DNA from: Methanobacteriota archaeon | GTDB lineage: Archaea > Halobacteriota > Methanomicrobia > Methanomicrobiales > Methanospirillaceae | Assembly (NCBI GenBank): GCA_029547605.1 | Contig: JAKPPB010000083.1 | Coordinates: 1 to 51,295, forward strand | Length of the DNA stretch: 51,295 nt | Reading direction: 5' to 3' | Part shown: in pieces, positions 1-51,295 of the stretch | Position numbering within the stretch: the stretch's first letter is position 1 | Layout: every line of letters begins with the position of its first letter | Position numbers and translations under genes: made by a program | The notes under the pieces: model-generated | Databases searched by the model: none | Seen by the model: the letters and a program-made list of their open reading frames with translations, nothing else | What the model was told of the DNA's origin: nothing

Positions 1-42
1 GCCGTACTGACGGATCTCCGCGATCTTCTCTTGTGGAGTCAT
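1..42 (-). CDS. 5' end of an unknown ORF running off the left edge
   Basis: Only the first 14 codons are inside the window (MTPQEKIAEIRQYG). The ATG overlaps the TGA of the upstream small ORF in an ATGA arrangement, which suggests translational coupling and membership of the same leftward operon as the integrase-linked genes. No function can be assigned from 14 residues. Confidence 0.5.
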   Translation of the reverse strand, partial: MTPQEKIAEIRQYG

Positions 43-251
43 GCAGGGACCGCCCCCTTCCGCTCCTGGTGGAACGCCCCGCGGCACCGTCGCCATGCGT
101 CACGGCAGCTCAGCACACGCGGCGGGAGCATCCCGGTATCGCGCCCCCATCGACCAAGAACGCGGGGATGCGAGCAAACCGCGGCATCAGGGAGTCCGCC
201 CTTCCGATAAGTGACACTGTAGAGGCAGGTCGTGCACCGGTCGCCGGTCAT
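39..251 (-). CDS. Small cysteine-rich protein of an integrated element
   Basis: A 70-residue protein starting MTGDRCTTCLYS. It carries a CxxC pair near residues 6-9, a CSHPR motif near residue 26 and two more cysteines near residues 49 and 55, a spacing that suggests a small zinc or metal site. The ATG at 251 was chosen because GGAGGC lies about 9 nt upstream; the reading frame extends further but without a better start. Its stop overlaps the next ORF (ATGA). It lies with the recombinase and HTH genes on the same strand, as in small virus or plasmid gene runs. I do not recognise the family, and the function is unknown. Confidence 0.55.
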   Translation of the reverse strand: MTGDRCTTCLYSVTYRKGGLPDAAVCSHPRVLGRWGRDTGMLPPRVLSCRDAWRRCRGAFHQERKGAVPA

Positions 252-364
252 GGTTACCACGCCTCCAATCGGATCCAAAATTTTCGCCAAGCGTGGCGAG
301 CGGCGAAATACCAGAGAACCACGCGGCGGGCAAAACCCTTTAAACCACGGGCACAAAAGGACAT

Positions 365-583
365 TCAGACCTCCCTCCCGGCTGTCCGCGTCCTGGTTGC
401 ACCCTGGCGGGGGGGCTCCTCTTCTTCAGAATCATCGAGGATAATAAGGTCGCCTCTCCTGACCATATGCACCAGGAAACACGCTTCGAGGGGGAATTTT
501 CGTTCAACGCGCTCGAAAACCGACTTTTTCAGGTAGTGTCTTCGTCGGGGAGAAGGGTTGATGTGAGCTGCCGTGCTACTCAT
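365..583 (-). CDS. Hypothetical small charged protein
   Basis: A 72-residue ORF with a basic first half (PRRRHYLKKSVFERVERK) and an acidic run DDSEEEE near residue 52. The start is well supported by GGGAGGA about 6 nt before the ATG. It sits between the excisionase-like gene and the Cys-rich ORF on the same strand, 21 nt after the former, so it is probably co-transcribed with them. No recognisable domain, no signal peptide and no membrane segment. It may be an accessory gene of the integrated element; function unknown. Confidence 0.5.
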   Translation of the reverse strand: MSSTAAHINPSPRRRHYLKKSVFERVERKFPLEACFLVHMVRRGDLIILDDSEEEEPPRQGATRTRTAGREV

Positions 584-604
584 TAATGGTCCTCCCTGAG
601 GTCA

Positions 605-880
605 TCACACACCGCGGGGCTGGGCTGGGTCCGGTGCGGTGGTGTGGGTTGCAATCACGTTTGCCGCGCTGGATTCCCCTTCATGGAAAAATCCACGCTT
701 TTTCAGAAATTCTGACAGTGAAGATTGAGAGATCCGCCATGCATTCCCAAACTTCCGGCCATCCAGATATCCCTCCCGGACATAGAAACGGACCCGATCC
801 GGGGTGATATCAAGGAAATCGGCCACACGACGCACGGTAAGCCATGCGTCTACTCCGGCAACTTCCGGAATTGCTTGCAT
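605..880 (-). CDS. Excisionase-like helix-turn-helix DNA-binding protein
   Basis: A 91-residue protein whose residues 12-62 (AWLTVRRVADFLDITPDRVR then FYVREGYLDGRKFGNAWRIS) match the MerR/excisionase-type HTH_17 domain: a helix-turn-helix followed by a wing that ends in the typical WRIS motif. Such proteins usually bend DNA at attachment sites to favour excision, or repress element genes. The last 25 residues are low-complexity and probably disordered. It follows the tyrosine recombinase gene on the same strand after a 129-bp A/T-rich gap that can hold its promoter. The role as excisionase is inferred from domain and context; a plain transcription repressor is the alternative. Confidence 0.7.
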   Translation of the reverse strand: MQAIPEVAGVDAWLTVRRVADFLDITPDRVRFYVREGYLDGRKFGNAWRISQSSLSEFLKKRGFFHEGESSAANVIATHTTAPDPAQPRGV

Positions 881-1009
881 ACCACCAATAGTGCATCAGA
901 CCAATTAAGCCTGTGCGAAATGACAAATATTTGGGGTTATTTTTAAGAAAAGGGCATACATACATTATTTTTGTAAGTAATACTCAAAAAGAGAGAAGAA
1001 AAGATAAAA

Positions 1010-2239
1010 TTATAATTTTGCGGCCAGTTCAAGGAGCTTATTCATTTTTGACTCGTCCTGAACGACTTTTAGGAAAGTCTGATACTGAACGCTCATCTGC
1101 GCAATACGGAGCGCGGCGTTCTCTTCCTTGAGCCTGGCAAGCTCCTCCTCGATCTCCTGCAACCGCTTGGTATCCACGGACTCCACCATCACAGGAGTGT
1201 GGATATAGAGCAGGTGTTCATTCTGCCGGTAAAAGTCCCTGATCTCCTCGTCGGTCAGTCGGACGTAAGATTTCGTCAAATAGCCCGAATGTCCAAGAAG
1301 GTTCTCGACAATATCGAGGGAGTTACCCCGCTGACTCTTCCCCCCGGCCATGACTGTCCGGAAGACTTTGCGATACTGGTGCAGGTGGATCGGGCTCCTC
1401 CCAGTCTGTTTGTCTTTCACCGGGGTTTTCTCTCCCGAAGAATCGCGCTTGCAGTACCCCGCCCGAAGGAGACAGTCATTGAACTGCCGGATAGCTGTCT
1501 GCCGGGACATTGCGAATATCTTGCCGTCATCGACGAGCTCACCGTCCTTTCGGTAGATATTGGCAGTGACCTTCACCTTGTATCGAAGATAATCAGCCCG
1601 TTGAGCAAGCCATAGCTTCACCGCATCCGCTGCTTCCTTCGAGATATAACACGTCCTTGACTCGCCGGTCTTCGTGTAGGTGTCCCTGAGCTCCACTCTC
1701 ACCGGGTCTTCGTCAAAGAAAACATCATCTTCTTCGAGCATGAGCGCTTCACCCATTCGCATTCCGGAGGAGAGGAGCACCAGGATGAAGGCCTTGAGCC
1801 GCGGGCTTGCATTATCGCAGAGCTTCCGTGTCAGATCAATTGTCAGGTTGTCCTCCTTCGTCCTGGGTGAGTATCCCTTCGGGAGCTTTCGAGAGAATTG
1901 CCGCTCCTGATGGGCCTTGAACTCCACTTCATTAAAGATGAAATACTGCTTGATGGTGCTGAAGTAGACCCGGCGGCTTGTCGGGGCATAATGTCCGGCA
2001 AGGTGAGCGGTGTACTGGGTCAGATCGAGCGTGGGGTCGTGGGGCTCGGTGAAGTATCTGGTTGCCAGGGATTCCATCCGGTCAAGCGCGATCTCCTTTC
2101 CATTGGAACACTTCTCATTGAATTTCCACTCAAGGAAGGCCTTGATACCGAGAAGATAGATGCTCTGTGACCTTTTCTTGGCGTAACCGTTCAAAAAAAG
2201 GCTGATAGGCTTTACTTTTGGAGTAGGTGTGGGTTGCAT
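1010..2239 (-). CDS. Tyrosine recombinase (integrase) with C-terminal coiled coil
   Basis: A 409-residue protein with the full catalytic set of tyrosine recombinases: Arg161 (SSGMRMGEAL), Lys near 190 in the beta-hairpin, His287-x-x-Arg290 (HQYR), His317 (LLGHSG) and the nucleophile Tyr325. The first 120 residues would be the SAM-like core-binding domain. After the catalytic domain, residues 350-400 form a predicted coiled coil (RLQEIEEELARLKEENAALR), an unusual extension that could mediate multimerisation. It catalyses site-specific integration or excision. It is the outermost gene of the element facing the chromosomal thiN-like gene. No tRNA gene or direct repeat that would mark the attachment site can be seen inside the window. 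Confidence 0.9.
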   Translation of the reverse strand: MQPTPTPKVKPISLFLNGYAKKRSQSIYLLGIKAFLEWKFNEKCSNGKEIALDRMESLATRYFTEPHDPTLDLTQYTAHLAGHYAPTSRRVYFSTIKQYFIFNEVEFKAHQERQFSRKLPKGYSPRTKEDNLTIDLTRKLCDNASPRLKAFILVLLSSGMRMGEALMLEEDDVFFDEDPVRVELRDTYTKTGESRTCYISKEAADAVKLWLAQRADYLRYKVKVTANIYRKDGELVDDGKIFAMSRQTAIRQFNDCLLRAGYCKRDSSGEKTPVKDKQTGRSPIHLHQYRKVFRTVMAGGKSQRGNSLDIVENLLGHSGYLTKSYVRLTDEEIRDFYRQNEHLLYIHTPVMVESVDTKRLQEIEEELARLKEENAALRIAQMSVQYQTFLKVVQDESKMNKLLELAAKL

Positions 2240-2241
2240 AC

Positions 2242-2260
2242 AAGGGAGTCATGGTCCCTT
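2242..2260. repeat. Inverted repeat just upstream of the integrase start
   Basis: AAGGGA (2242-2247) and TCCCTT (2255-2260) are perfect 6-bp arms around a 7-nt loop, two bases before the integrase ATG at 2239. An A/T-rich TATA-like stretch near 2278-2290 on the minus strand would place the start of transcription around 2255-2260, so the repeat may be an operator or a hairpin in the leader. Role inferred only. Confidence 0.4.
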
Positions 2261-2284
2261 CTAACTAAAAACTTTGTGCTAAAA

Positions 2285-2830
2285 TTATAACATTCTGCTA
2301 ACCTTAAGAATGTTTTTTACGACTGCATCGGGGTTCTCCCCGAGAAGCCTTACCATTGGCTCCTTTCCTTTCGCTCCAAGGTCATAGATGACATCAGGAA
2401 CTCCTTCCCTGCAGCACGAGGCCACGCCCCAGTCCATGGTCTTCACCCCAGGAGGCTCGGCAGTCCTGTCAAACGTCCGGACCTCGAGGAGCATATCCTC
2501 AAGTATCCTGACGGTTGCGGGAGAGTAGGCAATATTTGCGGCGCACCTTACCTGCGGATCGAACCGCATGGCCGTGAGCACGATTCGAGCCACGTGGTCA
2601 CTGGCCCCGAACGATACTTCGCCCACGGGATGGGGGCGTCCCGACAGTCGCACGATTCGCCCTTCAACAGCTGCAACCTGTCCAGGATCACGTGCCGCAG
2701 GAAGGGCATAGGCGATGTTTGATCCCACCTCAGGTATCAGGCGAACATCCATGCCGATGCAGAGACTGTGCACGCCTTCCCGCAATGCGCGCAGTACCGA
2801 CTCCCTGTCATCACCAGATATGCTCATCAT
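2285..2830 (-). CDS. thiN: Stand-alone ThiN-domain protein (thiamine-phosphate synthase family)
   Basis: A 181-residue protein that matches the ThiN domain over its full length: SNIAYALPAARDPGQVAAVE then GRIVRL near residue 50, FGASDHVARIVLTAMRFDP near 75-95, and VPDVIYDLGAKGKEPMVRLL near 145-165. In archaea ThiN usually forms the C-terminal part of ThiDN, which joins HMP-PP and HET-P to thiamine phosphate, or is fused to an HTH in the ThiR repressor. Here neither a ThiD kinase nor an HTH is present. The ATG at 2830 is preferred over 2842 because GGGTG lies 9 nt upstream. The gene ends 45 bp from the integrase start, so the element is inserted just behind it. Whether it is an enzyme or a ligand-binding relic is unclear. 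Confidence 0.75.
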   Translation of the reverse strand: MMSISGDDRESVLRALREGVHSLCIGMDVRLIPEVGSNIAYALPAARDPGQVAAVEGRIVRLSGRPHPVGEVSFGASDHVARIVLTAMRFDPQVRCAANIAYSPATVRILEDMLLEVRTFDRTAEPPGVKTMDWGVASCCREGVPDVIYDLGAKGKEPMVRLLGENPDAVVKNILKVSRML

Positions 2831-2939
2831 TATCCCATGCACCCTGCGGCGCTATGTACCTATCCTTCACCGGCCTCCCGATATCACGGGACCCCACGGG
2901 GAAGATAATGATATCAGGAAGGACGAAGTACAATTATGC

Positions 2940-3116
2940 ATGGATGCACGGATACTGGATATACTCTCTGCCGTGGTCAGTTTCATCGTCCTGCTGGTCT
3001 TTCTCCTCGTGCTGCCCGCGTTTCTCGAACCGGGAATCGCCTACCTGCTCGCGATTGTCATATTCATCCTGACCATGAGCGGTGCAGGGTTCTACATAAA
3101 CAAAGCCATCAGCTAG
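2940..3116 (+). CDS. Small two-helix membrane protein
   Basis: A 58-residue ORF, MDARILDILSAVVSFIVLLV onward, with two hydrophobic helices (about residues 6-27 and 31-50) separated by a short LEPGIAY turn and ending in a short polar tail. The frame is open further upstream, but the ATG at 2940 begins the membrane protein and has AGGAAGGA about 14-21 nt before it. It runs divergently from the ThiN gene and its stop overlaps the end of priL by 8 nt. No family recognised; likely a conserved small inner-membrane protein. Confidence 0.55.
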   Translation: MDARILDILSAVVSFIVLLVFLLVLPAFLEPGIAYLLAIVIFILTMSGAGFYINKAIS

Positions 3117-4137
3117 GTTTCTCTCTCTTACCCTTCTTCCTGCTCCGGTAATAGTTGAGCGGGTGGTTCACCCTCTCGCAGGATGCATCCGGCGAGACGC
3201 AGAGCCCCAATGTCCGCATCGCCGCGCATGAGGGGGCAGTGTATTCTGTCCCGGTGCCTCCTCTCCCTGAGATATGCTCGACCTGGTACTGGGTCTTGCT
3301 TACGTCAAAATCCGGGGCCCTGCAGTAGAGTGTTATGATCTGGGTGCTGTCCATCCCAATATTGTGCAGAAATGCGGTGAGGGCAAACCGGCCCGAATGC
3401 GTGATGTTCAACCCACCCGAGAGTGCCGAGACGATCGCCTGCATGCAGGGGGGGAAGCACGACTCGTCGACCTCCCCGAAGTCCTCGAGCATCCTCTGCT
3501 GGAATGTCTCCTGGATGCTGGACACATACGGTGCCAGATCTTCGCAGAGGGCCCGTGGCACGTCAAGCGGCAACTGGGAGAGAAGGGTCACCCTGATCTG
3601 CTCTTTCAGGAGTTCTTCTGCCTCAAGGGGTTCGATCTTGACTCGTCCCTCGATTACTTCCCTGTTCACCAGTCTCCAGCGTTCCTCCTTCATTCCCACA
3701 GTAATCTCGACGTACCGGGTGACGGGAAGGGACGACTCTTCGAAGGAAAAACCTACCTGCGCTGCGACATATCCCCTCTTCGTTTCGTCGTCAGACTCGA
3801 GAAAGGCGTACGCCCGCTGCGCTTCATACCGCGTGAGGCGATCGATCAGTGCACGCTCCTTCCCGCAGGACACCAGGATCCTTGCGAGCGCATAAGATGA
3901 GACTTCGAGCCTCACTCCAAGGTTGTCAGAGGGGACAGAGAATCTCCCGCTATCCATTCCTTGCGCCGCGTGGGATAGCGCGCGGTGCACCCGCTCGACC
4001 GCGTACCGTATCGCGATCTTGCCCGCGTTTGACTGGAGGAACGTGTCGACCGATTCATGGTTCTGCAGCATGAACTGCTGCGATTCCTTCAAAAAAGGGT
4101 ATTTTGCAAAATCTCTTGTCTCAAGGGAGACCCGCAT
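3109..4137 (-). CDS. priL: DNA primase large subunit PriL
   Basis: A 342-residue archaeal/eukaryotic primase large subunit. It pairs with PriS to make RNA/DNA primers at replication forks. The C-terminal half holds the conserved 4Fe-4S cysteines: CFPPC near residue 225, a Cys in LYCRAPDF, then PSCAAM and later Cys residues near 305-320; the HSGRFALTAFLHNIGM stretch is typical of PriL. The protein ends in a basic RSRKKGKREK tail. The ATG at 4137 overlaps the TGA of pcn (TGATG), so clamp and primase are translationally coupled, a sensible replication pairing. The TTG at 4140 is a less likely start. Confidence 0.93.
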   Translation of the reverse strand: MRVSLETRDFAKYPFLKESQQFMLQNHESVDTFLQSNAGKIAIRYAVERVHRALSHAAQGMDSGRFSVPSDNLGVRLEVSSYALARILVSCGKERALIDRLTRYEAQRAYAFLESDDETKRGYVAAQVGFSFEESSLPVTRYVEITVGMKEERWRLVNREVIEGRVKIEPLEAEELLKEQIRVTLLSQLPLDVPRALCEDLAPYVSSIQETFQQRMLEDFGEVDESCFPPCMQAIVSALSGGLNITHSGRFALTAFLHNIGMDSTQIITLYCRAPDFDVSKTQYQVEHISGRGGTGTEYTAPSCAAMRTLGLCVSPDASCERVNHPLNYYRSRKKGKREKPS

Positions 4138-4880
4138 CAATCCGCCTCAATGCGGGGCGCCAGCAGGTACTCCACATACCCATGCCCTCCCGCGATATAG
4201 AATGCAAACTTTGCAGGGTGATCGATGCCGAGTGAGACCTCCACCTCATCCGCCCTGCCCATCACTTTGCCCATGTCCTTGAGGTAATCGAGCGAGAAGA
4301 GGGAACGGGCCTCTATTCCATTGAGGAAATTGACCTCGCTCTTTCCGAACTCGCGCCTGATATGATCGGTATCCCCTTCGGCCGCCATGAAAAAGAGCTG
4401 CTGGGCAGGGTCGATCCCAAGCGCGATCTTATCGGAGACCACTGCCGCTGCCTTGATGGAGTTATAGAGATCATTCCCGGAGAGGACCACCTTGCCCGGG
4501 AGGTCGATATTCGGAGGGTTCGGGTCTTTCCTGATGGTGTTAGGGTCAAGCAGCGTGATAGAATAACGGTACCCTTCAAAACTCACTTTCAGCTTGTGTC
4601 CGTCTTCGGGGAGTTCCAGGCTGATAAGGTCGTTCTTCCCCATCATCCCGAATATATTCTTCAGCTTGGCGATATCAAGCCCAATCTCACCTTTCGTCGA
4701 CTCAAACCCGGAGAAAGCCTCTTTCTTCAGCGTGAGTGAGACCATGGCCACATTGGCGGTATCGACCGCACGGGTCGAGAGGCCGTTCTCGTCGGTGTGG
4801 AGCCGACATTCCGTGACCAGGGCTGATATGGCGTCGATGGACTCTTTGAGAATATCTGCATCAATCGTTGCTTTTAACAT
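4137..4880 (-). CDS. pcn: DNA polymerase sliding clamp (PCNA)
   Basis: A 247-residue archaeal PCNA that forms the trimeric ring tethering DNA polymerase, FEN1, ligase and RFC partners. The N-terminal sequence MLKATIDADILKESIDAISA, the repeated two-domain layout, the DLPGKV stretch in the interdomain region near residue 126, and the C-terminal LAPRIEAD are all family-typical. Usual length is 245-250, so the gene is complete. Minus-strand TATA-like sequences at 4890-4911 put the transcript start at or very near the ATG, so the mRNA may be leaderless. It is the first gene of a pcn-priL operon. Confidence 0.95.
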   Translation of the reverse strand: MLKATIDADILKESIDAISALVTECRLHTDENGLSTRAVDTANVAMVSLTLKKEAFSGFESTKGEIGLDIAKLKNIFGMMGKNDLISLELPEDGHKLKVSFEGYRYSITLLDPNTIRKDPNPPNIDLPGKVVLSGNDLYNSIKAAAVVSDKIALGIDPAQQLFFMAAEGDTDHIRREFGKSEVNFLNGIEARSLFSLDYLKDMGKVMGRADEVEVSLGIDHPAKFAFYIAGGHGYVEYLLAPRIEAD

Positions 4881-4980
4881 CGTACACCCCGTATATATGT
4901 AATTATAAACTACGCCATCAACGTTTTAATGATATCTGATTTCATCCGATCTTTCCGGTATTACGACGGTGGATAACGCC

Positions 4981-5589
4981 ATGGGTTCACAATGGGGAAG
5001 GGATCGCACGTATCTGCGGGCAGTACGCGAGGGATACCGGTCCCGGGCTGCATATAAACTGCAGGAGATCCAGGACCGATATCACCTGATACGGGATCAT
5101 GACAATGTCCTTGACCTTGGGGCGGCCCCGGGCAGCTGGCTCCAGGTTGCAAGGGGCCTCACTGATGGCCGACTGGCGGGGATCGACCTTTCCCCCATCG
5201 CCCCTCTTGAGGGCGTAACCACTCTCGTTGCAGACATCACAGACCACGATCTCCGTGAAAAGGTACGATCTCTTCTTGGGACTGTCAACGTGGTCATTTC
5301 CGACGCTGCTCCGAAACTCTCGGGCCACCGGAGCTATGACCAGGCAAGGGCAATCGGCCTTGGGGAGGAGGTGCTCGCATTTGCATGCGAAGTGCTGAAA
5401 CCCGGGGGAAATCTCATTTTAAAATCATTCCAGGGAGAGGACTTCTCCACCCTCCTTGAGGAGGTACGGCAGTATTTCTTCTCGGTGAAGACCTTCAAAT
5501 GCCGGGCTTCCCGGAAGGGGAGCAGTGAGATCTACATTATCGCAAGGAACTTCGTGGGGTGCAGGAGTGAAACTCAAGGATCCCTATAA
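4981..5589 (+). CDS. rlmE: FtsJ/RrmJ-type RNA 2'-O-methyltransferase
   Basis: A 202-residue SAM-dependent methyltransferase of the RrmJ family, which methylates the ribose of U2552 in the 23S rRNA A-loop. Visible signatures are the N-terminal YRSRAAYKLQEI, the SAM-binding VLDLGAAPGSWLQVA near residues 40-55, the DITDHD acidic pair, the motif IV stretch VISDAAPKLSGHRSYDQ with catalytic Asp, and the catalytic Lys in LILKSFQGED. ATG 4981 is preferred over GTG 4969 because family members begin MGSQW and GGTGG lies about 8 nt upstream. Its end overlaps moaA by 23 nt. Divergent from pcn. Confidence 0.9.
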   Translation: MGSQWGRDRTYLRAVREGYRSRAAYKLQEIQDRYHLIRDHDNVLDLGAAPGSWLQVARGLTDGRLAGIDLSPIAPLEGVTTLVADITDHDLREKVRSLLGTVNVVISDAAPKLSGHRSYDQARAIGLGEEVLAFACEVLKPGGNLILKSFQGEDFSTLLEEVRQYFFSVKTFKCRASRKGSSEIYIIARNFVGCRSETQGSL

Positions 5590-6445
5590 CCGCCCGGTCA
5601 GCAACCTCCGAATCAGCCTGACACCCATCTGCAACCTCCACTGCATCTACTGCCATGCTGAGGGAGAAAAAGACCCAAAAGCCCCTCTCTCCCTTGAAGA
5701 GCTTTCCGAGATCTTGAAGGTGGCAGCAAAGTTTGAGATAGGCAGCGTCAAGTTCACAGGCGGTGAACCGTGCCTTCGCACCGACCTTCCCGATATTGTA
5801 AGCGCGGTCCCGGACCAGATGGAGTGCTCGATGACCACCAACGGGACGCTCCTTGCCGATATCGCACAGGATCTCGCCGATGCAGGGCTATCGCGGGTGA
5901 ACGTGAGCCTTGACAGCCTTGACCACGACACCTACCGGAAGATCACAGGGTCTGACTGCCTTGACGATGTGCTGGCAGGCATTGATGCCGCAATCGATGC
6001 CCGGCTTACTCCAATCAAGCTGAACATGGTCCTCCTGAAGGGAATAAACGAGCACGAGGTCGATGACTTCATCCGGTTCGTGAGGGGGAACCGAAACCTT
6101 ATCCTGCAGGTGATCGAGCTGATGGAGTTCAGGGACTGTACCAATCATCATGAACTCAAGGAACTCGAGGCATGGCTCTCACGGAACTCGCAGGAGATAC
6201 TGACCAGGAGGATGCACCACAGGAAGAAGTACTGCATCGATGGGGCGGAAGTCGAGGTGGTGAGGCCCCTTCACAACACCGAGTTCTGCGCATTCTGTAA
6301 CCGCCTCAGGGTCACTTCGGATGGAAAATTGAAGCCGTGCCTCCTCCGTACAGACAACCACGTCGACATCCGCGGAAAAAACGGCGGTGAACTCGAAGCG
6401 CTCTTTTGCGAGGCGGTCCGCCGGCGGGCTCCCTACTTCCGGTAA
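5567..6445 (+). CDS. moaA: GTP 3',8-cyclase MoaA
   Basis: A 292-residue radical SAM enzyme that converts GTP to the 3',8-cyclo precursor in molybdopterin (Mo/W cofactor) synthesis. The SAM-binding cluster is Cys22-x3-Cys26-x2-Cys29 (CNLHCIYC) and the substrate-side cluster is Cys241-x2-Cys244-x13-Cys258 (CAFCNRL...KPC). KFTGGEP and SLDSLD are also typical. The GTG at 5567 starts the conserved region after GGGGTGCAGGA; earlier in-frame starts would add 14 unconserved residues. In a methanogen the product serves formylmethanofuran and formate dehydrogenases. mobA at 45592 acts at the end of the same pathway. Confidence 0.92.
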   Translation: MKLKDPYNRPVSNLRISLTPICNLHCIYCHAEGEKDPKAPLSLEELSEILKVAAKFEIGSVKFTGGEPCLRTDLPDIVSAVPDQMECSMTTNGTLLADIAQDLADAGLSRVNVSLDSLDHDTYRKITGSDCLDDVLAGIDAAIDARLTPIKLNMVLLKGINEHEVDDFIRFVRGNRNLILQVIELMEFRDCTNHHELKELEAWLSRNSQEILTRRMHHRKKYCIDGAEVEVVRPLHNTEFCAFCNRLRVTSDGKLKPCLLRTDNHVDIRGKNGGELEALFCEAVRRRAPYFR

Positions 6446-6532
6446 ACAGGTCTTTTCCTGTTTATTTTTGTGAAAAGGGGAAAATTTGCCATTTCCGGAA
6501 TGTATTTACTCCCTCGCGTCCGAAATTTCACC

Positions 6533-7036
6533 ATGAGTTCAGACAGCGAATACGTGCACGTACTCGAGCACCTCTATGAAAAGTCCCTGATTTTACAGGA
6601 CGAGAGCATGTGGCACCAGGTGCTCGCCTTTTATTTCATGGATGCCCTCGCACACCTGGACTACACGATCAGCCTCATGGCCTACCATTATAAATCTCCC
6701 CGGGTAATGATGACCGGCGAATACCTGAGGTGCAGAATTGACCAGGAGAAGCTCGGCGACCGCCCAAAGTTTCCGGCTTTTGTCAACTGGCTGAAGAAGG
6801 AACACCCTGAAAAATTCGATGGGCTTCCCACTCTATGGAGAAGGATCTACAACGAGGATGACGAGGCGCGTTACATGAGTTTCAGGATCGTCTTTGAGCG
6901 GGATAGCAGGAACCCGACCCCTCCTCACGTCTTCCGCTCTCTGATCGATGAGTTCTTCAAGGCTGATTTTTTAAAGGGCCTTTACCAGGACGCCTCGCTT
7001 GCAACCCTCTTTGAGGAATTCAAGAGGAAGACCTAA
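6533..7036 (+). CDS. Hypothetical soluble protein
   Basis: A 167-residue protein starting MSSDSEYVHVLEHLYEKSLI. It is rich in aromatic and charged residues (MWHQVLAFYFMDALAHLDYT, FPAFVNWLKKEHPEKF) and appears wholly alpha-helical and soluble; there is no signal sequence or metal motif. The ATG at 6533 was chosen because the upstream codons are unlike a protein start and no Shine-Dalgarno site is visible for either; the mRNA may be leaderless. It ends 14 nt before the M20 peptidase gene on the same strand. I do not recognise the family. Confidence 0.65.
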   Translation: MSSDSEYVHVLEHLYEKSLILQDESMWHQVLAFYFMDALAHLDYTISLMAYHYKSPRVMMTGEYLRCRIDQEKLGDRPKFPAFVNWLKKEHPEKFDGLPTLWRRIYNEDDEARYMSFRIVFERDSRNPTPPHVFRSLIDEFFKADFLKGLYQDASLATLFEEFKRKT

Positions 7037-7050
7037 CCAACCTACATCAT

Positions 7051-8226
7051 ATGAACGTCGCCGACCTTTGTGCTGCTCTGGTGAGAATCCGGAGCGAGAA
7101 TCCCCCGGGGGACACCCGGGAGATCATCGAGTTTATTCGTGATTTTACCGATTCTCTTGGGATTTCCACACGGGTGATACGCAGACCGGAAGGGAGGGAC
7201 AACCTCGTCTCTTTCCCGGCGAATGGGAGACTCCTTTTCTGCGGGCATGTAGACGTGGTCCCTGTACTTGATGACGGGTGGACCATAGACCCATGGGGAG
7301 GGGAACTCAAAGAAGGGAAAGTCTGGGGCAGGGGTTCCACTGACATGAAGGGCGGATGCGCCTCGGTCCTTGTTGCCTGCAGGGAGTTCATCGATTCCGG
7401 AAGGGAACTCCCTGCCGACCTTGCGTTTGTGTGCGATGAAGAGACAAGCGGGAAACATGGCATCCAGGCCCTCCTCGCCAGCAATAGCCTCGTTCCCTGT
7501 GATACTATCGTTGCCGAGCCAACACCGGCTCATTCCCCGAACATCGGGCAGAAGGGGTTGATGCGCCTCTGCTGCAAGTTCAGGGGGGTGCCGGGGCACG
7601 GCTCTCTCTACCCTGCAAAAGGGGTAAGCGCGGTGATGGAGGCGTTCTCACTCCTCGATTTCATCAGGGGACTCCACGGGCGGGAGTATAGCCCCTCTGA
7701 CCCTGGGCTTGCCCGGATCATTACCGAATCGTCTGAAATCCTCAAAGAGCTCTTTGCGATGGAGGATACACGGAGAGTCCTCACCCACGTGATGTACAAC
7801 CCGGGGAAGATCGAGGGGGGCGAGAAGGCGAACATCGTAGCCCAGCAGTGCAGCCTCGAACTAGACCTCCGCATCCCATGGGGGTGCAGCCTCCCTGACC
7901 TCCTTAGGGAGATCCGCCGCCATGCACCACGGGGGGAGATATCGGTGACCAACAGCTCGGATCCGACCATCACGCCGCCCGACTCGCCGCTCGTGACCCG
8001 CCTCCTTGGTGAGATAGAGAGGGTGTACTCAAGGCCCGCCCGGCCAATCGTCCAGTGGGCGGCAAGTGACGCCCGATACTTGCGAAACGCCGGCTTCCCT
8101 GTCGTGGAGTATGGCCCGGGCGAGATCCGGACGCTCCACGCACTCGATGAGCATGTCACTGTGGAATCCCTTGAGAAGGCCTCCCTCGTGTATGAAGGAA
8201 TGCTCGCGCGGTATGCACTGATGTGA
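7051..8226 (+). CDS. M20-family zinc metallopeptidase / amidohydrolase (ArgE/DapE type)
   Basis: A 391-residue M20 enzyme. Metal ligands are visible in FCGHVDVVP (His, Asp), WGRGSTDMKGG (bridging Asp), CDEETSG (catalytic Glu and metal Glu) and EPTPAHSPN (Asp/Glu site); a dimerisation domain lies between about residues 175 and 290 (KFRGVPGHGSLYP). The C-terminal VEYGPGEIRTLHALDEHV supplies the last His. The family hydrolyses N-acyl amino acids or dipeptides; substrate cannot be read from sequence. DapE is unlikely because methanogens generally make lysine by the DapL route. Follows the hypothetical gene at 6533 closely. Confidence 0.85.
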   Translation: MNVADLCAALVRIRSENPPGDTREIIEFIRDFTDSLGISTRVIRRPEGRDNLVSFPANGRLLFCGHVDVVPVLDDGWTIDPWGGELKEGKVWGRGSTDMKGGCASVLVACREFIDSGRELPADLAFVCDEETSGKHGIQALLASNSLVPCDTIVAEPTPAHSPNIGQKGLMRLCCKFRGVPGHGSLYPAKGVSAVMEAFSLLDFIRGLHGREYSPSDPGLARIITESSEILKELFAMEDTRRVLTHVMYNPGKIEGGEKANIVAQQCSLELDLRIPWGCSLPDLLREIRRHAPRGEISVTNSSDPTITPPDSPLVTRLLGEIERVYSRPARPIVQWAASDARYLRNAGFPVVEYGPGEIRTLHALDEHVTVESLEKASLVYEGMLARYALM

Positions 8227-8381
8227 GAGTGGTGCGCAGGAAGGGGATGGGATAGGTGGTACCATGGCCCGAATGAGAACCTGACCCGACGCTCCCCACA
8301 GACTCATCACTCCCTTGCCCCTGTCTTACGGCTTTAAAGAGCACTGGCACATCATTTCATTCACAGTAAATGAGAGATCGA

Positions 8382-8573
8382 ATGAGGATTGGGAATGGGA
8401 ATGCAGAGAAGAGGAGTCCCCCCGACACCTGCACCTGTCCGAAATGCAAGAAAGAGTAACAAAAAAGACGATGGGTTCCCTGCAGGAGCCAGACCTGCAC
8501 GAACTGCAATATTCTCCATATGGGCAGGTCAGAAGCGGGATTCACATTTTTTTCTTCCAGCATTTCCGGGTGA
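8382..8573 (+). pseudogene. Broken zinc-ribbon mini-protein ORF
   Basis: Reading from the ATG at 8382 gives a Cys-rich frame: CTCPKCKKE, then a TAA at 8457-8459, then QKRRWVPCRSQTCTNCN in the same frame before a TGA at 8571. Four CxC/CxxC-type cysteine pairs on both sides of the stop resemble one small zinc-ribbon protein interrupted by a nonsense codon (known short archaeal proteins carry a CPKCG...RGVPC..xxCPxCG pattern). A short functional peptide of 25 residues is an alternative. The rest of the 418-bp gap 8227-8644 between the M20 and membrane genes shows no other gene. Confidence 0.45.
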
Positions 8574-8644
8574 ACCACTCACACTGCCTTTCGATTGAAG
8601 TGAGACCTGGAAAATAAAGGAGCTGAACCCCTCACAACATTTGA

Positions 8645-9166
8645 TTAATCCACTTCATTCCTGGCAGAATGGAAAACAGCGTACCTCCGGGCACACAGGA
8701 AGAGGAGGACCCCCAGAAAAACCGGATACAGGAGATCCACGTACATGACCGGTCCTGCATTGTTGATTGACACGTCCCCATGGACGACCAGTTCGTAGAC
8801 GTGCCCGATACCTGCCCCGATTGAAAATATTCCGAATGCAATCACGGTCGCACTCCAGAACCCGATCGACCTGTATTTCAGGCAGAGCAACCCGACAAGG
8901 CCGATCGAGAAGTCCCACATCCCGACCTCTCGCTGGAAGGGGTTGCCAGGGGGCCACCCGATGGATGCGGCAACCTGGTCTGGAAACGCAAGGTGCCCAA
9001 ATCCGGCATAGATGTAGGAGAGGCCAAGGCCGATCGCAAGCTGCCACATGAGAAAGACCCTGAACACATCTGCCCCCTTATAATGCTTCCACAAAATATG
9101 CACGAGACCAACGATTGCGCCGAGCACCGGGAAGAATACCGGCCATATGAGGTCCATGAATGACAT
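8645..9166 (-). CDS. Multi-pass membrane protein
   Basis: A 173-residue protein with about five hydrophobic segments (MDLIWPVFFPVLGAIVGLVH; VFLMWQLAIGLGLSYIYAGF; IGLVGLLCL; ATVIAFGIFSIGAGIGHVYE; LLYPVFLGVLLFLCARR). ATG 9166 (MSFMDL) is preferred over the upstream in-frame start at 9232 because the extra 22 residues are not membrane-like. The general look fits an uncharacterised archaeal/bacterial membrane family, possibly DUF6790, but I cannot confirm this. No operon partner: it is convergent with the M20 gene region and separated by 159 bp from the flavoprotein operon. Confidence 0.65.
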   Translation of the reverse strand: MSFMDLIWPVFFPVLGAIVGLVHILWKHYKGADVFRVFLMWQLAIGLGLSYIYAGFGHLAFPDQVAASIGWPPGNPFQREVGMWDFSIGLVGLLCLKYRSIGFWSATVIAFGIFSIGAGIGHVYELVVHGDVSINNAGPVMYVDLLYPVFLGVLLFLCARRYAVFHSARNEVD

Positions 9167-9325
9167 GGTGAACAATTGCAGGAGTGTATTAAAAATAATT
9201 GCCTTGCTCCAAAAATAAGAAACGCAGCACACTCTGGTATCGGAAGAAAAGTGTCATCTTCGGTCTGGTCTCATGTTCACAGAAAGATCGATGGTCCCCG
9301 GGTGAGTGGACAACAGGTAAGGAGA

Positions 9326-10681
9326 TCAACGATCCCTTTGATCTTCCCGGAGCATCCGGTCAATCGCTCTTGCTGCCTTCTTTGCCCCCCCCATTGCAAG
9401 GATGACTGTTGCAGCGCCTGTGGCAACATCGCCTGCGGCAAACACCTTCTCAAGGGAGCTTCTCCCCTCTTCATCGACAACGATGTTACCCTTCCTACCG
9501 TAAGTGATTCCTTCAATCTTTCTTATCAGGAGGGGATTTGGTCCCTGGCCGATCGCCTGGATGACCATGTCGGCATCGATGGTGAAGTTGCTCCCCTTGA
9601 GAGGAGATGGTTCGGGCCTGCCGGAATCGTCCAGTGAACACATCTCCATCCTCACACACTCGACCCCTGTCACGAAGTGAGTCCCAATGATCCTGACGGG
9701 GTTCGCGCAGAGTTCAAACTCGACCCCCTCTTCCCTTGCACGAATCACCTCTGCCCTCCGCGCGGGGAGGTCCTCCTCTCTCCGCCGGTACACAAGTGTC
9801 ACCCGTGCACCAAGCCTCCGGGCAACCCTGGCAGCGTCCATCGCCACGTTCCCCCCACCGACCACGACCACCCGGCCTGCATGCCTGACAGGAGTATCAT
9901 ACTCGGGAAACCGGTCAGCATGCATCAGGTTCACGCGTGTCAGGAACTCGTTTGCGGAGTAGACACCATTCAACTGCTCACCTGGAATATTCATGAAGAA
10001 GGGGAGCCCTGCCCCAGTACCGATGAAGACTGCGTCATATGCATGCAATTCTGCGACGGGAATGCTCGCCCCCGCGAGGTGATTGGTGAGAATCTTAACG
10101 CCCATCCCCCGGAGCTGGTCGATCTCGGCCTGTACCACGTCTTTAGGGAGCCGGAACGAAGGGATTCCGTACATCAGGACGCCGCCCGGCTCGTGGAGGG
10201 ACTCAAACACCGTGACCATGTGCCCGTCCCGAGCGAGCTCTGCCGCAGCGGTCAGCCCTGCAGGCCCCGATCCGACAACCGCGACTCTTTTGCCGGTCGG
10301 CTCCGCGACCGGAGGGATGACAAGCCCCTGCTCCCGCTCCCGGTCAGCAACAAACCGCTCCAGTTCACCTATGCGGACTGGCATCTCCTTTCCTCCCAGG
10401 ATACACGCACCCTCGCACTGGACCTCCTGGGGACAGACCCTGCCGCAGACGGCAGGGAGGAGGTTTGCCTCCTTGATGATCCGTGCAGCCCCCCGGAAGT
10501 CCCTTTCCGCAATGCGGGCAATGAACGCAGGGATGTCGATCTCTACCGGGCATCCCCTCACGCACGAGGGCTTTTTGCATTGCATGCAACGTTCTGCCTC
10601 GGCAACCGCTTCCTCGGCAGAGAGTCCGCAATCCACCTCAAAAAAGTCACGAATACGATCCCGTGCAGGCCGCTCACCCAT
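9326..10681 (-). CDS. gltA: GltA-like flavoprotein (glutamate synthase small chain / NfnB-SudA family)
   Basis: A 451-residue FAD/NADPH oxidoreductase. The N-terminal domain binds two 4Fe-4S clusters: Cys32, Cys35, Cys40, Cys44 (CMQCKKPSCVRGC) and CGRVCPQEVQCEGAC. FAD is bound by VAVVGSGPAGLTAAAELA and NADP by VVVGGGNVAMDAARVA. The ATG at 10681 is set by a perfect GGAGGT about 5 nt upstream; it overlaps the preceding gene by 8 nt. Because the partner gene encodes the FNR-like subunit, the pair matches NfnAB (ferredoxin:NAD-dependent NADP reductase) or sulfide dehydrogenase rather than true glutamate synthase. Lies at the end of the tgtA-arcS operon. Confidence 0.85.
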   Translation of the reverse strand: MGERPARDRIRDFFEVDCGLSAEEAVAEAERCMQCKKPSCVRGCPVEIDIPAFIARIAERDFRGAARIIKEANLLPAVCGRVCPQEVQCEGACILGGKEMPVRIGELERFVADREREQGLVIPPVAEPTGKRVAVVGSGPAGLTAAAELARDGHMVTVFESLHEPGGVLMYGIPSFRLPKDVVQAEIDQLRGMGVKILTNHLAGASIPVAELHAYDAVFIGTGAGLPFFMNIPGEQLNGVYSANEFLTRVNLMHADRFPEYDTPVRHAGRVVVVGGGNVAMDAARVARRLGARVTLVYRRREEDLPARRAEVIRAREEGVEFELCANPVRIIGTHFVTGVECVRMEMCSLDDSGRPEPSPLKGSNFTIDADMVIQAIGQGPNPLLIRKIEGITYGRKGNIVVDEEGRSSLEKVFAAGDVATGAATVILAMGGAKKAARAIDRMLREDQRDR

Positions 10682-11561
10682 GGTGACCTCCTTCCCCGCA
10701 CCGACAGGCGTGTTCATGGTAGCGCTCGAGGGATACCTTCTCTTCGTCAAAATACGTCCGCTGCCGCTGCATCAGGAGGTCGAAATCAACCTGGTGGGCA
10801 TCGAATTCGGGGCCGTCTACGCAGGCAAACTTCGTCTCCCCACCCACCTGGACACGGCAGGACCCGCACATCCCGGTACCGTCCACCATGATCGGGTTGA
10901 GGGACACAAAAGTCCTGATCCCCTTCGGCCGGGTCACCTCGGATGTTACTTTCATCATGATTGCAGGACCGATAATCCAGACGCAGTCGACCTTTCTCCC
11001 TGCGATGACCTCTTTCAGGACGTCTGCGGCAAACCCGTGGAAGCCTCGGCTCCCGTCGTCTGTCGCAACCAGGAGATCGTCGCAGGCCTCGCGCATCTCG
11101 TCCTCGAGAATGAGATACCCCGCATTCCTCGCACCGATGATGCCGATGACACGGTTTCCGGCATCTCGCGCGGCCCTGGCAATGATTGGACAACTCGCGA
11201 TTCCCGCACCTCCGCCTACCACTACGCAGGTCCCCCGCATCCCGATCTCGCTCGGCTTCCCGAGCGGGCCAGCCACGTCCCGGATGAAATCTCCAGCCTT
11301 CAGAGCGGAGAGCTGGTGGGTGGTCTTGCCCACTGCCATGAAGATGATCCGTACCAGGTCTCCTGACACCGCAGAGACAGTAAGGGGTATTCGTTCGCCG
11401 TGTTCATCGATGCGGATCACAAGGAACTGCCCTGCCAGGGCGTGCCGGGCCACGTGGGGGGCCTCCACCCATATCTGGAATATCCTATCGGCCAGCTGCC
11501 CGGCCTCGATCACCCGGTACAATGGTTTCACTCCGAGAACGCCATCGAGATGGCTTTCCAT
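10674..11561 (-). CDS. FAD/NAD-binding oxidoreductase subunit with 2Fe-2S cluster (NfnA/SudB-like)
   Basis: A 295-residue ferredoxin-NADP reductase-like protein: FAD domain about residues 12-100 (ERIPLTVSA), NAD-binding domain from CVVVGGGAGIASCPIIARAA, and a C-terminal cluster region GTGMCGSCRVQVGGETKFAC with DGPEFDAHQVDFD, typical of the dihydroorotate dehydrogenase electron-transfer subunit family. It would pass electrons between NAD(H), the 2Fe-2S site and its GltA-like partner encoded next. The start at 11561 lies 3 nt after the arcS stop but has no clear ribosome site; a GTG at 11531 that starts nearer the conserved region is an alternative. Confidence 0.85.
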   Translation of the reverse strand: MESHLDGVLGVKPLYRVIEAGQLADRIFQIWVEAPHVARHALAGQFLVIRIDEHGERIPLTVSAVSGDLVRIIFMAVGKTTHQLSALKAGDFIRDVAGPLGKPSEIGMRGTCVVVGGGAGIASCPIIARAARDAGNRVIGIIGARNAGYLILEDEMREACDDLLVATDDGSRGFHGFAADVLKEVIAGRKVDCVWIIGPAIMMKVTSEVTRPKGIRTFVSLNPIMVDGTGMCGSCRVQVGGETKFACVDGPEFDAHQVDFDLLMQRQRTYFDEEKVSLERYHEHACRCGEGGHHG

Positions 11562-11564
11562 TAG

Positions 11565-13205
11565 CTATGTGCGCGGGAGTGTCTTTACCTTACGCACCCG
11601 GACTGCGACCCCCCGCCCCGACCGGAGCATCTCGCAGGCGGGCATGGCAGCCTTTCCCGTGGCGATCGCGCAGGGCCCGGTCACGAGCACCTCATCTCCC
11701 TCCCTTATCCGCGGGTCTGCATCCACAACGCCTGGCGCGAGTACGTCACCTGTTGGGACAAACTCATCGATTGCGACACGGTACCCTTCAGGGATCAAAT
11801 TCCATCCGTCAAACGTGGGGCGGAGAAGGCCTGTCCCTTCGTCGATTGAGAAGAAGGGGGCCCTCCCCCTGAACGCTCTGATCCAGGGATAACGGCCCTT
11901 GATCACCAGGTTCCGCGTGTCGATCGCGAGGCCAAACTGCCATGAAGATGTCCCCCTGATAACGTCATGGCGAACTTTCCTCTCACCTGCCAGGGCGGAG
12001 TCAAGGAGCGCAAAGGATTCCCGGGATAAGGGTCTGCCCGTGCAGGTAATCTCGATCCCAATGCCCACCCGGGCCGCACCCTTCTCTGCCGCCGCAAGTG
12101 CCCCCCCTTCGAGGTGGGCGATGACCCTTTTGAAGCGGTGTTTCTCGAAGAACGCGGCGATGATGCCGGCTGCGAACTCCCTCTCCTCTGCATCCCAGTA
12201 ACCGGTGACCGGAACATCATAATGCGCCGCGGGATAGACCAGTTCGAGTTCCCGCGGCACGAGCCCGAGGGGCGAGGTGACAATAAGCTCAAGGGCCCGC
12301 CCGGCGATGGCCTGCCTGAATTTCCGATGGCTTTGGGAGGTGGAGTAAGGCTTTCTCGCCGAGCAGGGGAGAAGCACCGCCACTTCCGCGGCAGGCGGGT
12401 GGTACCGGCTGACGACCCTTTCAGAAAACCTGGTCACCTCGGGCCTCTGGAGAACTTCCCCTGTCGTGGCAAGGAGTTTCCCCTGCCGCGCAATTGGTAC
12501 TGCTTTCTCAAAGAACCCGCATGCCCTGTCGAGATTCCGGAGAATTGCCACCTGCGCGGGGTCCATCCTGCATCTGCTCTCCACGAGGTCGCGGAGCCTC
12601 TGGGCTGCAATGAATTGCCGGGCAAGGGCAATCTCGCGAGTCAGGCGGTCGCGGTTGTGAGCTTTCAGGTCGCCATCACGGCATCCCGGGCAGTTGCAGG
12701 CCCCGCTTTCCATCATACTGCGGGGAAATTCTCCCTCTGGGAGACAGAATATACCCTGCGAAGACCTGAGGTCAACCGCAGTGAAGTCGAAGATATCGAA
12801 ACCCGAGTAGCAGAGGATCGCGGCATTCGAGGGAAGAGCCGCTGCAGGGGCATACCAGGCGGTATCGGTCGGAAGAGAGGCCTTCATCGCGGCGAGCCAT
12901 TTCACGTACTCCCGGGGGTGCGCAAGAGCCGTATGCCAGCAGGGCACCATGACAGCCATGCCAGAAGGGGGAGTGATCTGCCCCGAAGGATGAATCCAGG
13001 CGGGGAAAAGATGACCTTTCGGGAGATATTGCGCCACGAAAGCCGGATCAGCATCAAGCGGGACATTCTCCATCCGCGATTGTGAAAGGTTACGAAACAG
13101 TTCTCCGGTCTCAATGACGGCGGGGAGATAAAAGGTCTTTTCATCAGCCTGGAAGGTCACGATCCTGGCCAGGCCGTCCCTTTTCCTCACTTCAACGGTG
13201 GTCAT
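11565..13205 (-). CDS. arcS: Archaeosine synthase ArcS (TGT-like, PUA domain)
   Basis: A 546-residue homologue of ArcS, the paralogue of TgtA that acts on preQ0 at position 15 of tRNA on the way to archaeosine. The diagnostic motif PCx3KPYx2Sx2H is present exactly ([16 protein letters not shown], near residue 285). The N-terminal TGT-like half lacks the catalytic arrangement of TgtA but keeps [10 protein letters not shown]-like cysteines near residue 175; the last 80 residues ([20 protein letters not shown] to [10 protein letters not shown]) form the PUA RNA-binding domain. ATG 13205 overlaps the tgtA stop in ATGA form, so both proteins are coupled. Whether amidation uses glutamine, or lysine plus the RaSEA partner, is not visible here. 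Confidence 0.9.
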
Positions 13206-14647
13206 TGGACCACCTCGGCGCCAGGGACTTCCTTTCTGACAAGCGCAATCCAATTATCCGGACACGAGATCGCGACGCGGCATCCGGGGTGAGTCTCGAT
13301 AAGCCTTTGTATTCCCCTGCACCCTGCGGAGACCATCGCTTCATCCCAGTCCGGGATCTCGCTCTGCCCGATGGGAAACGTCTCACCCAGTTCCTGAGGG
13401 TATGGACCGAATGGGGGGCGGAAAGAGAGTGTCAGGTCGAAACCCGGCGGTTCTCTCCCGTCCATGGAGATGAGCACCCTCGGGGGAAGTGAAAGTCGTT
13501 CCATGAGTGCATGGTAGCGTATCACCTCAGTCCGTGCACAGCTCTCGGACCCGCGGTAAAAGAACCGTCGCTTGCTCACACGGTCAAAGACTTCAAGGCT
13601 TCCCGCGTGTTTCAGGAGTGCGCGGTACCCTTTTAAAAGCTGGGGATGGCTCCTGCAACGCTCGTCCACCAGCTCCCAGAGCACCCCGTCCTGAATGGCC
13701 TGGCGTATCCGAGAGATCTCGGCGAGGCTCACCTGGAGGTTATGGAGTGCCAGGAGCCTTTCGCATTCGGCTGAGGATCTCATCTCTTCCGCCGAATGGG
13801 TGCGGCATATCCGGCAGGGGCAGGGGAGCTCCTGGAGTTCGTCAAGTCTTGCGCTGCCCGAGGGAGTAAGGTAGCGCTTTTCCCTCGCGTACAGGGCATA
13901 AGCGGCCGAATCGAAGATATCGCAACCCATCGCCACCGCGAGGGCAAACATCGCGGGGTGTCCTGCACCAAAGAGGTGCACACACGATGACGCAGGAATG
14001 CCCCTTTTTGCTGCGGTCACGACGTCCACCAGATCGCCGTACCGGTATGACTCCATCAACGGGACGACCGCCCCAACAGGGCAGAAGGTGAACCCGAGTT
14101 CTCCCACCTCTCTTCCGGCATCCTCGCGAAGGTCCTGGAACCTGCCGCCCTGGACAGGGCCGGCAACGGGAGAATCGGGGCCGAGCAGTTCCTTTGCTTC
14201 CCTGAGGCGTGCCATGGTAAGGCCCAGTTCCCTCTCAGCCTGCCCCCTGTCGGCATCCGGGGGGGTGGGGATGTCAAGCGGAACGAAAATATCGCTGCCT
14301 ATAGCCTCCTGAAACCGGAGCGTCTCCATGTTGGTGATCTCAACCTCGCCGTATACCGAGAGCTGGAACGAGCCTGAGTCTGTCATGATAAGGCCATCGA
14401 ACCCGAGTAGCCGGTGGAGCCCAAGCGAGAGCGCGCGATCCCTGAAATCCACGCTCCTGGAGAAGATGTAGGCGTTGGTAATCAGCCCCTCTGCCCCAAT
14501 CGACTGCATCTCTGCGGCGGTGACAGGCTGGAGGTGCGGGTTGACGACAGGGAGGAGCGCGGGAGTCCGGATGGTCCTGTACCCTGCCTTCAGCCTCCCC
14601 AGGCGACCCGCAATATCCTTCTCCATTACTTCGAACGTGATCGGCAT
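13202..14647 (-). CDS. tgtA: tRNA-guanine(15) transglycosylase TgtA
   Basis: A 481-residue archaeal transglycosylase that replaces G15 of tRNA by preQ0. The substrate-binding/catalytic Asp is in [15 protein letters not shown], the second key Asp in PLDIPTPPD, and the zinc site is [10 protein letters not shown] with a later His in LLALHN. The protein lacks a PUA domain of its own; the coupled arcS carries one. The ATG at 14647 ([17 protein letters not shown]) is the conserved start; the frame is open 51 codons further upstream but without family similarity. First gene of the operon tgtA-arcS-nfnA-like-gltA. Confidence 0.93.
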
Positions 14648-14778
14648 GGTCTGACCGGAATTTCTGCAGTAGGTGTGTGTCGCTGATGCAATAAGGTATC
14701 CTTGAGCGACCGATCCATAGCCAGGGACGGGGGGGATCCACAAGGGAGGCAGGTGAGGGTGAAGTGTTCCTTTTAAGA

Positions 14779-15003
14779 TCACCGGACCCTGGCGTACCAA
14801 CCTGCAACCCTCATCTTCTTGAGTTCGGGAGCGAGCCTTGGGAAAAGTTCTCCCGGGTCGGTCCCGATATGGATGACGTGGTGCCCAATCACCATGATCA
14901 TCCCGATTGGTCTTCCATTCCCGACCGCATGCGCCGAAAACGTCACGACTGCGGCATGTCTTGATCCTGCCGTGTCGAATACTTGAGTCTGGATCACAAG
15001 CAT
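14779..15003 (-). CDS. Hypothetical small ORF downstream of a decayed transporter
   Basis: A 74-residue ORF starting [20 protein letters not shown] with a strong purine-rich site (AGGGGGGCC) just before the ATG. The mid part ([20 protein letters not shown]) is hydrophobic and the end basic. No domain is recognised. It begins 33 nt after the last stop of the degenerate antiporter, so it may be a short intact gene or the remnant of something broken by the same decay. Existence as a gene is uncertain. Confidence 0.35.
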
Positions 15004-15036
15004 GTGGCCCCCCCTATCTTCCAGGACATAGATCCT

Positions 15037-15904
15037 TCAGCCCATCCCTCCCGGGATCCGAAACGGCCTTGCTGCGGCGGGCCTTCGGTACCTGAGTTTG
15101 ATGAAGGATGCAACGACGAGGAAATACACAATGCAAAGCAGTTCGAACGTGATTGCAGAGAGTATCCAGTAGACCTGTTTGACCTTATGGAAGGAACACG
15201 GAGAGGAATTATACAGAAGTCCCGATAAGTTCCTGGACAAGGAACACCGCGACCAATGACCCGTACCTGTTGGTGCGGTAGAAGAGCGGCGGGAGGTTTC
15301 CCTCTCTGGAACCACCCCAAGGCCTTTTGGAGGGCCGATGAGCCAGGTGGCGAGGGAGACGACCCCGCCGATTGTGATCGATGCTGCCATCGGGGAAACA
15401 GCCCAGGGGATGTGTGCGGCATCGAAGAATTACTGGATGCCCTGCATCACCCCCGATACAAGACTCAGGCCTTTTACCGGAATGACAAAGGCGATGGCAA
15501 GGGTTGCGCGCACCGTGCACCCGAATATGATGAATGCCGACACTGCCATGGCCCTGGGATAATCCACACCGGGGTTCCGGAGAGAGTGCGAACCCGAGGG
15601 TGGATGCGATGAATGCGAGTACTGTCAGGAACCAGACAATGTTGTTCGACTAATCGCAGAAAATTGCAAAGAAACGGCCTTTCTCTCCGAAAGCCCCTTC
15701 ACCCCAGGTATACACCTCCCCTCCTTCATCGGGCAGCATGGTCGCCAGGTCTGCCCCGGAGGGCGAGAGCGGGATCAGGAAGAGGACCGTGCCGATGATA
15801 TACCACCCGATGGACGACCAGCCAAACTCTGTCTTCGAGGGGTAATACCAGATACTGAGCACCGCCTCAACATTGATCACCGCAAGTGCGAAGACCCCCA
15901 GCAC
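15037..15904 (-). pseudogene. Degenerate APC-family amino-acid antiporter (GadC-like)
   Basis: Fragments in three frames together spell an amino acid permease. The 5' part (LGVFALAVINVEAVLSIWYY; SSIGWYIIGTVLFLIPLSPS; EGGEVYTWGEGAFGEK) is the N-terminus of GadC-type glutamate:GABA or similar exchangers. It hits TAG at 15652-15650 where the family has a Trp codon (C-D-stop-S-N-N-I-V-W-F). A frameshift follows near 15570, TAA at 15432-15430, another frameshift near 15300 (LPPLFYRTNRYGS in a different frame), and the last stretch (YWILSAITFELLCIVYFLVV...RPFRIPGG) stops at 15037, far short of the normal end. It starts 38 nt after the decarboxylase gene on the same strand, so the two once formed a decarboxylase-antiporter pair. 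Confidence 0.85.
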
Positions 15905-15941
15905 ACTTGGCGGAGCGTGAGCCGTTCCGGGTGGTGTTGCC

Positions 15942-18260
15942 TCACTCTCGCTGAAGGGGATCCTCCTTGATGCAATACATCATGTAACGTCCCTTCACAT
16001 TCTCCACACCGTGTATTTCGTGCTCAAAACCGGGGAACCGGGTATCGAAATCCTGGAGGCAGGAGAGATACCTGAGTATCGGGCCATCCCGCAGCCCCGT
16101 CCGTTCCCCGGGAGCGAGAAGCGGAATCCCGGGAGGATACGGGTAGATTCCGGTTGCGACGATCCTGCCTCCTGCATCCTCGACGGGTACATGTTCTACC
16201 CAGCCGCGCACGATGCTCCTGTAGGCCTCGGCATACACCACGGCGGGCTCCGGAAGAGTGGAATAGGCCTCTTCGAGCAGTTCACACATCCGCCGTTCTC
16301 TTTTGAAGGCATGCATCTCGTCACAGAGGCTCCTCAACGTCATACCCCTATACCTCTCCGGGTACGCGTCTGCGAGATCGGGAAAAATCTCTTCAAGCGG
16401 GGTCTTTTCATCATAATGGCGCTTGAACTCGAAGAGCTCGGTTATAAGGGTTCCCCACTTGCCCTTAGTATTGCCCATCGAGAAGAGGAAGAGGATGATG
16501 TAATCCCCTGACTTCTCGTTCACAATACCCCTGGTTTCGAGGAACCTGACGACAACCGCTGCGGGAATTCCCCACGGACCGAGTGAGCCGTCATCACTCA
16601 CGCCGGGCGTCACGACGGTCACCTTGATGGGGTCAAGCATGCAGTAATTGTCGGGAAGGCCCACAAAACCGTGCCACCCGTCACCCGGGTGGAGCACCCA
16701 CATCGATGGGTTGTCACGGAGCACCTCGAGGGCTGCGTCTGCAAACGGTATCTTCTTCCTGCTCTTTGGATCGGTCACCATGTCGGGCTGCCATATCCCG
16801 AACCACCAGTCCTTCTGCCTTCCTGCCCTCATCACTTCCCTGTATATCCGTGCCATTGTCAGGCGAAACCTTATCGCCTCTTCGATGGATTCCGTGGTAA
16901 GCACCCTGCCCGCGGCCCCATCCATCATCTTTGAAGATACGTCAAGGGACGCCATGAGGGGATAGAGGGGAGACGTGGAGCTGTGCATCATGAATCCCTC
17001 GTTGAACCTGGCGTGCTCGATAGGGATGCGCCCGTTCCGGATGTGGATCATAGACGCCTGGGAGAGGGCGGCCAGGAGCTTGTGGGTTGACTGGGTGGCA
17101 AACACCGTCGGGCCTCCGGTAATTTTTGCATCGTCGCGCATTGCGAAGCGTTCCCGGTAAAGGGGATTAAACCGGGCATACGCATACCATGCCTCGTCAA
17201 AATGGATGCTGTCCACACTCTTCCCAAGCATGCCTTCAACCTGCGAAGCATGGTAGCAGAGGCCGTCATACGTCGAGTTAGTGATAATGGCATGGACAGG
17301 GACGGCGGCCCCGGGATCTTTGACGAACGGGCAGGCTGCAATCTTAGAGCGTATTGCCCCCGGAGTCATCTCACCAGGGGGTATCGGGCCAATAATCCCG
17401 TAACGGTTCCTCGTCGGCACAAGGAAGACAGCAACAGAATGGGTCATCGTGAGCGCATGCTCGGCAGACTTGTGGCAGTTCCGGTCGACGAGGACGATGT
17501 CGCCCTCTGTGACCCTGCCGAAGAAGACAATCTTGTTCGCTGTTGAGGTTCCGTTCGTCACGAAATACGTCCGGTCTGCCCCAAAGACCTTTGCGGCGTA
17601 CCGCTCGGCCTCCCCGATTGGCCCGGAATGGTCAAGGAGCGACCCGAGCTCCCCCACGGATATCGAGAGATCTGACCGGAAGAGCTGCTCGCCGAAGAAA
17701 TTGAAGAAGAGACGACCGGCAGGAGACTTCCGAAAGGCCGTCCCTCCCGCGTGGCCGGGCGTATGCCAGGAGTACTCGAAGTCTTTCGAGAACTTCACCA
17801 TCGCACCGAAGAACGGCGGGAACAGGCTCTCCTTGTACCGATGTGCGGCTGCCGTGATCCTGCCGGCGATGAACTCAGGGGTATCATCCATTATGTTGAC
17901 AAACTCATTGACCTCGCGGATGACGTTGACGTCCATCGAGGCGGTGGCCGCGGATATGGGTTCTGCAACGACAAAGATGGGGATATCCTCGTTCCGCTTC
18001 CTTATCTCGTTGATAAGTCTCTTTGCATCGTTATGATCCTTTGCGCCCGTGCCGCCGAGGTTCCAGTTAACCATGACGCAGTCGGCCTCTGGCAGGTGTG
18101 CAAACGCTGATCTTGCGTCCTCCAGCGATGTGATCATTGTGGCCGCGATCTGATAATCGGCGAGCCCCTTTGCGATGCGCATGAGAGTCCTGCCGCGGGG
18201 AGTATCAGTATGGAGGGAGTCGTCGATGATGACAACATTCAGCCTTTCTTCAGGGTTCAT
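15942..18260 (-). CDS. PLP-dependent Orn/Lys/Arg decarboxylase (AdiA/CadA fold-type I)
   Basis: A 772-residue basic amino-acid decarboxylase with the long acid-resistance architecture. Residues 1-135 form the receiver-like wing domain (DDSLHTDTPRGRTLMRIAKG), followed by the PLP core: SWHTPGHAGGTAFRKSPAG, FRSDLSISVGELGSLLDHSG, YFVTNGTSTANK, HFDEAWYAYARF and the PLP lysine in STHKLLAALSQASMIH. The C-terminal part is the family's usual alpha/beta domain. It removes CO2 from arginine, lysine or ornithine; the similarity in the core suggests arginine but this is not decisive. The ATG at 18260 has AAGGAG 6 nt upstream. A decayed antiporter follows, so the enzyme may now serve polyamine synthesis rather than acid export. 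Confidence 0.88.
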   Translation of the reverse strand: MNPEERLNVVIIDDSLHTDTPRGRTLMRIAKGLADYQIAATMITSLEDARSAFAHLPEADCVMVNWNLGGTGAKDHNDAKRLINEIRKRNEDIPIFVVAEPISAATASMDVNVIREVNEFVNIMDDTPEFIAGRITAAAHRYKESLFPPFFGAMVKFSKDFEYSWHTPGHAGGTAFRKSPAGRLFFNFFGEQLFRSDLSISVGELGSLLDHSGPIGEAERYAAKVFGADRTYFVTNGTSTANKIVFFGRVTEGDIVLVDRNCHKSAEHALTMTHSVAVFLVPTRNRYGIIGPIPPGEMTPGAIRSKIAACPFVKDPGAAVPVHAIITNSTYDGLCYHASQVEGMLGKSVDSIHFDEAWYAYARFNPLYRERFAMRDDAKITGGPTVFATQSTHKLLAALSQASMIHIRNGRIPIEHARFNEGFMMHSSTSPLYPLMASLDVSSKMMDGAAGRVLTTESIEEAIRFRLTMARIYREVMRAGRQKDWWFGIWQPDMVTDPKSRKKIPFADAALEVLRDNPSMWVLHPGDGWHGFVGLPDNYCMLDPIKVTVVTPGVSDDGSLGPWGIPAAVVVRFLETRGIVNEKSGDYIILFLFSMGNTKGKWGTLITELFEFKRHYDEKTPLEEIFPDLADAYPERYRGMTLRSLCDEMHAFKRERRMCELLEEAYSTLPEPAVVYAEAYRSIVRGWVEHVPVEDAGGRIVATGIYPYPPGIPLLAPGERTGLRDGPILRYLSCLQDFDTRFPGFEHEIHGVENVKGRYMMYCIKEDPLQRE

Positions 18261-18541
18261 GAGTGCTCCTTCACTTCGTAATCCGGTGATAGCGCAGGTG
18301 CAGAACCATGTGGATATACCATCGGCAGGGTGATCCCCGCATCGGTCACAGATCAGAGCCCCTGCAGGAACCCCGGTATATCCCAAAGAGAGGCAGATAC
18401 CCCTGGGAATACAAGTATTCAAACCTGCACCACGGCGGGTGATGCCGGCAGCGCGCCCCACAAGCAATGCTTGGGGGGAGACGCCACCTGGGCGATATCA
18501 ATTTTCCATCCAAGCCTTCCGCCAGCGACTATTTAAATGTT
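18261..18541 (-). promoter_or_regulatory. Promoter and long structured leader of the decarboxylase gene
   Basis: On the minus strand a TATA box (ATTTAAATA, 18530-18539) predicts a transcript start near 18510, leaving a leader of about 250 nt, long for an archaeal mRNA. Near its 5' end lies a strong hairpin: CAAGC (18461-18465) with GCTTG (18469-18473), extended after one mismatch by CCCC/GGGG. The decarboxylase frame stays open upstream to 18467, but that stretch is Cys/Gly/Arg-rich and unlike the family. The remaining gap to 18687 shows no gene. Confidence 0.5.
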
Positions 18542-18687
18542 CCCTGACCAGTTTTCCTGACCCGCCGACTCCTCCTCTGGGGCCTCTCACGGGCGGGGAT
18601 AGTGGAAAAACGTGTGCAGGAGATCCATTTTGAAGACCTTTTCAGCCATGCCTATCCGGCTGCAAATGAGGGAGCAGATCACCACTC

Positions 18688-19266
18688 TCACCTACCCTCG
18701 TCCCGGGGAGGTTCATGGAATATCTGCCCTTCAAAGGTGAAGACCTCGACCCCCTTCTGCTTCCAGCACCCTGCCGGCAACCCTGCCTTCATACAGGTGT
18801 GGTCAAGGAACTCCCTGCTGTCCCATTTCCATTCCACCGCTACCTGAGGAAGGAGGAGTCCACTCCGGCCAAATCCCCTGACGATCAGTCCATGCCTGCC
18901 GACCTGGACAGCCTGTGGACGATCCAAGGGTTCGGCACCCAGCAGCATGGGAACGGTGAGTACAGTCACTTCTATCCTGATTCGTGCCAGTTCCGCCTTC
19001 TCAACGGGGGGAAACCTCGGGTCCTCCCTCGCTGCAGCATAAGCAGCATCCCGAAGGGCCTTTTCCAGGGCCATGTGGGGGTAGGGGAACCCGATACACC
19101 CCCTGAGTTCCCCATGCACCGTGAGAGTCACAAATACCCCCCTCTTTTCCCTGAATACAGGCGGCAGTTCGAGAACTGACTCTGGTTTTCCGCCAATGGC
19201 ATGATCAAGGACTGAGCGTGCCAGTCGCAACGCGAGTGCTCCCTCTTCTGGCGTGAGCGCATCCAT
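18688..19266 (-). CDS. AMMECR1-domain protein
   Basis: A 192-residue protein of the conserved AMMECR1 family. The hallmark LRGCIGFP (ELRGCIGFPYPHMALEKALR near residue 70) is present, along with VFVTLTVHG, AAREDPRFPPV, IRIEVTVLT and VGRHGLIVRG; the C-terminal WDSREFLDHTCMKAGLPAGC with Trp-Lys ending is also typical. Family members are compact two-domain proteins of unknown biochemical role, often linked with MEMO1 and a radical SAM enzyme in archaea and bacteria; those partners are not in this window. ATG 19266 is chosen as the start of similarity. Divergent from RNase P RNA, about 30 bp away. Confidence 0.88.
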   Translation of the reverse strand: MDALTPEEGALALRLARSVLDHAIGGKPESVLELPPVFREKRGVFVTLTVHGELRGCIGFPYPHMALEKALRDAAYAAAREDPRFPPVEKAELARIRIEVTVLTVPMLLGAEPLDRPQAVQVGRHGLIVRGFGRSGLLLPQVAVEWKWDSREFLDHTCMKAGLPAGCWKQKGVEVFTFEGQIFHEPPRDEGR

Positions 19267-19270
19267 CAGG

Positions 19271-19280
19271 TGTAAATAAG
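19271..19280 (+). promoter_or_regulatory. TATA box of the RNase P RNA gene
   Basis: TGTAAATAAG lies about 25 bp before the predicted 5' end of RNase P RNA near 19298, the normal distance for an archaeal TATA box. A second A/T stretch (ATTATATA, 19291-19298) overlaps the likely start itself. Confidence 0.5.
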
Positions 19281-19297
19281 GTGTCTTCCTATTATAT

Positions 19298-19649
19298 AGT
19301 GAGAGGGAGAGTGCGGCTGACGGTGGCACACGGTGCTGCTGAGGAAAGTCCCCCCACCTGCTGAGCGCGCAGCCGTATGCAAGTACGGGTGGCGAGAGTC
19401 ACGGCAATGGCACAGAAACGACACGGCCTGCCCCCAGCGATGATGCGATCGAGCCCTAAAGAGGGGCAATGCGTCGCGCCTCTACCGGGGCGCGTATGTC
19501 TCGTTGATGCGTAAGGGCAGGAATCGATGAAACGGTGAATCCCTGCGGGTGCAAGCCAGAACAGGGCATGCAGGCTGCTCAGTGCCTGCCCGGGTATGGC
19601 GCATAGCTGAATGCCGCACCGAACAGAAGGGGGCTTACTCCTCCCACTC
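19298..19649 (+). ncRNA. rnpB: RNase P RNA, archaeal type A
   Basis: The RNA component of ribonuclease P, which cleaves the 5' leader from precursor tRNAs. All universal conserved regions are readable in order: GAGGAAAGTCC (19341-19351, CR-I), ACAGAAACGACACGG (about 19412-19426, CR-II/III area), AAACGGTGAATCCCTGCGGG then TGCAAGCCAGAACAGGG (19530-19566, CR-IV area), and GAACAGAAGGGGGCTTA (19621-19637, CR-V). The ends can pair as P1 (AGTGAGAGGGAG with CTCCTCCCACT). About 350 nt, the usual size. The exact 5' and 3' ends are estimates. Confidence 0.93.
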
Positions 19650-19712
19650 CATTCCTGTATGCACTTTGTGCAATAATTTTATCCTTCTCTATGCACCAGG
19701 GTAATACAACAC

Positions 19713-20273
19713 ATGCATATTCCAACACCTGCGGAGATCAAGGCAAAGAGAGAACTCCTGGGAATGAAGCAGGCTGACCTTGCCGAGCGTGCAGGTATCA
19801 GTCAGTCTATGGTGGCACGAATCGAATCGGGGAGCGTAGACCCAAGGGCAAGCACCCTAGCAAAGATCGTCCATGTACTCAATACCATGGCAAGGCCAAG
19901 GATCACCGCCGGGCGTGTCATGCACTCACCGGTCATTAGCGTGGGGGTCGATGACACCATCACCCATGCGGTGGACATCATGGAGAGATACAGCATCTCC
20001 CAGGTCCCCGTCATCGAGGAGGGTATCCCCGTGGGTTGCATCTCGGAATCGGCAATCGTGAACGCGATCGAGGACCAGGGAGCCCACCGCACGCAGGGTG
20101 AGCAGGTGAAGCATTACATGGAGTCAGGGTTTCCCACCGTCCCCCATGATATGGATATCGAAACGGTGATCAGGATACTCCAGCACCACCATGCTGTGCT
20201 GGTGACCGAAGGGGGAAGGGTGAGGGGTGTCATCACAAAGCATGACCTCATCCCACTTATCATGGACCGCTAG
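19713..20273 (+). CDS. HTH-CBS transcription regulator
   Basis: A 186-residue protein with an XRE-type helix-turn-helix at residues 6-60 (KRELLGMKQADLAERAGISQ, SMVARIESGSVDPRASTLAK) followed by two CBS domains, about residues 68-125 (VMHSPVISVGVDDTITHAVD) and 133-186 (MESGFPTVPHDMDIETVIRI). Such fusions are common in methanogens; the CBS pair normally binds an adenosine compound (AMP, ATP, SAM) and could make DNA binding respond to energy or methylation state. Target genes are not identified. It follows RNase P RNA by 63 bp and its stop overlaps the convergent tpiA stop by 4 nt. Confidence 0.88.
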   Translation: MHIPTPAEIKAKRELLGMKQADLAERAGISQSMVARIESGSVDPRASTLAKIVHVLNTMARPRITAGRVMHSPVISVGVDDTITHAVDIMERYSISQVPVIEEGIPVGCISESAIVNAIEDQGAHRTQGEQVKHYMESGFPTVPHDMDIETVIRILQHHHAVLVTEGGRVRGVITKHDLIPLIMDR

Positions 20274-20938
20274 AGTTTCGAGACCAGGTCCCGCAGCACG
20301 CTGATGGGCGCTTTTGCCTTGACCACGCTTGATGCCAGGAGCACTCCCGCTGTCCCGAGATCGACTGCGACCTTCACACACTCGCCGGAGTGGATACCCG
20401 CACCTGTCAGGATCTTCACGGAGGGATTGACCCTCTGCACCGCATCGACCGTTCCGGTGATGATCTCGGGATTGGCCTGGGAGACAGAAACGGTGCCGCC
20501 GATCAGTTCCGGTGGCTCAATTGCGACAAAATCAGGGCCAAGGGCTGCAGCTGCAGCGCTCGTTGCAATGTTATTTGAGCATACCACCGAGATAAGCCCC
20601 GCCGACCGGAGTTGCGTGACCGCGGCATCAATGTCCGCAAGGGTGAGGCGGCGTTCGGAATGGTTTACGAGGGAACCTGTCGCCCCCGCGGAACGGAGCG
20701 CCTCGACTGTCACCGAGCCCGTATGGGCACCCGGGGCAGCTGCGTCCACGTGCTGGGCGTATACGGGGAGGGAGTAGTGCATTGACATCGGGTGGATGTT
20801 CATGTAACTGGGGGCGATCCCGATCTCCACTCCGGATTCCTCTGCCACCTGCTGGGCGGCTTCTGCAATATGGTGGGCGCGCTGACCGCTGCCCTCGGTG
20901 TAGGTCTTCAGGTTGAGAAGGATGAATGGCATTCCCAT
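20270..20938 (-). CDS. tpiA: Triosephosphate isomerase, archaeal type
   Basis: A 222-residue TIM, the short archaeal form (about 225 against 250 in bacteria). It interconverts dihydroxyacetone phosphate and glyceraldehyde 3-phosphate in gluconeogenesis. Active-site residues are visible: Asn-Leu-Lys in LLNLKTY near residue 10, His in LVNHSERR near 92, and Glu in VAIEPPELIGG near 141; the phosphate loop is ILTGAGIHSG and the end VLLASSVVKAK. Start could also be the ATG at 20932. It lies 42 bp after the U32 gene on the same strand. Confidence 0.93.
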   Translation of the reverse strand: MGMPFILLNLKTYTEGSGQRAHHIAEAAQQVAEESGVEIGIAPSYMNIHPMSMHYSLPVYAQHVDAAAPGAHTGSVTVEALRSAGATGSLVNHSERRLTLADIDAAVTQLRSAGLISVVCSNNIATSAAAAALGPDFVAIEPPELIGGTVSVSQANPEIITGTVDAVQRVNPSVKILTGAGIHSGECVKVAVDLGTAGVLLASSVVKAKAPISVLRDLVSKL

Positions 20939-20980
20939 ACAGATCTCTCAGTCAATGATATGGCTACGCAAGGGGAAAAC

Positions 20981-23605
20981 CTATTCTGCTCCAGTATCGC
21001 CATATCCTGCCACCCCCCTGTCAAAGTGTCCCGAAGTGATTCCGCCCCTGGACATCGTCCGCACCCGGTCCACGAGGTGCGCCCAATATGACCGGGGAGT
21101 GTGTGCCCTGAACACCGCCTCAATGCCCTCGCGGTAGAGGGAGGCCATGCCTGCTGCGTACCGCTCCCCCCTCCCCCGGGCATCGACGGCAAGGGAATGG
21201 ACTCCCATTGAAACCAGTCCCGGTATGCGGTCAATAAGCGTTGTCTCCACCGCATTAAGGACGTGGGTTCGCCCCAGGCGATCCTCGTGGACCGGGAAGA
21301 CCCTGCCCGTCTCATCCCTGAGTCCGAATGCATCCGACCCCGAATGAGGACGATTCCCAACCAGGGTGGACAGGAGACGGTCCTCACTGACGATCGCGTC
21401 CAGATTTCCCTGGCAGATGATCTCGTACCTGATTTGCGGCTTCGCTCTGGATGATAGGGCGAGGAGCCTCTCCACCTGGGAAGATGAGAGCTCTGGGGAG
21501 AGGGTGAATTGGGATATAGGGGGGTGAAATGCACGTGCTGCGCAGGCATTGTAAATGTTCATGCCCTGTCCTCCAATGACTTCCACGCGGGGCTCGTACG
21601 AGAGGATCGCTTCCGCCATCCCCGCCTCATCGACCATGACGCGGCGGACCCCGGCGCCGAAAAGTTCAGGAATCATCGGGAGGGCCTTTTCGAGGAACGG
21701 GCGGCCGGTGATTCGGGGCCATTTCCAGGTACACGATACATTGCGCTTGCTGCAGTACCTGGACCCGGTGCAGAGATCCCTGAAATAATTTTCCCAGCCA
21801 GGGACTGATGGATCATAGCAGATCGCATCGCACCCTGCAATGCAGGCTGATTCGAGTTCCCCGGGTGTTGCGCAATAAATGTTCAATACCGGGCGCGGGG
21901 CCTCCCGTTCAATCAAGTTTCCAGGCAGGATTCCCGGGACATCCCTTTGAAAAAATTTTTGGAGACGTGTGCCGGCATCTCCAATGGCCGTACTTTCAGG
22001 GAGAAATCCACGAAGCCATTCTTTCTCTAGACCGGTGAGAAGTTCACGTCTGATGTGGTTCAGCACGCCAAGCGGGACGAACGGATCGCCATGGCGGTCG
22101 ATGAACACTTTATCCACTCTGAAAGGGGACTCCCCTGTCTTTTGCAGTTGCCGGGATGCGGCCTCCACCGAGAGACGTGCAGTCTCTGCGTGTTTGGGAA
22201 TAAAATCCACCACACTGCTGACCACAATTTCTCTCCCCAGGGGTCCGGGGCATGTGGCGGTCCCCTCCAGCGGTTCCCCTTCTGCGATACGGACCCGGAT
22301 CACTACAGGAGTTCGGGACCGCTTCGGATCCTCATGGAGCGCCTCCTTGAGCCTGCCAGAAAGGTCCAGGCTCCTTGTGACGGAGACGGCCGAACCTTGT
22401 CTCACCCCGCTCACCTGCATAGGTAAAAAGAGCATATTCCCTCGGCGTTCGGAATTCCTTTGAAGCGATTGTCCAGTCCTGATTTCCCCCGTGGGATCAA
22501 CAACGAGGATCCCGTCTCCCGAAACCGGCAGGTATCGCGAAGAGGGACTGATCAGAATCCCCCCACCCTTCGGTACGCGCACTACCGTCCCGAGGAAGAG
22601 CCCCCGATGGTCGGGCCGATCCCTCCCCATGAGTGAGGGGCCTCTGTCGCCCAGGAGATAGCCTCCCGTAAAACCCCTGTTGAACGCTCTTGCCATCTCG
22701 TCTATATCATCCTGCGAGTGCCATTCATTCCCGTTCGTCAATGCATCGAGGGCTCTCCGGTACGCACCCACAACTGCTGCCACATACTCCGGGGACCGCA
22801 TCCTGCCTTCGATCTTCAGGGCTTCAACTCCCCGCGCAACAATCTCGCGCAGTCCGTCATAGCAGCAGAGATCCCTGGTGGAGAGAAGGTAGCGGTCACG
22901 ACAGGAGACCGCGGATACATCCGTCAATCGGCCAAAATTGTCAAGAACACCATGCAGCAAAGTATAGGGCTTCCGGCAGGGCTGGGCGCACATCCCCCGG
23001 TTCCCGCTCCTGCCCCCGATCACCGAAGAGAGGAGGCACTGCCCGGAATACGAGTAGCAGAGTGCCCCATGGACGAAGATCTCGATCTCAGGCCTGTCCT
23101 CCCTGGGGGTCGCCATGATCCGGTCGATCTCGGAGAGTGGCGTTTCGCGCGCTATTACCACGCGGGTGAAACCGGCCTTCCATGCCCATTCCACTCCCTC
23201 TCTCGTGGATATCGTACACTGGGTGGACGCGTGAAGGTCAAGACCAGGTATCATCTCCCGCGCAAGAGCAAGGAGGCCGGGGTCCTGGATAAGGACTGCA
23301 TCGACACCCATCTCATGGAGCGACAGGAGATACTCCATCGCATCCTGCAGTTCACGGTCCTGGATGAGCGTGTTGACCGTGATATATACTCGCACGCCGC
23401 GGAGATGTGCGTACTCCACCGCATCCCGTATCTCTCCTCCGCTGAAATTGGCCGCAAAGTGCCTTGCCCCAAACTTCCTGCCTCCCAGGTATACCGCATC
23501 GGCTCCGGCAGCTACCGCTGCCTGCAACGCCTCCTTTGATCCTGCCGGGGCAAGCAGTTCGGGACAGTGGCGTTTTTTGCCGGGGAGAGATCCGGGATGC
23601 CTCAT
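20981..23605 (-). CDS. Peptidase U32 family protein with C-terminal extension
   Basis: An 874-residue member of the U32 (YegQ/RlhA/TrhP/UbiU) family, which despite its name includes RNA-hydroxylating and prephenate-dependent enzymes. N-terminal half: ELLAPAGSKEALQAAVAAGADAVYLGG, the signature EIFVHGALCYSYSGQCLLSS with iron-sulfur cysteines, and GNRGMCAQPCRKPY. The rest contains a DUF3656-like central part and a second U32-like barrel (residues about 600-830, e.g. AICYDPSVPGWENYF). Long two-part members occur in bacteria and methanogens. The substrate here is unknown; 23S rRNA or tRNA modification is a reasonable inference. Probably co-transcribed with tpiA. Confidence 0.85.
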   Translation of the reverse strand: MRHPGSLPGKKRHCPELLAPAGSKEALQAAVAAGADAVYLGGRKFGARHFAANFSGGEIRDAVEYAHLRGVRVYITVNTLIQDRELQDAMEYLLSLHEMGVDAVLIQDPGLLALAREMIPGLDLHASTQCTISTREGVEWAWKAGFTRVVIARETPLSEIDRIMATPREDRPEIEIFVHGALCYSYSGQCLLSSVIGGRSGNRGMCAQPCRKPYTLLHGVLDNFGRLTDVSAVSCRDRYLLSTRDLCCYDGLREIVARGVEALKIEGRMRSPEYVAAVVGAYRRALDALTNGNEWHSQDDIDEMARAFNRGFTGGYLLGDRGPSLMGRDRPDHRGLFLGTVVRVPKGGGILISPSSRYLPVSGDGILVVDPTGEIRTGQSLQRNSERRGNMLFLPMQVSGVRQGSAVSVTRSLDLSGRLKEALHEDPKRSRTPVVIRVRIAEGEPLEGTATCPGPLGREIVVSSVVDFIPKHAETARLSVEAASRQLQKTGESPFRVDKVFIDRHGDPFVPLGVLNHIRRELLTGLEKEWLRGFLPESTAIGDAGTRLQKFFQRDVPGILPGNLIEREAPRPVLNIYCATPGELESACIAGCDAICYDPSVPGWENYFRDLCTGSRYCSKRNVSCTWKWPRITGRPFLEKALPMIPELFGAGVRRVMVDEAGMAEAILSYEPRVEVIGGQGMNIYNACAARAFHPPISQFTLSPELSSSQVERLLALSSRAKPQIRYEIICQGNLDAIVSEDRLLSTLVGNRPHSGSDAFGLRDETGRVFPVHEDRLGRTHVLNAVETTLIDRIPGLVSMGVHSLAVDARGRGERYAAGMASLYREGIEAVFRAHTPRSYWAHLVDRVRTMSRGGITSGHFDRGVAGYGDTGAE

Positions 23606-23664
23606 GTGGGGTGAGAGGTCGCCCGGATGGAGATTAAATACTCGCCCGGCTAAGATTCGTTGGA

Positions 23665-24300
23665 ATGCGATGCGCGGTATCGGTCCCGGACACGGCCCTC
23701 ATTTCTCATGCCCTCTCTGCAGGAGCAGACATAATAGAAGTCAGGCTGGACCTTACCGGCAGGATACCAGAGCAGAATGCACAGGAAGTATTTTCTGATA
23801 TTCCAATCCCCCTGATATTCACCCTCAGGAGCACCAATGAGGGGGGATCGTTTCATGGAGGACCCGCTGAATGGTGGGAGATGCTCCAGCCATACCTCTT
23901 CTATGCTACGTATATTGACATCGAAGAGCGGTTCGCATCCTTTGCCCCTCTTCTAAAAGGCATGGGAAAGACCCTGATCTCTTCGTATCACACTCCCTCC
24001 ATGCCGGACTCTCATGCACTTGCTCTCCGGGAATCAAGTCTGCGGTCCTTTGGCGATATCCCGAAAATTGTTGTCAGCCCCCGTTCAGAGGACGATGTCA
24101 TCGCACTCCTCTCCTTCACAAGGCAGGCAAGAAAACCTGTCATTACCAGCATCATGGGAACCAGGTTCCGTTATGCCCGCCTCCTGCTCCCGCTGTTTGG
24201 GTCGTACCTGGTATTCTGCCACTGCGGCACCGTTGCCTCTCCCGGGCAATATCACGTCCGTGAGTGGAAGGAGTTCTGCCGCCTTGTCAGGGACCTCTGA
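23665..24300 (+). CDS. aroD: 3-dehydroquinate dehydratase, type I
   Basis: A 211-residue class I DHQ dehydratase that forms 3-dehydroshikimate by a Schiff-base mechanism. Visible residues: Glu25 and Arg27 (IIEVRLD), Arg55 (FTLRSTNEGG), catalytic His109 (SSYHTP), Schiff-base Lys134 (IPKIVV) and the C-terminal VASPGQ loop. It supplies the one shikimate step absent from the neighbouring leftward aro operon, but sits on the opposite strand with its own promoter. Its 3' end overlaps the convergent lipoprotein gene by 14 nt. Confidence 0.93.
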   Translation: MRCAVSVPDTALISHALSAGADIIEVRLDLTGRIPEQNAQEVFSDIPIPLIFTLRSTNEGGSFHGGPAEWWEMLQPYLFYATYIDIEERFASFAPLLKGMGKTLISSYHTPSMPDSHALALRESSLRSFGDIPKIVVSPRSEDDVIALLSFTRQARKPVITSIMGTRFRYARLLLPLFGSYLVFCHCGTVASPGQYHVREWKEFCRLVRDL

Positions 24301-24697
24301 CCACAGGGATTGCCCTGATAGTATACTCGTCGAGGCATTCACCGTCCAAAACGACTCTGGCTGTCTTCTCCTCCCCTGGCCCAATCGTTCCCAGGAACAG
24401 GTCCTTTGCATCCCTCACCGCCCCTGTCCTGGCATTTACAAGTTCTACATGCAGGTGCACGTTCTTCTCCTCACTACTGCCGGGATTTACGACCTGGAGT
24501 ACCACAGTCCAGGTGCAACCCCTTGAAAAGCCCCAGTCGGCATCCTGATCAACGAGGGTCGCCCGCAGAGCAGAATTCTCCTCTCCCGTGCCATCGGGCG
24601 CGGATTGCGAGAGGACCGAGATGCACCCTCCGGCAAGGATGCTTCCGCACACCAGGAATGCAAGGAGGAGACTCATTCCTGATCGTTTTGCCTTCAT
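24287..24697 (-). CDS. Predicted small lipoprotein
   Basis: A 136-residue exported protein. The N-terminus has a basic head (MKAKRSG), a hydrophobic core (MSLLLAFLVCGSIL) and a lipobox LAGGC that would put the lipidated Cys near residue 25. The mature part (TWTVVLQVVNPGSSEEKNVH, VRDAKDLFLGTIGPGEEKTA) looks like a beta-sandwich of about 100 residues, as in many methanogen surface lipoproteins. ATG 24697 follows GAGAGGGG by 4 nt. It lies between aroD (convergent) and the aro operon end; no functional link is evident. Confidence 0.75.
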   Translation of the reverse strand: MKAKRSGMSLLLAFLVCGSILAGGCISVLSQSAPDGTGEENSALRATLVDQDADWGFSRGCTWTVVLQVVNPGSSEEKNVHLHVELVNARTGAVRDAKDLFLGTIGPGEEKTARVVLDGECLDEYTIRAIPVVRGP

Positions 24698-24803
24698 AAT
24701 ACCCCTCTCTCCTCGTCCAGGCTGTGTCTCCCTGGAAAAAGGCAATGTTCAAGAAGTTGTGTCATGGCTGCAGGAATGGTGTGCAGGGCCAGGATAAAGC
24801 CTT

Positions 24804-25808
24804 TCATCCCTGAGATACCCAGGCCCTTGTCCCTTCCTGCTGAAGCAGCGCATCGGCAAGTACAAGGGCAAGCATCGCCTCCGCAACAGGGGCCAGCCGG
24901 GGGACGATGCAGGGGTCATGCCTTCCGCGAACTGAGATCACTCGCCCTTTCCCGCCGGTGTCAACGGTCCGCTGCTCCCGGGAGATCGAAGGGGTCGGTT
25001 TTACCGCTATCCGCACCACGATATCTTCGCCAGTGCTGATACCTCCCAGGATCCCTCCCGCATGGTTGGAGAGGAAGCCATCCTCATCCATCTGGTCATT
25101 CTGTTCGCTGCCCCGCATCCTTGCCGCGGCAAACCCTTCCCCAATCTCCACGCCCTTGACAGCGCCGATGGAGAGCATTGCCATCCCGATCATGGCGTCG
25201 AGCTTCCCAAAGACCGGGTCCCCGAGGCCTGGGGGGCAGCCACTCGCAGTAACCTCAACAATTCCACCCACAGAGTCTCCGATTTCCATGGCATGCTCTA
25301 TTTCTTTCTCCATATCTTGCGGGCTGGTGCAGCCGTGAATCTCAAGGATCCTGCTCCCGATCCTGATACCCCGTATCCCAAGCATCTTTGCCGCTACTGC
25401 GCCTGATGCAACCCGGGCAACCGTCTCGCGTCCCGAACTCCTTCCGCCGCCCCGGTGGTCACGTATTCCGAACTTCTTCCACCAGGTATAATCCGCGTGG
25501 CCGGGCCTGAACACCTCCCTGAGCGCCTCGTAATCTTCCGCGCGGAAATCGGCATTCCTCACGACGATGGCAACAGGGGCTCCGGTGGTCCGCCCCAAAA
25601 AAACGCCTGAAAGTATCTCAACCCGGTCCTCTTCCCGGCGCGTCGACATGAGCGGGCCTTTCCCCGGTCTCCTCCTGTCGAGGAACGGCTGAATATCGTC
25701 TCCGGAGAGTTCGATCCCGGGAGGGCACCCGTCAATCACGACACCAAGTGCGGGGCCGTGGCTCTCTCCGAAGGTGGTGATCCGGAATGAGCGGCCGAAC
25801 GTATTCAT
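24804..25808 (-). CDS. aroC: Chorismate synthase
   Basis: A 334-residue FMN-dependent chorismate synthase that eliminates phosphate from EPSP. Family signatures: [20 protein letters not shown] at the start, [38 protein letters not shown] and [20 protein letters not shown], and [20 protein letters not shown] near the end. Slightly shorter than the usual 350-380 at the C-terminus but with all motifs. Its ATG overlaps the stop of the aroK-aroE fusion (ATGA). It is the last gene of the aro operon. Confidence 0.95.
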
Positions 25809-27190
25809 CCCAGGATCTCCCTTATCATGCCGAGCGGGGCATCGATGCCGGTGAACTGGCGGAACTGGGCCTTTGCCTGCCGGACGAACATCTCCCTCCC
25901 AGGGATCACGGTGCAGCCAGCGCCCCTTGCGGCCCTTATCAGTGGTGTCTCGGGAGGGGTGTAGACGAGATCGAAGACCGTCATGCCAGGGGCAAGATCT
26001 GACTTCGAAAGCGGGCTCGCCGTATCGGGCTCCATGCCTACGGGGGTCGCATTCACCACCACTTCAGGTTTTATTCTGCCGAAGTCGCGGATCGAGCCAT
26101 AATGGCAGCCCAGGCGCCCAGCAAGCCTCTCGGCCCGCTCGACCGTCCGGTTCAGAAGCGTGACTTCCATGTCAAGCGACAGGAGGGCATAGGCCGCTGC
26201 AGCCGCGGCACCCCCGGCACCAAGGATCACTGCCCTGCTTCCGCGTGAGGGTCCCAGAGGATCCCTGATACCTATCCAGTCAGTGTTATAGCCGTAGGAT
26301 TCGCCCCCGCAGAAGACCACGGTGTTACATGCACCGATTGCCCTGCTGTGGGCATCTATGTGGTCAAGGTGCCTGAGGATCTCCTGCTTGAACGGGATCG
26401 TGACCGAGAGACCGCGCACGTCAAGGTCCCTTGCGATTCCCAGTATGCGGGTCAGTGCCGGGTCATGGAACCTCGTATAATACGCATTGACCTCGAAGTA
26501 GGTGAAGAGGTGCTGAAATAAGGAAGGGCTTCTGCTGTGAAGGCTCGGGTACCCCGCGACACCGAAGATCCGGAGGACAGGGTTCCCGGCGAGCGCGTCA
26601 ACCCTGGCTGCGAGCTCCTCAACCTCCGGACGCGGGATACCTGATCCTGCGACTGCGAGAAGGGCCTCCCTCCTCGCCCCCTCTTTCGTCCCCCCTTCCA
26701 TCAGGAGGCGCTTGATACCAATGGCAACCTCGTTTGCACTCCGGGCGCTGGTGTCGATACAATAGTCCGCCGCCGCCAGGTATGCGTCCTTTCGGGCTTC
26801 GAGGAGGGCATGGATCTCTGCCCGCAACCCCATCCTGGTCAGCGCGGGACGACTGCCATGCTGGATGCGCTTCTCGATGGTTGCCTCGTCTGCCTGGAGG
26901 AGGACCATCGTTCTCCCCCTTCGGAGATGCTCCACGTTCTCGGGATCGATGACTGCACCTCCCCCTGTGGCAAATACCCCGGGACCGCGCGGGAGATCCG
27001 CGATCGCCCGTTTCTCGCGTTCCCTGAACCCGGCCTCCCCCTCTCGTTCGAAGATCTCATGGACAGTGGCCCCTGCCTCTTGTTCGACAAGCGCATCGGT
27101 ATCATAGAAAGGGACGTCGAGAAGATGTGCGAGCAGCCTGCCCGACTCCGTCTTCCCCGTCCCCCGAAAACCTATCAGCACGACGTTCAT
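25805..27190 (-). CDS. aroK/aroE: Bifunctional shikimate kinase - shikimate dehydrogenase fusion
   Basis: A 461-residue fusion. Residues 1-165 are a P-loop shikimate kinase of bacterial AroK/AroL type: Walker A GFRGTGKT (7-14), FYDTDALVE (shikimate-binding Asp), [14 protein letters not shown], and SRPALT in the lid. Residues about 195-461 are shikimate dehydrogenase: [24 protein letters not shown] with the catalytic Lys, ACNTVV, YNTDWIG with catalytic Asp, the NADP loop [14 protein letters not shown] and VVNATPVGM. Most archaea use an unrelated GHMP-type shikimate kinase, so this half looks acquired. Both ends overlap neighbours by 4 nt. Confidence 0.92.
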
Positions 27191-28455
27191 ACCAGTCCCT
27201 GCCCTGCAAGCTGCTCCCAGAACCCCGGGAAGGATTTACTGACACATTCCGCCTGGGTTATCTTTACGTTTCCCATCGAAAGTCCGAGTACCGCAAAACT
27301 CATCGCAGTCCGGTGGTCATCACCGGGGTCTATCCTTCCCCCGTGCAATGGGGCTGGTCTTATGACCAGTGCATCCCCCTCGATGCTCACATCGCCCCCA
27401 AGGCTTCGTAGGAGCGTCGTGGTAGACTCCAGGCGGTCGCTCTCCTTCCACTTGAGGTGGGCGATCCCGGAGATCCTGGTCGGGCTCCTGGCCTTCGACG
27501 CGACCATGCAGAGTGTCTGCACCGTGTCCGGGGACGAGGACATGTCGATCTCGATCCCCTCCAGGTCTCCCTCGCAGGAGACCTCGACTGACTCTCCAAG
27601 GCTCCTCACCCTGCACCCCATCGACTCGAGGGCTGTCAGGAACCGCCTGTCCCCCTGGCAGGAGGAGGGGTTCAGGTTTCCGACCCGGACCCTGCCACCG
27701 CAGAGCGCTGCGAGTGCAAAGAAATAAGATGCAGACGAGTAGTCCCCCTCGATCTCGTATGTCCTTCCATTGTACGGGATCCGGGCGGCTACGTGGAAAC
27801 GCCGGTATCCCTCCCTCCCAACCGTCGCTCCGAAGGCCTCCATCACCGAAAGTGTGACGTCGAGGTACGAGGGAGATGCAACCCCTGGGTCGAGATCCAG
27901 GACCACATCCCGGTGGGCATATGGTGCCGCCATCAGGATCGAGGATACGAACTGGCTGCTCATGCCTGCATCCACCCGCACACGCCCCCCCGTGAGTCTC
28001 CCCGAGACTTTCACCGGAGGAAATCCCGTCTTCTCCATGAACTCGATGCTCCCGCCAAGGGCGGTCAGTGCGTCCGCAAGGGGGCCGAGCGGGCGCTCCT
28101 TCATCCGGGGGGAACCCGTGAGGATCACAGGGTTGTTACAAAGGAGCGCGACAGAAGTGAGCAGCCGCATGCTCGTCCCGGAGTTGTGCATGTTCATAAC
28201 AAGCCCTGGAGGACAGCAGAGGGTTCCACCCGTGCCCCTGACCCGCGAAGAGCGCTCCCCCGCTATGATCTCCACACCCATTCCCATGAGGGCTTCTCTT
28301 GTTGCCGCGATATCCTCTGCTTCCAGTGGATTTGAGATGAGAGAATCGCCCACGGCAAGGGAGGCGGCTATCAGCGCCCTGTGAGTGTAACTCTTTGAGG
28401 GTGGCGCCTGGAAGTTGAGGTCAACATTCCCTGCCTTTCGAAGCGTTACTTCCAT
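27187..28455 (-). CDS. aroA: EPSP synthase (3-phosphoshikimate 1-carboxyvinyltransferase)
   Basis: A 422-residue enzyme joining shikimate 3-phosphate and PEP. Motifs: PPSKSYTHRALIAASLA with Lys and Arg for substrate binding, NSGTSMRLLTSVALL (the PEP-loop family motif, with MHNSGTSMR), SSQFVSSILMAAPYA, EGDYSSASYFFALAALCGG and LKWKESDRLESTTTLLRSLG, then DDHRTAMSFAVLG. Start overlaps the end of pheA by 10 nt and its stop overlaps the aroK-aroE fusion by 4 nt. Confidence 0.95.
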   Translation of the reverse strand: MEVTLRKAGNVDLNFQAPPSKSYTHRALIAASLAVGDSLISNPLEAEDIAATREALMGMGVEIIAGERSSRVRGTGGTLCCPPGLVMNMHNSGTSMRLLTSVALLCNNPVILTGSPRMKERPLGPLADALTALGGSIEFMEKTGFPPVKVSGRLTGGRVRVDAGMSSQFVSSILMAAPYAHRDVVLDLDPGVASPSYLDVTLSVMEAFGATVGREGYRRFHVAARIPYNGRTYEIEGDYSSASYFFALAALCGGRVRVGNLNPSSCQGDRRFLTALESMGCRVRSLGESVEVSCEGDLEGIEIDMSSSPDTVQTLCMVASKARSPTRISGIAHLKWKESDRLESTTTLLRSLGGDVSIEGDALVIRPAPLHGGRIDPGDDHRTAMSFAVLGLSMGNVKITQAECVSKSFPGFWEQLAGQGLV

Positions 28456-29243
28456 TCCGGGACCTCCAGCGTGGGATATCTCCCAAGATCCTTGACTGCC
28501 GTCATCCCTTTGAGTTCACGGACTGCCTCTTCTGAATTTCCGTTGTACACGAAATCGAGAAAGAAGACATAACTCCCCATGCCCCGCTTGGACGGGCGCG
28601 ACTCGATCCTGGTGAGGTTGATGCCCCTTCGGGAGAAGATCCCGAGGATATCGTGAAGGAGACCCGCACGGTCCTTTCTTGGGTCGATGATGATGCTCCC
28701 CTTCGCTGCATCAGGCCCAGAATACCTCGCTGAAGAGATGGTCACGAAGCGGGTGATGTTCCGCTGGTTATTCTCCACCTGTTCGCGCCTGATCGGAAGG
28801 TCATAAAGGCGGGCGGTCATCAGTGACACGATGGCCGCACTCTTCACCGTACGCCGCATCTCCATCGCGCTCTGGGCATTGCTCGGCGTATGCACGACAG
28901 GTATCTCGAGGGCGTCCACTACCTCGCTGCACTGCTCGTGAGTCTGGGGATGGACGTAGAGCACCTCCGCCTCTTCGAGCGGCTTAAAGGAGACGAGGTA
29001 GTGGTGGATAGGCATGTACAGTTCTCCCGTGATCCAGACCTCGTGCTGGAGCAGCCCGTCCAGGGATGGCCCTACACCCCCCGCCTCGCTGTTCTCCAGG
29101 GGGACGAGTCCCGTTCCCTCTCCCTTCTCCACAGCCTCGAAGATGCGCCGGATGGTAGAGACGAGGGTGACCCGGTCTCCAAATACGCGCCAACCCAGTT
29201 CGTGGCTGAACGTGCCCTCCGGTCCGAGTACGAATACCTTCAT
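28446..29243 (-). CDS. pheA: Prephenate dehydratase with ACT domain
   Basis: A 265-residue PheA that turns prephenate into phenylpyruvate for phenylalanine. Catalytic domain: LGPEGTFSHELG at the start, VPLENSEAGGVGPSLDGLLQ, HPQTHEQCSE, the catalytic stretch NITRFVTIS. The C-terminal ACT domain (IDPRKDRAGLLHDILGIFSR, RGINLTRIESRPSKRGMGSY, VFFLDF) contains the ESRP motif that binds phenylalanine for feedback inhibition. No chorismate mutase domain is fused. Overlaps tyrA by 4 nt. Confidence 0.94.
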   Translation of the reverse strand: MKVFVLGPEGTFSHELGWRVFGDRVTLVSTIRRIFEAVEKGEGTGLVPLENSEAGGVGPSLDGLLQHEVWITGELYMPIHHYLVSFKPLEEAEVLYVHPQTHEQCSEVVDALEIPVVHTPSNAQSAMEMRRTVKSAAIVSLMTARLYDLPIRREQVENNQRNITRFVTISSARYSGPDAAKGSIIIDPRKDRAGLLHDILGIFSRRGINLTRIESRPSKRGMGSYVFFLDFVYNGNSEEAVRELKGMTAVKDLGRYPTLEVPEWK

Positions 29244-30070
29244 TTCCTCACCATGGACGCAATTAGCAGGTCAGACTCCATGGCTGCCTTCTGGCAATAC
29301 GTCCCGAAGTGCTGCGCATTCTTCTTAAATACCTCTTCAAAGGCATCGGTGTCCCGGGCCCCAATGATCTCCCGCAGGGATGAGAACGCGCCCTCGCATG
29401 CCTCGATGACAGGTATCACATGGGGGTTCTGGCCGAGGATATCTGCATAGAGGCGGGCGTCCTGTGAGAGGAGCCTTCCCACGAGACTCATCTCCATCTG
29501 GTAGACCGGGCTCATGAATGCCAGGGTGTCTTCCGGCTTGACTCCCACCCTCCGCATTGTCTCCGCCATACCGAGAGTGACAAAGTGGATCAGTCCCTGC
29601 ACCACCGCCATGATCCTGTCATGCTCCTCAGGAGTGGAGATGGTCACCCTTGCCCCCTGGGACCTGAAGACCTCGAGGAGGAGATCGAGGGTTTCCTGGG
29701 TGCAGCGCGCAGGGGTCGCGATGATGGTCTGTCCCGGGAGGCCATGTACGGTGGGCCCAAACATTGGGTGAAGACCCACCACCTGGGCCCGGGACGCGAG
29801 CATCGCCTCTACCGGCCCGGTCTTCAGTGAGGTGAGATCGCAGAATAACTGATCTTCTGAGAGGAGTGGGGCAACCGAGCGGATCACATCGATCGTCTCC
29901 CTGATGGGCACCGATACCATAATGACATCGCAGGCCTCTGCGACGTCCGCGGGACTCCTCGGGGTGCTCCTCCCTGCAACCTGCACCTCCCACCCCGCCC
30001 TCTCGAATACCTGCCTGAAGAACGCACCCATCCTGCCGGTTCCACCGATGATCCCGATCTTCACCTGCAA
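29240..30070 (-). CDS. tyrA: Prephenate dehydrogenase
   Basis: A 276-residue TyrA, oxidatively decarboxylating prephenate to 4-hydroxyphenylpyruvate for tyrosine. NAD-binding loop IGIIGGTGRMGAFF at the start, VMVSVPIRETIDVIRSVAPL, LTSLKTGPVEAM, GLHPMFGPTVHGLPGQ with the catalytic His, and HDRIMAVVQGLIHFVTLGMA. No ACT and no chorismate mutase domain. The start is either the TTG at 30070, with GGAG 6 nt upstream and immediately after the aroB' stop, or the GTG at 30064 (MKIGIIGG); both are plausible. Overlaps pheA by 4 nt. Confidence 0.93.
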   Translation of the reverse strand: MQVKIGIIGGTGRMGAFFRQVFERAGWEVQVAGRSTPRSPADVAEACDVIMVSVPIRETIDVIRSVAPLLSEDQLFCDLTSLKTGPVEAMLASRAQVVGLHPMFGPTVHGLPGQTIIATPARCTQETLDLLLEVFRSQGARVTISTPEEHDRIMAVVQGLIHFVTLGMAETMRRVGVKPEDTLAFMSPVYQMEMSLVGRLLSQDARLYADILGQNPHVIPVIEACEGAFSSLREIIGARDTDAFEEVFKKNAQHFGTYCQKAAMESDLLIASMVRK

Positions 30071-31057
30071 TCACTTCTCCAGGATCTTCTCCCTGACCGC
30101 CATCCCAAAGTGGCGGCCGGCCTCCTTGAGGCATCCCATTACCCTGTCTCCCGGAGAGATCTCGACGACTGAACGGGCACTCCCGTCATCTCCCACCAGG
30201 CGGATCGTCTCGGCATTCTGCAGGACAAGGCTGTAAGTTCTCCCCTCTGCCTCGGCCTCGACGATAAGGAGCGGCCTCTGCTCAATCTTCACCCTCCCGA
30301 CCGTCACCTCCCTTGTACTGCCATCGGCCCCCACCACCAGCACTCGGTCTCCGGCAGCAAGATCTGAGAGATAGGCCGTCTTTCCTCCGGAGGAGAGGAT
30401 ATAGGCATGTACTGCCCCTGCATTGACACGGAACGGCCTCGGGGCCACGTAAGGGTTCTCCAGCGTTTCTGCGTGGACGAGGAGGAATGCCGAAGAGGTA
30501 TTGCCAACGAGCATCCCCTCCCCTTCTTTCAGCATTGAACAGGTATCGACGCAGACCCTGTCCCCCATCCCCACCGGTCGGATCGCGGTGACCGTGAACG
30601 GTACCATGGCACATCGTTCATTACCACGGTGCACCAGAGACCCCGTCTCTTTCACCACCTTTGGGTCTCCTGTCTGGAGCAGGATACCTGCGACCCCACG
30701 CTCAAGCACCTGGAGCGCCAGTTCTGCCTCGTCTGTATCATGAACCAGGGCGATGATACGATCTGACTGGGCCACAAGGTTCTCGAGAGGGATTACCGCC
30801 CAGTCCTCTGTACTGACGATGACGTATCCACTCCTTGCGAGGATGGCTGCCTTCTCCTCGCTCTCCTTGCCGGCAATCCTCACCTCCCAGACGTCCCTGC
30901 CAATCGCGAGGTCCCCGTCAGGGGCCACAACGCGGACCCTGCCAAGCGCCTTCACACTGCCGCTCTCATCAGCGACAATGGTATCAGCTCCGCTTTCAAG
31001 GGCAGCAGTCACCACTTCCTTCTTCCAAGAGCGGGCATCCACCCAGAACTCCTTCAT
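30071..31057 (-). CDS. aroB': 3-dehydroquinate synthase II (archaeal AroB')
   Basis: A 328-residue NAD-dependent archaeal enzyme converting ADTH to 3-dehydroquinate by oxidative deamination and cyclisation; unrelated to bacterial AroB. Signatures: [20 protein letters not shown] at the start, KVKETGSLVH-like region VVKETGSLVH, ITAIRPVGMGDRVCVDTCSM near residue 200 (TVTAIRPVGMGDRVCVDTCS), FRVNAGAVHAYI and GKTAYLSDLAAGDRVLVV. The ATG at 31057 overlaps the previous stop (ATGA); the open frame before it is not protein-like. Confidence 0.95.
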   Translation of the reverse strand: MKEFWVDARSWKKEVVTAALESGADTIVADESGSVKALGRVRVVAPDGDLAIGRDVWEVRIAGKESEEKAAILARSGYVIVSTEDWAVIPLENLVAQSDRIIALVHDTDEAELALQVLERGVAGILLQTGDPKVVKETGSLVHRGNERCAMVPFTVTAIRPVGMGDRVCVDTCSMLKEGEGMLVGNTSSAFLLVHAETLENPYVAPRPFRVNAGAVHAYILSSGGKTAYLSDLAAGDRVLVVGADGSTREVTVGRVKIEQRPLLIVEAEAEGRTYSLVLQNAETIRLVGDDGSARSVVEISPGDRVMGCLKEAGRHFGMAVREKILEK

Positions 31058-31839
31058 CCCGCCTCCCTGAGCGCCTGCTCCGGGTCTGCCTCCTCGTGCA
31101 CGACGCGGCAGAGGGCCTTGACGAATGCCCGTGTGTTCTCCCTCTGGAAGGCGTTCCGTCCTACACAGACACCCGCCCCGCCCGCCCTCACGGAGTCGCG
31201 TATTATCTGGAGCGTCTCGAGGTCCCCTGCCTTCTCTCCACCGGCAATGAAGACCGGTACTGAACACGAAGTGACGATCTTCCTGAAAGAGACCGGGTCA
31301 CCCGTGTAATTGGTCTTTATGAGATCGGCGCCAAGCTCCTCGGCGACCCTTACGCAGTGCCCGACCGTTGCGGGCGAGTTGGGATCGATACCCTTCCCTC
31401 TGGGGTAGATCATGACAAGCAGGGGGATTCCCCAGCGGTTGCAGTCCTTGACCACCTTCCCCGCGGACTCAAGCATTTTCGACTCGTTCGGGGCCCCGAG
31501 GTTGATATGGATGGAGACCGCGTCTGCGCCGAGCGCCACCGCCTCCTCGACGGTGCAGACCAGCACCTTGTCGTTCGGGTCAGGATTGAGGGATGTGCTC
31601 CCTGAAAGATGGACAATCAGTCCGATGTCTCTTCCCCTTCTCCGATGCCCTCGTTTGACGATCCCCTTATGCAGGACGATCGCGTTCGCTCCACCCTCGC
31701 TCACCTCCGAGATTGTCGTGGTCATGTCCAGCAGCCCTTCAATCTGTCCCAGCGTGAACCCATGGTCCATGGGAACGATCACGGACCGCCCAGTGTTCCG
31801 GTCCATGATCCTCTCAATACGAATCTCTTTTCCAATCAT
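31054..31839 (-). CDS. ADTH synthase / DeoC-like class I aldolase paralogue 2
   Basis: A 261-residue member of the archaeal DhnA/FbaB-type aldolase family, to which belong ADTH synthase (aroA' of the archaeal shikimate pathway) and the fructose-bisphosphate aldolase that also provides the DKFP precursor. Key features: [20 protein letters not shown] with the catalytic Asp, [27 protein letters not shown] with catalytic Tyr, LIKTNYTGD with the Schiff-base Lys, and [10 protein letters not shown] and [10 protein letters not shown] in the phosphate site. It is coupled on both sides by 4-nt overlaps. Which paralogue makes ADTH and which makes DKFP or is a plain aldolase cannot be read from sequence. 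Confidence 0.85.
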
Positions 31840-32636
31840 CTTCTCTTCTCCTTCACAATCTCCAGTGCTTCTTCCGCCGAGCACCCACGGTGGACGATCT
31901 CTGCCGCGGCACGTACAAAGCGGTCCGGTGCAGGGTGCTGGAAGGCATTCCGCCCGATTGAGATCCCGGCGGCACCCCCTTCCATCGCCCCCTCTATCAA
32001 CTCCAGGGTGGCAAGGTCGCTCGTCTTAGAGCCTCCCGCCACTACCACGGGAACCGGGCAGCCCCTTGTCACCAGGCGGAAACTGTCCGGGTCACCGGTG
32101 TAGACCGTCTTTACGAGGTCAGCCCCAAGCTCCGCTGCAACTCTTGCGGCAAGGCAGACATGCTCGACCTGGTGCTCGTCCTTGATCTTCCTCCCTCTCG
32201 GGTACATCATCGCAAGGAGCGGCATCCCCCACTCCATGCAGTCGATTGCCACCCGCCCGAGGTCAGAGAGCATCCTCGCTTCGGAGTCCGCCCCGATGTT
32301 CACGTGGATAGAGACGGCATCGGCCCCCATTTTCAGGGCGCTTGTCACAGAGTTCACCAGTACCTTCTCGTTCGGGTCAGGCCCTATGGAGGTGCTTGCT
32401 GAGAGATGGAGGATCAGTCCCACATCCCTCCCGCTCTTCCGGTGACCATACAGAGACAGGCCGACGTGTCCAAGGACGGCATTGGCACCCCCTGTCGCCA
32501 CAAGGTCGACAGCTCTCCCTAGGTCAATGAGGCCCTCTATAGGGCCGTTGGTCACCCCGTGGTCCATGGGGACAATGATCGTCTTGCCGGTATTCCGGTC
32601 CATGATGCGTTCCAGGCGAATTTCTTTTCCTCTCAT
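31836..32636 (-). CDS. 2-amino-3,7-dideoxy-D-threo-hept-6-ulosonate (ADTH) synthase-like aldolase, paralogue 1
   Basis: A 266-residue homologue of the next gene, sharing [42 protein letters not shown] with the Schiff-base Lys, and [10 protein letters not shown]. It differs at many positions (for example [15 protein letters not shown] against [15 protein letters not shown]), so the pair is an old duplication rather than a recent copy. ADTH synthase condenses DKFP with aspartate semialdehyde to start archaeal aromatic synthesis. It is the first gene of the operon; GGGAG at 32647-32643 lies 6 nt before the ATG. The leader upstream contains an aromatic-rich peptide and probably controls it. Confidence 0.87.
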
Positions 32637-32687
32637 GTAACACTCCCATCCATCCAGCGCATTTGTATGAGAAACGGCCGATGGAAT

Positions 32688-32822
32688 TCAGTAAAAATAC
32701 CAGAAATAACCAAAATAGCGGTGATAGCGGGAAAGTGCCGCAGCTAATGGCTTATTGTTCAGAAGGACAGTTTCGTTGATGCACGGTGCAGGCGCCAAGC
32801 TAAGGGAGATAAAAACACTCAC
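32688..32822 (-). CDS. Aromatic-rich leader peptide of the aro operon
   Basis: An ORF in the leader whose last 14 codons read CGC TAT CAC CGC TAT TTT GGT, then TAT TTC TGG TAT TTT TAC TGA, that is RYHRYFGYFWYFY-stop. Nine of the last 12 residues are Phe, Tyr or Trp. Translated from the GTG at 32822 it has 44 residues; another in-frame GTG is at 32840 and TTG and CTG codons lie further in, and none has a clear Shine-Dalgarno site, so the start is uncertain. The stop lies 52 nt before the first aro gene. The composition matches leader peptides that make ribosomes stall when charged aromatic tRNAs run short. Expression is not proven by sequence. Confidence 0.65.
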   Translation of the reverse strand: MSVFISLSLAPAPCINETVLLNNKPLAAALSRYHRYFGYFWYFY

Positions 32823-32847
32823 CGGCGAAAAAACACTCACCTTGCAT
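32800..32847 (-). CDS. Possible leaderless mini-ORF MQGECFFAGECFYLP at the transcript start
   Basis: The only ATG close to the predicted transcript start (32847) opens a 15-codon ORF with the sequence MQGECFFAGECFYLP. It contains a GECF repeat encoded by the tandem 18-nt repeat, three Phe-rich positions (FF and FY) and two Cys. It overlaps the aromatic leader ORF in another frame. It could be a leaderless peptide that feeds ribosomes into the leader, or a by-product of a DNA-level repeat. Confidence 0.35.
   Translation of the reverse strand: MQGECFFAGECFYLP
32811..32841. repeat. Tandem 13-bp direct repeat, 18-bp spacing, downstream of the aro promoter
   Basis: AAAAACACTCACC occurs at 32811-32823 and again at 32829-32841 (plus-strand reading), an exact copy with an 18-bp period. 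It lies just downstream of the predicted transcript start of the aro operon, where a repressor could block polymerase. The same bases encode repeats in both mini-ORFs. Confidence 0.7.
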
Positions 32848-32870
32848 TGAATATCAAAATGGAACGACCA

Positions 32871-32881
32871 TGTATATAAAA
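32871..32881 (-). promoter_or_regulatory. TATA box of the aro operon
   Basis: On the minus strand the sequence reads CTTTTATATACA, a near-perfect archaeal TATA box (consensus TTTATATA). It predicts a start about 25 nt downstream near 32850. It lies 240 bp upstream of the first aro gene, which is why the leader is long. No gene on the plus strand would use it. Confidence 0.7.
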
Positions 32882-32909
32882 GTGATGAGGTTTCCCGTGG
32901 GCCTTTCCC

Positions 32910-33401
32910 TCATTTATGGACCTTCTTGATGGAGATCACGTCTCCCAGGGTCGGGACTACCGTCCCTCCGCCCCGCTTCCCTTCATCATCTGCAGGAGAG
33001 TCGATCAGCCTGATGCCAAGCGCTTTCTCAAGTTTTCTCCGCACTTCGTCCTCGGGGATCAGGTCTCCCTTCTCGATCTTCTTGATCAGCAGTTCCTTCT
33101 CCTTGAGCTGCATCGCAAGATCCTTCTGCGAGAGTCCCCTCTCCATCCGGGCTGCGCGTATGCGTTCACCGTAATCTTCAACGATTTCGCCCTCGATCAG
33201 GTCAAAAACATCCTTCGAGCGCCTGACGGGGACCGATCTCCCTGCGCGGGGGCCAGTCCCGGCACGCGGCTGTGCCCTTGCAGTCATCTGCACCTCGGTC
33301 CCATATCGGGCACAATTGGCGCAGACTACGAGCTCGGCTCCCTCCACCCGTACGGTCTTTGAAGGGCCGACAATCTTCCCTCCGCACAATTCGCACTGCA
33401 T
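32910..33401 (-). CDS. mbf1: Multiprotein bridging factor aMBF1
   Basis: A 163-residue archaeal MBF1. The N-terminal zinc ribbon is Cys3-x2-Cys6 (MQCELCGGK) and Cys27-x2-Cys30 (VCANCARYG). A variable basic linker (PRAGTGPRAGRSVPVRR) leads to the conserved XRE-type HTH core at about residues 78-133 (RIRAARMERGLSQKDLAMQL, KEKELLIKKIEKG). aMBF1 binds the small ribosomal subunit and may bridge TBP. The ATG at 33401 is preferred to 33428 because the TATA box at 33434-33443 would start transcripts near 33412. Divergent from PAN. Confidence 0.92.
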   Translation of the reverse strand: MQCELCGGKIVGPSKTVRVEGAELVVCANCARYGTEVQMTARAQPRAGTGPRAGRSVPVRRSKDVFDLIEGEIVEDYGERIRAARMERGLSQKDLAMQLKEKELLIKKIEKGDLIPEDEVRRKLEKALGIRLIDSPADDEGKRGGGTVVPTLGDVISIKKVHK

Positions 33402-33433
33402 ACTCGTCGCAAACATCTTTATAGACATTTTTC

Positions 33434-33443
33434 CCTATATACT
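33434..33443. promoter_or_regulatory. Shared TATA element between aMBF1 and PAN
   Basis: CCTATATACT lies in the 58 bp between the start codons of aMBF1 (33401) and PAN (33460). Read rightward, it would start transcripts at the PAN ATG itself (leaderless mRNA). Read leftward as AGTATATAGG, it would start aMBF1 about 10 nt before its ATG. The TATATA core is symmetric, so one TBP site may serve both. Confidence 0.55.
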
Positions 33444-33459
33444 TATTTGAGGCTGAAAA

Positions 33460-34698
33460 ATGGTGGAAAGCGCCCGCCAACCCCAGGAACCCCAGAACCC
33501 CGAGGAGCTCTACCGGTATCTCCTGGACCGGGTCACCAACATGGAGACCCGCAACCTGGAACTGCGCGAGCAAATCCGCCAGATCGAGTCGGACAAGCGC
33601 TATATCGAGACCCAGAAGATACGGTACGAGCGGGAAGTAAGAAAGCTGAAGAGCGAGATAGAGCAGTTGAGGAGTCCCCCGCTCGTCATCGGGACTGTTA
33701 CCGATGTGCTGGACAACGGGAGAGTAGTAGTCAGGAGCAGTGCCGGCCCGAGGTTCATGGTCAGGAGTTCCATGTGTATAGACCCCGAAAAACTGAAACC
33801 CGGCGCCAGGTGCACACTGAACCAGCAGTCACTTGCGGTGATCGACGTCCTTCCCGAGAGCTACGATGCCCAGGTGTACGGCATGGAGGTGGTGGAGAGC
33901 CCTGATGAGACATATGCGGATATCGGGGGCCTGGACCCCCAGATCAACGAGCTGAGGGAGGCTGTGGAGCTCCCGCTGAAGAAGCCCGAACTCTTTGACC
34001 GTATAGGGATTGAACCTCCAAAAGGGGTTCTCCTGCACGGTCCGCCGGGGACGGGAAAGACCCTTCTTGCGAGGGCCGTCGCCCATGAGACAAATGCGCA
34101 CTTTCTGCGGGTGGTGGGATCTGAACTCGTCCAGAAGTACATCGGAGAGGGGGCCCGCCTGGTCCGGGAGCTCTTCGACCTTGCGCGAAAGAAAGCCCCG
34201 ACTATCATTTTCATAGATGAGATCGATGCAGTGGGCGCTTCCCGGACAGAAGCTACCACCTCCGGCGACCGCGAAGTGCAGAGGACTCTTATGCAGCTTC
34301 TTGCCGGGATGGACGGCTTTGAGCGGCGTGGCGACGTCAAGATTATCGGGGCGACCAACCGTATCGATATCCTTGATCGGGCGCTGCTTCGGCCCGGCAG
34401 GTTCGATCGCATCATCGAGATACCCCTCCCCGATATCCAGGGCCGTATTGCCATCCTTGACGTCCATACCAGGAGGATGCGCCTTGATCATGGCGTCGAT
34501 CTTTCCGAGATCGCCGCCATGACCGAGGGGAAGAACGGAGCCGATATCAAGGCAATCTGCATGGAGGCAGGTATGTTCGCGATCCGGAAAGACCGGGATG
34601 CAGTCTCAAAGGAGGACTTCCTGGACGCAATCGAAAAGATCGGTCTTGACTTCGACCGACACATCTACAAGAGCGGATATGGAGCAATGTTCGCGTGA
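33460..34698 (+). CDS. pan: Proteasome-activating nucleotidase PAN (paralogue 1)
   Basis: A 412-residue AAA ATPase that unfolds substrates into the 20S proteasome. Residues 15-70 form the N-terminal coiled coil ([20 protein letters not shown]), 75-135 the OB ring ([20 protein letters not shown]), then the AAA module: Walker A GPPGTGKT (194-201), pore loop KYIG (226-229), Walker B IIFIDE (249-254), and arginine fingers in LLRPGRFDR. The C-terminus is YGAMFA and lacks the HbYX tripeptide (hydrophobic-Tyr-any) that normally docks PAN into the 20S gate. ATG is probably at the transcript start. An oligo-T terminator follows. Confidence 0.93.
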
Positions 34699-34721
34699 AT
34701 AAAATTCTCCTCATTTATTAA

Positions 34722-34730
34722 TTTTTTTTT
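34722..34730 (+). terminator. Oligo-T terminator after PAN
   Basis: Nine T residues in a row 24 nt after the PAN stop codon, preceded by an A/T-rich stretch. Archaeal RNA polymerase terminates at such T runs without needing a hairpin. No gene follows for about 270 bp. Confidence 0.6.
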
Positions 34731-34998
34731 CCGGCTTCCTGCATCCTGACCTTGGAAATGCACCCTTGATGGAGCACACTTCTTCTCTTGCAACAAAAAT
34801 AAACTCAATTCACCATTTCATGCGATTGAGTGAAATGCCCGTGTGTAATCGTTACCAAACCGGGGGTTACTACGGGGTCGAAAAATGAAGATTGAGAATG
34901 ATACTTCAGGTATTATAAAATTCTTAAAAAAAAGTATGCGGCAAGCACCAAAGGTTTTATTAACCTCCCCATGCTCTTCTCAATTACAGGTGTACATC
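34731..34998 (+). promoter_or_regulatory. Intergenic region with nested inverted repeats and mscL promoter
   Basis: No gene is seen in this gap. ACTCAAT (34803-34809) has its complement ATTGAGT near 34827-34833, and CATTTCA (about 34815-34821) pairs with TGAAATG just after it, giving two mutually exclusive hairpins. A TATA-like TTTTATTAAC near 34951-34960 and AGGTG before the start codon probably drive mscL. Whether the repeats regulate it is unknown. Confidence 0.4.
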
Positions 34999-35304
34999 AT
35001 GAGCATTGTAAAGGAATTTATGGACTTTTTATACGAGTACAAGGTCATCGGGCTCGCCATTGCATTTATCATGGGCCTGGCGGCAAACCAGCTCGTAAAA
35101 TCCCTCGTTGATAACATCATCATGCCAATCATCACCTTCTTCATCCCAGGTGGAGACTGGCAGACCGCGAAACTGGCTCTCGGCCCGATTGTCATCAGCT
35201 GGGGACAGTTCCTGGCAGACCTGATCTACTTCATCATCGTTGCGTTCGTGATATTCCTGATCGCAAAGAAAGTGCTCCGCGAGGACAAGGTCACGAAGAA
35301 GTGA
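34999..35304 (+). CDS. mscL: Large-conductance mechanosensitive channel MscL
   Basis: A 101-residue MscL-like channel that opens under membrane tension to release solutes during hypo-osmotic shock. N-terminal amphipathic helix (MSIVKEFMDFLYEYKV), TM1 (IGLAIAFIMGLAANQLVKSL with the small-residue face and the conserved ANQL), a short extracellular loop, TM2 (FLADLIYFIIVAFVIFLIAK) and a short charged tail. Shorter than E. coli MscL (136) mainly in the loop and C-terminal helix, as in other archaeal homologues. ATG 34999 has AGGTG upstream; the longer open frame back to 34885 is not membrane-like. Convergent with the next gene (14-nt overlap). Confidence 0.85.
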   Translation: MSIVKEFMDFLYEYKVIGLAIAFIMGLAANQLVKSLVDNIIMPIITFFIPGGDWQTAKLALGPIVISWGQFLADLIYFIIVAFVIFLIAKKVLREDKVTKK

Positions 35305-35791
35305 CCTCATCCTCCAGATCATCACTCTTTTCGTCGCTCCTCTTCTGATCAAGGAACTCCTCTTCCGTGCACCAGATTTCAAGCCTCACTGTTTCTCCCG
35401 TCGTAGTCCCGGGAGTTGCCTCTGTCCTGTCAACATCAACGCCGAATCGACCCTCACTAATCACATAGCCCGATTGAAACGTACAGGTCTTCCTGAACTT
35501 CCAGGGAGTATGCAGGACCACATGCCTCCCGTAGTATATCTCGTGCGCCAGTGCCCTTGTGCAATATACACCATCAGAGATCTCAAAGAGGACATCGCGC
35601 ATGTACCTTCTCACGTACCACCTGAGGTCTGCCGCGAGCGAGAGTGCACTTCCCAACGAAGCCATCGAAATCTTCACGCCCGCAGATGTCTTCACCGGCC
35701 GATAAAACCGCAACGCGTCCCTGCTGGTCTCAGAGGAGAGGAGCTCCTCATAAAGCGCGACCCCTTCTTTGGGAATGAAGAGCACCTCCAT
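35291..35791 (-). CDS. Hypothetical soluble protein
   Basis: A 166-residue protein, MEVLFIPKEGVALYEELLSS onward, with an alpha/beta look, a basic-aromatic middle (LRWYVRRYMRDVLFEISDGV, HEIYYGRHVVLHTPWKFRKT) and a disordered acidic C-terminus (KRSDEKSDDLEDEVTSS). No signal, membrane segment or metal motif. It may belong to an uncharacterised Methanomicrobiales family, but I cannot name it with certainty. Its 3' end overlaps mscL on the opposite strand, and it lies between mscL and the second PAN-like gene with no evident link. Confidence 0.6.
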   Translation of the reverse strand: MEVLFIPKEGVALYEELLSSETSRDALRFYRPVKTSAGVKISMASLGSALSLAADLRWYVRRYMRDVLFEISDGVYCTRALAHEIYYGRHVVLHTPWKFRKTCTFQSGYVISEGRFGVDVDRTEATPGTTTGETVRLEIWCTEEEFLDQKRSDEKSDDLEDEVTSS

Positions 35792-35929
35792 GGGCGTAAC
35801 ACCTTTACCCGAAATATTATACCCGGGAGGTGTTAAGATGCAGTGTTCAGCCGAGTGGTCACGGGGTGGCGATGATATCCCTCATTCCGGAAGACAGCGA
35901 GGGAAAAAAGAGGAAAAAGGGAGTATTAT

Positions 35930-37093
35930 TCAGGTATACATCCTGAGATCCGTGCTGACTTCCGCCCGGACCTTCCGTACCGCCCTCACGAAGTCGTCGT
36001 GCGAAAGTGTCCGTGCCTCCCTTCTTACCGCCATCATCCCGGCCTCCCTGCAAATTGCCTGGAGATCTGCTCCCGTGGCGTTCTCCGTCATTTCCACGAT
36101 GGCCCCAAGATCGACATCCTTCCCAAGGACCATCCTCGCGGAGTGTATCTTCAATATCTCCTTCCTGCCCTCCGCCGTGGGAAGGGGGATGGAAATCACA
36201 CGGTCGAACCTCCCGGGACGCAGCAGCGCCGGATCGAGCATGTCAACCCTGTTGGTCGCGGCCATGATCCTGACATCGCCCCTGGTATCGAACCCGTCCA
36301 TTTCGGCCAGGAGCTGCATCAGGGTCCTCTGCACCTCCGCACTGCCAGAGGTCCCGTCATTGGTGCGGGTACTTCCCACTGCATCTATCTCGTCGATGAA
36401 GACAATGGATGGTGATTTTTCCCTGGCAAGCGAGAAGAGTTCCCGTACCAGCTGTGCTCCCTCGCCGATGTACTTGTGCACGAGTTCGCTTCCTGACATC
36501 CGGATGAATGTCGCCCTTGCCTGGTGTGCGACCGCCTTTGCAATCAGCGTCTTGCCTGTTCCCGGTGAACCGTAGAGGAGGATCCCCTTTGGCGGCTCCA
36601 CACCCACCCTCTCATAGATCTCGGGTTTTGTGAGGGGATACTCAACCGCCTCCCTGACCTCTTCTATCTCCTTTGCAAGGCCACCGACCTGGTCGAACGT
36701 GATCTCCGGCGACTCGTCGAGCTCCATCACCCTGACTCTCGAGTCGAATATGTTTCCAACAATCTTCACGATAGAGAGGGCATTGTTTACTGCGACCTTG
36801 GTCCCGGGCTTGAGCTGGCGAAAGATCTCGTCGTTGACGTGGGTAAGGTACTCCTGGTTGTTTCCCTGCTGCCGCAGGTAGACCTCACCCCTGTCGAGAA
36901 GGTCTACCACCACCGCAACAAAGAGCGGCATCCGCTTGAGCTGGTTATTCTCGCGTTTCAGCTGCGCATTCTCCCGCAGGATCTCATCGTTCTTCACCTT
37001 GAGATCGAGAACCTGTGACTCAAGGTCCTGGAGCTTCAGCTGGTATTTGAGTTCTGTGTCGGATCCCGCGTTTCTTATGACGCTCTCTTCCAT
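35930..37093 (-). CDS. PAN-like AAA ATPase (paralogue 2) with HbYX terminus
   Basis: A 387-residue AAA ATPase with the PAN layout: coiled coil at residues 15-55 (LQDLESQVLDLKVKNDEILR), an OB-fold (VAVVVDLLDRGEVYLRQQGN), then the AAA module with Walker A GSPGTGKT (175-182; the usual second position Pro is Ser), pore loop KYIG, Walker B IVFIDEID and the LLRPGRFDR fingers. The protein ends LRMYT, where M-Y-T is a HbYX motif able to open the 20S proteasome gate. About 25 residues shorter than PAN 1, mainly in the N-terminal helix. It is divergent from the next gene and encoded opposite to PAN 1, not an immediate tandem copy. Confidence 0.88.
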   Translation of the reverse strand: MEESVIRNAGSDTELKYQLKLQDLESQVLDLKVKNDEILRENAQLKRENNQLKRMPLFVAVVVDLLDRGEVYLRQQGNNQEYLTHVNDEIFRQLKPGTKVAVNNALSIVKIVGNIFDSRVRVMELDESPEITFDQVGGLAKEIEEVREAVEYPLTKPEIYERVGVEPPKGILLYGSPGTGKTLIAKAVAHQARATFIRMSGSELVHKYIGEGAQLVRELFSLAREKSPSIVFIDEIDAVGSTRTNDGTSGSAEVQRTLMQLLAEMDGFDTRGDVRIMAATNRVDMLDPALLRPGRFDRVISIPLPTAEGRKEILKIHSARMVLGKDVDLGAIVEMTENATGADLQAICREAGMMAVRREARTLSHDDFVRAVRKVRAEVSTDLRMYT

Positions 37094-37137
37094 GCTACCA
37101 TTATATCTTGAGTTCCCTACATTTATGTGGTGTGATC

Positions 37138-37560
37138 ATGCTCATCAGGGGCCGCGGCATCTCGAAAGGAAGCGGCACAGGCAGGGTACTGGCAAGTCCC
37201 GAACCCATCTCATTCCTCTCCGGAGTGGACCCGGAATCAGGGATGATTGTCGAGAAGGGACACCCGCTCGAGGGAGCGCTGATTGCAGGAAAGGTCCTCG
37301 TCTTCCCCCACGGCAAGGGCTCGACGGTGGGCTCGTATATTGTATACGCACTCAGCAGGAACGGGAAGGCACCGGCGGCCATGATCAACCTCGAAGCCGA
37401 GCCAATCATCGCGGTGGGAGCCATCATCGCAGGGATACCGCTCGTTGACAGACTGGAAGGAGGACTGTCCCTGGTCCCGGACGGGGCCTTGGCAAGGGTT
37501 GATGGAGGGGAGGGATTCGTTGAAATACTGAACAGTGATGAATCCGGAGAGACAGCCTAA
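37138..37560 (+). CDS. Aconitase-X swivel-domain protein (phosphomevalonate dehydratase small subunit)
   Basis: A 140-residue DUF126/aconitase-X swivel protein (MLIRGRGISKGSGTGRVLAS; GHPLEGALIAGKVLVFPHGK; GSTVGSYIVYALSRNGKAPA). In archaea it pairs with the large aconitase-X subunit to dehydrate mevalonate 5-phosphate on the archaeal isoprenoid route. The large subunit is not in this window, so it must lie elsewhere. The key Ser in GSTVGSY and Gly-rich loop are kept. ATG 37138 follows GGTG by about 7 nt. Divergent from PAN 2 (44 bp). Confidence 0.85.
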   Translation: MLIRGRGISKGSGTGRVLASPEPISFLSGVDPESGMIVEKGHPLEGALIAGKVLVFPHGKGSTVGSYIVYALSRNGKAPAAMINLEAEPIIAVGAIIAGIPLVDRLEGGLSLVPDGALARVDGGEGFVEILNSDESGETA

Positions 37561-37587
37561 TCAGTCATCACTCCCTAAGACTCACAC

Positions 37588-38022
37588 ATGCGACTCCTTC
37601 CTTTGCTCTTCGTGATGCTGCTCATCTCAGGAGTGGCAATCTGCGGGTGTACCCAGACCCCGGCAAGTAGTACCAGGTCCCCGCAGGGGATCTCCCGGAG
37701 TGGGATGATGCCCGGCCCGACTGTCACTCTCCCCCCCGAGCATGCGGTTGAGATCCAGATCAACGAGAAAGACCCGATATATGCGACTATCAGCGTTATC
37801 TTTGCCGGAGGCAAGGGCCAAGTCATGGTGACTGATATTCTGGTCCGTGTCACCCGGTCCGATGGCAAAGTGACAGAGAAACACCTTGAGCCCGTGAAGG
37901 GTGCCGAGCTGAAGTTCGAGGGGACGAAGGAAGACGACCGCATTGAGGCCTTCGTCTCCCTCACGAATGGAAACACCTACAAGGTGATCGACCAGCTCGT
38001 CCCCTACAGGACCAGGGGCTGA
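37588..38022 (+). CDS. Predicted lipoprotein
   Basis: A 144-residue exported protein: MRLLPLLFVMLLISGVAICG is a signal with a lipobox ending at Cys21. A Pro/Ser/Thr linker (TPASSTRSPQGISRSGMMPG) is followed by a beta-rich domain (HAVEIQINEKDPIYATISVI, GQVMVTDILVRVTRSDGKVT). Methanomicrobiales carry many such lipoproteins without known function. It starts 27 bp after the aconitase-X swivel gene and may share its transcript. Confidence 0.7.
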   Translation: MRLLPLLFVMLLISGVAICGCTQTPASSTRSPQGISRSGMMPGPTVTLPPEHAVEIQINEKDPIYATISVIFAGGKGQVMVTDILVRVTRSDGKVTEKHLEPVKGAELKFEGTKEDDRIEAFVSLTNGNTYKVIDQLVPYRTRG

Positions 38023-38081
38023 ACGGGAAGCGGGGGGTTGCCAGACCCCCCTCTCGGATCCATCCCCTGCTTCACTTGCGA

Positions 38082-39182
38082 ATGGACGTCCACTGGAGGT
38101 TTATCCCGGCAGCAAGGAATTCGTATGCAGCCCTCTATGCGGCGTGCGAGCAGGAGGGCTTCGTTCTCGAACCGGTCGGAGCGCCTTCTCCGGAGGTGAC
38201 CTGCTACAGCCTCAACTCGCTCAATGCATCCCGATATCTCAAAGAGATACAGAATGCCCGGTGTGTCACCATAGTTGGAGGCCCGCATGCAACGGCGTGT
38301 CCTGCGGAGATGGCAAAATTTGCAGACTATGTCATCGTGGGAGAGGGGGAGTATCTCCTGCCGGCCCTCCTCCGTTCCCTGGAGAAAGGCGGCCCGGTTC
38401 CGGCAGGGGTGGCCACAGCGAATGGATTCATGCCGGCTGACCATTGCGTCAGGTTGGATAGATATCCCCCGTTCTCGACTATGAAGGGATATATAGAGAT
38501 TTCCAGGGGTTGCCCGCATGCCTGTGCCTACTGCCAGACTCCCCGTATCTTCGGGCCGCACATGCGGCACCGGGGCATCGATGCAATCACTCGTGCGGCA
38601 CGCCGGTTCAGGGATGCGCGTTTCGTGACGCCGAATGCCCTGGCATATGGATCAGACGGCAGAACACCCCGGCTTGAGAAGGTCAAACATCTCCTCTCCG
38701 CGCTCCATCACAAGGACCAGCACATCTACTTCGGGACTTTTCCAAGCGAAGTGCGCCCGGAATGGGTCACCAGGGATGCGATCGAACTTGTCACCACCTA
38801 TTGCACCAACACCCGTCTCCACTTCGGCGCACAATCGGGGAGCGACAGAGTGCTCTCGCTCCTCAACCGGGGGCACACGGTAAATGACGTGATCAGGGCC
38901 GTGGAACTCTGCCTCGAGTCCGGCCTTGAGCCGGTGGTGGACTGCATAGTCGGTATCCCCGGTGAAGAGGATGAAGACCAGCTGATGACCGCAAGGCTCG
39001 TGGAGTGGATCAGCCGAAGGGGGCGTGTCCATCTGCACAGGTGCATCCCGCTTCCCGGCACCCCCCTTGGAGGAAAATCCCCGCGCGAACTCCTCCCCGA
39101 AGTTGAGCGGCTCCTGGGAACACTTGCGCTGAAGGGCAGAGTGACCGGATCGTGGGGTGACCCTACGCGAAGATTTTTTTAA
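38082..39182 (+). CDS. B12-binding / radical SAM protein of TIGR04013 type
   Basis: A 366-residue radical SAM protein with an N-terminal cobalamin-binding-like domain (about 1-140; TIVGGPHATACPAEMAKFAD, VIVGEGEYLLPALLRSLE) and a radical SAM core: CPHACAYC (Cys-x3-Cys-x2-Cys), RHRGIDAITRAARRF, HFGAQSGSDRVLSLLNRGHT, VVDCIVGIPGEEDEDQLMTA, LHRCIPLPGTPLGG. It fits the TIGR04013 group found in methanogens, whose reaction is unknown. The ATG at 38082 is preferred to the TTG at 38076; no clear ribosome site exists for either. The next gene follows after 12 bp. Confidence 0.82.
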   Translation: MDVHWRFIPAARNSYAALYAACEQEGFVLEPVGAPSPEVTCYSLNSLNASRYLKEIQNARCVTIVGGPHATACPAEMAKFADYVIVGEGEYLLPALLRSLEKGGPVPAGVATANGFMPADHCVRLDRYPPFSTMKGYIEISRGCPHACAYCQTPRIFGPHMRHRGIDAITRAARRFRDARFVTPNALAYGSDGRTPRLEKVKHLLSALHHKDQHIYFGTFPSEVRPEWVTRDAIELVTTYCTNTRLHFGAQSGSDRVLSLLNRGHTVNDVIRAVELCLESGLEPVVDCIVGIPGEEDEDQLMTARLVEWISRRGRVHLHRCIPLPGTPLGGKSPRELLPEVERLLGTLALKGRVTGSWGDPTRRFF

Positions 39183-39194
39183 AGGCCCCTTCGA

Positions 39195-39848
39195 ATGAAT
39201 ATTGACATGATGGATGTGCTTTTGCTGGCAGACCTTCACGGAGAGTTCGGGAAGCTCGAATCTTTCCTGGAACTCTCCCCCGATGCCGTCTTTATTGCCG
39301 GCGACATCACCAATATGGGACCTGCGGATTCGGTCGAATCACTCTTCTCCCGCATTGAAGTGCCCGCGTTTGCAGTGCCGGGTAACTGTGACCCCCGGGA
39401 GATCATCGACACCCTGGAGCATTCGGACTGCGTCTGTCTCCATGGTTCGTACATCAACCTCGGGAAGATCTCAATCGTGGGGATTGGAGGCTCAAACCCG
39501 ACTCCTTTTAATACCCCGTTTGAAATGACGGACAAGCAGATCGATGACCTTCTTGGTTCCATCATCGCAAAGATGGAGCGCACCATGCACAACGTGCTTA
39601 TCTCCCATGCCCCCCCACAGGGGTTTCTCGACGAGGCGGGGGGAAATCATGTGGGAAGCGCCAGTATCAGGAAACACATGAAGTCTTTTGACCTGGTCTG
39701 CTGTGCCCATATCCATGAGCAGAGGGGGATTGTCGAGGAGGGGGGGGTAAAAGTGGTCAACCCTGGCATGGCTGCCCTCGGCCAGTGCGGGATGATCCAC
39801 TTCGGCAGGGAGCCTAAAGATATCACAGTCGAGCTGCTGCAGGTGTAA
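39195..39848 (+). CDS. Metallophosphoesterase (calcineurin-like)
   Basis: A 217-residue phosphoesterase of the short archaeal MPE type. Metal ligands are visible in order: LADLHGEF (Asp, His), FIAGDITNMG (Asp), AVPGNCDP (Asn, Asp), LISHAPPQG (His) and CCAHIHEQ (His, His), ending VNPGMAALG. It hydrolyses a phosphodiester or phosphomonoester; substrate unknown. ATG 39195 (MNIDMMDVLLLADLHG) is used; the ATGs at 39207 and 39210 would fit a leaderless transcript from the T/A-rich stretch at 39174-39182. Possibly co-transcribed with the radical SAM gene. Confidence 0.85.
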   Translation: MNIDMMDVLLLADLHGEFGKLESFLELSPDAVFIAGDITNMGPADSVESLFSRIEVPAFAVPGNCDPREIIDTLEHSDCVCLHGSYINLGKISIVGIGGSNPTPFNTPFEMTDKQIDDLLGSIIAKMERTMHNVLISHAPPQGFLDEAGGNHVGSASIRKHMKSFDLVCCAHIHEQRGIVEEGGVKVVNPGMAALGQCGMIHFGREPKDITVELLQV

Positions 39849-39924
39849 CCCCGCGAGGCCCGGAGGTTCCCAGACAACGATCGCTCCTCTTTTTGCACTG
39901 CGCCAGCGCAAGAATGGTCCAGCG

Positions 39925-40467
39925 CTATACCTGAAGATCCCTCTTCCTTTCAAGGAGCAGTTCGAGGTATGACGAGAGGATTGGCTCCCCGGTCACCCCG
40001 ATCTCCTTTCCCAGCGCCACCACATGCTCGGAAGGACACTCCACGCTTGTGGGGTTGTTCAGTTCAATCTCCACAAACTCCCCGAGCCCTTCCACCTCGT
40101 CGAGGCACACAGTTGCATCCCTGAAACGGTAATACTCCCTCCATTTCGTCACTTCGGCGACCCGTGTAAACCCGAGGGAGAAAAAGATCCTGGCCATTAC
40201 ATCAGCGGACTCAACTCCGCAATTGAACTCATCCCTTGCCTTGAGGTGGAACCCCGGCTTCTTCTGGCCTTTGTACGTCACTGTGCACCTCTCCCCTGCA
40301 TGACGAATTCGGAGCGCTTCATCGGTTATCCCGAAATCACGATGTGGTGCATTCAGGTACAGATCCCGTTCCAACACCCTCCCCTCCCTCTCCGCGTGGA
40401 GAGAAGAGAGCCGGTCTCTCACCGCGGCAAGATTATGTACCCTGGCCTTCAGCTCGATCTCAAGCAT
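39925..40467 (-). CDS. CYTH-domain protein (class IV adenylate cyclase / ThTPase-like)
   Basis: A 180-residue CYTH/CyaB-type protein. The hallmark ExExK is present at the start (MLEIELKARV) and other charged strands of the tunnel fold follow: RDLYLNAPHRDF, LRIRHAGERCTVTYKGQKKP, REYYRFRDATVCLDEVEGLG, FVEIELN. Archaeal members are usually annotated class IV adenylate cyclases, but triphosphatase activity on thiamine triphosphate or inorganic triphosphate is equally possible. ATG 40467 is preferred over the GTG at 40476. A TATA-like ATTATAGTAA at 40494-40503 predicts a start a few bases upstream. Confidence 0.82.
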   Translation of the reverse strand: MLEIELKARVHNLAAVRDRLSSLHAEREGRVLERDLYLNAPHRDFGITDEALRIRHAGERCTVTYKGQKKPGFHLKARDEFNCGVESADVMARIFFSLGFTRVAEVTKWREYYRFRDATVCLDEVEGLGEFVEIELNNPTSVECPSEHVVALGKEIGVTGEPILSSYLELLLERKRDLQV

Positions 40468-40726
40468 TCTCTCCACTTCCCATCTTTATTGGGATTACTA
40501 TAATACGTATGGCCTGGAAAACGGTCCATGGTGGTGGACTCCTGTGCAGCGGCATGAACCATGCCACTCAAAAAGAAAGAACACTTTGGATCGAAAGGGA
40601 ATGTGGTAGTTTTCCGTGTGTATTGATTAATTATTTAAGAACATCGCGGTAAATGTATAAAGAACCTTTATCCGGGGGAACATCAGTGATTTTTACCCCG
40701 GGTAGCCGGAGATTGCAGGTGAAAGA
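40468..40726. other. Divergent intergenic region between CYTH gene and FKBP gene
   Basis: No gene is seen. GGCATGAACCATGCC (about 40550-40564) is a perfect 6-bp inverted repeat around 3 nt. Nearer the FKBP gene, TATA-like TGTATAAAG (40654-40662) is followed by CCGGGG (40672-40677) and CCCCGG (40697-40702), which could be an operator overlapping the transcript start near 40683. Functions are not established. Confidence 0.35.
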
Positions 40727-41419
40727 ATGTCAATAAAAGCGGGAGATTTTATCAGGCTCAGCTATACGGGCAGGGTGGACGGGAAGATCTTTGACACGAC
40801 TGACGAAGATGTCGCAAAAAGTGCAGAAATCTTCAGTCCAGAGGCCAGGTACGGCCCGGTGACCATCCGTGTCGGAAGCCACCATGTCATTCTCGGGCTT
40901 GACGAGGCGCTCGAAGGGAGAGAGGTCGGAGAGGAAGGAGAGGTTCTCGTTCCATCCGACAAGGCGTTCGGCCCCCATGATCCTGCCAGGGTAGAGGCGT
41001 TTAACAAGAACTCTTTCTCGGAGAAGCCAAAGAAGGGAATGAGCCTCAAGGTTCCAGACAAGGGGGAGGGCACGGTCGTCGATATTATAGGAAACCGCGT
41101 CCTGATCGATTTCAACCATCCCCTGGCGGGAAAACCGCTCTCCTATACTTTCCGTATTGAGGGGATGGTAGAGGGAGCAGTGGAGCAGATGAAAGGGTTG
41201 ATCAACCTCTACGCTGGACGGGACATGGACGTGACCCTGGATGGCGCCGTCATTACCCTGCACCTGCCGCCCGGGATCACATACGACCGCAGGTGGCTCC
41301 TCTGGAGGAGCAGGATAATCCACGAAGGATTCGATCATATCCCCGGCATCGATGAGATCACTCTGGTGGAGACCTTCAGGCGTACTGGAACTGACAAGCC
41401 CGAAGCCTCGGAAGAATAA
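40727..41419 (+). CDS. FKBP-type peptidyl-prolyl isomerase (SlyD-like)
   Basis: A 230-residue archaeal FKBP. Start MSIKAGDFIRLSYTGRVDGK and IFDTTDEDVAK, followed by the conserved VGSHHVILGLDEALEGREVG and GEEGEVLVPSDKAFG; the insert-in-flap domain lies about residues 85-145 (VPDKGEGTVVDIIGNRVLID, FNHPLAGKPLSYTFR). The C-terminal 90 residues (GMVEGAVEQMKGLINLYAGR onward) form the extra domain of long archaeal FKBPs. It catalyses prolyl isomerisation and acts as a folding chaperone in the cytoplasm. AGGTGAAAGA precedes the ATG. Confidence 0.92.
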   Translation: MSIKAGDFIRLSYTGRVDGKIFDTTDEDVAKSAEIFSPEARYGPVTIRVGSHHVILGLDEALEGREVGEEGEVLVPSDKAFGPHDPARVEAFNKNSFSEKPKKGMSLKVPDKGEGTVVDIIGNRVLIDFNHPLAGKPLSYTFRIEGMVEGAVEQMKGLINLYAGRDMDVTLDGAVITLHLPPGITYDRRWLLWRSRIIHEGFDHIPGIDEITLVETFRRTGTDKPEASEE

Positions 41420-41554
41420 ATTCCCATACCCTTTTTTCACACCCGGCCGGATGAGAGATGAGATCCATTGACGGTCTCGTGGTATCAATGGAACATTCCC
41501 GGTTCATTCCCGCCAGGATTACGCATCAGTATGTCAGGAGAAAAAGCGGTTCTG

Positions 41555-42907
41555 TCATCCCCTGCTCTCTTTGCAGAGCGGTGAAAGCTTCTGGATGAGT
41601 CTCTCCACCTGCGCCGGGGCGGTACCGATGTAGCGCCTGGGATCAAGGAGTGCCTGGACTTCTCCGGGGGCAATGAACTTCCTCACTTTTTTATCTGAAG
41701 ACAAGACCTCTGCAAGTGGTATCTTCCGCTCCAGTGCGTGCATGCTGGCTTGCCGCATCGATTCGTGCGCCTCCTGCCGGCCCATCCCCCTCACGGTCAG
41801 CTCGATCATCACCGACTCCGCCATGTTCACCCCCTGGAGCAGGGCAAGGTTCTGCGAGATTCGGTCGTGCTTTATCGTGAGCCCGTCGATCACCCTTATC
41901 ATCAGGGCAAGGATGTGATCGGCGAGAATGGTTGCCTCGGGGAAAATGACACGTTCGCACGAGGAGTTGGTGAGATCCCGTTCGTCCCAGAGCGTGTTGT
42001 TCTGGAGTGCGGGTTCAACAGCGGCCCTGACGACGCGGGCAAGTCCGCAGACCTGCTCACTCTTGATGGGATTCCTCTTGTGCGGCATGGTGCTCGACCC
42101 GACCTGCCTTGCGCCAAACGCTTCCTCCACCTCGCCAATCTCTGTCCTCTGCAGTGTCCTCACCTCAATCCCTATCTTGTCGAGTGTGGTGGCGACGTTG
42201 GCCAGGAACATGAAATATTCCGCGTACCGGTCACGCGAGATGACCTGGTTTGAAACGTCTACGGGAACGAGACCGAGAATCTCCATCATTGTCGCCTGGA
42301 TCTCCATTCCCTTCCCCCCGAGCGCCGACTGTGTCCCCACCGCACCGGTCAGCTGCCCGACCGCCACCCGCGGGGTCATCTGCCCGAGACGCTCAATATG
42401 TCGTGCGACTTCGCTTGCCCAGATGGCGAACCGGAGTCCGTAGGTGGTGGGGACGCCGATCTGGCCATGGGTCCTCGCTGCACAGACGAGGGTGCGCGTC
42501 TCATCAGCTCTCTTCAGGAGGGCAAAAAGCAGCCTGCGAAGTTTTCTGTCCAGGATCGCAATTGAAGCCTTCACCTGCATGCCTGTCGCAGTATCCAGGA
42601 TATCGTTTGATGTTGCACCGTAGTGGACATACCCCCCTCCCTCGCCGCACTGTTCCGCAATGGCCTTCACAATCGCCATCATGTCATGGCCGATCTCCTC
42701 CTCTATCTCTTTCGCCCTCGCAAGCGTCGTCTTTCCGGCCCCCGCTGCGATGGCATCCGCAGCAGCGGCCGGGATGAACAGGTGCGCAGCAGATGCCCTC
42801 GCAAGGGCAACCTCAGCCTGCACAATGCAGGAGAAACGGTACTCCTCCTCCCAGATTGCCCGCATCTCCGCAGTCCCATACCGGAACTCGATGGGATGGA
42901 TTGCCAT
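41555..42907 (-). CDS. purB: Adenylosuccinate lyase
   Basis: A 450-residue member of the fumarase/aspartase superfamily acting twice in purine synthesis (SAICAR to AICAR, and adenylosuccinate to AMP). Signatures: VHYGATSNDILDTATGMQVK (with catalytic His), ARTHGQIGVPTTYGLRFAIW, and the superfamily loop GSSTMPHKRNPIKSEQVCGL with catalytic Ser. Length is normal. ATG 42907 (MAIHPIEFRYGTAEMRAIWE) matches family starts. Divergent from the XPD gene, 61 bp apart. Confidence 0.95.
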   Translation of the reverse strand: MAIHPIEFRYGTAEMRAIWEEEYRFSCIVQAEVALARASAAHLFIPAAAADAIAAGAGKTTLARAKEIEEEIGHDMMAIVKAIAEQCGEGGGYVHYGATSNDILDTATGMQVKASIAILDRKLRRLLFALLKRADETRTLVCAARTHGQIGVPTTYGLRFAIWASEVARHIERLGQMTPRVAVGQLTGAVGTQSALGGKGMEIQATMMEILGLVPVDVSNQVISRDRYAEYFMFLANVATTLDKIGIEVRTLQRTEIGEVEEAFGARQVGSSTMPHKRNPIKSEQVCGLARVVRAAVEPALQNNTLWDERDLTNSSCERVIFPEATILADHILALMIRVIDGLTIKHDRISQNLALLQGVNMAESVMIELTVRGMGRQEAHESMRQASMHALERKIPLAEVLSSDKKVRKFIAPGEVQALLDPRRYIGTAPAQVERLIQKLSPLCKESRG

Positions 42908-42968
42908 GGAAGAAGGGTTGGTGTTTCCCGATAATAAAAAAGAGTCAGCGATACAATGGTATGGTATA

Positions 42969-44972
42969 ATGGACAGCCTCGATGACTGGTTTCCCTACGA
43001 AGAATATCGCCCATGCCAGCGTGAGATGCTCGAATTCGGGCTTTCCTGCGCACAGGATGGCGTCACGGGGCTTATCGACGCCCCGACGGGAAGCGGGAAA
43101 TCGAGCCTTCTTGCGGCGCTTCTCGCTGCACGGGAGAAGAGGCGTGTCATTGTATGCGTCCGAACAGTGAGCCAGCTCAATACCTTCATCCGGGAACTTG
43201 CACTTATCAGGGAGAAGAGGCCGGGACTGAAGACTGCCTACCTGATCGGAAAGAGGGGCATGTGCCCGCTTGCCGGGGAGGGGGACGTGTATCGCCGATG
43301 CGAAGGCGTGAAAGGGTTCAGCACCACCCTAATGCGTCAGCGTGCGGAGAAGGGATCGCTCGTCCCGTCAAAAGATCCCTTCATACAGCAGCAGATCCGG
43401 AGGATGGACCCGCAGCGACCGTTGCTCTGCCCGCACTTCATCGGGAGCCGGGTCTTTGTGCAGTCCGAGGAGGGGCTGCGCATGGTGCCTTCTGCAAGCC
43501 TGCAGACAAAAGCCGAGCGTGTGAGCCGCCAGACGGTCTGGCCGCACCAGTTGCAGGAGATGGCGTCCGGGATCTGTCCCTACGAGCTGATGATCCTGGC
43601 AGCCCAGAAGGCAGACGTGATCCTCCTGAATTATCGGCACCTCTTTGACGAGGATATCAGGGAAGCCCTGTATGCGAACCTCAACCTCGATCCTGCCGAT
43701 GCGATACTCCTTCTCGACGAGGCGCACAACTGCGGCGATGCTGCAACAGATGCCCGGAGTGTAGGCCTTGACCAGGACACTCTGCTCCAGGCAGGAACCG
43801 AACTTGCAGGTCTGCGCCGCACCAGGAAGGGTGTCGAGGCGCTCCAGCAGGTGATCCCACGTATCTCAGGGTTCATGGAAGGGCTCCAGAACTCGTTTGA
43901 AAGCGAGGACTGGTTTGACCCGTCCATCTTTGACAGGATGGTGGTGAAAGGATCGCTCTATCATTCCATGGCCGGGATCGTTGACGATCTCGAGGACATA
44001 TCAGAGAAGTTGCGGGAGAATAATATCAGGGCAGGGGAGTTCCGGGAAACCGCGCTCGAGCGCCTTACCCGCTTCCTCGTGACACTCTCCTCGTCTTCGA
44101 AGGATCCTGCCTGCCTCACGCTCTTCAGGAAGGTCGATGGCGTCGTGTCGCTCGAGGTCAGGAGTATAGACCCGGGGCCGCCCCTGCAGGAAATTGCAAG
44201 GTCCCACCACGCATGCCTGCTCATCTCCGGGACGCTCTCTCCAGTCGAAGCGTATGCGACGTATTACTTTGGCGATCTCCCGGTGAGGACGCTCTCTTTG
44301 CCAAATGCCTTTCCGAAAGAGAACCGTATGATCCTCTGTGCGAGTGACATCACGACCGCATTCTCCATGCGCCAGAATGAGAAGAACCTCCATCTTATAC
44401 GTTCGTACATCGAGGTCTTCTCGCGCCTTGATGGAAACCTTGCCATCTACTTTCCGTCATACCAGGTGCTTGAGATGTTCTCGAGAATCCCCGCCACGAT
44501 GTCCAAAAAGAAGAGGATGTTTCTCGAGCCAAGGGATGCAAGGGACGCGGAAGAGGCGCTCCGTGAATTTCTGTCCCTCCCCGGATCGGGGGAGTCTGGT
44601 CTCCTCCTGGCAGTATGCGGGGGCAAGTGGAGCGAGGGGCTTGATTACCGGGGCGATCTCCTCCAGGGGGCGATGGTGATAGGCCTGCCACTTGCACCCT
44701 TCAACCAGGTCCGGAAGATGGTCATCGAGTACTACCGCAGGCGTTTCGGGGACGAGGGAGAGTTCCTCTGTTATACACTCCCTGCAATCAACCGCGCCCA
44801 GCAGGCGCTGGGAAGAGTGCTCAGGACACCCGATGACAGGGGAGTCCTCGTCCTTGGCGAACGACGGTTCCTCGACGGCAGGGTACATAAGGGGCTGCCG
44901 AAGTGGATGAGAGACGAGATGCGTGCCTGCAACCTGAAAGAGTTTGGGGAGTTGATCGGGAGATGGCGATGA
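42969..44972 (+). CDS. xpd: XPD/Rad3-type 5'-3' DNA helicase
   Basis: A 667-residue superfamily 2 helicase. Walker A PTGSGKS (39-45), motif Ia CVRTVSQLNTFIREL, an iron-sulfur domain with cysteines CPLAGEGDVYRRC, LLCPHF and GICPYE, the DEAH box LLLDEAHNCGD, motif IV-like SGTLSPVEAYATYYF, and VGVI CGGKWSEGLDYRG and QALGRVLRTPDDRG (motifs V and VI). The Fe-S domain and arch define XPD/DinG relatives. Role: repair helicase or fork maintenance. ATG 42969 sits just after ATGGTATA, so the mRNA may be leaderless. Its end overlaps the alkylguanine transferase gene (ATGA). Confidence 0.92.
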   Translation: MDSLDDWFPYEEYRPCQREMLEFGLSCAQDGVTGLIDAPTGSGKSSLLAALLAAREKRRVIVCVRTVSQLNTFIRELALIREKRPGLKTAYLIGKRGMCPLAGEGDVYRRCEGVKGFSTTLMRQRAEKGSLVPSKDPFIQQQIRRMDPQRPLLCPHFIGSRVFVQSEEGLRMVPSASLQTKAERVSRQTVWPHQLQEMASGICPYELMILAAQKADVILLNYRHLFDEDIREALYANLNLDPADAILLLDEAHNCGDAATDARSVGLDQDTLLQAGTELAGLRRTRKGVEALQQVIPRISGFMEGLQNSFESEDWFDPSIFDRMVVKGSLYHSMAGIVDDLEDISEKLRENNIRAGEFRETALERLTRFLVTLSSSSKDPACLTLFRKVDGVVSLEVRSIDPGPPLQEIARSHHACLLISGTLSPVEAYATYYFGDLPVRTLSLPNAFPKENRMILCASDITTAFSMRQNEKNLHLIRSYIEVFSRLDGNLAIYFPSYQVLEMFSRIPATMSKKKRMFLEPRDARDAEEALREFLSLPGSGESGLLLAVCGGKWSEGLDYRGDLLQGAMVIGLPLAPFNQVRKMVIEYYRRRFGDEGEFLCYTLPAINRAQQALGRVLRTPDDRGVLVLGERRFLDGRVHKGLPKWMRDEMRACNLKEFGELIGRWR

Positions 44973-45412
44973 GAGAGGGGTCCTGCAGGTTCGGGCTCTG
45001 GCATGTCCATGTCCACTGGTCCCGCGACCTGGTGAGCCTGGTCAGATTCTCACCCCTTCCCCTTGAAGGTGCCGTGCCACTCCCGATCCGGCGCTACTGT
45101 GCCGGTTTCTCCGAGAACCTCCGGGAACTGCAAAGCATTGCCCTCTCTTCCGAATACCCATACTCGGCTGTCTACAGGAAAGTATGGGAGATCCCATACG
45201 GCCATACCAAGACATATGGGGATATTGCACGGGACCTGGGCATCTCCCCGAGACTGGTCGGGCTCGCAATGATGCGGAACCCCACCCCCCTTGTCATCCC
45301 TTGCCACAGGGTTGTCTCGAGGACCGGTCCTGGAGGATTCACCCCCGATCCGGCGATCAAGGAAGCGCTCCTTGCCATGGAACGAAGAAACACAAGGTGT
45401 TTATCCGGATAG
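44969..45412 (+). CDS. ogt: Methylated-DNA--protein-cysteine methyltransferase
   Basis: A 147-residue O6-alkylguanine-DNA alkyltransferase that repairs alkylated guanine by a single irreversible transfer. The active-site PCHRVV (acceptor Cys) near residue 117, helix-turn-helix recognition YGHTKTYGDIARDLGISPRL with the Arg finger, and the N-terminal domain are visible. The ATG at 44969 overlaps the XPD stop as ATGA with GGGAG 6 nt upstream; the ATG at 44963 is an alternative. Coupling with the helicase makes a two-gene repair operon. Confidence 0.9.
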   Translation: MREGSCRFGLWHVHVHWSRDLVSLVRFSPLPLEGAVPLPIRRYCAGFSENLRELQSIALSSEYPYSAVYRKVWEIPYGHTKTYGDIARDLGISPRLVGLAMMRNPTPLVIPCHRVVSRTGPGGFTPDPAIKEALLAMERRNTRCLSG

Positions 45413-45591
45413 GGCCCAGTCTTCAGGAATAGAGTCATCATGACAAGGTGTGTGCTGATAGTCCTGTCCTCATCCGTTTCAGCCGGGATATATTGTGCGA
45501 TTCGTATTTATTGGCCGGGACTGCGTGTAAAACTCGGGTCCGGAATCGATCGAGTAATGTCCATTCGCGTAACCATGCCCGGGGAATCCTG

Positions 45592-46176
45592 ATGGACCGA
45601 TCAGGAGTCATCCTTGTTGGCGGAGAGGCGCGGCGTGCCAATGGCCTGGAGAAGTACTTCTTCAAATACGGAGGACGGACGTTTATAGAGAGACTGACCG
45701 AGACTCTTGCGGGGGTGGTCGATGAGATCGTCCTTGTCGCAAAAGACCCGGCCCAGTGCACCCGTTTCTCCCATCTCAAGGACGTCAGGTGCGTGGCTGA
45801 TATCAGGCGCGGGCATGGCCCCATCGGTGGCCTCCATGCCGGCGCGCTTGCCGCTCATGGAGAGGCGATCTTTGTCTGTGCATGCGACATGCCCTGCGTA
45901 TCCACAGAGGTGGTCACAAGGCTCTTCTCTCTCCTTGACGAGTTTGATGCCGTCATCCCTCAATGGACCACTGACATGATCGAGCCCCTTCATGCCGTGT
46001 ACAGGCGAACAGCCCTGCTCCGCGCTCTTGAAAACCATGAAAGTCTTTCTGTCCGGAGAATGGTGCAGGGGATGCACGCCCGCTACGTCGATGTCGCAAC
46101 CATCCGCGAAATTGACCCGGATCTCAGGACATTCACCAATATCAACAAAGTTGAGGATCTCGGGCGGCTCTCATGA
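45592..46176 (+). CDS. mobA: Molybdenum cofactor guanylyltransferase MobA
   Basis: A 194-residue nucleotidyltransferase that adds GMP to molybdopterin to form the MGD cofactor of archaeal formate and formylmethanofuran dehydrogenases. The N-terminal GTP loop is VILVGGEARRANGLEKYFFK; the family's LAGGxSxRMGxDK is altered but the Gly and Lys are kept. VCACDMPCVS (metal-binding Asp) and FTNINKVEDL near the C-terminus (family F-xNINTxxDL) are also typical. ATG 45592 with GGGGAATCCT upstream. The 180 bp before it carry A/T-rich promoter-like stretches. Convergent with a lipoprotein gene, overlapping by 6 nt. Confidence 0.88.
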   Translation: MDRSGVILVGGEARRANGLEKYFFKYGGRTFIERLTETLAGVVDEIVLVAKDPAQCTRFSHLKDVRCVADIRRGHGPIGGLHAGALAAHGEAIFVCACDMPCVSTEVVTRLFSLLDEFDAVIPQWTTDMIEPLHAVYRRTALLRALENHESLSVRRMVQGMHARYVDVATIREIDPDLRTFTNINKVEDLGRLS

Positions 46177-46863
46177 GGGGCACGCAAGTGTTCCGACAGG
46201 AGTGACATTCGCGCCCGGGGGGGCCGGAATCCGCATCTGGACGGTCGCAACGATATCATTGCCGGAAAATTCGACGAGGTATTCTCCCGAAGTCCTGACC
46301 TGGAGTACTTTGCGGGTATCCACGCTGTATGTCTTTCCAAACCCGTCTTTCTCGATGATCTCTCCTGTCCCCTTGTCGCGGACCCTGATCTCGAAGTAGG
46401 ATGCGGGGCTGATGTACGTCTGGGTGGTGTAGACGTCGTCTCTTGTCGTGTACCTGCTCTCATACCAAATATTCCTTGTCACCATCTTCGGGACGAGGCA
46501 TATCTCGATGATGAGCGGAGGAGTCTCTACGGTCGTAGAATATGCGGAGACGCTGTAGGTGAAATCAATCGTGTTCAGGTAGATGATCTTGTACACTGTG
46601 GGCTCTACGGAAAAGTTCGGGAGCGTGCTTGAGGTGGGCCGGGTAGTCACAGGAGTACCCGTGGGAAAAGGTGTCGCCGGCGTCACGTACCGGGTATCCA
46701 TGACTTTCTGGGTCGGGCTCGCAGTCGGGACCGGGGTTGATTCTCCCCCACCCGGGCTCACGGGTCCGGAGTGAGTCTCCTTCGGCGGGGTGATGCATCC
46801 CGCACAGAGGATACACAATACAAGGACAACCATGATTGCAGGAAAGACACCTGGCACCTTCAT
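46171..46863 (-). CDS. Predicted lipoprotein with Thr/Pro-rich linker
   Basis: A 230-residue exported protein: signal MKVPGVFPAIMVVLVLCILC then AGCI lipobox (Cys23). A Pro/Ser/Thr stretch of about 60 residues (PVPTASPTQKVM, TPFPTGTPVTTRPTSSTLP) is a typical cell-wall spacer, followed by a domain of about 150 residues with many Tyr and Val (YKIIYLNTIDFTYSVSAYST, SRYTTRDDVYTTQTYISPAS). Found in other methanogens as surface proteins without known role. Opposite strand to mobA and divergent from the TPR gene. Confidence 0.75.
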   Translation of the reverse strand: MKVPGVFPAIMVVLVLCILCAGCITPPKETHSGPVSPGGGESTPVPTASPTQKVMDTRYVTPATPFPTGTPVTTRPTSSTLPNFSVEPTVYKIIYLNTIDFTYSVSAYSTTVETPPLIIEICLVPKMVTRNIWYESRYTTRDDVYTTQTYISPASYFEIRVRDKGTGEIIEKDGFGKTYSVDTRKVLQVRTSGEYLVEFSGNDIVATVQMRIPAPPGANVTPVGTLACPS

Positions 46864-46966
46864 TCATTGTGGGTTGCATGTAAGGGTATTTATTAGTTTA
46901 TCCCGCCCTGCCCAAACATTTGCTGCACAAGTGACACCGTATTCCTTGCATTCCTGCTGCCATACG

Positions 46967-46996
46967 CTTATATAAAATCCAGTGACATAGGTCACT
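46967..46996 (+). promoter_or_regulatory. TATA box plus palindromic operator-like site before the TPR gene
   Basis: CTTATATAAAAT (46967-46978) is a strong archaeal TATA box. Right after it, AGTGAC-N4-GTCACT (46981-46996) is a perfect 6-bp inverted repeat that would cover the start of transcription predicted near 46997. A further GTGAC lies at 46930. Position and symmetry fit a dimeric repressor that blocks polymerase. Confidence 0.6.
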
Positions 46997-47018
46997 ATTC
47001 AACCCCGGGTTGTCCGCA

Positions 47019-47420
47019 ATGGAGAAGAAGTCCCAGTTCTGGAAGAAGACCGACAAGTCCCTCAACACCGCCGATGGGTATGTTCTCAAGGCAGATCTGC
47101 TCGCCCATGATCAGAAATTCGAGGAGGCGGTGGAATATTACGACAAGGCACTCGAGATAGTGCCGAGGAATGCCGACGTATGGGCTTTCAAGGGCATCAC
47201 CCTCCAGGGAGGCCTTGGGAGGGACGAGGAGGCGCGTGCATGCTGGGAGAGGGCAAAAGCACTGGACCATGACCTCGCCATGGCAGTGGACATGACAAAA
47301 GAGGAGCCGGCCAAGGGCGAGGACCTGGAATCGATCCGCTGGTCTGACCTTCACGACAGCTGCAGGGAGAAGCTGAAGCGGATGATGCTGAAAAACATCG
47401 AGGGGGGGTCACGCAGGTGA
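47019..47420 (+). CDS. Short TPR-repeat protein
   Basis: A 133-residue protein. Residues 16-85 hold two TPR units (NTADGYVLKADLLAHDQKFE, EAVEYYDKALEIVPRNADVW, AFKGITLQGGLGRDEEARAC), typical for protein-protein contacts. The C-terminal part (EDLESIRWSDLHDSCREKLK, RMMLKNIEGGSRR) is basic and helical. ATG 47019 is preferred to the TTG at 47010. No signal peptide, so cytoplasmic. Partner unknown. Confidence 0.8.
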   Translation: MEKKSQFWKKTDKSLNTADGYVLKADLLAHDQKFEEAVEYYDKALEIVPRNADVWAFKGITLQGGLGRDEEARACWERAKALDHDLAMAVDMTKEEPAKGEDLESIRWSDLHDSCREKLKRMMLKNIEGGSRR

Positions 47421-47521
47421 TGTATCACCTGTGCGGGTAAAATCAGGAAATTTTTACTCACACCATTCCATGATACCCAATGGGTGGACGGATGGGGTAT
47501 AGTATAATCAATGCGATGGGA

Positions 47522-47704
47522 TCATTTTTTCTCTGCCAGTTCTATCTCTACCAGAAGGGGCGCGATAGTGCCGGTATCGACACACCTTTTCGCAAGGTGA
47601 GTAAGCCTGCGCACATACATGATGTGCGCTACCTGGAAGCTGACCAGGAGCCCGAAACAGAGCGTCACGATGCTTATCACGACGTATGCGGTGAGATCTA
47701 CCAT
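47522..47704 (-). CDS. Tiny membrane protein, tandem paralogue B
   Basis: A 60-residue protein with one transmembrane helix (about residues 6-28, YVVISIVTLCFGLLVSFQVA) and a soluble tail (YVRRLTHLAKRCVDTGTIAP, LLVEIELAEKK). It is clearly related to the ORF directly upstream: MxDLxxYxVI, CxGL, YxRR, AKxC and IAPL are shared. GAGGGGG 6 nt before the ATG supports the start. Lies 25 bp after its paralogue; same transcript likely. Function unknown. Confidence 0.7.
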   Translation of the reverse strand: MVDLTAYVVISIVTLCFGLLVSFQVAHIMYVRRLTHLAKRCVDTGTIAPLLVEIELAEKK

Positions 47705-47729
47705 TGTTACTACCCCCTCTCTTCGGTCC

Positions 47730-47918
47730 TCATGACTCCCTCTCCATCTCCGTGATCAGCGGGGCAATGGAGTCCACACGCTCGCATTCCTTTGCCACCG
47801 TAAGAAAGCGCCTGGCGTAGTAAGTAGTCATCAGCAGGTATCCTGCCATTAAGCCAATACAGAACATCAATATGCCTATCACCAGATACACGCTCAGGTC
47901 ATCCATCGTTGTGCTCAT
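47730..47918 (-). CDS. Tiny membrane protein, tandem paralogue A
   Basis: A 62-residue protein (MSTTMDDLSVYLVIGILMFC) with one transmembrane helix and a C-terminal tail YYARRFLTVAKECERVDSIA, PLITEMERES. It aligns over its length with the downstream 60-residue ORF. A minus-strand TATA box TTTATATG (47940-47947) predicts a transcript start at or near the ATG at 47918, so it may be leaderless; the ATG at 47906 is an alternative. Confidence 0.7.
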   Translation of the reverse strand: MSTTMDDLSVYLVIGILMFCIGLMAGYLLMTTYYARRFLTVAKECERVDSIAPLITEMERES

Positions 47919-48032
47919 TGTCTGATACAGATGGACGACATATAAACATTCCTGATTCTGTGATCCCCTGTGGTATCCCGGAAACCTTTCCATCCAATTG
48001 AGGTGAGGCGCAGGATCGCACGATAGGCCTTA

Positions 48033-48617
48033 TCATTCGGTGTTCCCAAGGAATACCTGTGCGGGAAGGCGGATTTTCGCAGAGAACCCGGACCCGGGAT
48101 AGATCTCCTGCCTGACCTCCAGGCTGCAGCGCTCAAGTTCTCCCCGGGAGTTGCGGTCAAAATCGCGTTCCAGACCCTCGTAGAAACGGATTAATGACTC
48201 CTCGGGATGCAGCTCATCTCCCATCCGGGGGAGGAGCGAGAGCAGGCGCTGCCCTTCCTCAACGAGCAGATCCCGGCTTCGGCCATCGACGTAGATGACG
48301 CAGCGATGGCACCGCAGGTTACCGTCATCCCTGAAAGAGAACTCGATGCTTATGTCGACTCTGTGGAGTCCCTGGAGGGCAAGGCTTGAAAAATTGACGA
48401 GGAAGTCGTGGAATGCACCGATGTTCTGGCTGTGTTCCGCCTTCAGGTGCCCGACCGCCTCATCCCTGGTCTTCTCGGGGATCGCGGTCTCCTCCTGCAG
48501 CTCCCTGATCATCTGTTCCCTTGACTCAAGGTGCGCCATCATGCGGAGAAGGGCACGATACCGTTTCCAGAACTCGACCTCGTGCACGCTCGAGTGGAGG
48601 GAGATCTCGCGGTTCAT
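48033..48617 (-). CDS. Hypothetical soluble protein with coiled-coil N-terminus
   Basis: A 194-residue protein. Residues 10-65 look like a helical, possibly coiled-coil region (VEFWKRYRALLRMMAHLESR, EQMIRELQEETAIPEKTRDE); the rest is mixed alpha/beta (SIEFSFRDDGNLRCHRCVIY, GQRLLSLLPRMGDELHPEES). A Cys pair (CHRC) may bind metal. The ATG follows GTGAGAGG closely. It lies 4 bp after the 85-residue membrane protein gene on the same strand, so the two form an operon. No family recognised. Confidence 0.65.
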   Translation of the reverse strand: MNREISLHSSVHEVEFWKRYRALLRMMAHLESREQMIRELQEETAIPEKTRDEAVGHLKAEHSQNIGAFHDFLVNFSSLALQGLHRVDISIEFSFRDDGNLRCHRCVIYVDGRSRDLLVEEGQRLLSLLPRMGDELHPEESLIRFYEGLERDFDRNSRGELERCSLEVRQEIYPGSGFSAKIRLPAQVFLGNTE

Positions 48618-48621
48618 CCTC

Positions 48622-48879
48622 TCACTTCTTTTTGTTCGTTCCGGGGGGTTTCGTCTCTTCGCCTCCCGAGAACTGCTTCATCAGCGCTTTCCTCTTCCGG
48701 TGCTCCTTGATTTCACTGAATATGCAGATGAAGTTGAACCCTATCACCACGAGGATGAGAGTGGAACTCATCCAGAAGAGAGGGGTGATTCCCTGGACAA
48801 TGAAGGTGGTGGCAAGCAGTAAGGCTACGAAACAGATGAGATAGAAGAAGATCCAGGGGCGTATGTTCATCAGGTCCAT
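48622..48879 (-). CDS. Small two-helix membrane protein
   Basis: An 85-residue protein with two transmembrane helices (about residues 8-30, IFFYLICFVALLLATTFIVQ; and 36-56, LFWMSSTLILVVIGFNFICI) and a basic tail (KEHRKRKALMKQF, PPGTNKKK). ATG 48879 is chosen because a TATA box (TATATAAGAG on the minus strand, about 48911-48923) predicts a transcript start near 48888; the longer frame to 48984 would cross the promoter. First gene of a two-gene operon. Confidence 0.65.
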   Translation of the reverse strand: MDLMNIRPWIFFYLICFVALLLATTFIVQGITPLFWMSSTLILVVIGFNFICIFSEIKEHRKRKALMKQFSGGEETKPPGTNKKK

Positions 48880-49035
48880 AGAGTGATGTGAATCGTAGCC
48901 TGTTGCGCCTCTTATATATTTGGGAATTCTTCGCCTCGCATATTCATGTGGCCTCGGATCTCTTTTCTGCCCGGAACCCGGCACCTCACAATACCGCGTC
49001 GTTTAAATGGTACCCCACGACATAGTGAATGTACC

Positions 49036-50220
49036 ATGGCTGCCCACTCCCGCATCCTGGCATCTGCATCCCAGACGCTCGACGAGAGGCGGGACACCGT
49101 GAAACTGCTTATCATCGGAGTTTTTGCGGTCACTTCGCTCATCTTCACCATCTACCTGGTGGCGTCCCGCGACCAGGCGTTCTCTGCCTCAGTGTACCCG
49201 CTCATCCCTCACCTCTACCTCATCCCGCTCATCCTGATGGCACTCTGGTATCCCCGACGCGGCCTCCAGATCACCATCCTCCTGATCGCCGCGATTCTCC
49301 TGCTCACCACCTTCATGTACCTGGAAGGTGTGATCATGAACCCCTTCATCGCGCTCCTCAACGCCGGGATGGACATCGCGATTTTCGTGGCGCTCGCCCT
49401 GTATGCAAAGGACCGCACCCTCGTGGAGTCGTTCCTGAAGGGGTTCTTCGAGCACTCGGGGATGGGGGAGAGTTTCGAGGAGGCGATGGAACATCCCTCC
49501 ACAAGGGCGAAGATCAAATTCGAAGGTGCGTTCGACGACGTGATCCGCGCGCTTCACAGCCAGGATGAGGAGACGCGCGAGGAGGCCGCGAAGGCACTCG
49601 GGGAACTTGGCGACTACCGTGCCGTGAACCCCCTCGTAGGGCTCCTCTCGGACGAAAACCGCTACGTGCGGAGGGAGGCGGCGAAGTCGCTTGGAAAGAT
49701 CGGCGACCAGAAGGCAATCCCTGCCCTGATTAACGCACTCAAGGACGAAGACAGGTACGGCCGTGAGGGTGCGGCGGAGGGGCTCGGCGAGATGGGAGAA
49801 CATGCATACCCCTCGCTCATCGATGCCATGGCGGACGACGACTGGCACGTCCGCATGGGGGCGGCGATTGCGCTTCGCATCATCGGCAACAGGGACGCCC
49901 TGCCCGTGCTCATCACCGCAATGCAGGACGAGAACCGGTTCGTCCGCCGCGAGGTCATCAAGTCCCTTGGGCGGATCGGCGACCACAGCGTGATCGACAC
50001 CCTCATCGCTGCCCTTAAGGACCCCGACAGGAGCGTCCGCCTCAGGGCCGTGAGTGCCCTCTCAAAGTGCAGGGACAAACGGGTCATCGAACCCCTGATC
50101 GAGGCCCTGAACGACGAGGACTCGGGGGTCCGGCTCAGGGTTATCAGGGCACTTGAGGAGATTGATGACCCGCGGGCAATAGAAGCTTTGAATACTTCAT
50201 ATGGAGATGACAATACCTGA
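49036..50220 (+). CDS. Membrane-anchored HEAT-repeat protein
   Basis: A 394-residue protein. Residues about 23-125 contain four hydrophobic helices (LLIIGVFAVTSLIFTIYLVA; YLIPLILMALWY; ITILLIAAILLLTTFMYL; FIALLNAGMDIAIFVALALY). Residues 160-390 are seven or so HEAT/PBS-lyase repeats of 31 residues (for example ALGELGDYRAVNPLVGLLSD, SLGKIGDQKAIPALINALKD, SLGRIGDHSVIDTLIAALKD). Such proteins scaffold other proteins at the membrane. A TATA element GTTTAAATGG at 49001 puts the start near 49030, so ATG 49036 is close to leaderless. Confidence 0.88.
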   Translation: MAAHSRILASASQTLDERRDTVKLLIIGVFAVTSLIFTIYLVASRDQAFSASVYPLIPHLYLIPLILMALWYPRRGLQITILLIAAILLLTTFMYLEGVIMNPFIALLNAGMDIAIFVALALYAKDRTLVESFLKGFFEHSGMGESFEEAMEHPSTRAKIKFEGAFDDVIRALHSQDEETREEAAKALGELGDYRAVNPLVGLLSDENRYVRREAAKSLGKIGDQKAIPALINALKDEDRYGREGAAEGLGEMGEHAYPSLIDAMADDDWHVRMGAAIALRIIGNRDALPVLITAMQDENRFVRREVIKSLGRIGDHSVIDTLIAALKDPDRSVRLRAVSALSKCRDKRVIEPLIEALNDEDSGVRLRVIRALEEIDDPRAIEALNTSYGDDNT

Positions 50221-50312
50221 AAAATAAAATCTCTATTTTTAAATTATTCTCAATAGGACATTTTCATCGCCGGAATTCAATTTCCTCCAAAGGATGGCTA
50301 GCATAAACCATA

Positions 50313-50324
50313 CATTTATAAATA
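50313..50324 (+). promoter_or_regulatory. TATA box of the archaellin gene
   Basis: CATTTATAAATA is a strong TATA box; transcript start is expected near 50345. This gives a leader of about 43 nt with GAGGTG 7 nt before the archaellin ATG at 50388. Both features predict strong expression. Confidence 0.65.
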
Positions 50325-50387
50325 AAAAGGCCAACCTACACTTACAGGCTAACTGGAGGGATCCGTTAGTCCTGTGAGGTGTAGCAA

Positions 50388-50984
50388 ATGAGAAAATATG
50401 AAGTAAAGGAAGACGCGTTCACCGGGCTCGAGGCTGCGATTGTGCTGATTGCATTCGTGGTTGTCGCTGCGGTGTTCTCGTATGTGGTATTGGGTGCAGG
50501 GTTCTTCACCACCCAGAAGAGCCAGGAAGTGGTCCACTCTGGGGTGACGCAAGCTGCGTCGAACATTGTGATTAAAGGTGAAGTATATGGAATTGCGGAT
50601 AGTAACGAGACCCCCTCAACTGTTCGGTATCTCCAGTTCGACATTGGACTTGCAGCTGGTGGACTTCCTGTTGATATGAATAGGACAACACTGACGTATA
50701 GCACAGTCAATGTCGCACCCTATGTTTTGGAGCATGATTTCGCTAATTTCAATGCTGAAGTCGATCCTGATGCAGGTAAATGGGTTATTTACAAAATCAG
50801 TGCAGGATCTACGAATGACATGACCCTTCAAACTGCTGAAACATTTACAATCCGTGTGCGACCTGCAGTTGACCTTGTGACAAGGGAAAAATTCCTGATT
50901 GAGGTTAAACCTGAAATTGGGGCTGCACTAGGTATTGATCGGACTGTTCCACCTGCTATTACTTATACAACTCTACTCTATTAA
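50388..50984 (+). CDS. flaB: Archaellin (archaeal flagellin)
   Basis: A 198-residue major archaellum filament protein. It starts with a class III signal peptide: MRKYEVKEDA-FTGLEAAIVL, where the prepilin-like peptidase should cut after Ala10, followed by the hydrophobic filament core helix (IAFVVVAAVFSYVVLGAGFF). The C-terminal part is beta-rich; N73-E-T and N98-R-T are possible N-glycosylation sites. An oligo-T terminator follows. It is probably the first of the archaellum genes; what follows is cut by the window edge. Confidence 0.92.
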   Translation: MRKYEVKEDAFTGLEAAIVLIAFVVVAAVFSYVVLGAGFFTTQKSQEVVHSGVTQAASNIVIKGEVYGIADSNETPSTVRYLQFDIGLAAGGLPVDMNRTTLTYSTVNVAPYVLEHDFANFNAEVDPDAGKWVIYKISAGSTNDMTLQTAETFTIRVRPAVDLVTREKFLIEVKPEIGAALGIDRTVPPAITYTTLLY

Positions 50985-50987
50985 CCC

Positions 50988-50994
50988 TTTTTTT
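50988..50994 (+). terminator. Oligo-T terminator after archaellin
   Basis: Seven T residues directly after the archaellin stop codon. This would limit transcription beyond the abundant filament gene so that downstream genes are made at lower level from their own promoter at 51003-51015. Confidence 0.55.
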
Positions 50995-51040
50995 CCTCCG
51001 ACAAAAAATATAAACTCTCAAATAAAGATTACCTATTATT

Positions 51041-51295
51041 ATGGCAGTCAATCAGTCTCAGGTCGACCATATCATCGCCTCTGCCTCTTCAGACGACCCT
51101 GAGGTGAAACTGCTGAAGCTACAGGACGAGGTTGATCTGATCAAAACCTCCATAAAGCGGCTCCTGATCGACATCCGCGAGCGGATGAATGACCTTGAAA
51201 ACCCCATTGTGGTGAGCGGCGGGAGGGTCTCAGGTGAGGATGTCTCGGCCTCAATGGCACACGTGATGCGGGACACGTCAAGTGCCATCGAATCA
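51041..51295 (+). CDS. Partial ORF downstream of archaellin, probable archaellum accessory protein
   Basis: The first 85 codons, MAVNQSQVDHIIASASSDDP then EVKLLKLQDEVDLIKTSIKR, open to the window edge. The middle (LQDEVDLIKTSIKRLLIDIR) is a likely coiled coil, and no signal or membrane segment is present. TATA-like AAAAAATATAAACT at 51002-51015 gives a start near 51038. Position suggests an archaellum accessory protein of the FlaC/D/E group, but the seen part does not prove it. Confidence 0.5.
   Translation, partial: MAVNQSQVDHIIASASSDDPEVKLLKLQDEVDLIKTSIKRLLIDIRERMNDLENPIVVSGGRVSGEDVSASMAHVMRDTSSAIES

Follow-up and report, generated by a model that had tools for sequence, protein, structure and literature searches.

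A candidate aromatic amino acid-sensing leader with a predicted +1 frameshift upstream of an archaeal aro operon in the order Methanomicrobiales

The window analyzed here, a 51,295-nucleotide stretch of DNA from an archaeon of the Methanomicrobiales, carries eight consecutive minus-strand genes, all of which Pfam assigns to the aromatic pathway. This agrees with the original prediction, made from the sequence of the window, that the genes produce chorismate, phenylalanine and tyrosine. Two DeoC/LacD-type aldolases are among the products; we take aldolases of this type to be the archaeal form of ADH synthase, and the first gene, aroA', to encode that enzyme. The features of the operon and of the region upstream are collected in Table 1. 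An ATG at position 32847 (minus strand) lies about 210 nt upstream of the aroA' start at 32636. The 16S-type 3' end TGGATCACCTCC occurs once in the genome. A gene for a helix-turn-helix protein (32910-33428, minus strand) lies directly upstream in the same orientation and adjoins the aro promoter.

Table 1. Positions of the aro operon and of the proposed regulatory features in front of it.
Feature	Position	Strand	Description or evidence
TATA box TTTATATA	32873..32880	minus	first base 33 nt before the ATG
Frame-0 upstream ORF, MQGECFFAGECFYLP then stop	32800..32847	minus	ATG in 107/107 repeat-bearing leaders
Frame +1 leader reading frame, ending in RYHRYFGYFWYFY then stop	32688..32846	minus	open from the ATG region
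Proposed +1 slip site 1	32827..32841	minus	SD-like GGTGA, TTT in P site, TTC (Phe) in A site
Proposed +1 slip site 2	32808..32823	minus	GGTGA, TTT in P site, TAT (Tyr) in A site
Aromatic codon run with stop TGA	32688..32729	minus	tail RYHRYFGYFWYFY then stop
Hairpin 5' arm TTCCATCGGCCGTTT	32672..32686	minus	pairing, co-evolution
Hairpin 3' arm AAATGCGCTGGATGG, ending beside the Shine-Dalgarno sequence	32650..32664	minus	pairing, co-evolution
Shine-Dalgarno sequence GGGAG of aroA'	32643..32647	minus	read from the sequence
aroA', first gene of the operon	31836..32636	minus	2-amino-3,7-dideoxy-D-threo-hept-6-ulosonate synthase type, DeoC/LacD family (Pfam)
Remaining operon	24804..31839	minus	second aldolase, DHQ synthase II, prephenate dehydrogenase, prephenate dehydratase, EPSP synthase, shikimate kinase/dehydrogenase fusion, chorismate synthase

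The 3' end of the leader reading frame reads CGC TAT CAC CGC TAT TTT GGT TAT TTC TGG TAT TTT TAC TGA, so that its last 12 codons specify five Tyr, three Phe and one Trp, exactly as first described. Shuffling the 211-nt leader 5000 times with its dinucleotides preserved never gave nine aromatic codons within 18 before a stop (maximum 8), which bears out the earlier view that an origin by chance is unlikely. We located aroA' in 60 relatives and then across the Methanomicrobiales, and read 134 distinct upstream regions. All six families sampled have leaders that end in an aromatic run, and the proposal that such a run should be kept in related genomes is thus upheld. Among 125 distinct leaders, the last 12 codons contain a mean of 6.5 aromatic codons, the other two frames averaging 1.3 and 2.3; read in frame, with the start ATG as anchor, each of these 12 positions is aromatic in 33-87% of leaders, falling to a few percent further upstream. 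Residue order and codon use vary freely, the run ending in FFGYYRYFFAYFFSFGFWYRF in one genus, in FFAFFGFYYQFYYYWY in another and in YRYFNWFSQF in yet another family, each directly before the stop. The peptide sequence, the codons and the flanks of the run differ among families and the aromatic identity of the codons is conserved, a pattern indicating that selection acts on Phe, Tyr and Trp codons and not on a peptide. The few leaders without a run belong to divergent aroA' copies in two genera (L059-L061) or lie at contig ends, and named records with the same leader include many metagenome-assembled genomes (MAGs) of Methanolinea and Methanoregulaceae. The leader ORF thus shows two features expected of ribosome-mediated attenuation, clustered codons for the end products of its operon and conservation of these codons in place of a peptide.

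The ATG is out of frame with the aromatic run in 107 leaders, the run occupying the +1 frame. Frame 0 of the window reads ATG CAA GGT GAG TGT TTT TTC GCC GGT GAG TGT TTT TAT CTC CCT TAG, and an ORF of 14-15 codons is found in this frame in 97 of the 107 leaders (MQGECFFAGECFYLP then stop in the window, MCGECFFAGECFYR then stop elsewhere, for example). It contains two repeats, with the patterns GGTGA-nYG-YTT-TTY and GGTGA-nnG-YTT-TAY, of which the SD-like part varies. The genome carries the 16S-type 3' end given above, and GGTGA is therefore complementary to its anti-SD. At both sites the codon placed in the P site is TTT or CTT followed by T in 107/107 leaders, which permits re-pairing in the +1 frame; the codon placed in the A site is always Phe at site 1 (TTC 94, TTT 13) and always Tyr at site 2 (TAT 81, TAC 26). 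A frame-0 stop follows the Tyr codon of site 2 within four codons in 104/107 leaders, as against 29/107 in frame 2, and these early stops use TAG, TAA and TGA. Both overlapping frames are thus constrained and the slippery codon YTT-T is conserved, as would be expected of +1 frameshifting. The T runs near 32830 and 32812, which had been read as possible terminators, fall inside the two conserved repeats, where frameshift sites account for them better than terminators do.

Each genome has the repeat pattern essentially once, at the aro leader. In a collection of 84,980 species, the exact two-repeat pattern was found only in records named Methanomicrobiales or unclassified Euryarchaeota, plus one contig (L211, JALONU010000028.1) filed in a Bacteroidales MAG. 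This contig bears an archaeal aro leader and operon, on which ground we regard it as mis-binned; a helix-turn-helix gene lies upstream of aroA' there as well. In one leader (L122) the 18-nt repeat is present three times; Ser-Ser replaces the Phe codons in the first copy, and the second and third retain Phe and Tyr.

In most of the Methanomicrobiales the first base of the TATA box lies 30-33 nt before the ATG (33 nt in the window), so the mRNA is probably leaderless or nearly so. The N-terminus M-[CR]-G-[ED]-[CR] is common to leaders with and without the repeats, which argues that the ATG is the start codon in both classes. The start originally assigned, GTG at 32822, is accordingly doubtful, the conserved start being the ATG at 32847, in the other frame and 33 nt after the TATA box.

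Comparison with leaders that lack the repeats provides a natural test of how the two frames are joined. In all 20 such leaders the ATG is in frame with the aromatic run; the frame is joined in the DNA of relatives without the signal, as is expected where +1 frameshifting operates in the others. The aroA' tree requires seven changes between the two leader states, at least three of them on well-supported branches. In L034, compared with its relative L021, CTT TAT CGC at site 2 has become CTT ATC GCT through the deletion of one T, and the deleted base is exactly the one that a +1 shift would skip. Genus g31, compared with g33, has lost one base at site 1, so that MCGEC runs directly into LPV of frame +1. 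T runs are prone to insertions and deletions, yet these deletions yield one continuous reading frame, as the frameshift model predicts. The joined frames of the repeat-less relatives, together with the one-base deletions, constitute the strongest evidence for a +1 frameshift, a case built from sequence comparison. On the same tree, the aroA' of genus g29 (family f6) and its leader fall within genus g25 (family f2) (L128 and L131 versus L051, L055 and L129), and the leader tails are very similar, with SYQFWFRQ before the stop and a CTGCACC hairpin; horizontal transfer of the gene together with its leader is probable.

Three other accounts of the repeats and the two frames were weighed. The leader could begin at GTG 32840 or 32822, both of which sit within frame +1, and overlap a separate ATG-started small ORF, giving plain attenuation with no frameshift. 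The first of these positions is GTG in 102 of the 107 leaders and ATG in four, and between the repeats frame +1 is conserved (VFSPV), its Pro codon varying almost only at the third base; both frames look constrained in this interval, which leaves room for a second start at GTG 32840. We nevertheless consider this arrangement unlikely: one genome has GTA at the first position and three lack the second GTG, such a start would be only some 8 nt away from the predicted 5' end and would have no SD in front of it, and neither the invariant out-of-frame ATG, the YTT-Phe and YTT-Tyr pairs and the early frame-0 stop nor the frame-joining one-base deletions at both slip sites would be explained. The GGTGA..TTTTT repeats could instead form the DNA operator of a repressor, with the aromatic run secondary, as they are direct repeats 18 bp apart just past the predicted transcript start, with three copies in L122. 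An operator does not predict that loss of the repeats goes with an ATG in frame with the run, the repeat length is a multiple of three and the variation is largely synonymous in frame 0, so that this account appears very improbable. Slippage of the polymerase, rather than of the ribosome, on the T runs would also join the frames, and runs of five or six T are present in most genomes. Site 2, however, is CTTTA (three T) in 22/107 leaders and site 1 is CTTTT (four T) in 8/107, and runs of three or four T are too short for efficient transcriptional slippage as known elsewhere; we give this account next to no weight. A +1 shift of the ribosome is the reading followed below.

In most genera a hairpin begins a few bases past the stop of the leader; its 3' arm either extends as far as the SD of aroA' or overlaps it. 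The pairing of TCCATC, just past the stop, with GATGGA, noticed at the outset in the window, is real and belongs to this conserved hairpin. The hairpin sequence differs between genera, and two separate tests were therefore made. In Methanolinea and its near relatives, 87% of cells are paired in the stem, compared with 32-45% in slid controls, and 11 cells have changed on both sides of the stem; one of 500 shuffles came as high. A multi-family alignment of the hairpin is too divergent for column-wise covariation, so for 56 clusters across the order arms were swapped between genomes: arms from the same genome pair with a mean of -13.5 kcal/mol, against -9.6 with swapped arms (z = -10.5), and none of 2000 permutations came near. 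These results show that the hairpin is preserved by compensating changes and that its arms co-evolve across genera. The co-evolving arms thus define a structure between leader and first gene that is predicted to be able to block expression. For its base composition the window's hairpin has ordinary stability (z = -0.5), hairpin energy being unremarkable in the window's own genus, and the predicted fold leaves the SD GGGAG unpaired, just beyond the stem. A systematic search for an alternative, antisequester pairing, which would let ribosome position choose between two mutually exclusive structures, found none that was well supported; a weak signal (z about -2.7) came from the 5' arm and a segment lying 40-58 nt ahead of the stop as partners. 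A known RNA family (riboswitch, T-box or other) was also considered and set aside, as an Rfam search of positions 30000-35000 gave no match at the leader and only two chance-level hits elsewhere.

The position of the ribosome could alternatively decide whether the polymerase stops, by T-run or factor-dependent termination, rather than whether the SD is accessible. Transcription termination at T runs is established in archaea, and in genera g25, g29, g18 and g23 a strong post-stop hairpin is followed by T-rich sequence and lies at a distance from the aro start. In these four genera and part of g5, 100-230 nt separate the hairpin from the aro start. Masking of the SD is therefore not a universal rule, and for such genera transcription attenuation is as likely. 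For the system as a whole we think it rather improbable: in most genera, including that of the window, the hairpin ends at or overlaps the SD and no U tract follows. In the window's genus the mechanism looks translational, acting through the hairpin at the SD region, rather than dependent on termination at T runs.

Taken together, these comparisons make it probable that the region is an aromatic amino acid-sensing leader, or attenuator, of the archaeal aro operon that starts at the ATG and is continued into the aromatic run by a +1 frameshift. The original prediction of ribosome-mediated attenuation is thereby retained in its central part, supported by the conservation of the run and the co-evolution of the hairpin at the SD, and revised as to the GTG start and termination at T runs. 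In the proposed mechanism, ribosomes would begin translation of a nearly leaderless mRNA at its ATG. With charged tRNA-Phe and tRNA-Tyr plentiful, frame 0 would be read past TTC and TAT to the stop after about 15 codons, and the hairpin would form and mask the SD of aroA'. With these charged tRNAs scarce, the ribosome would pause with TTC or TAT in the A site, and the P-site tRNA could slip by +1 from YTT to TTT, carrying the ribosome into the aromatic run; by lingering there, at the foot of the hairpin, it would open the hairpin and allow the aro genes to be translated. We infer the stalling of ribosomes on the leader and, from the biosynthetic function of the operon, the sign of the response, with starvation switching the operon on. 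A weak point of the scheme is that a ribosome stalled on the first aromatic codons would be too far upstream to open the hairpin; under partial limitation, slow passage over the whole run would place a ribosome at the hairpin part of the time. That starvation-responsive +1 frameshifting at the Phe and Tyr codons serves as a first sensor, gating a second sensor formed by the run at the SD hairpin, has in our estimate an even chance of being correct. "Hungry" frameshifting under limitation of aminoacyl-tRNA is documented (PMC8211752, PMC5009743).

The bacterial pheL-pheA, trpL and hisL systems likewise combine a short leader ORF, rich in codons for the products of the operon, with a downstream hairpin by which the first gene is controlled. 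The present leader differs in being archaeal and probably leaderless, in mixing Phe, Tyr and Trp codons, in having its hairpin at the SD in most genera instead of an intrinsic terminator, and in placing the start ATG and the run in different frames. The +1 frameshift of E. coli prfB (RF2) uses an SD-like sequence, one spacer codon, re-pairing of YTT with TTT and a slow A-site codon. An SD-like sequence, a spacer codon and a YTT able to re-pair at +1 are found here too, whereas the A-site codon is Phe or Tyr and not a stop, two sites stand in series, the register of GGTGA to YTT differs and the product is a leader peptide rather than a protein. In the ermC system, the start of the next gene is masked by a hairpin until translation of the leader opens it, and in the presence of telithromycin shifted ribosomes read on and unfold the mRNA at the downstream start (PMC5009743). 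Translation of the aro leader, including that by shifted ribosomes, would open a start-masking hairpin in a comparable way, but in an archaeon, at conserved, programmed shift sites, and with shortage of aminoacyl-tRNA in place of an antibiotic as the signal. Frameshifting in a phenylalanine-operon leader, proposed here, is also described for E. coli pheL, at CCC_UGA and as incidental (PMC5009743); here, by contrast, a whole order has kept both the sites and the stop that follows them. For archaeal cellular genes, a 2021 review that also covers haloviruses lists a single case of -1 frameshifting, S. solfataricus fucA1, and an archaeal +1 frameshift is only suggested, for the virus HSTV-2 (PMC8211752). 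These cases have recoding in archaea in common with the frameshift proposed here; none is regulatory.

No comparable leader precedes aroA' at 28 loci from other orders of the phylum, and the aromatic leader therefore looks like an innovation of the Methanomicrobiales. Many of these 28 loci have a palindromic, operator-like element near the aroA' start. Palindromes of this type, GTGCTACTATGTCACATACTAACAC or ATGCTATAGCATAGCA for instance, are found at aroA' promoters of other orders and of some Methanomicrobiales (L281-L300, L034, L036, L039, L043, L053 and L059); they are likely to be transcription-factor operators. A long, Trp-rich leader of the aromatic type was not found before trpE. The trpE start (L092-L121) does carry a conserved motif, GGTGATGCC[GAC][GC]TGGA[AC]TGG, present once per genome in 43/80 genomes and located at G000:C119:97290-97308 (L117) in the window's own genome. 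Its ATG opens a frame reading M-P-[VL]-[DE]-W, soon followed by a stop (directly after MPVDW in L118), which overlaps the open frame of TrpE and lies downstream of TGTACA (TrpY-like) boxes. This mini-ORF is a candidate Trp-sensing element.

An archaeal leader-peptide attenuator was not found in searches that covered the open literature. Leader-peptide attenuation is known in kind, being a textbook bacterial mechanism; what would be new is the domain, the hairpin at the SD on a probably leaderless mRNA and the gate by frameshift, and we know of no two-step sensor of tRNA charging in any domain of life. If the interpretation is true, the leader would be, within the literature searched, the first ribosome-mediated attenuator in archaea and the first chromosomal +1 programmed frameshift in this domain. 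Through the arrangement of its frames, regulatory +1 frameshifting in archaea can be tested on natural variation across a whole order, with the natural one-base deletions as ready-made controls. A conserved archaeal case would show that the sensing of amino acids through the speed of the ribosome is not limited to bacteria.
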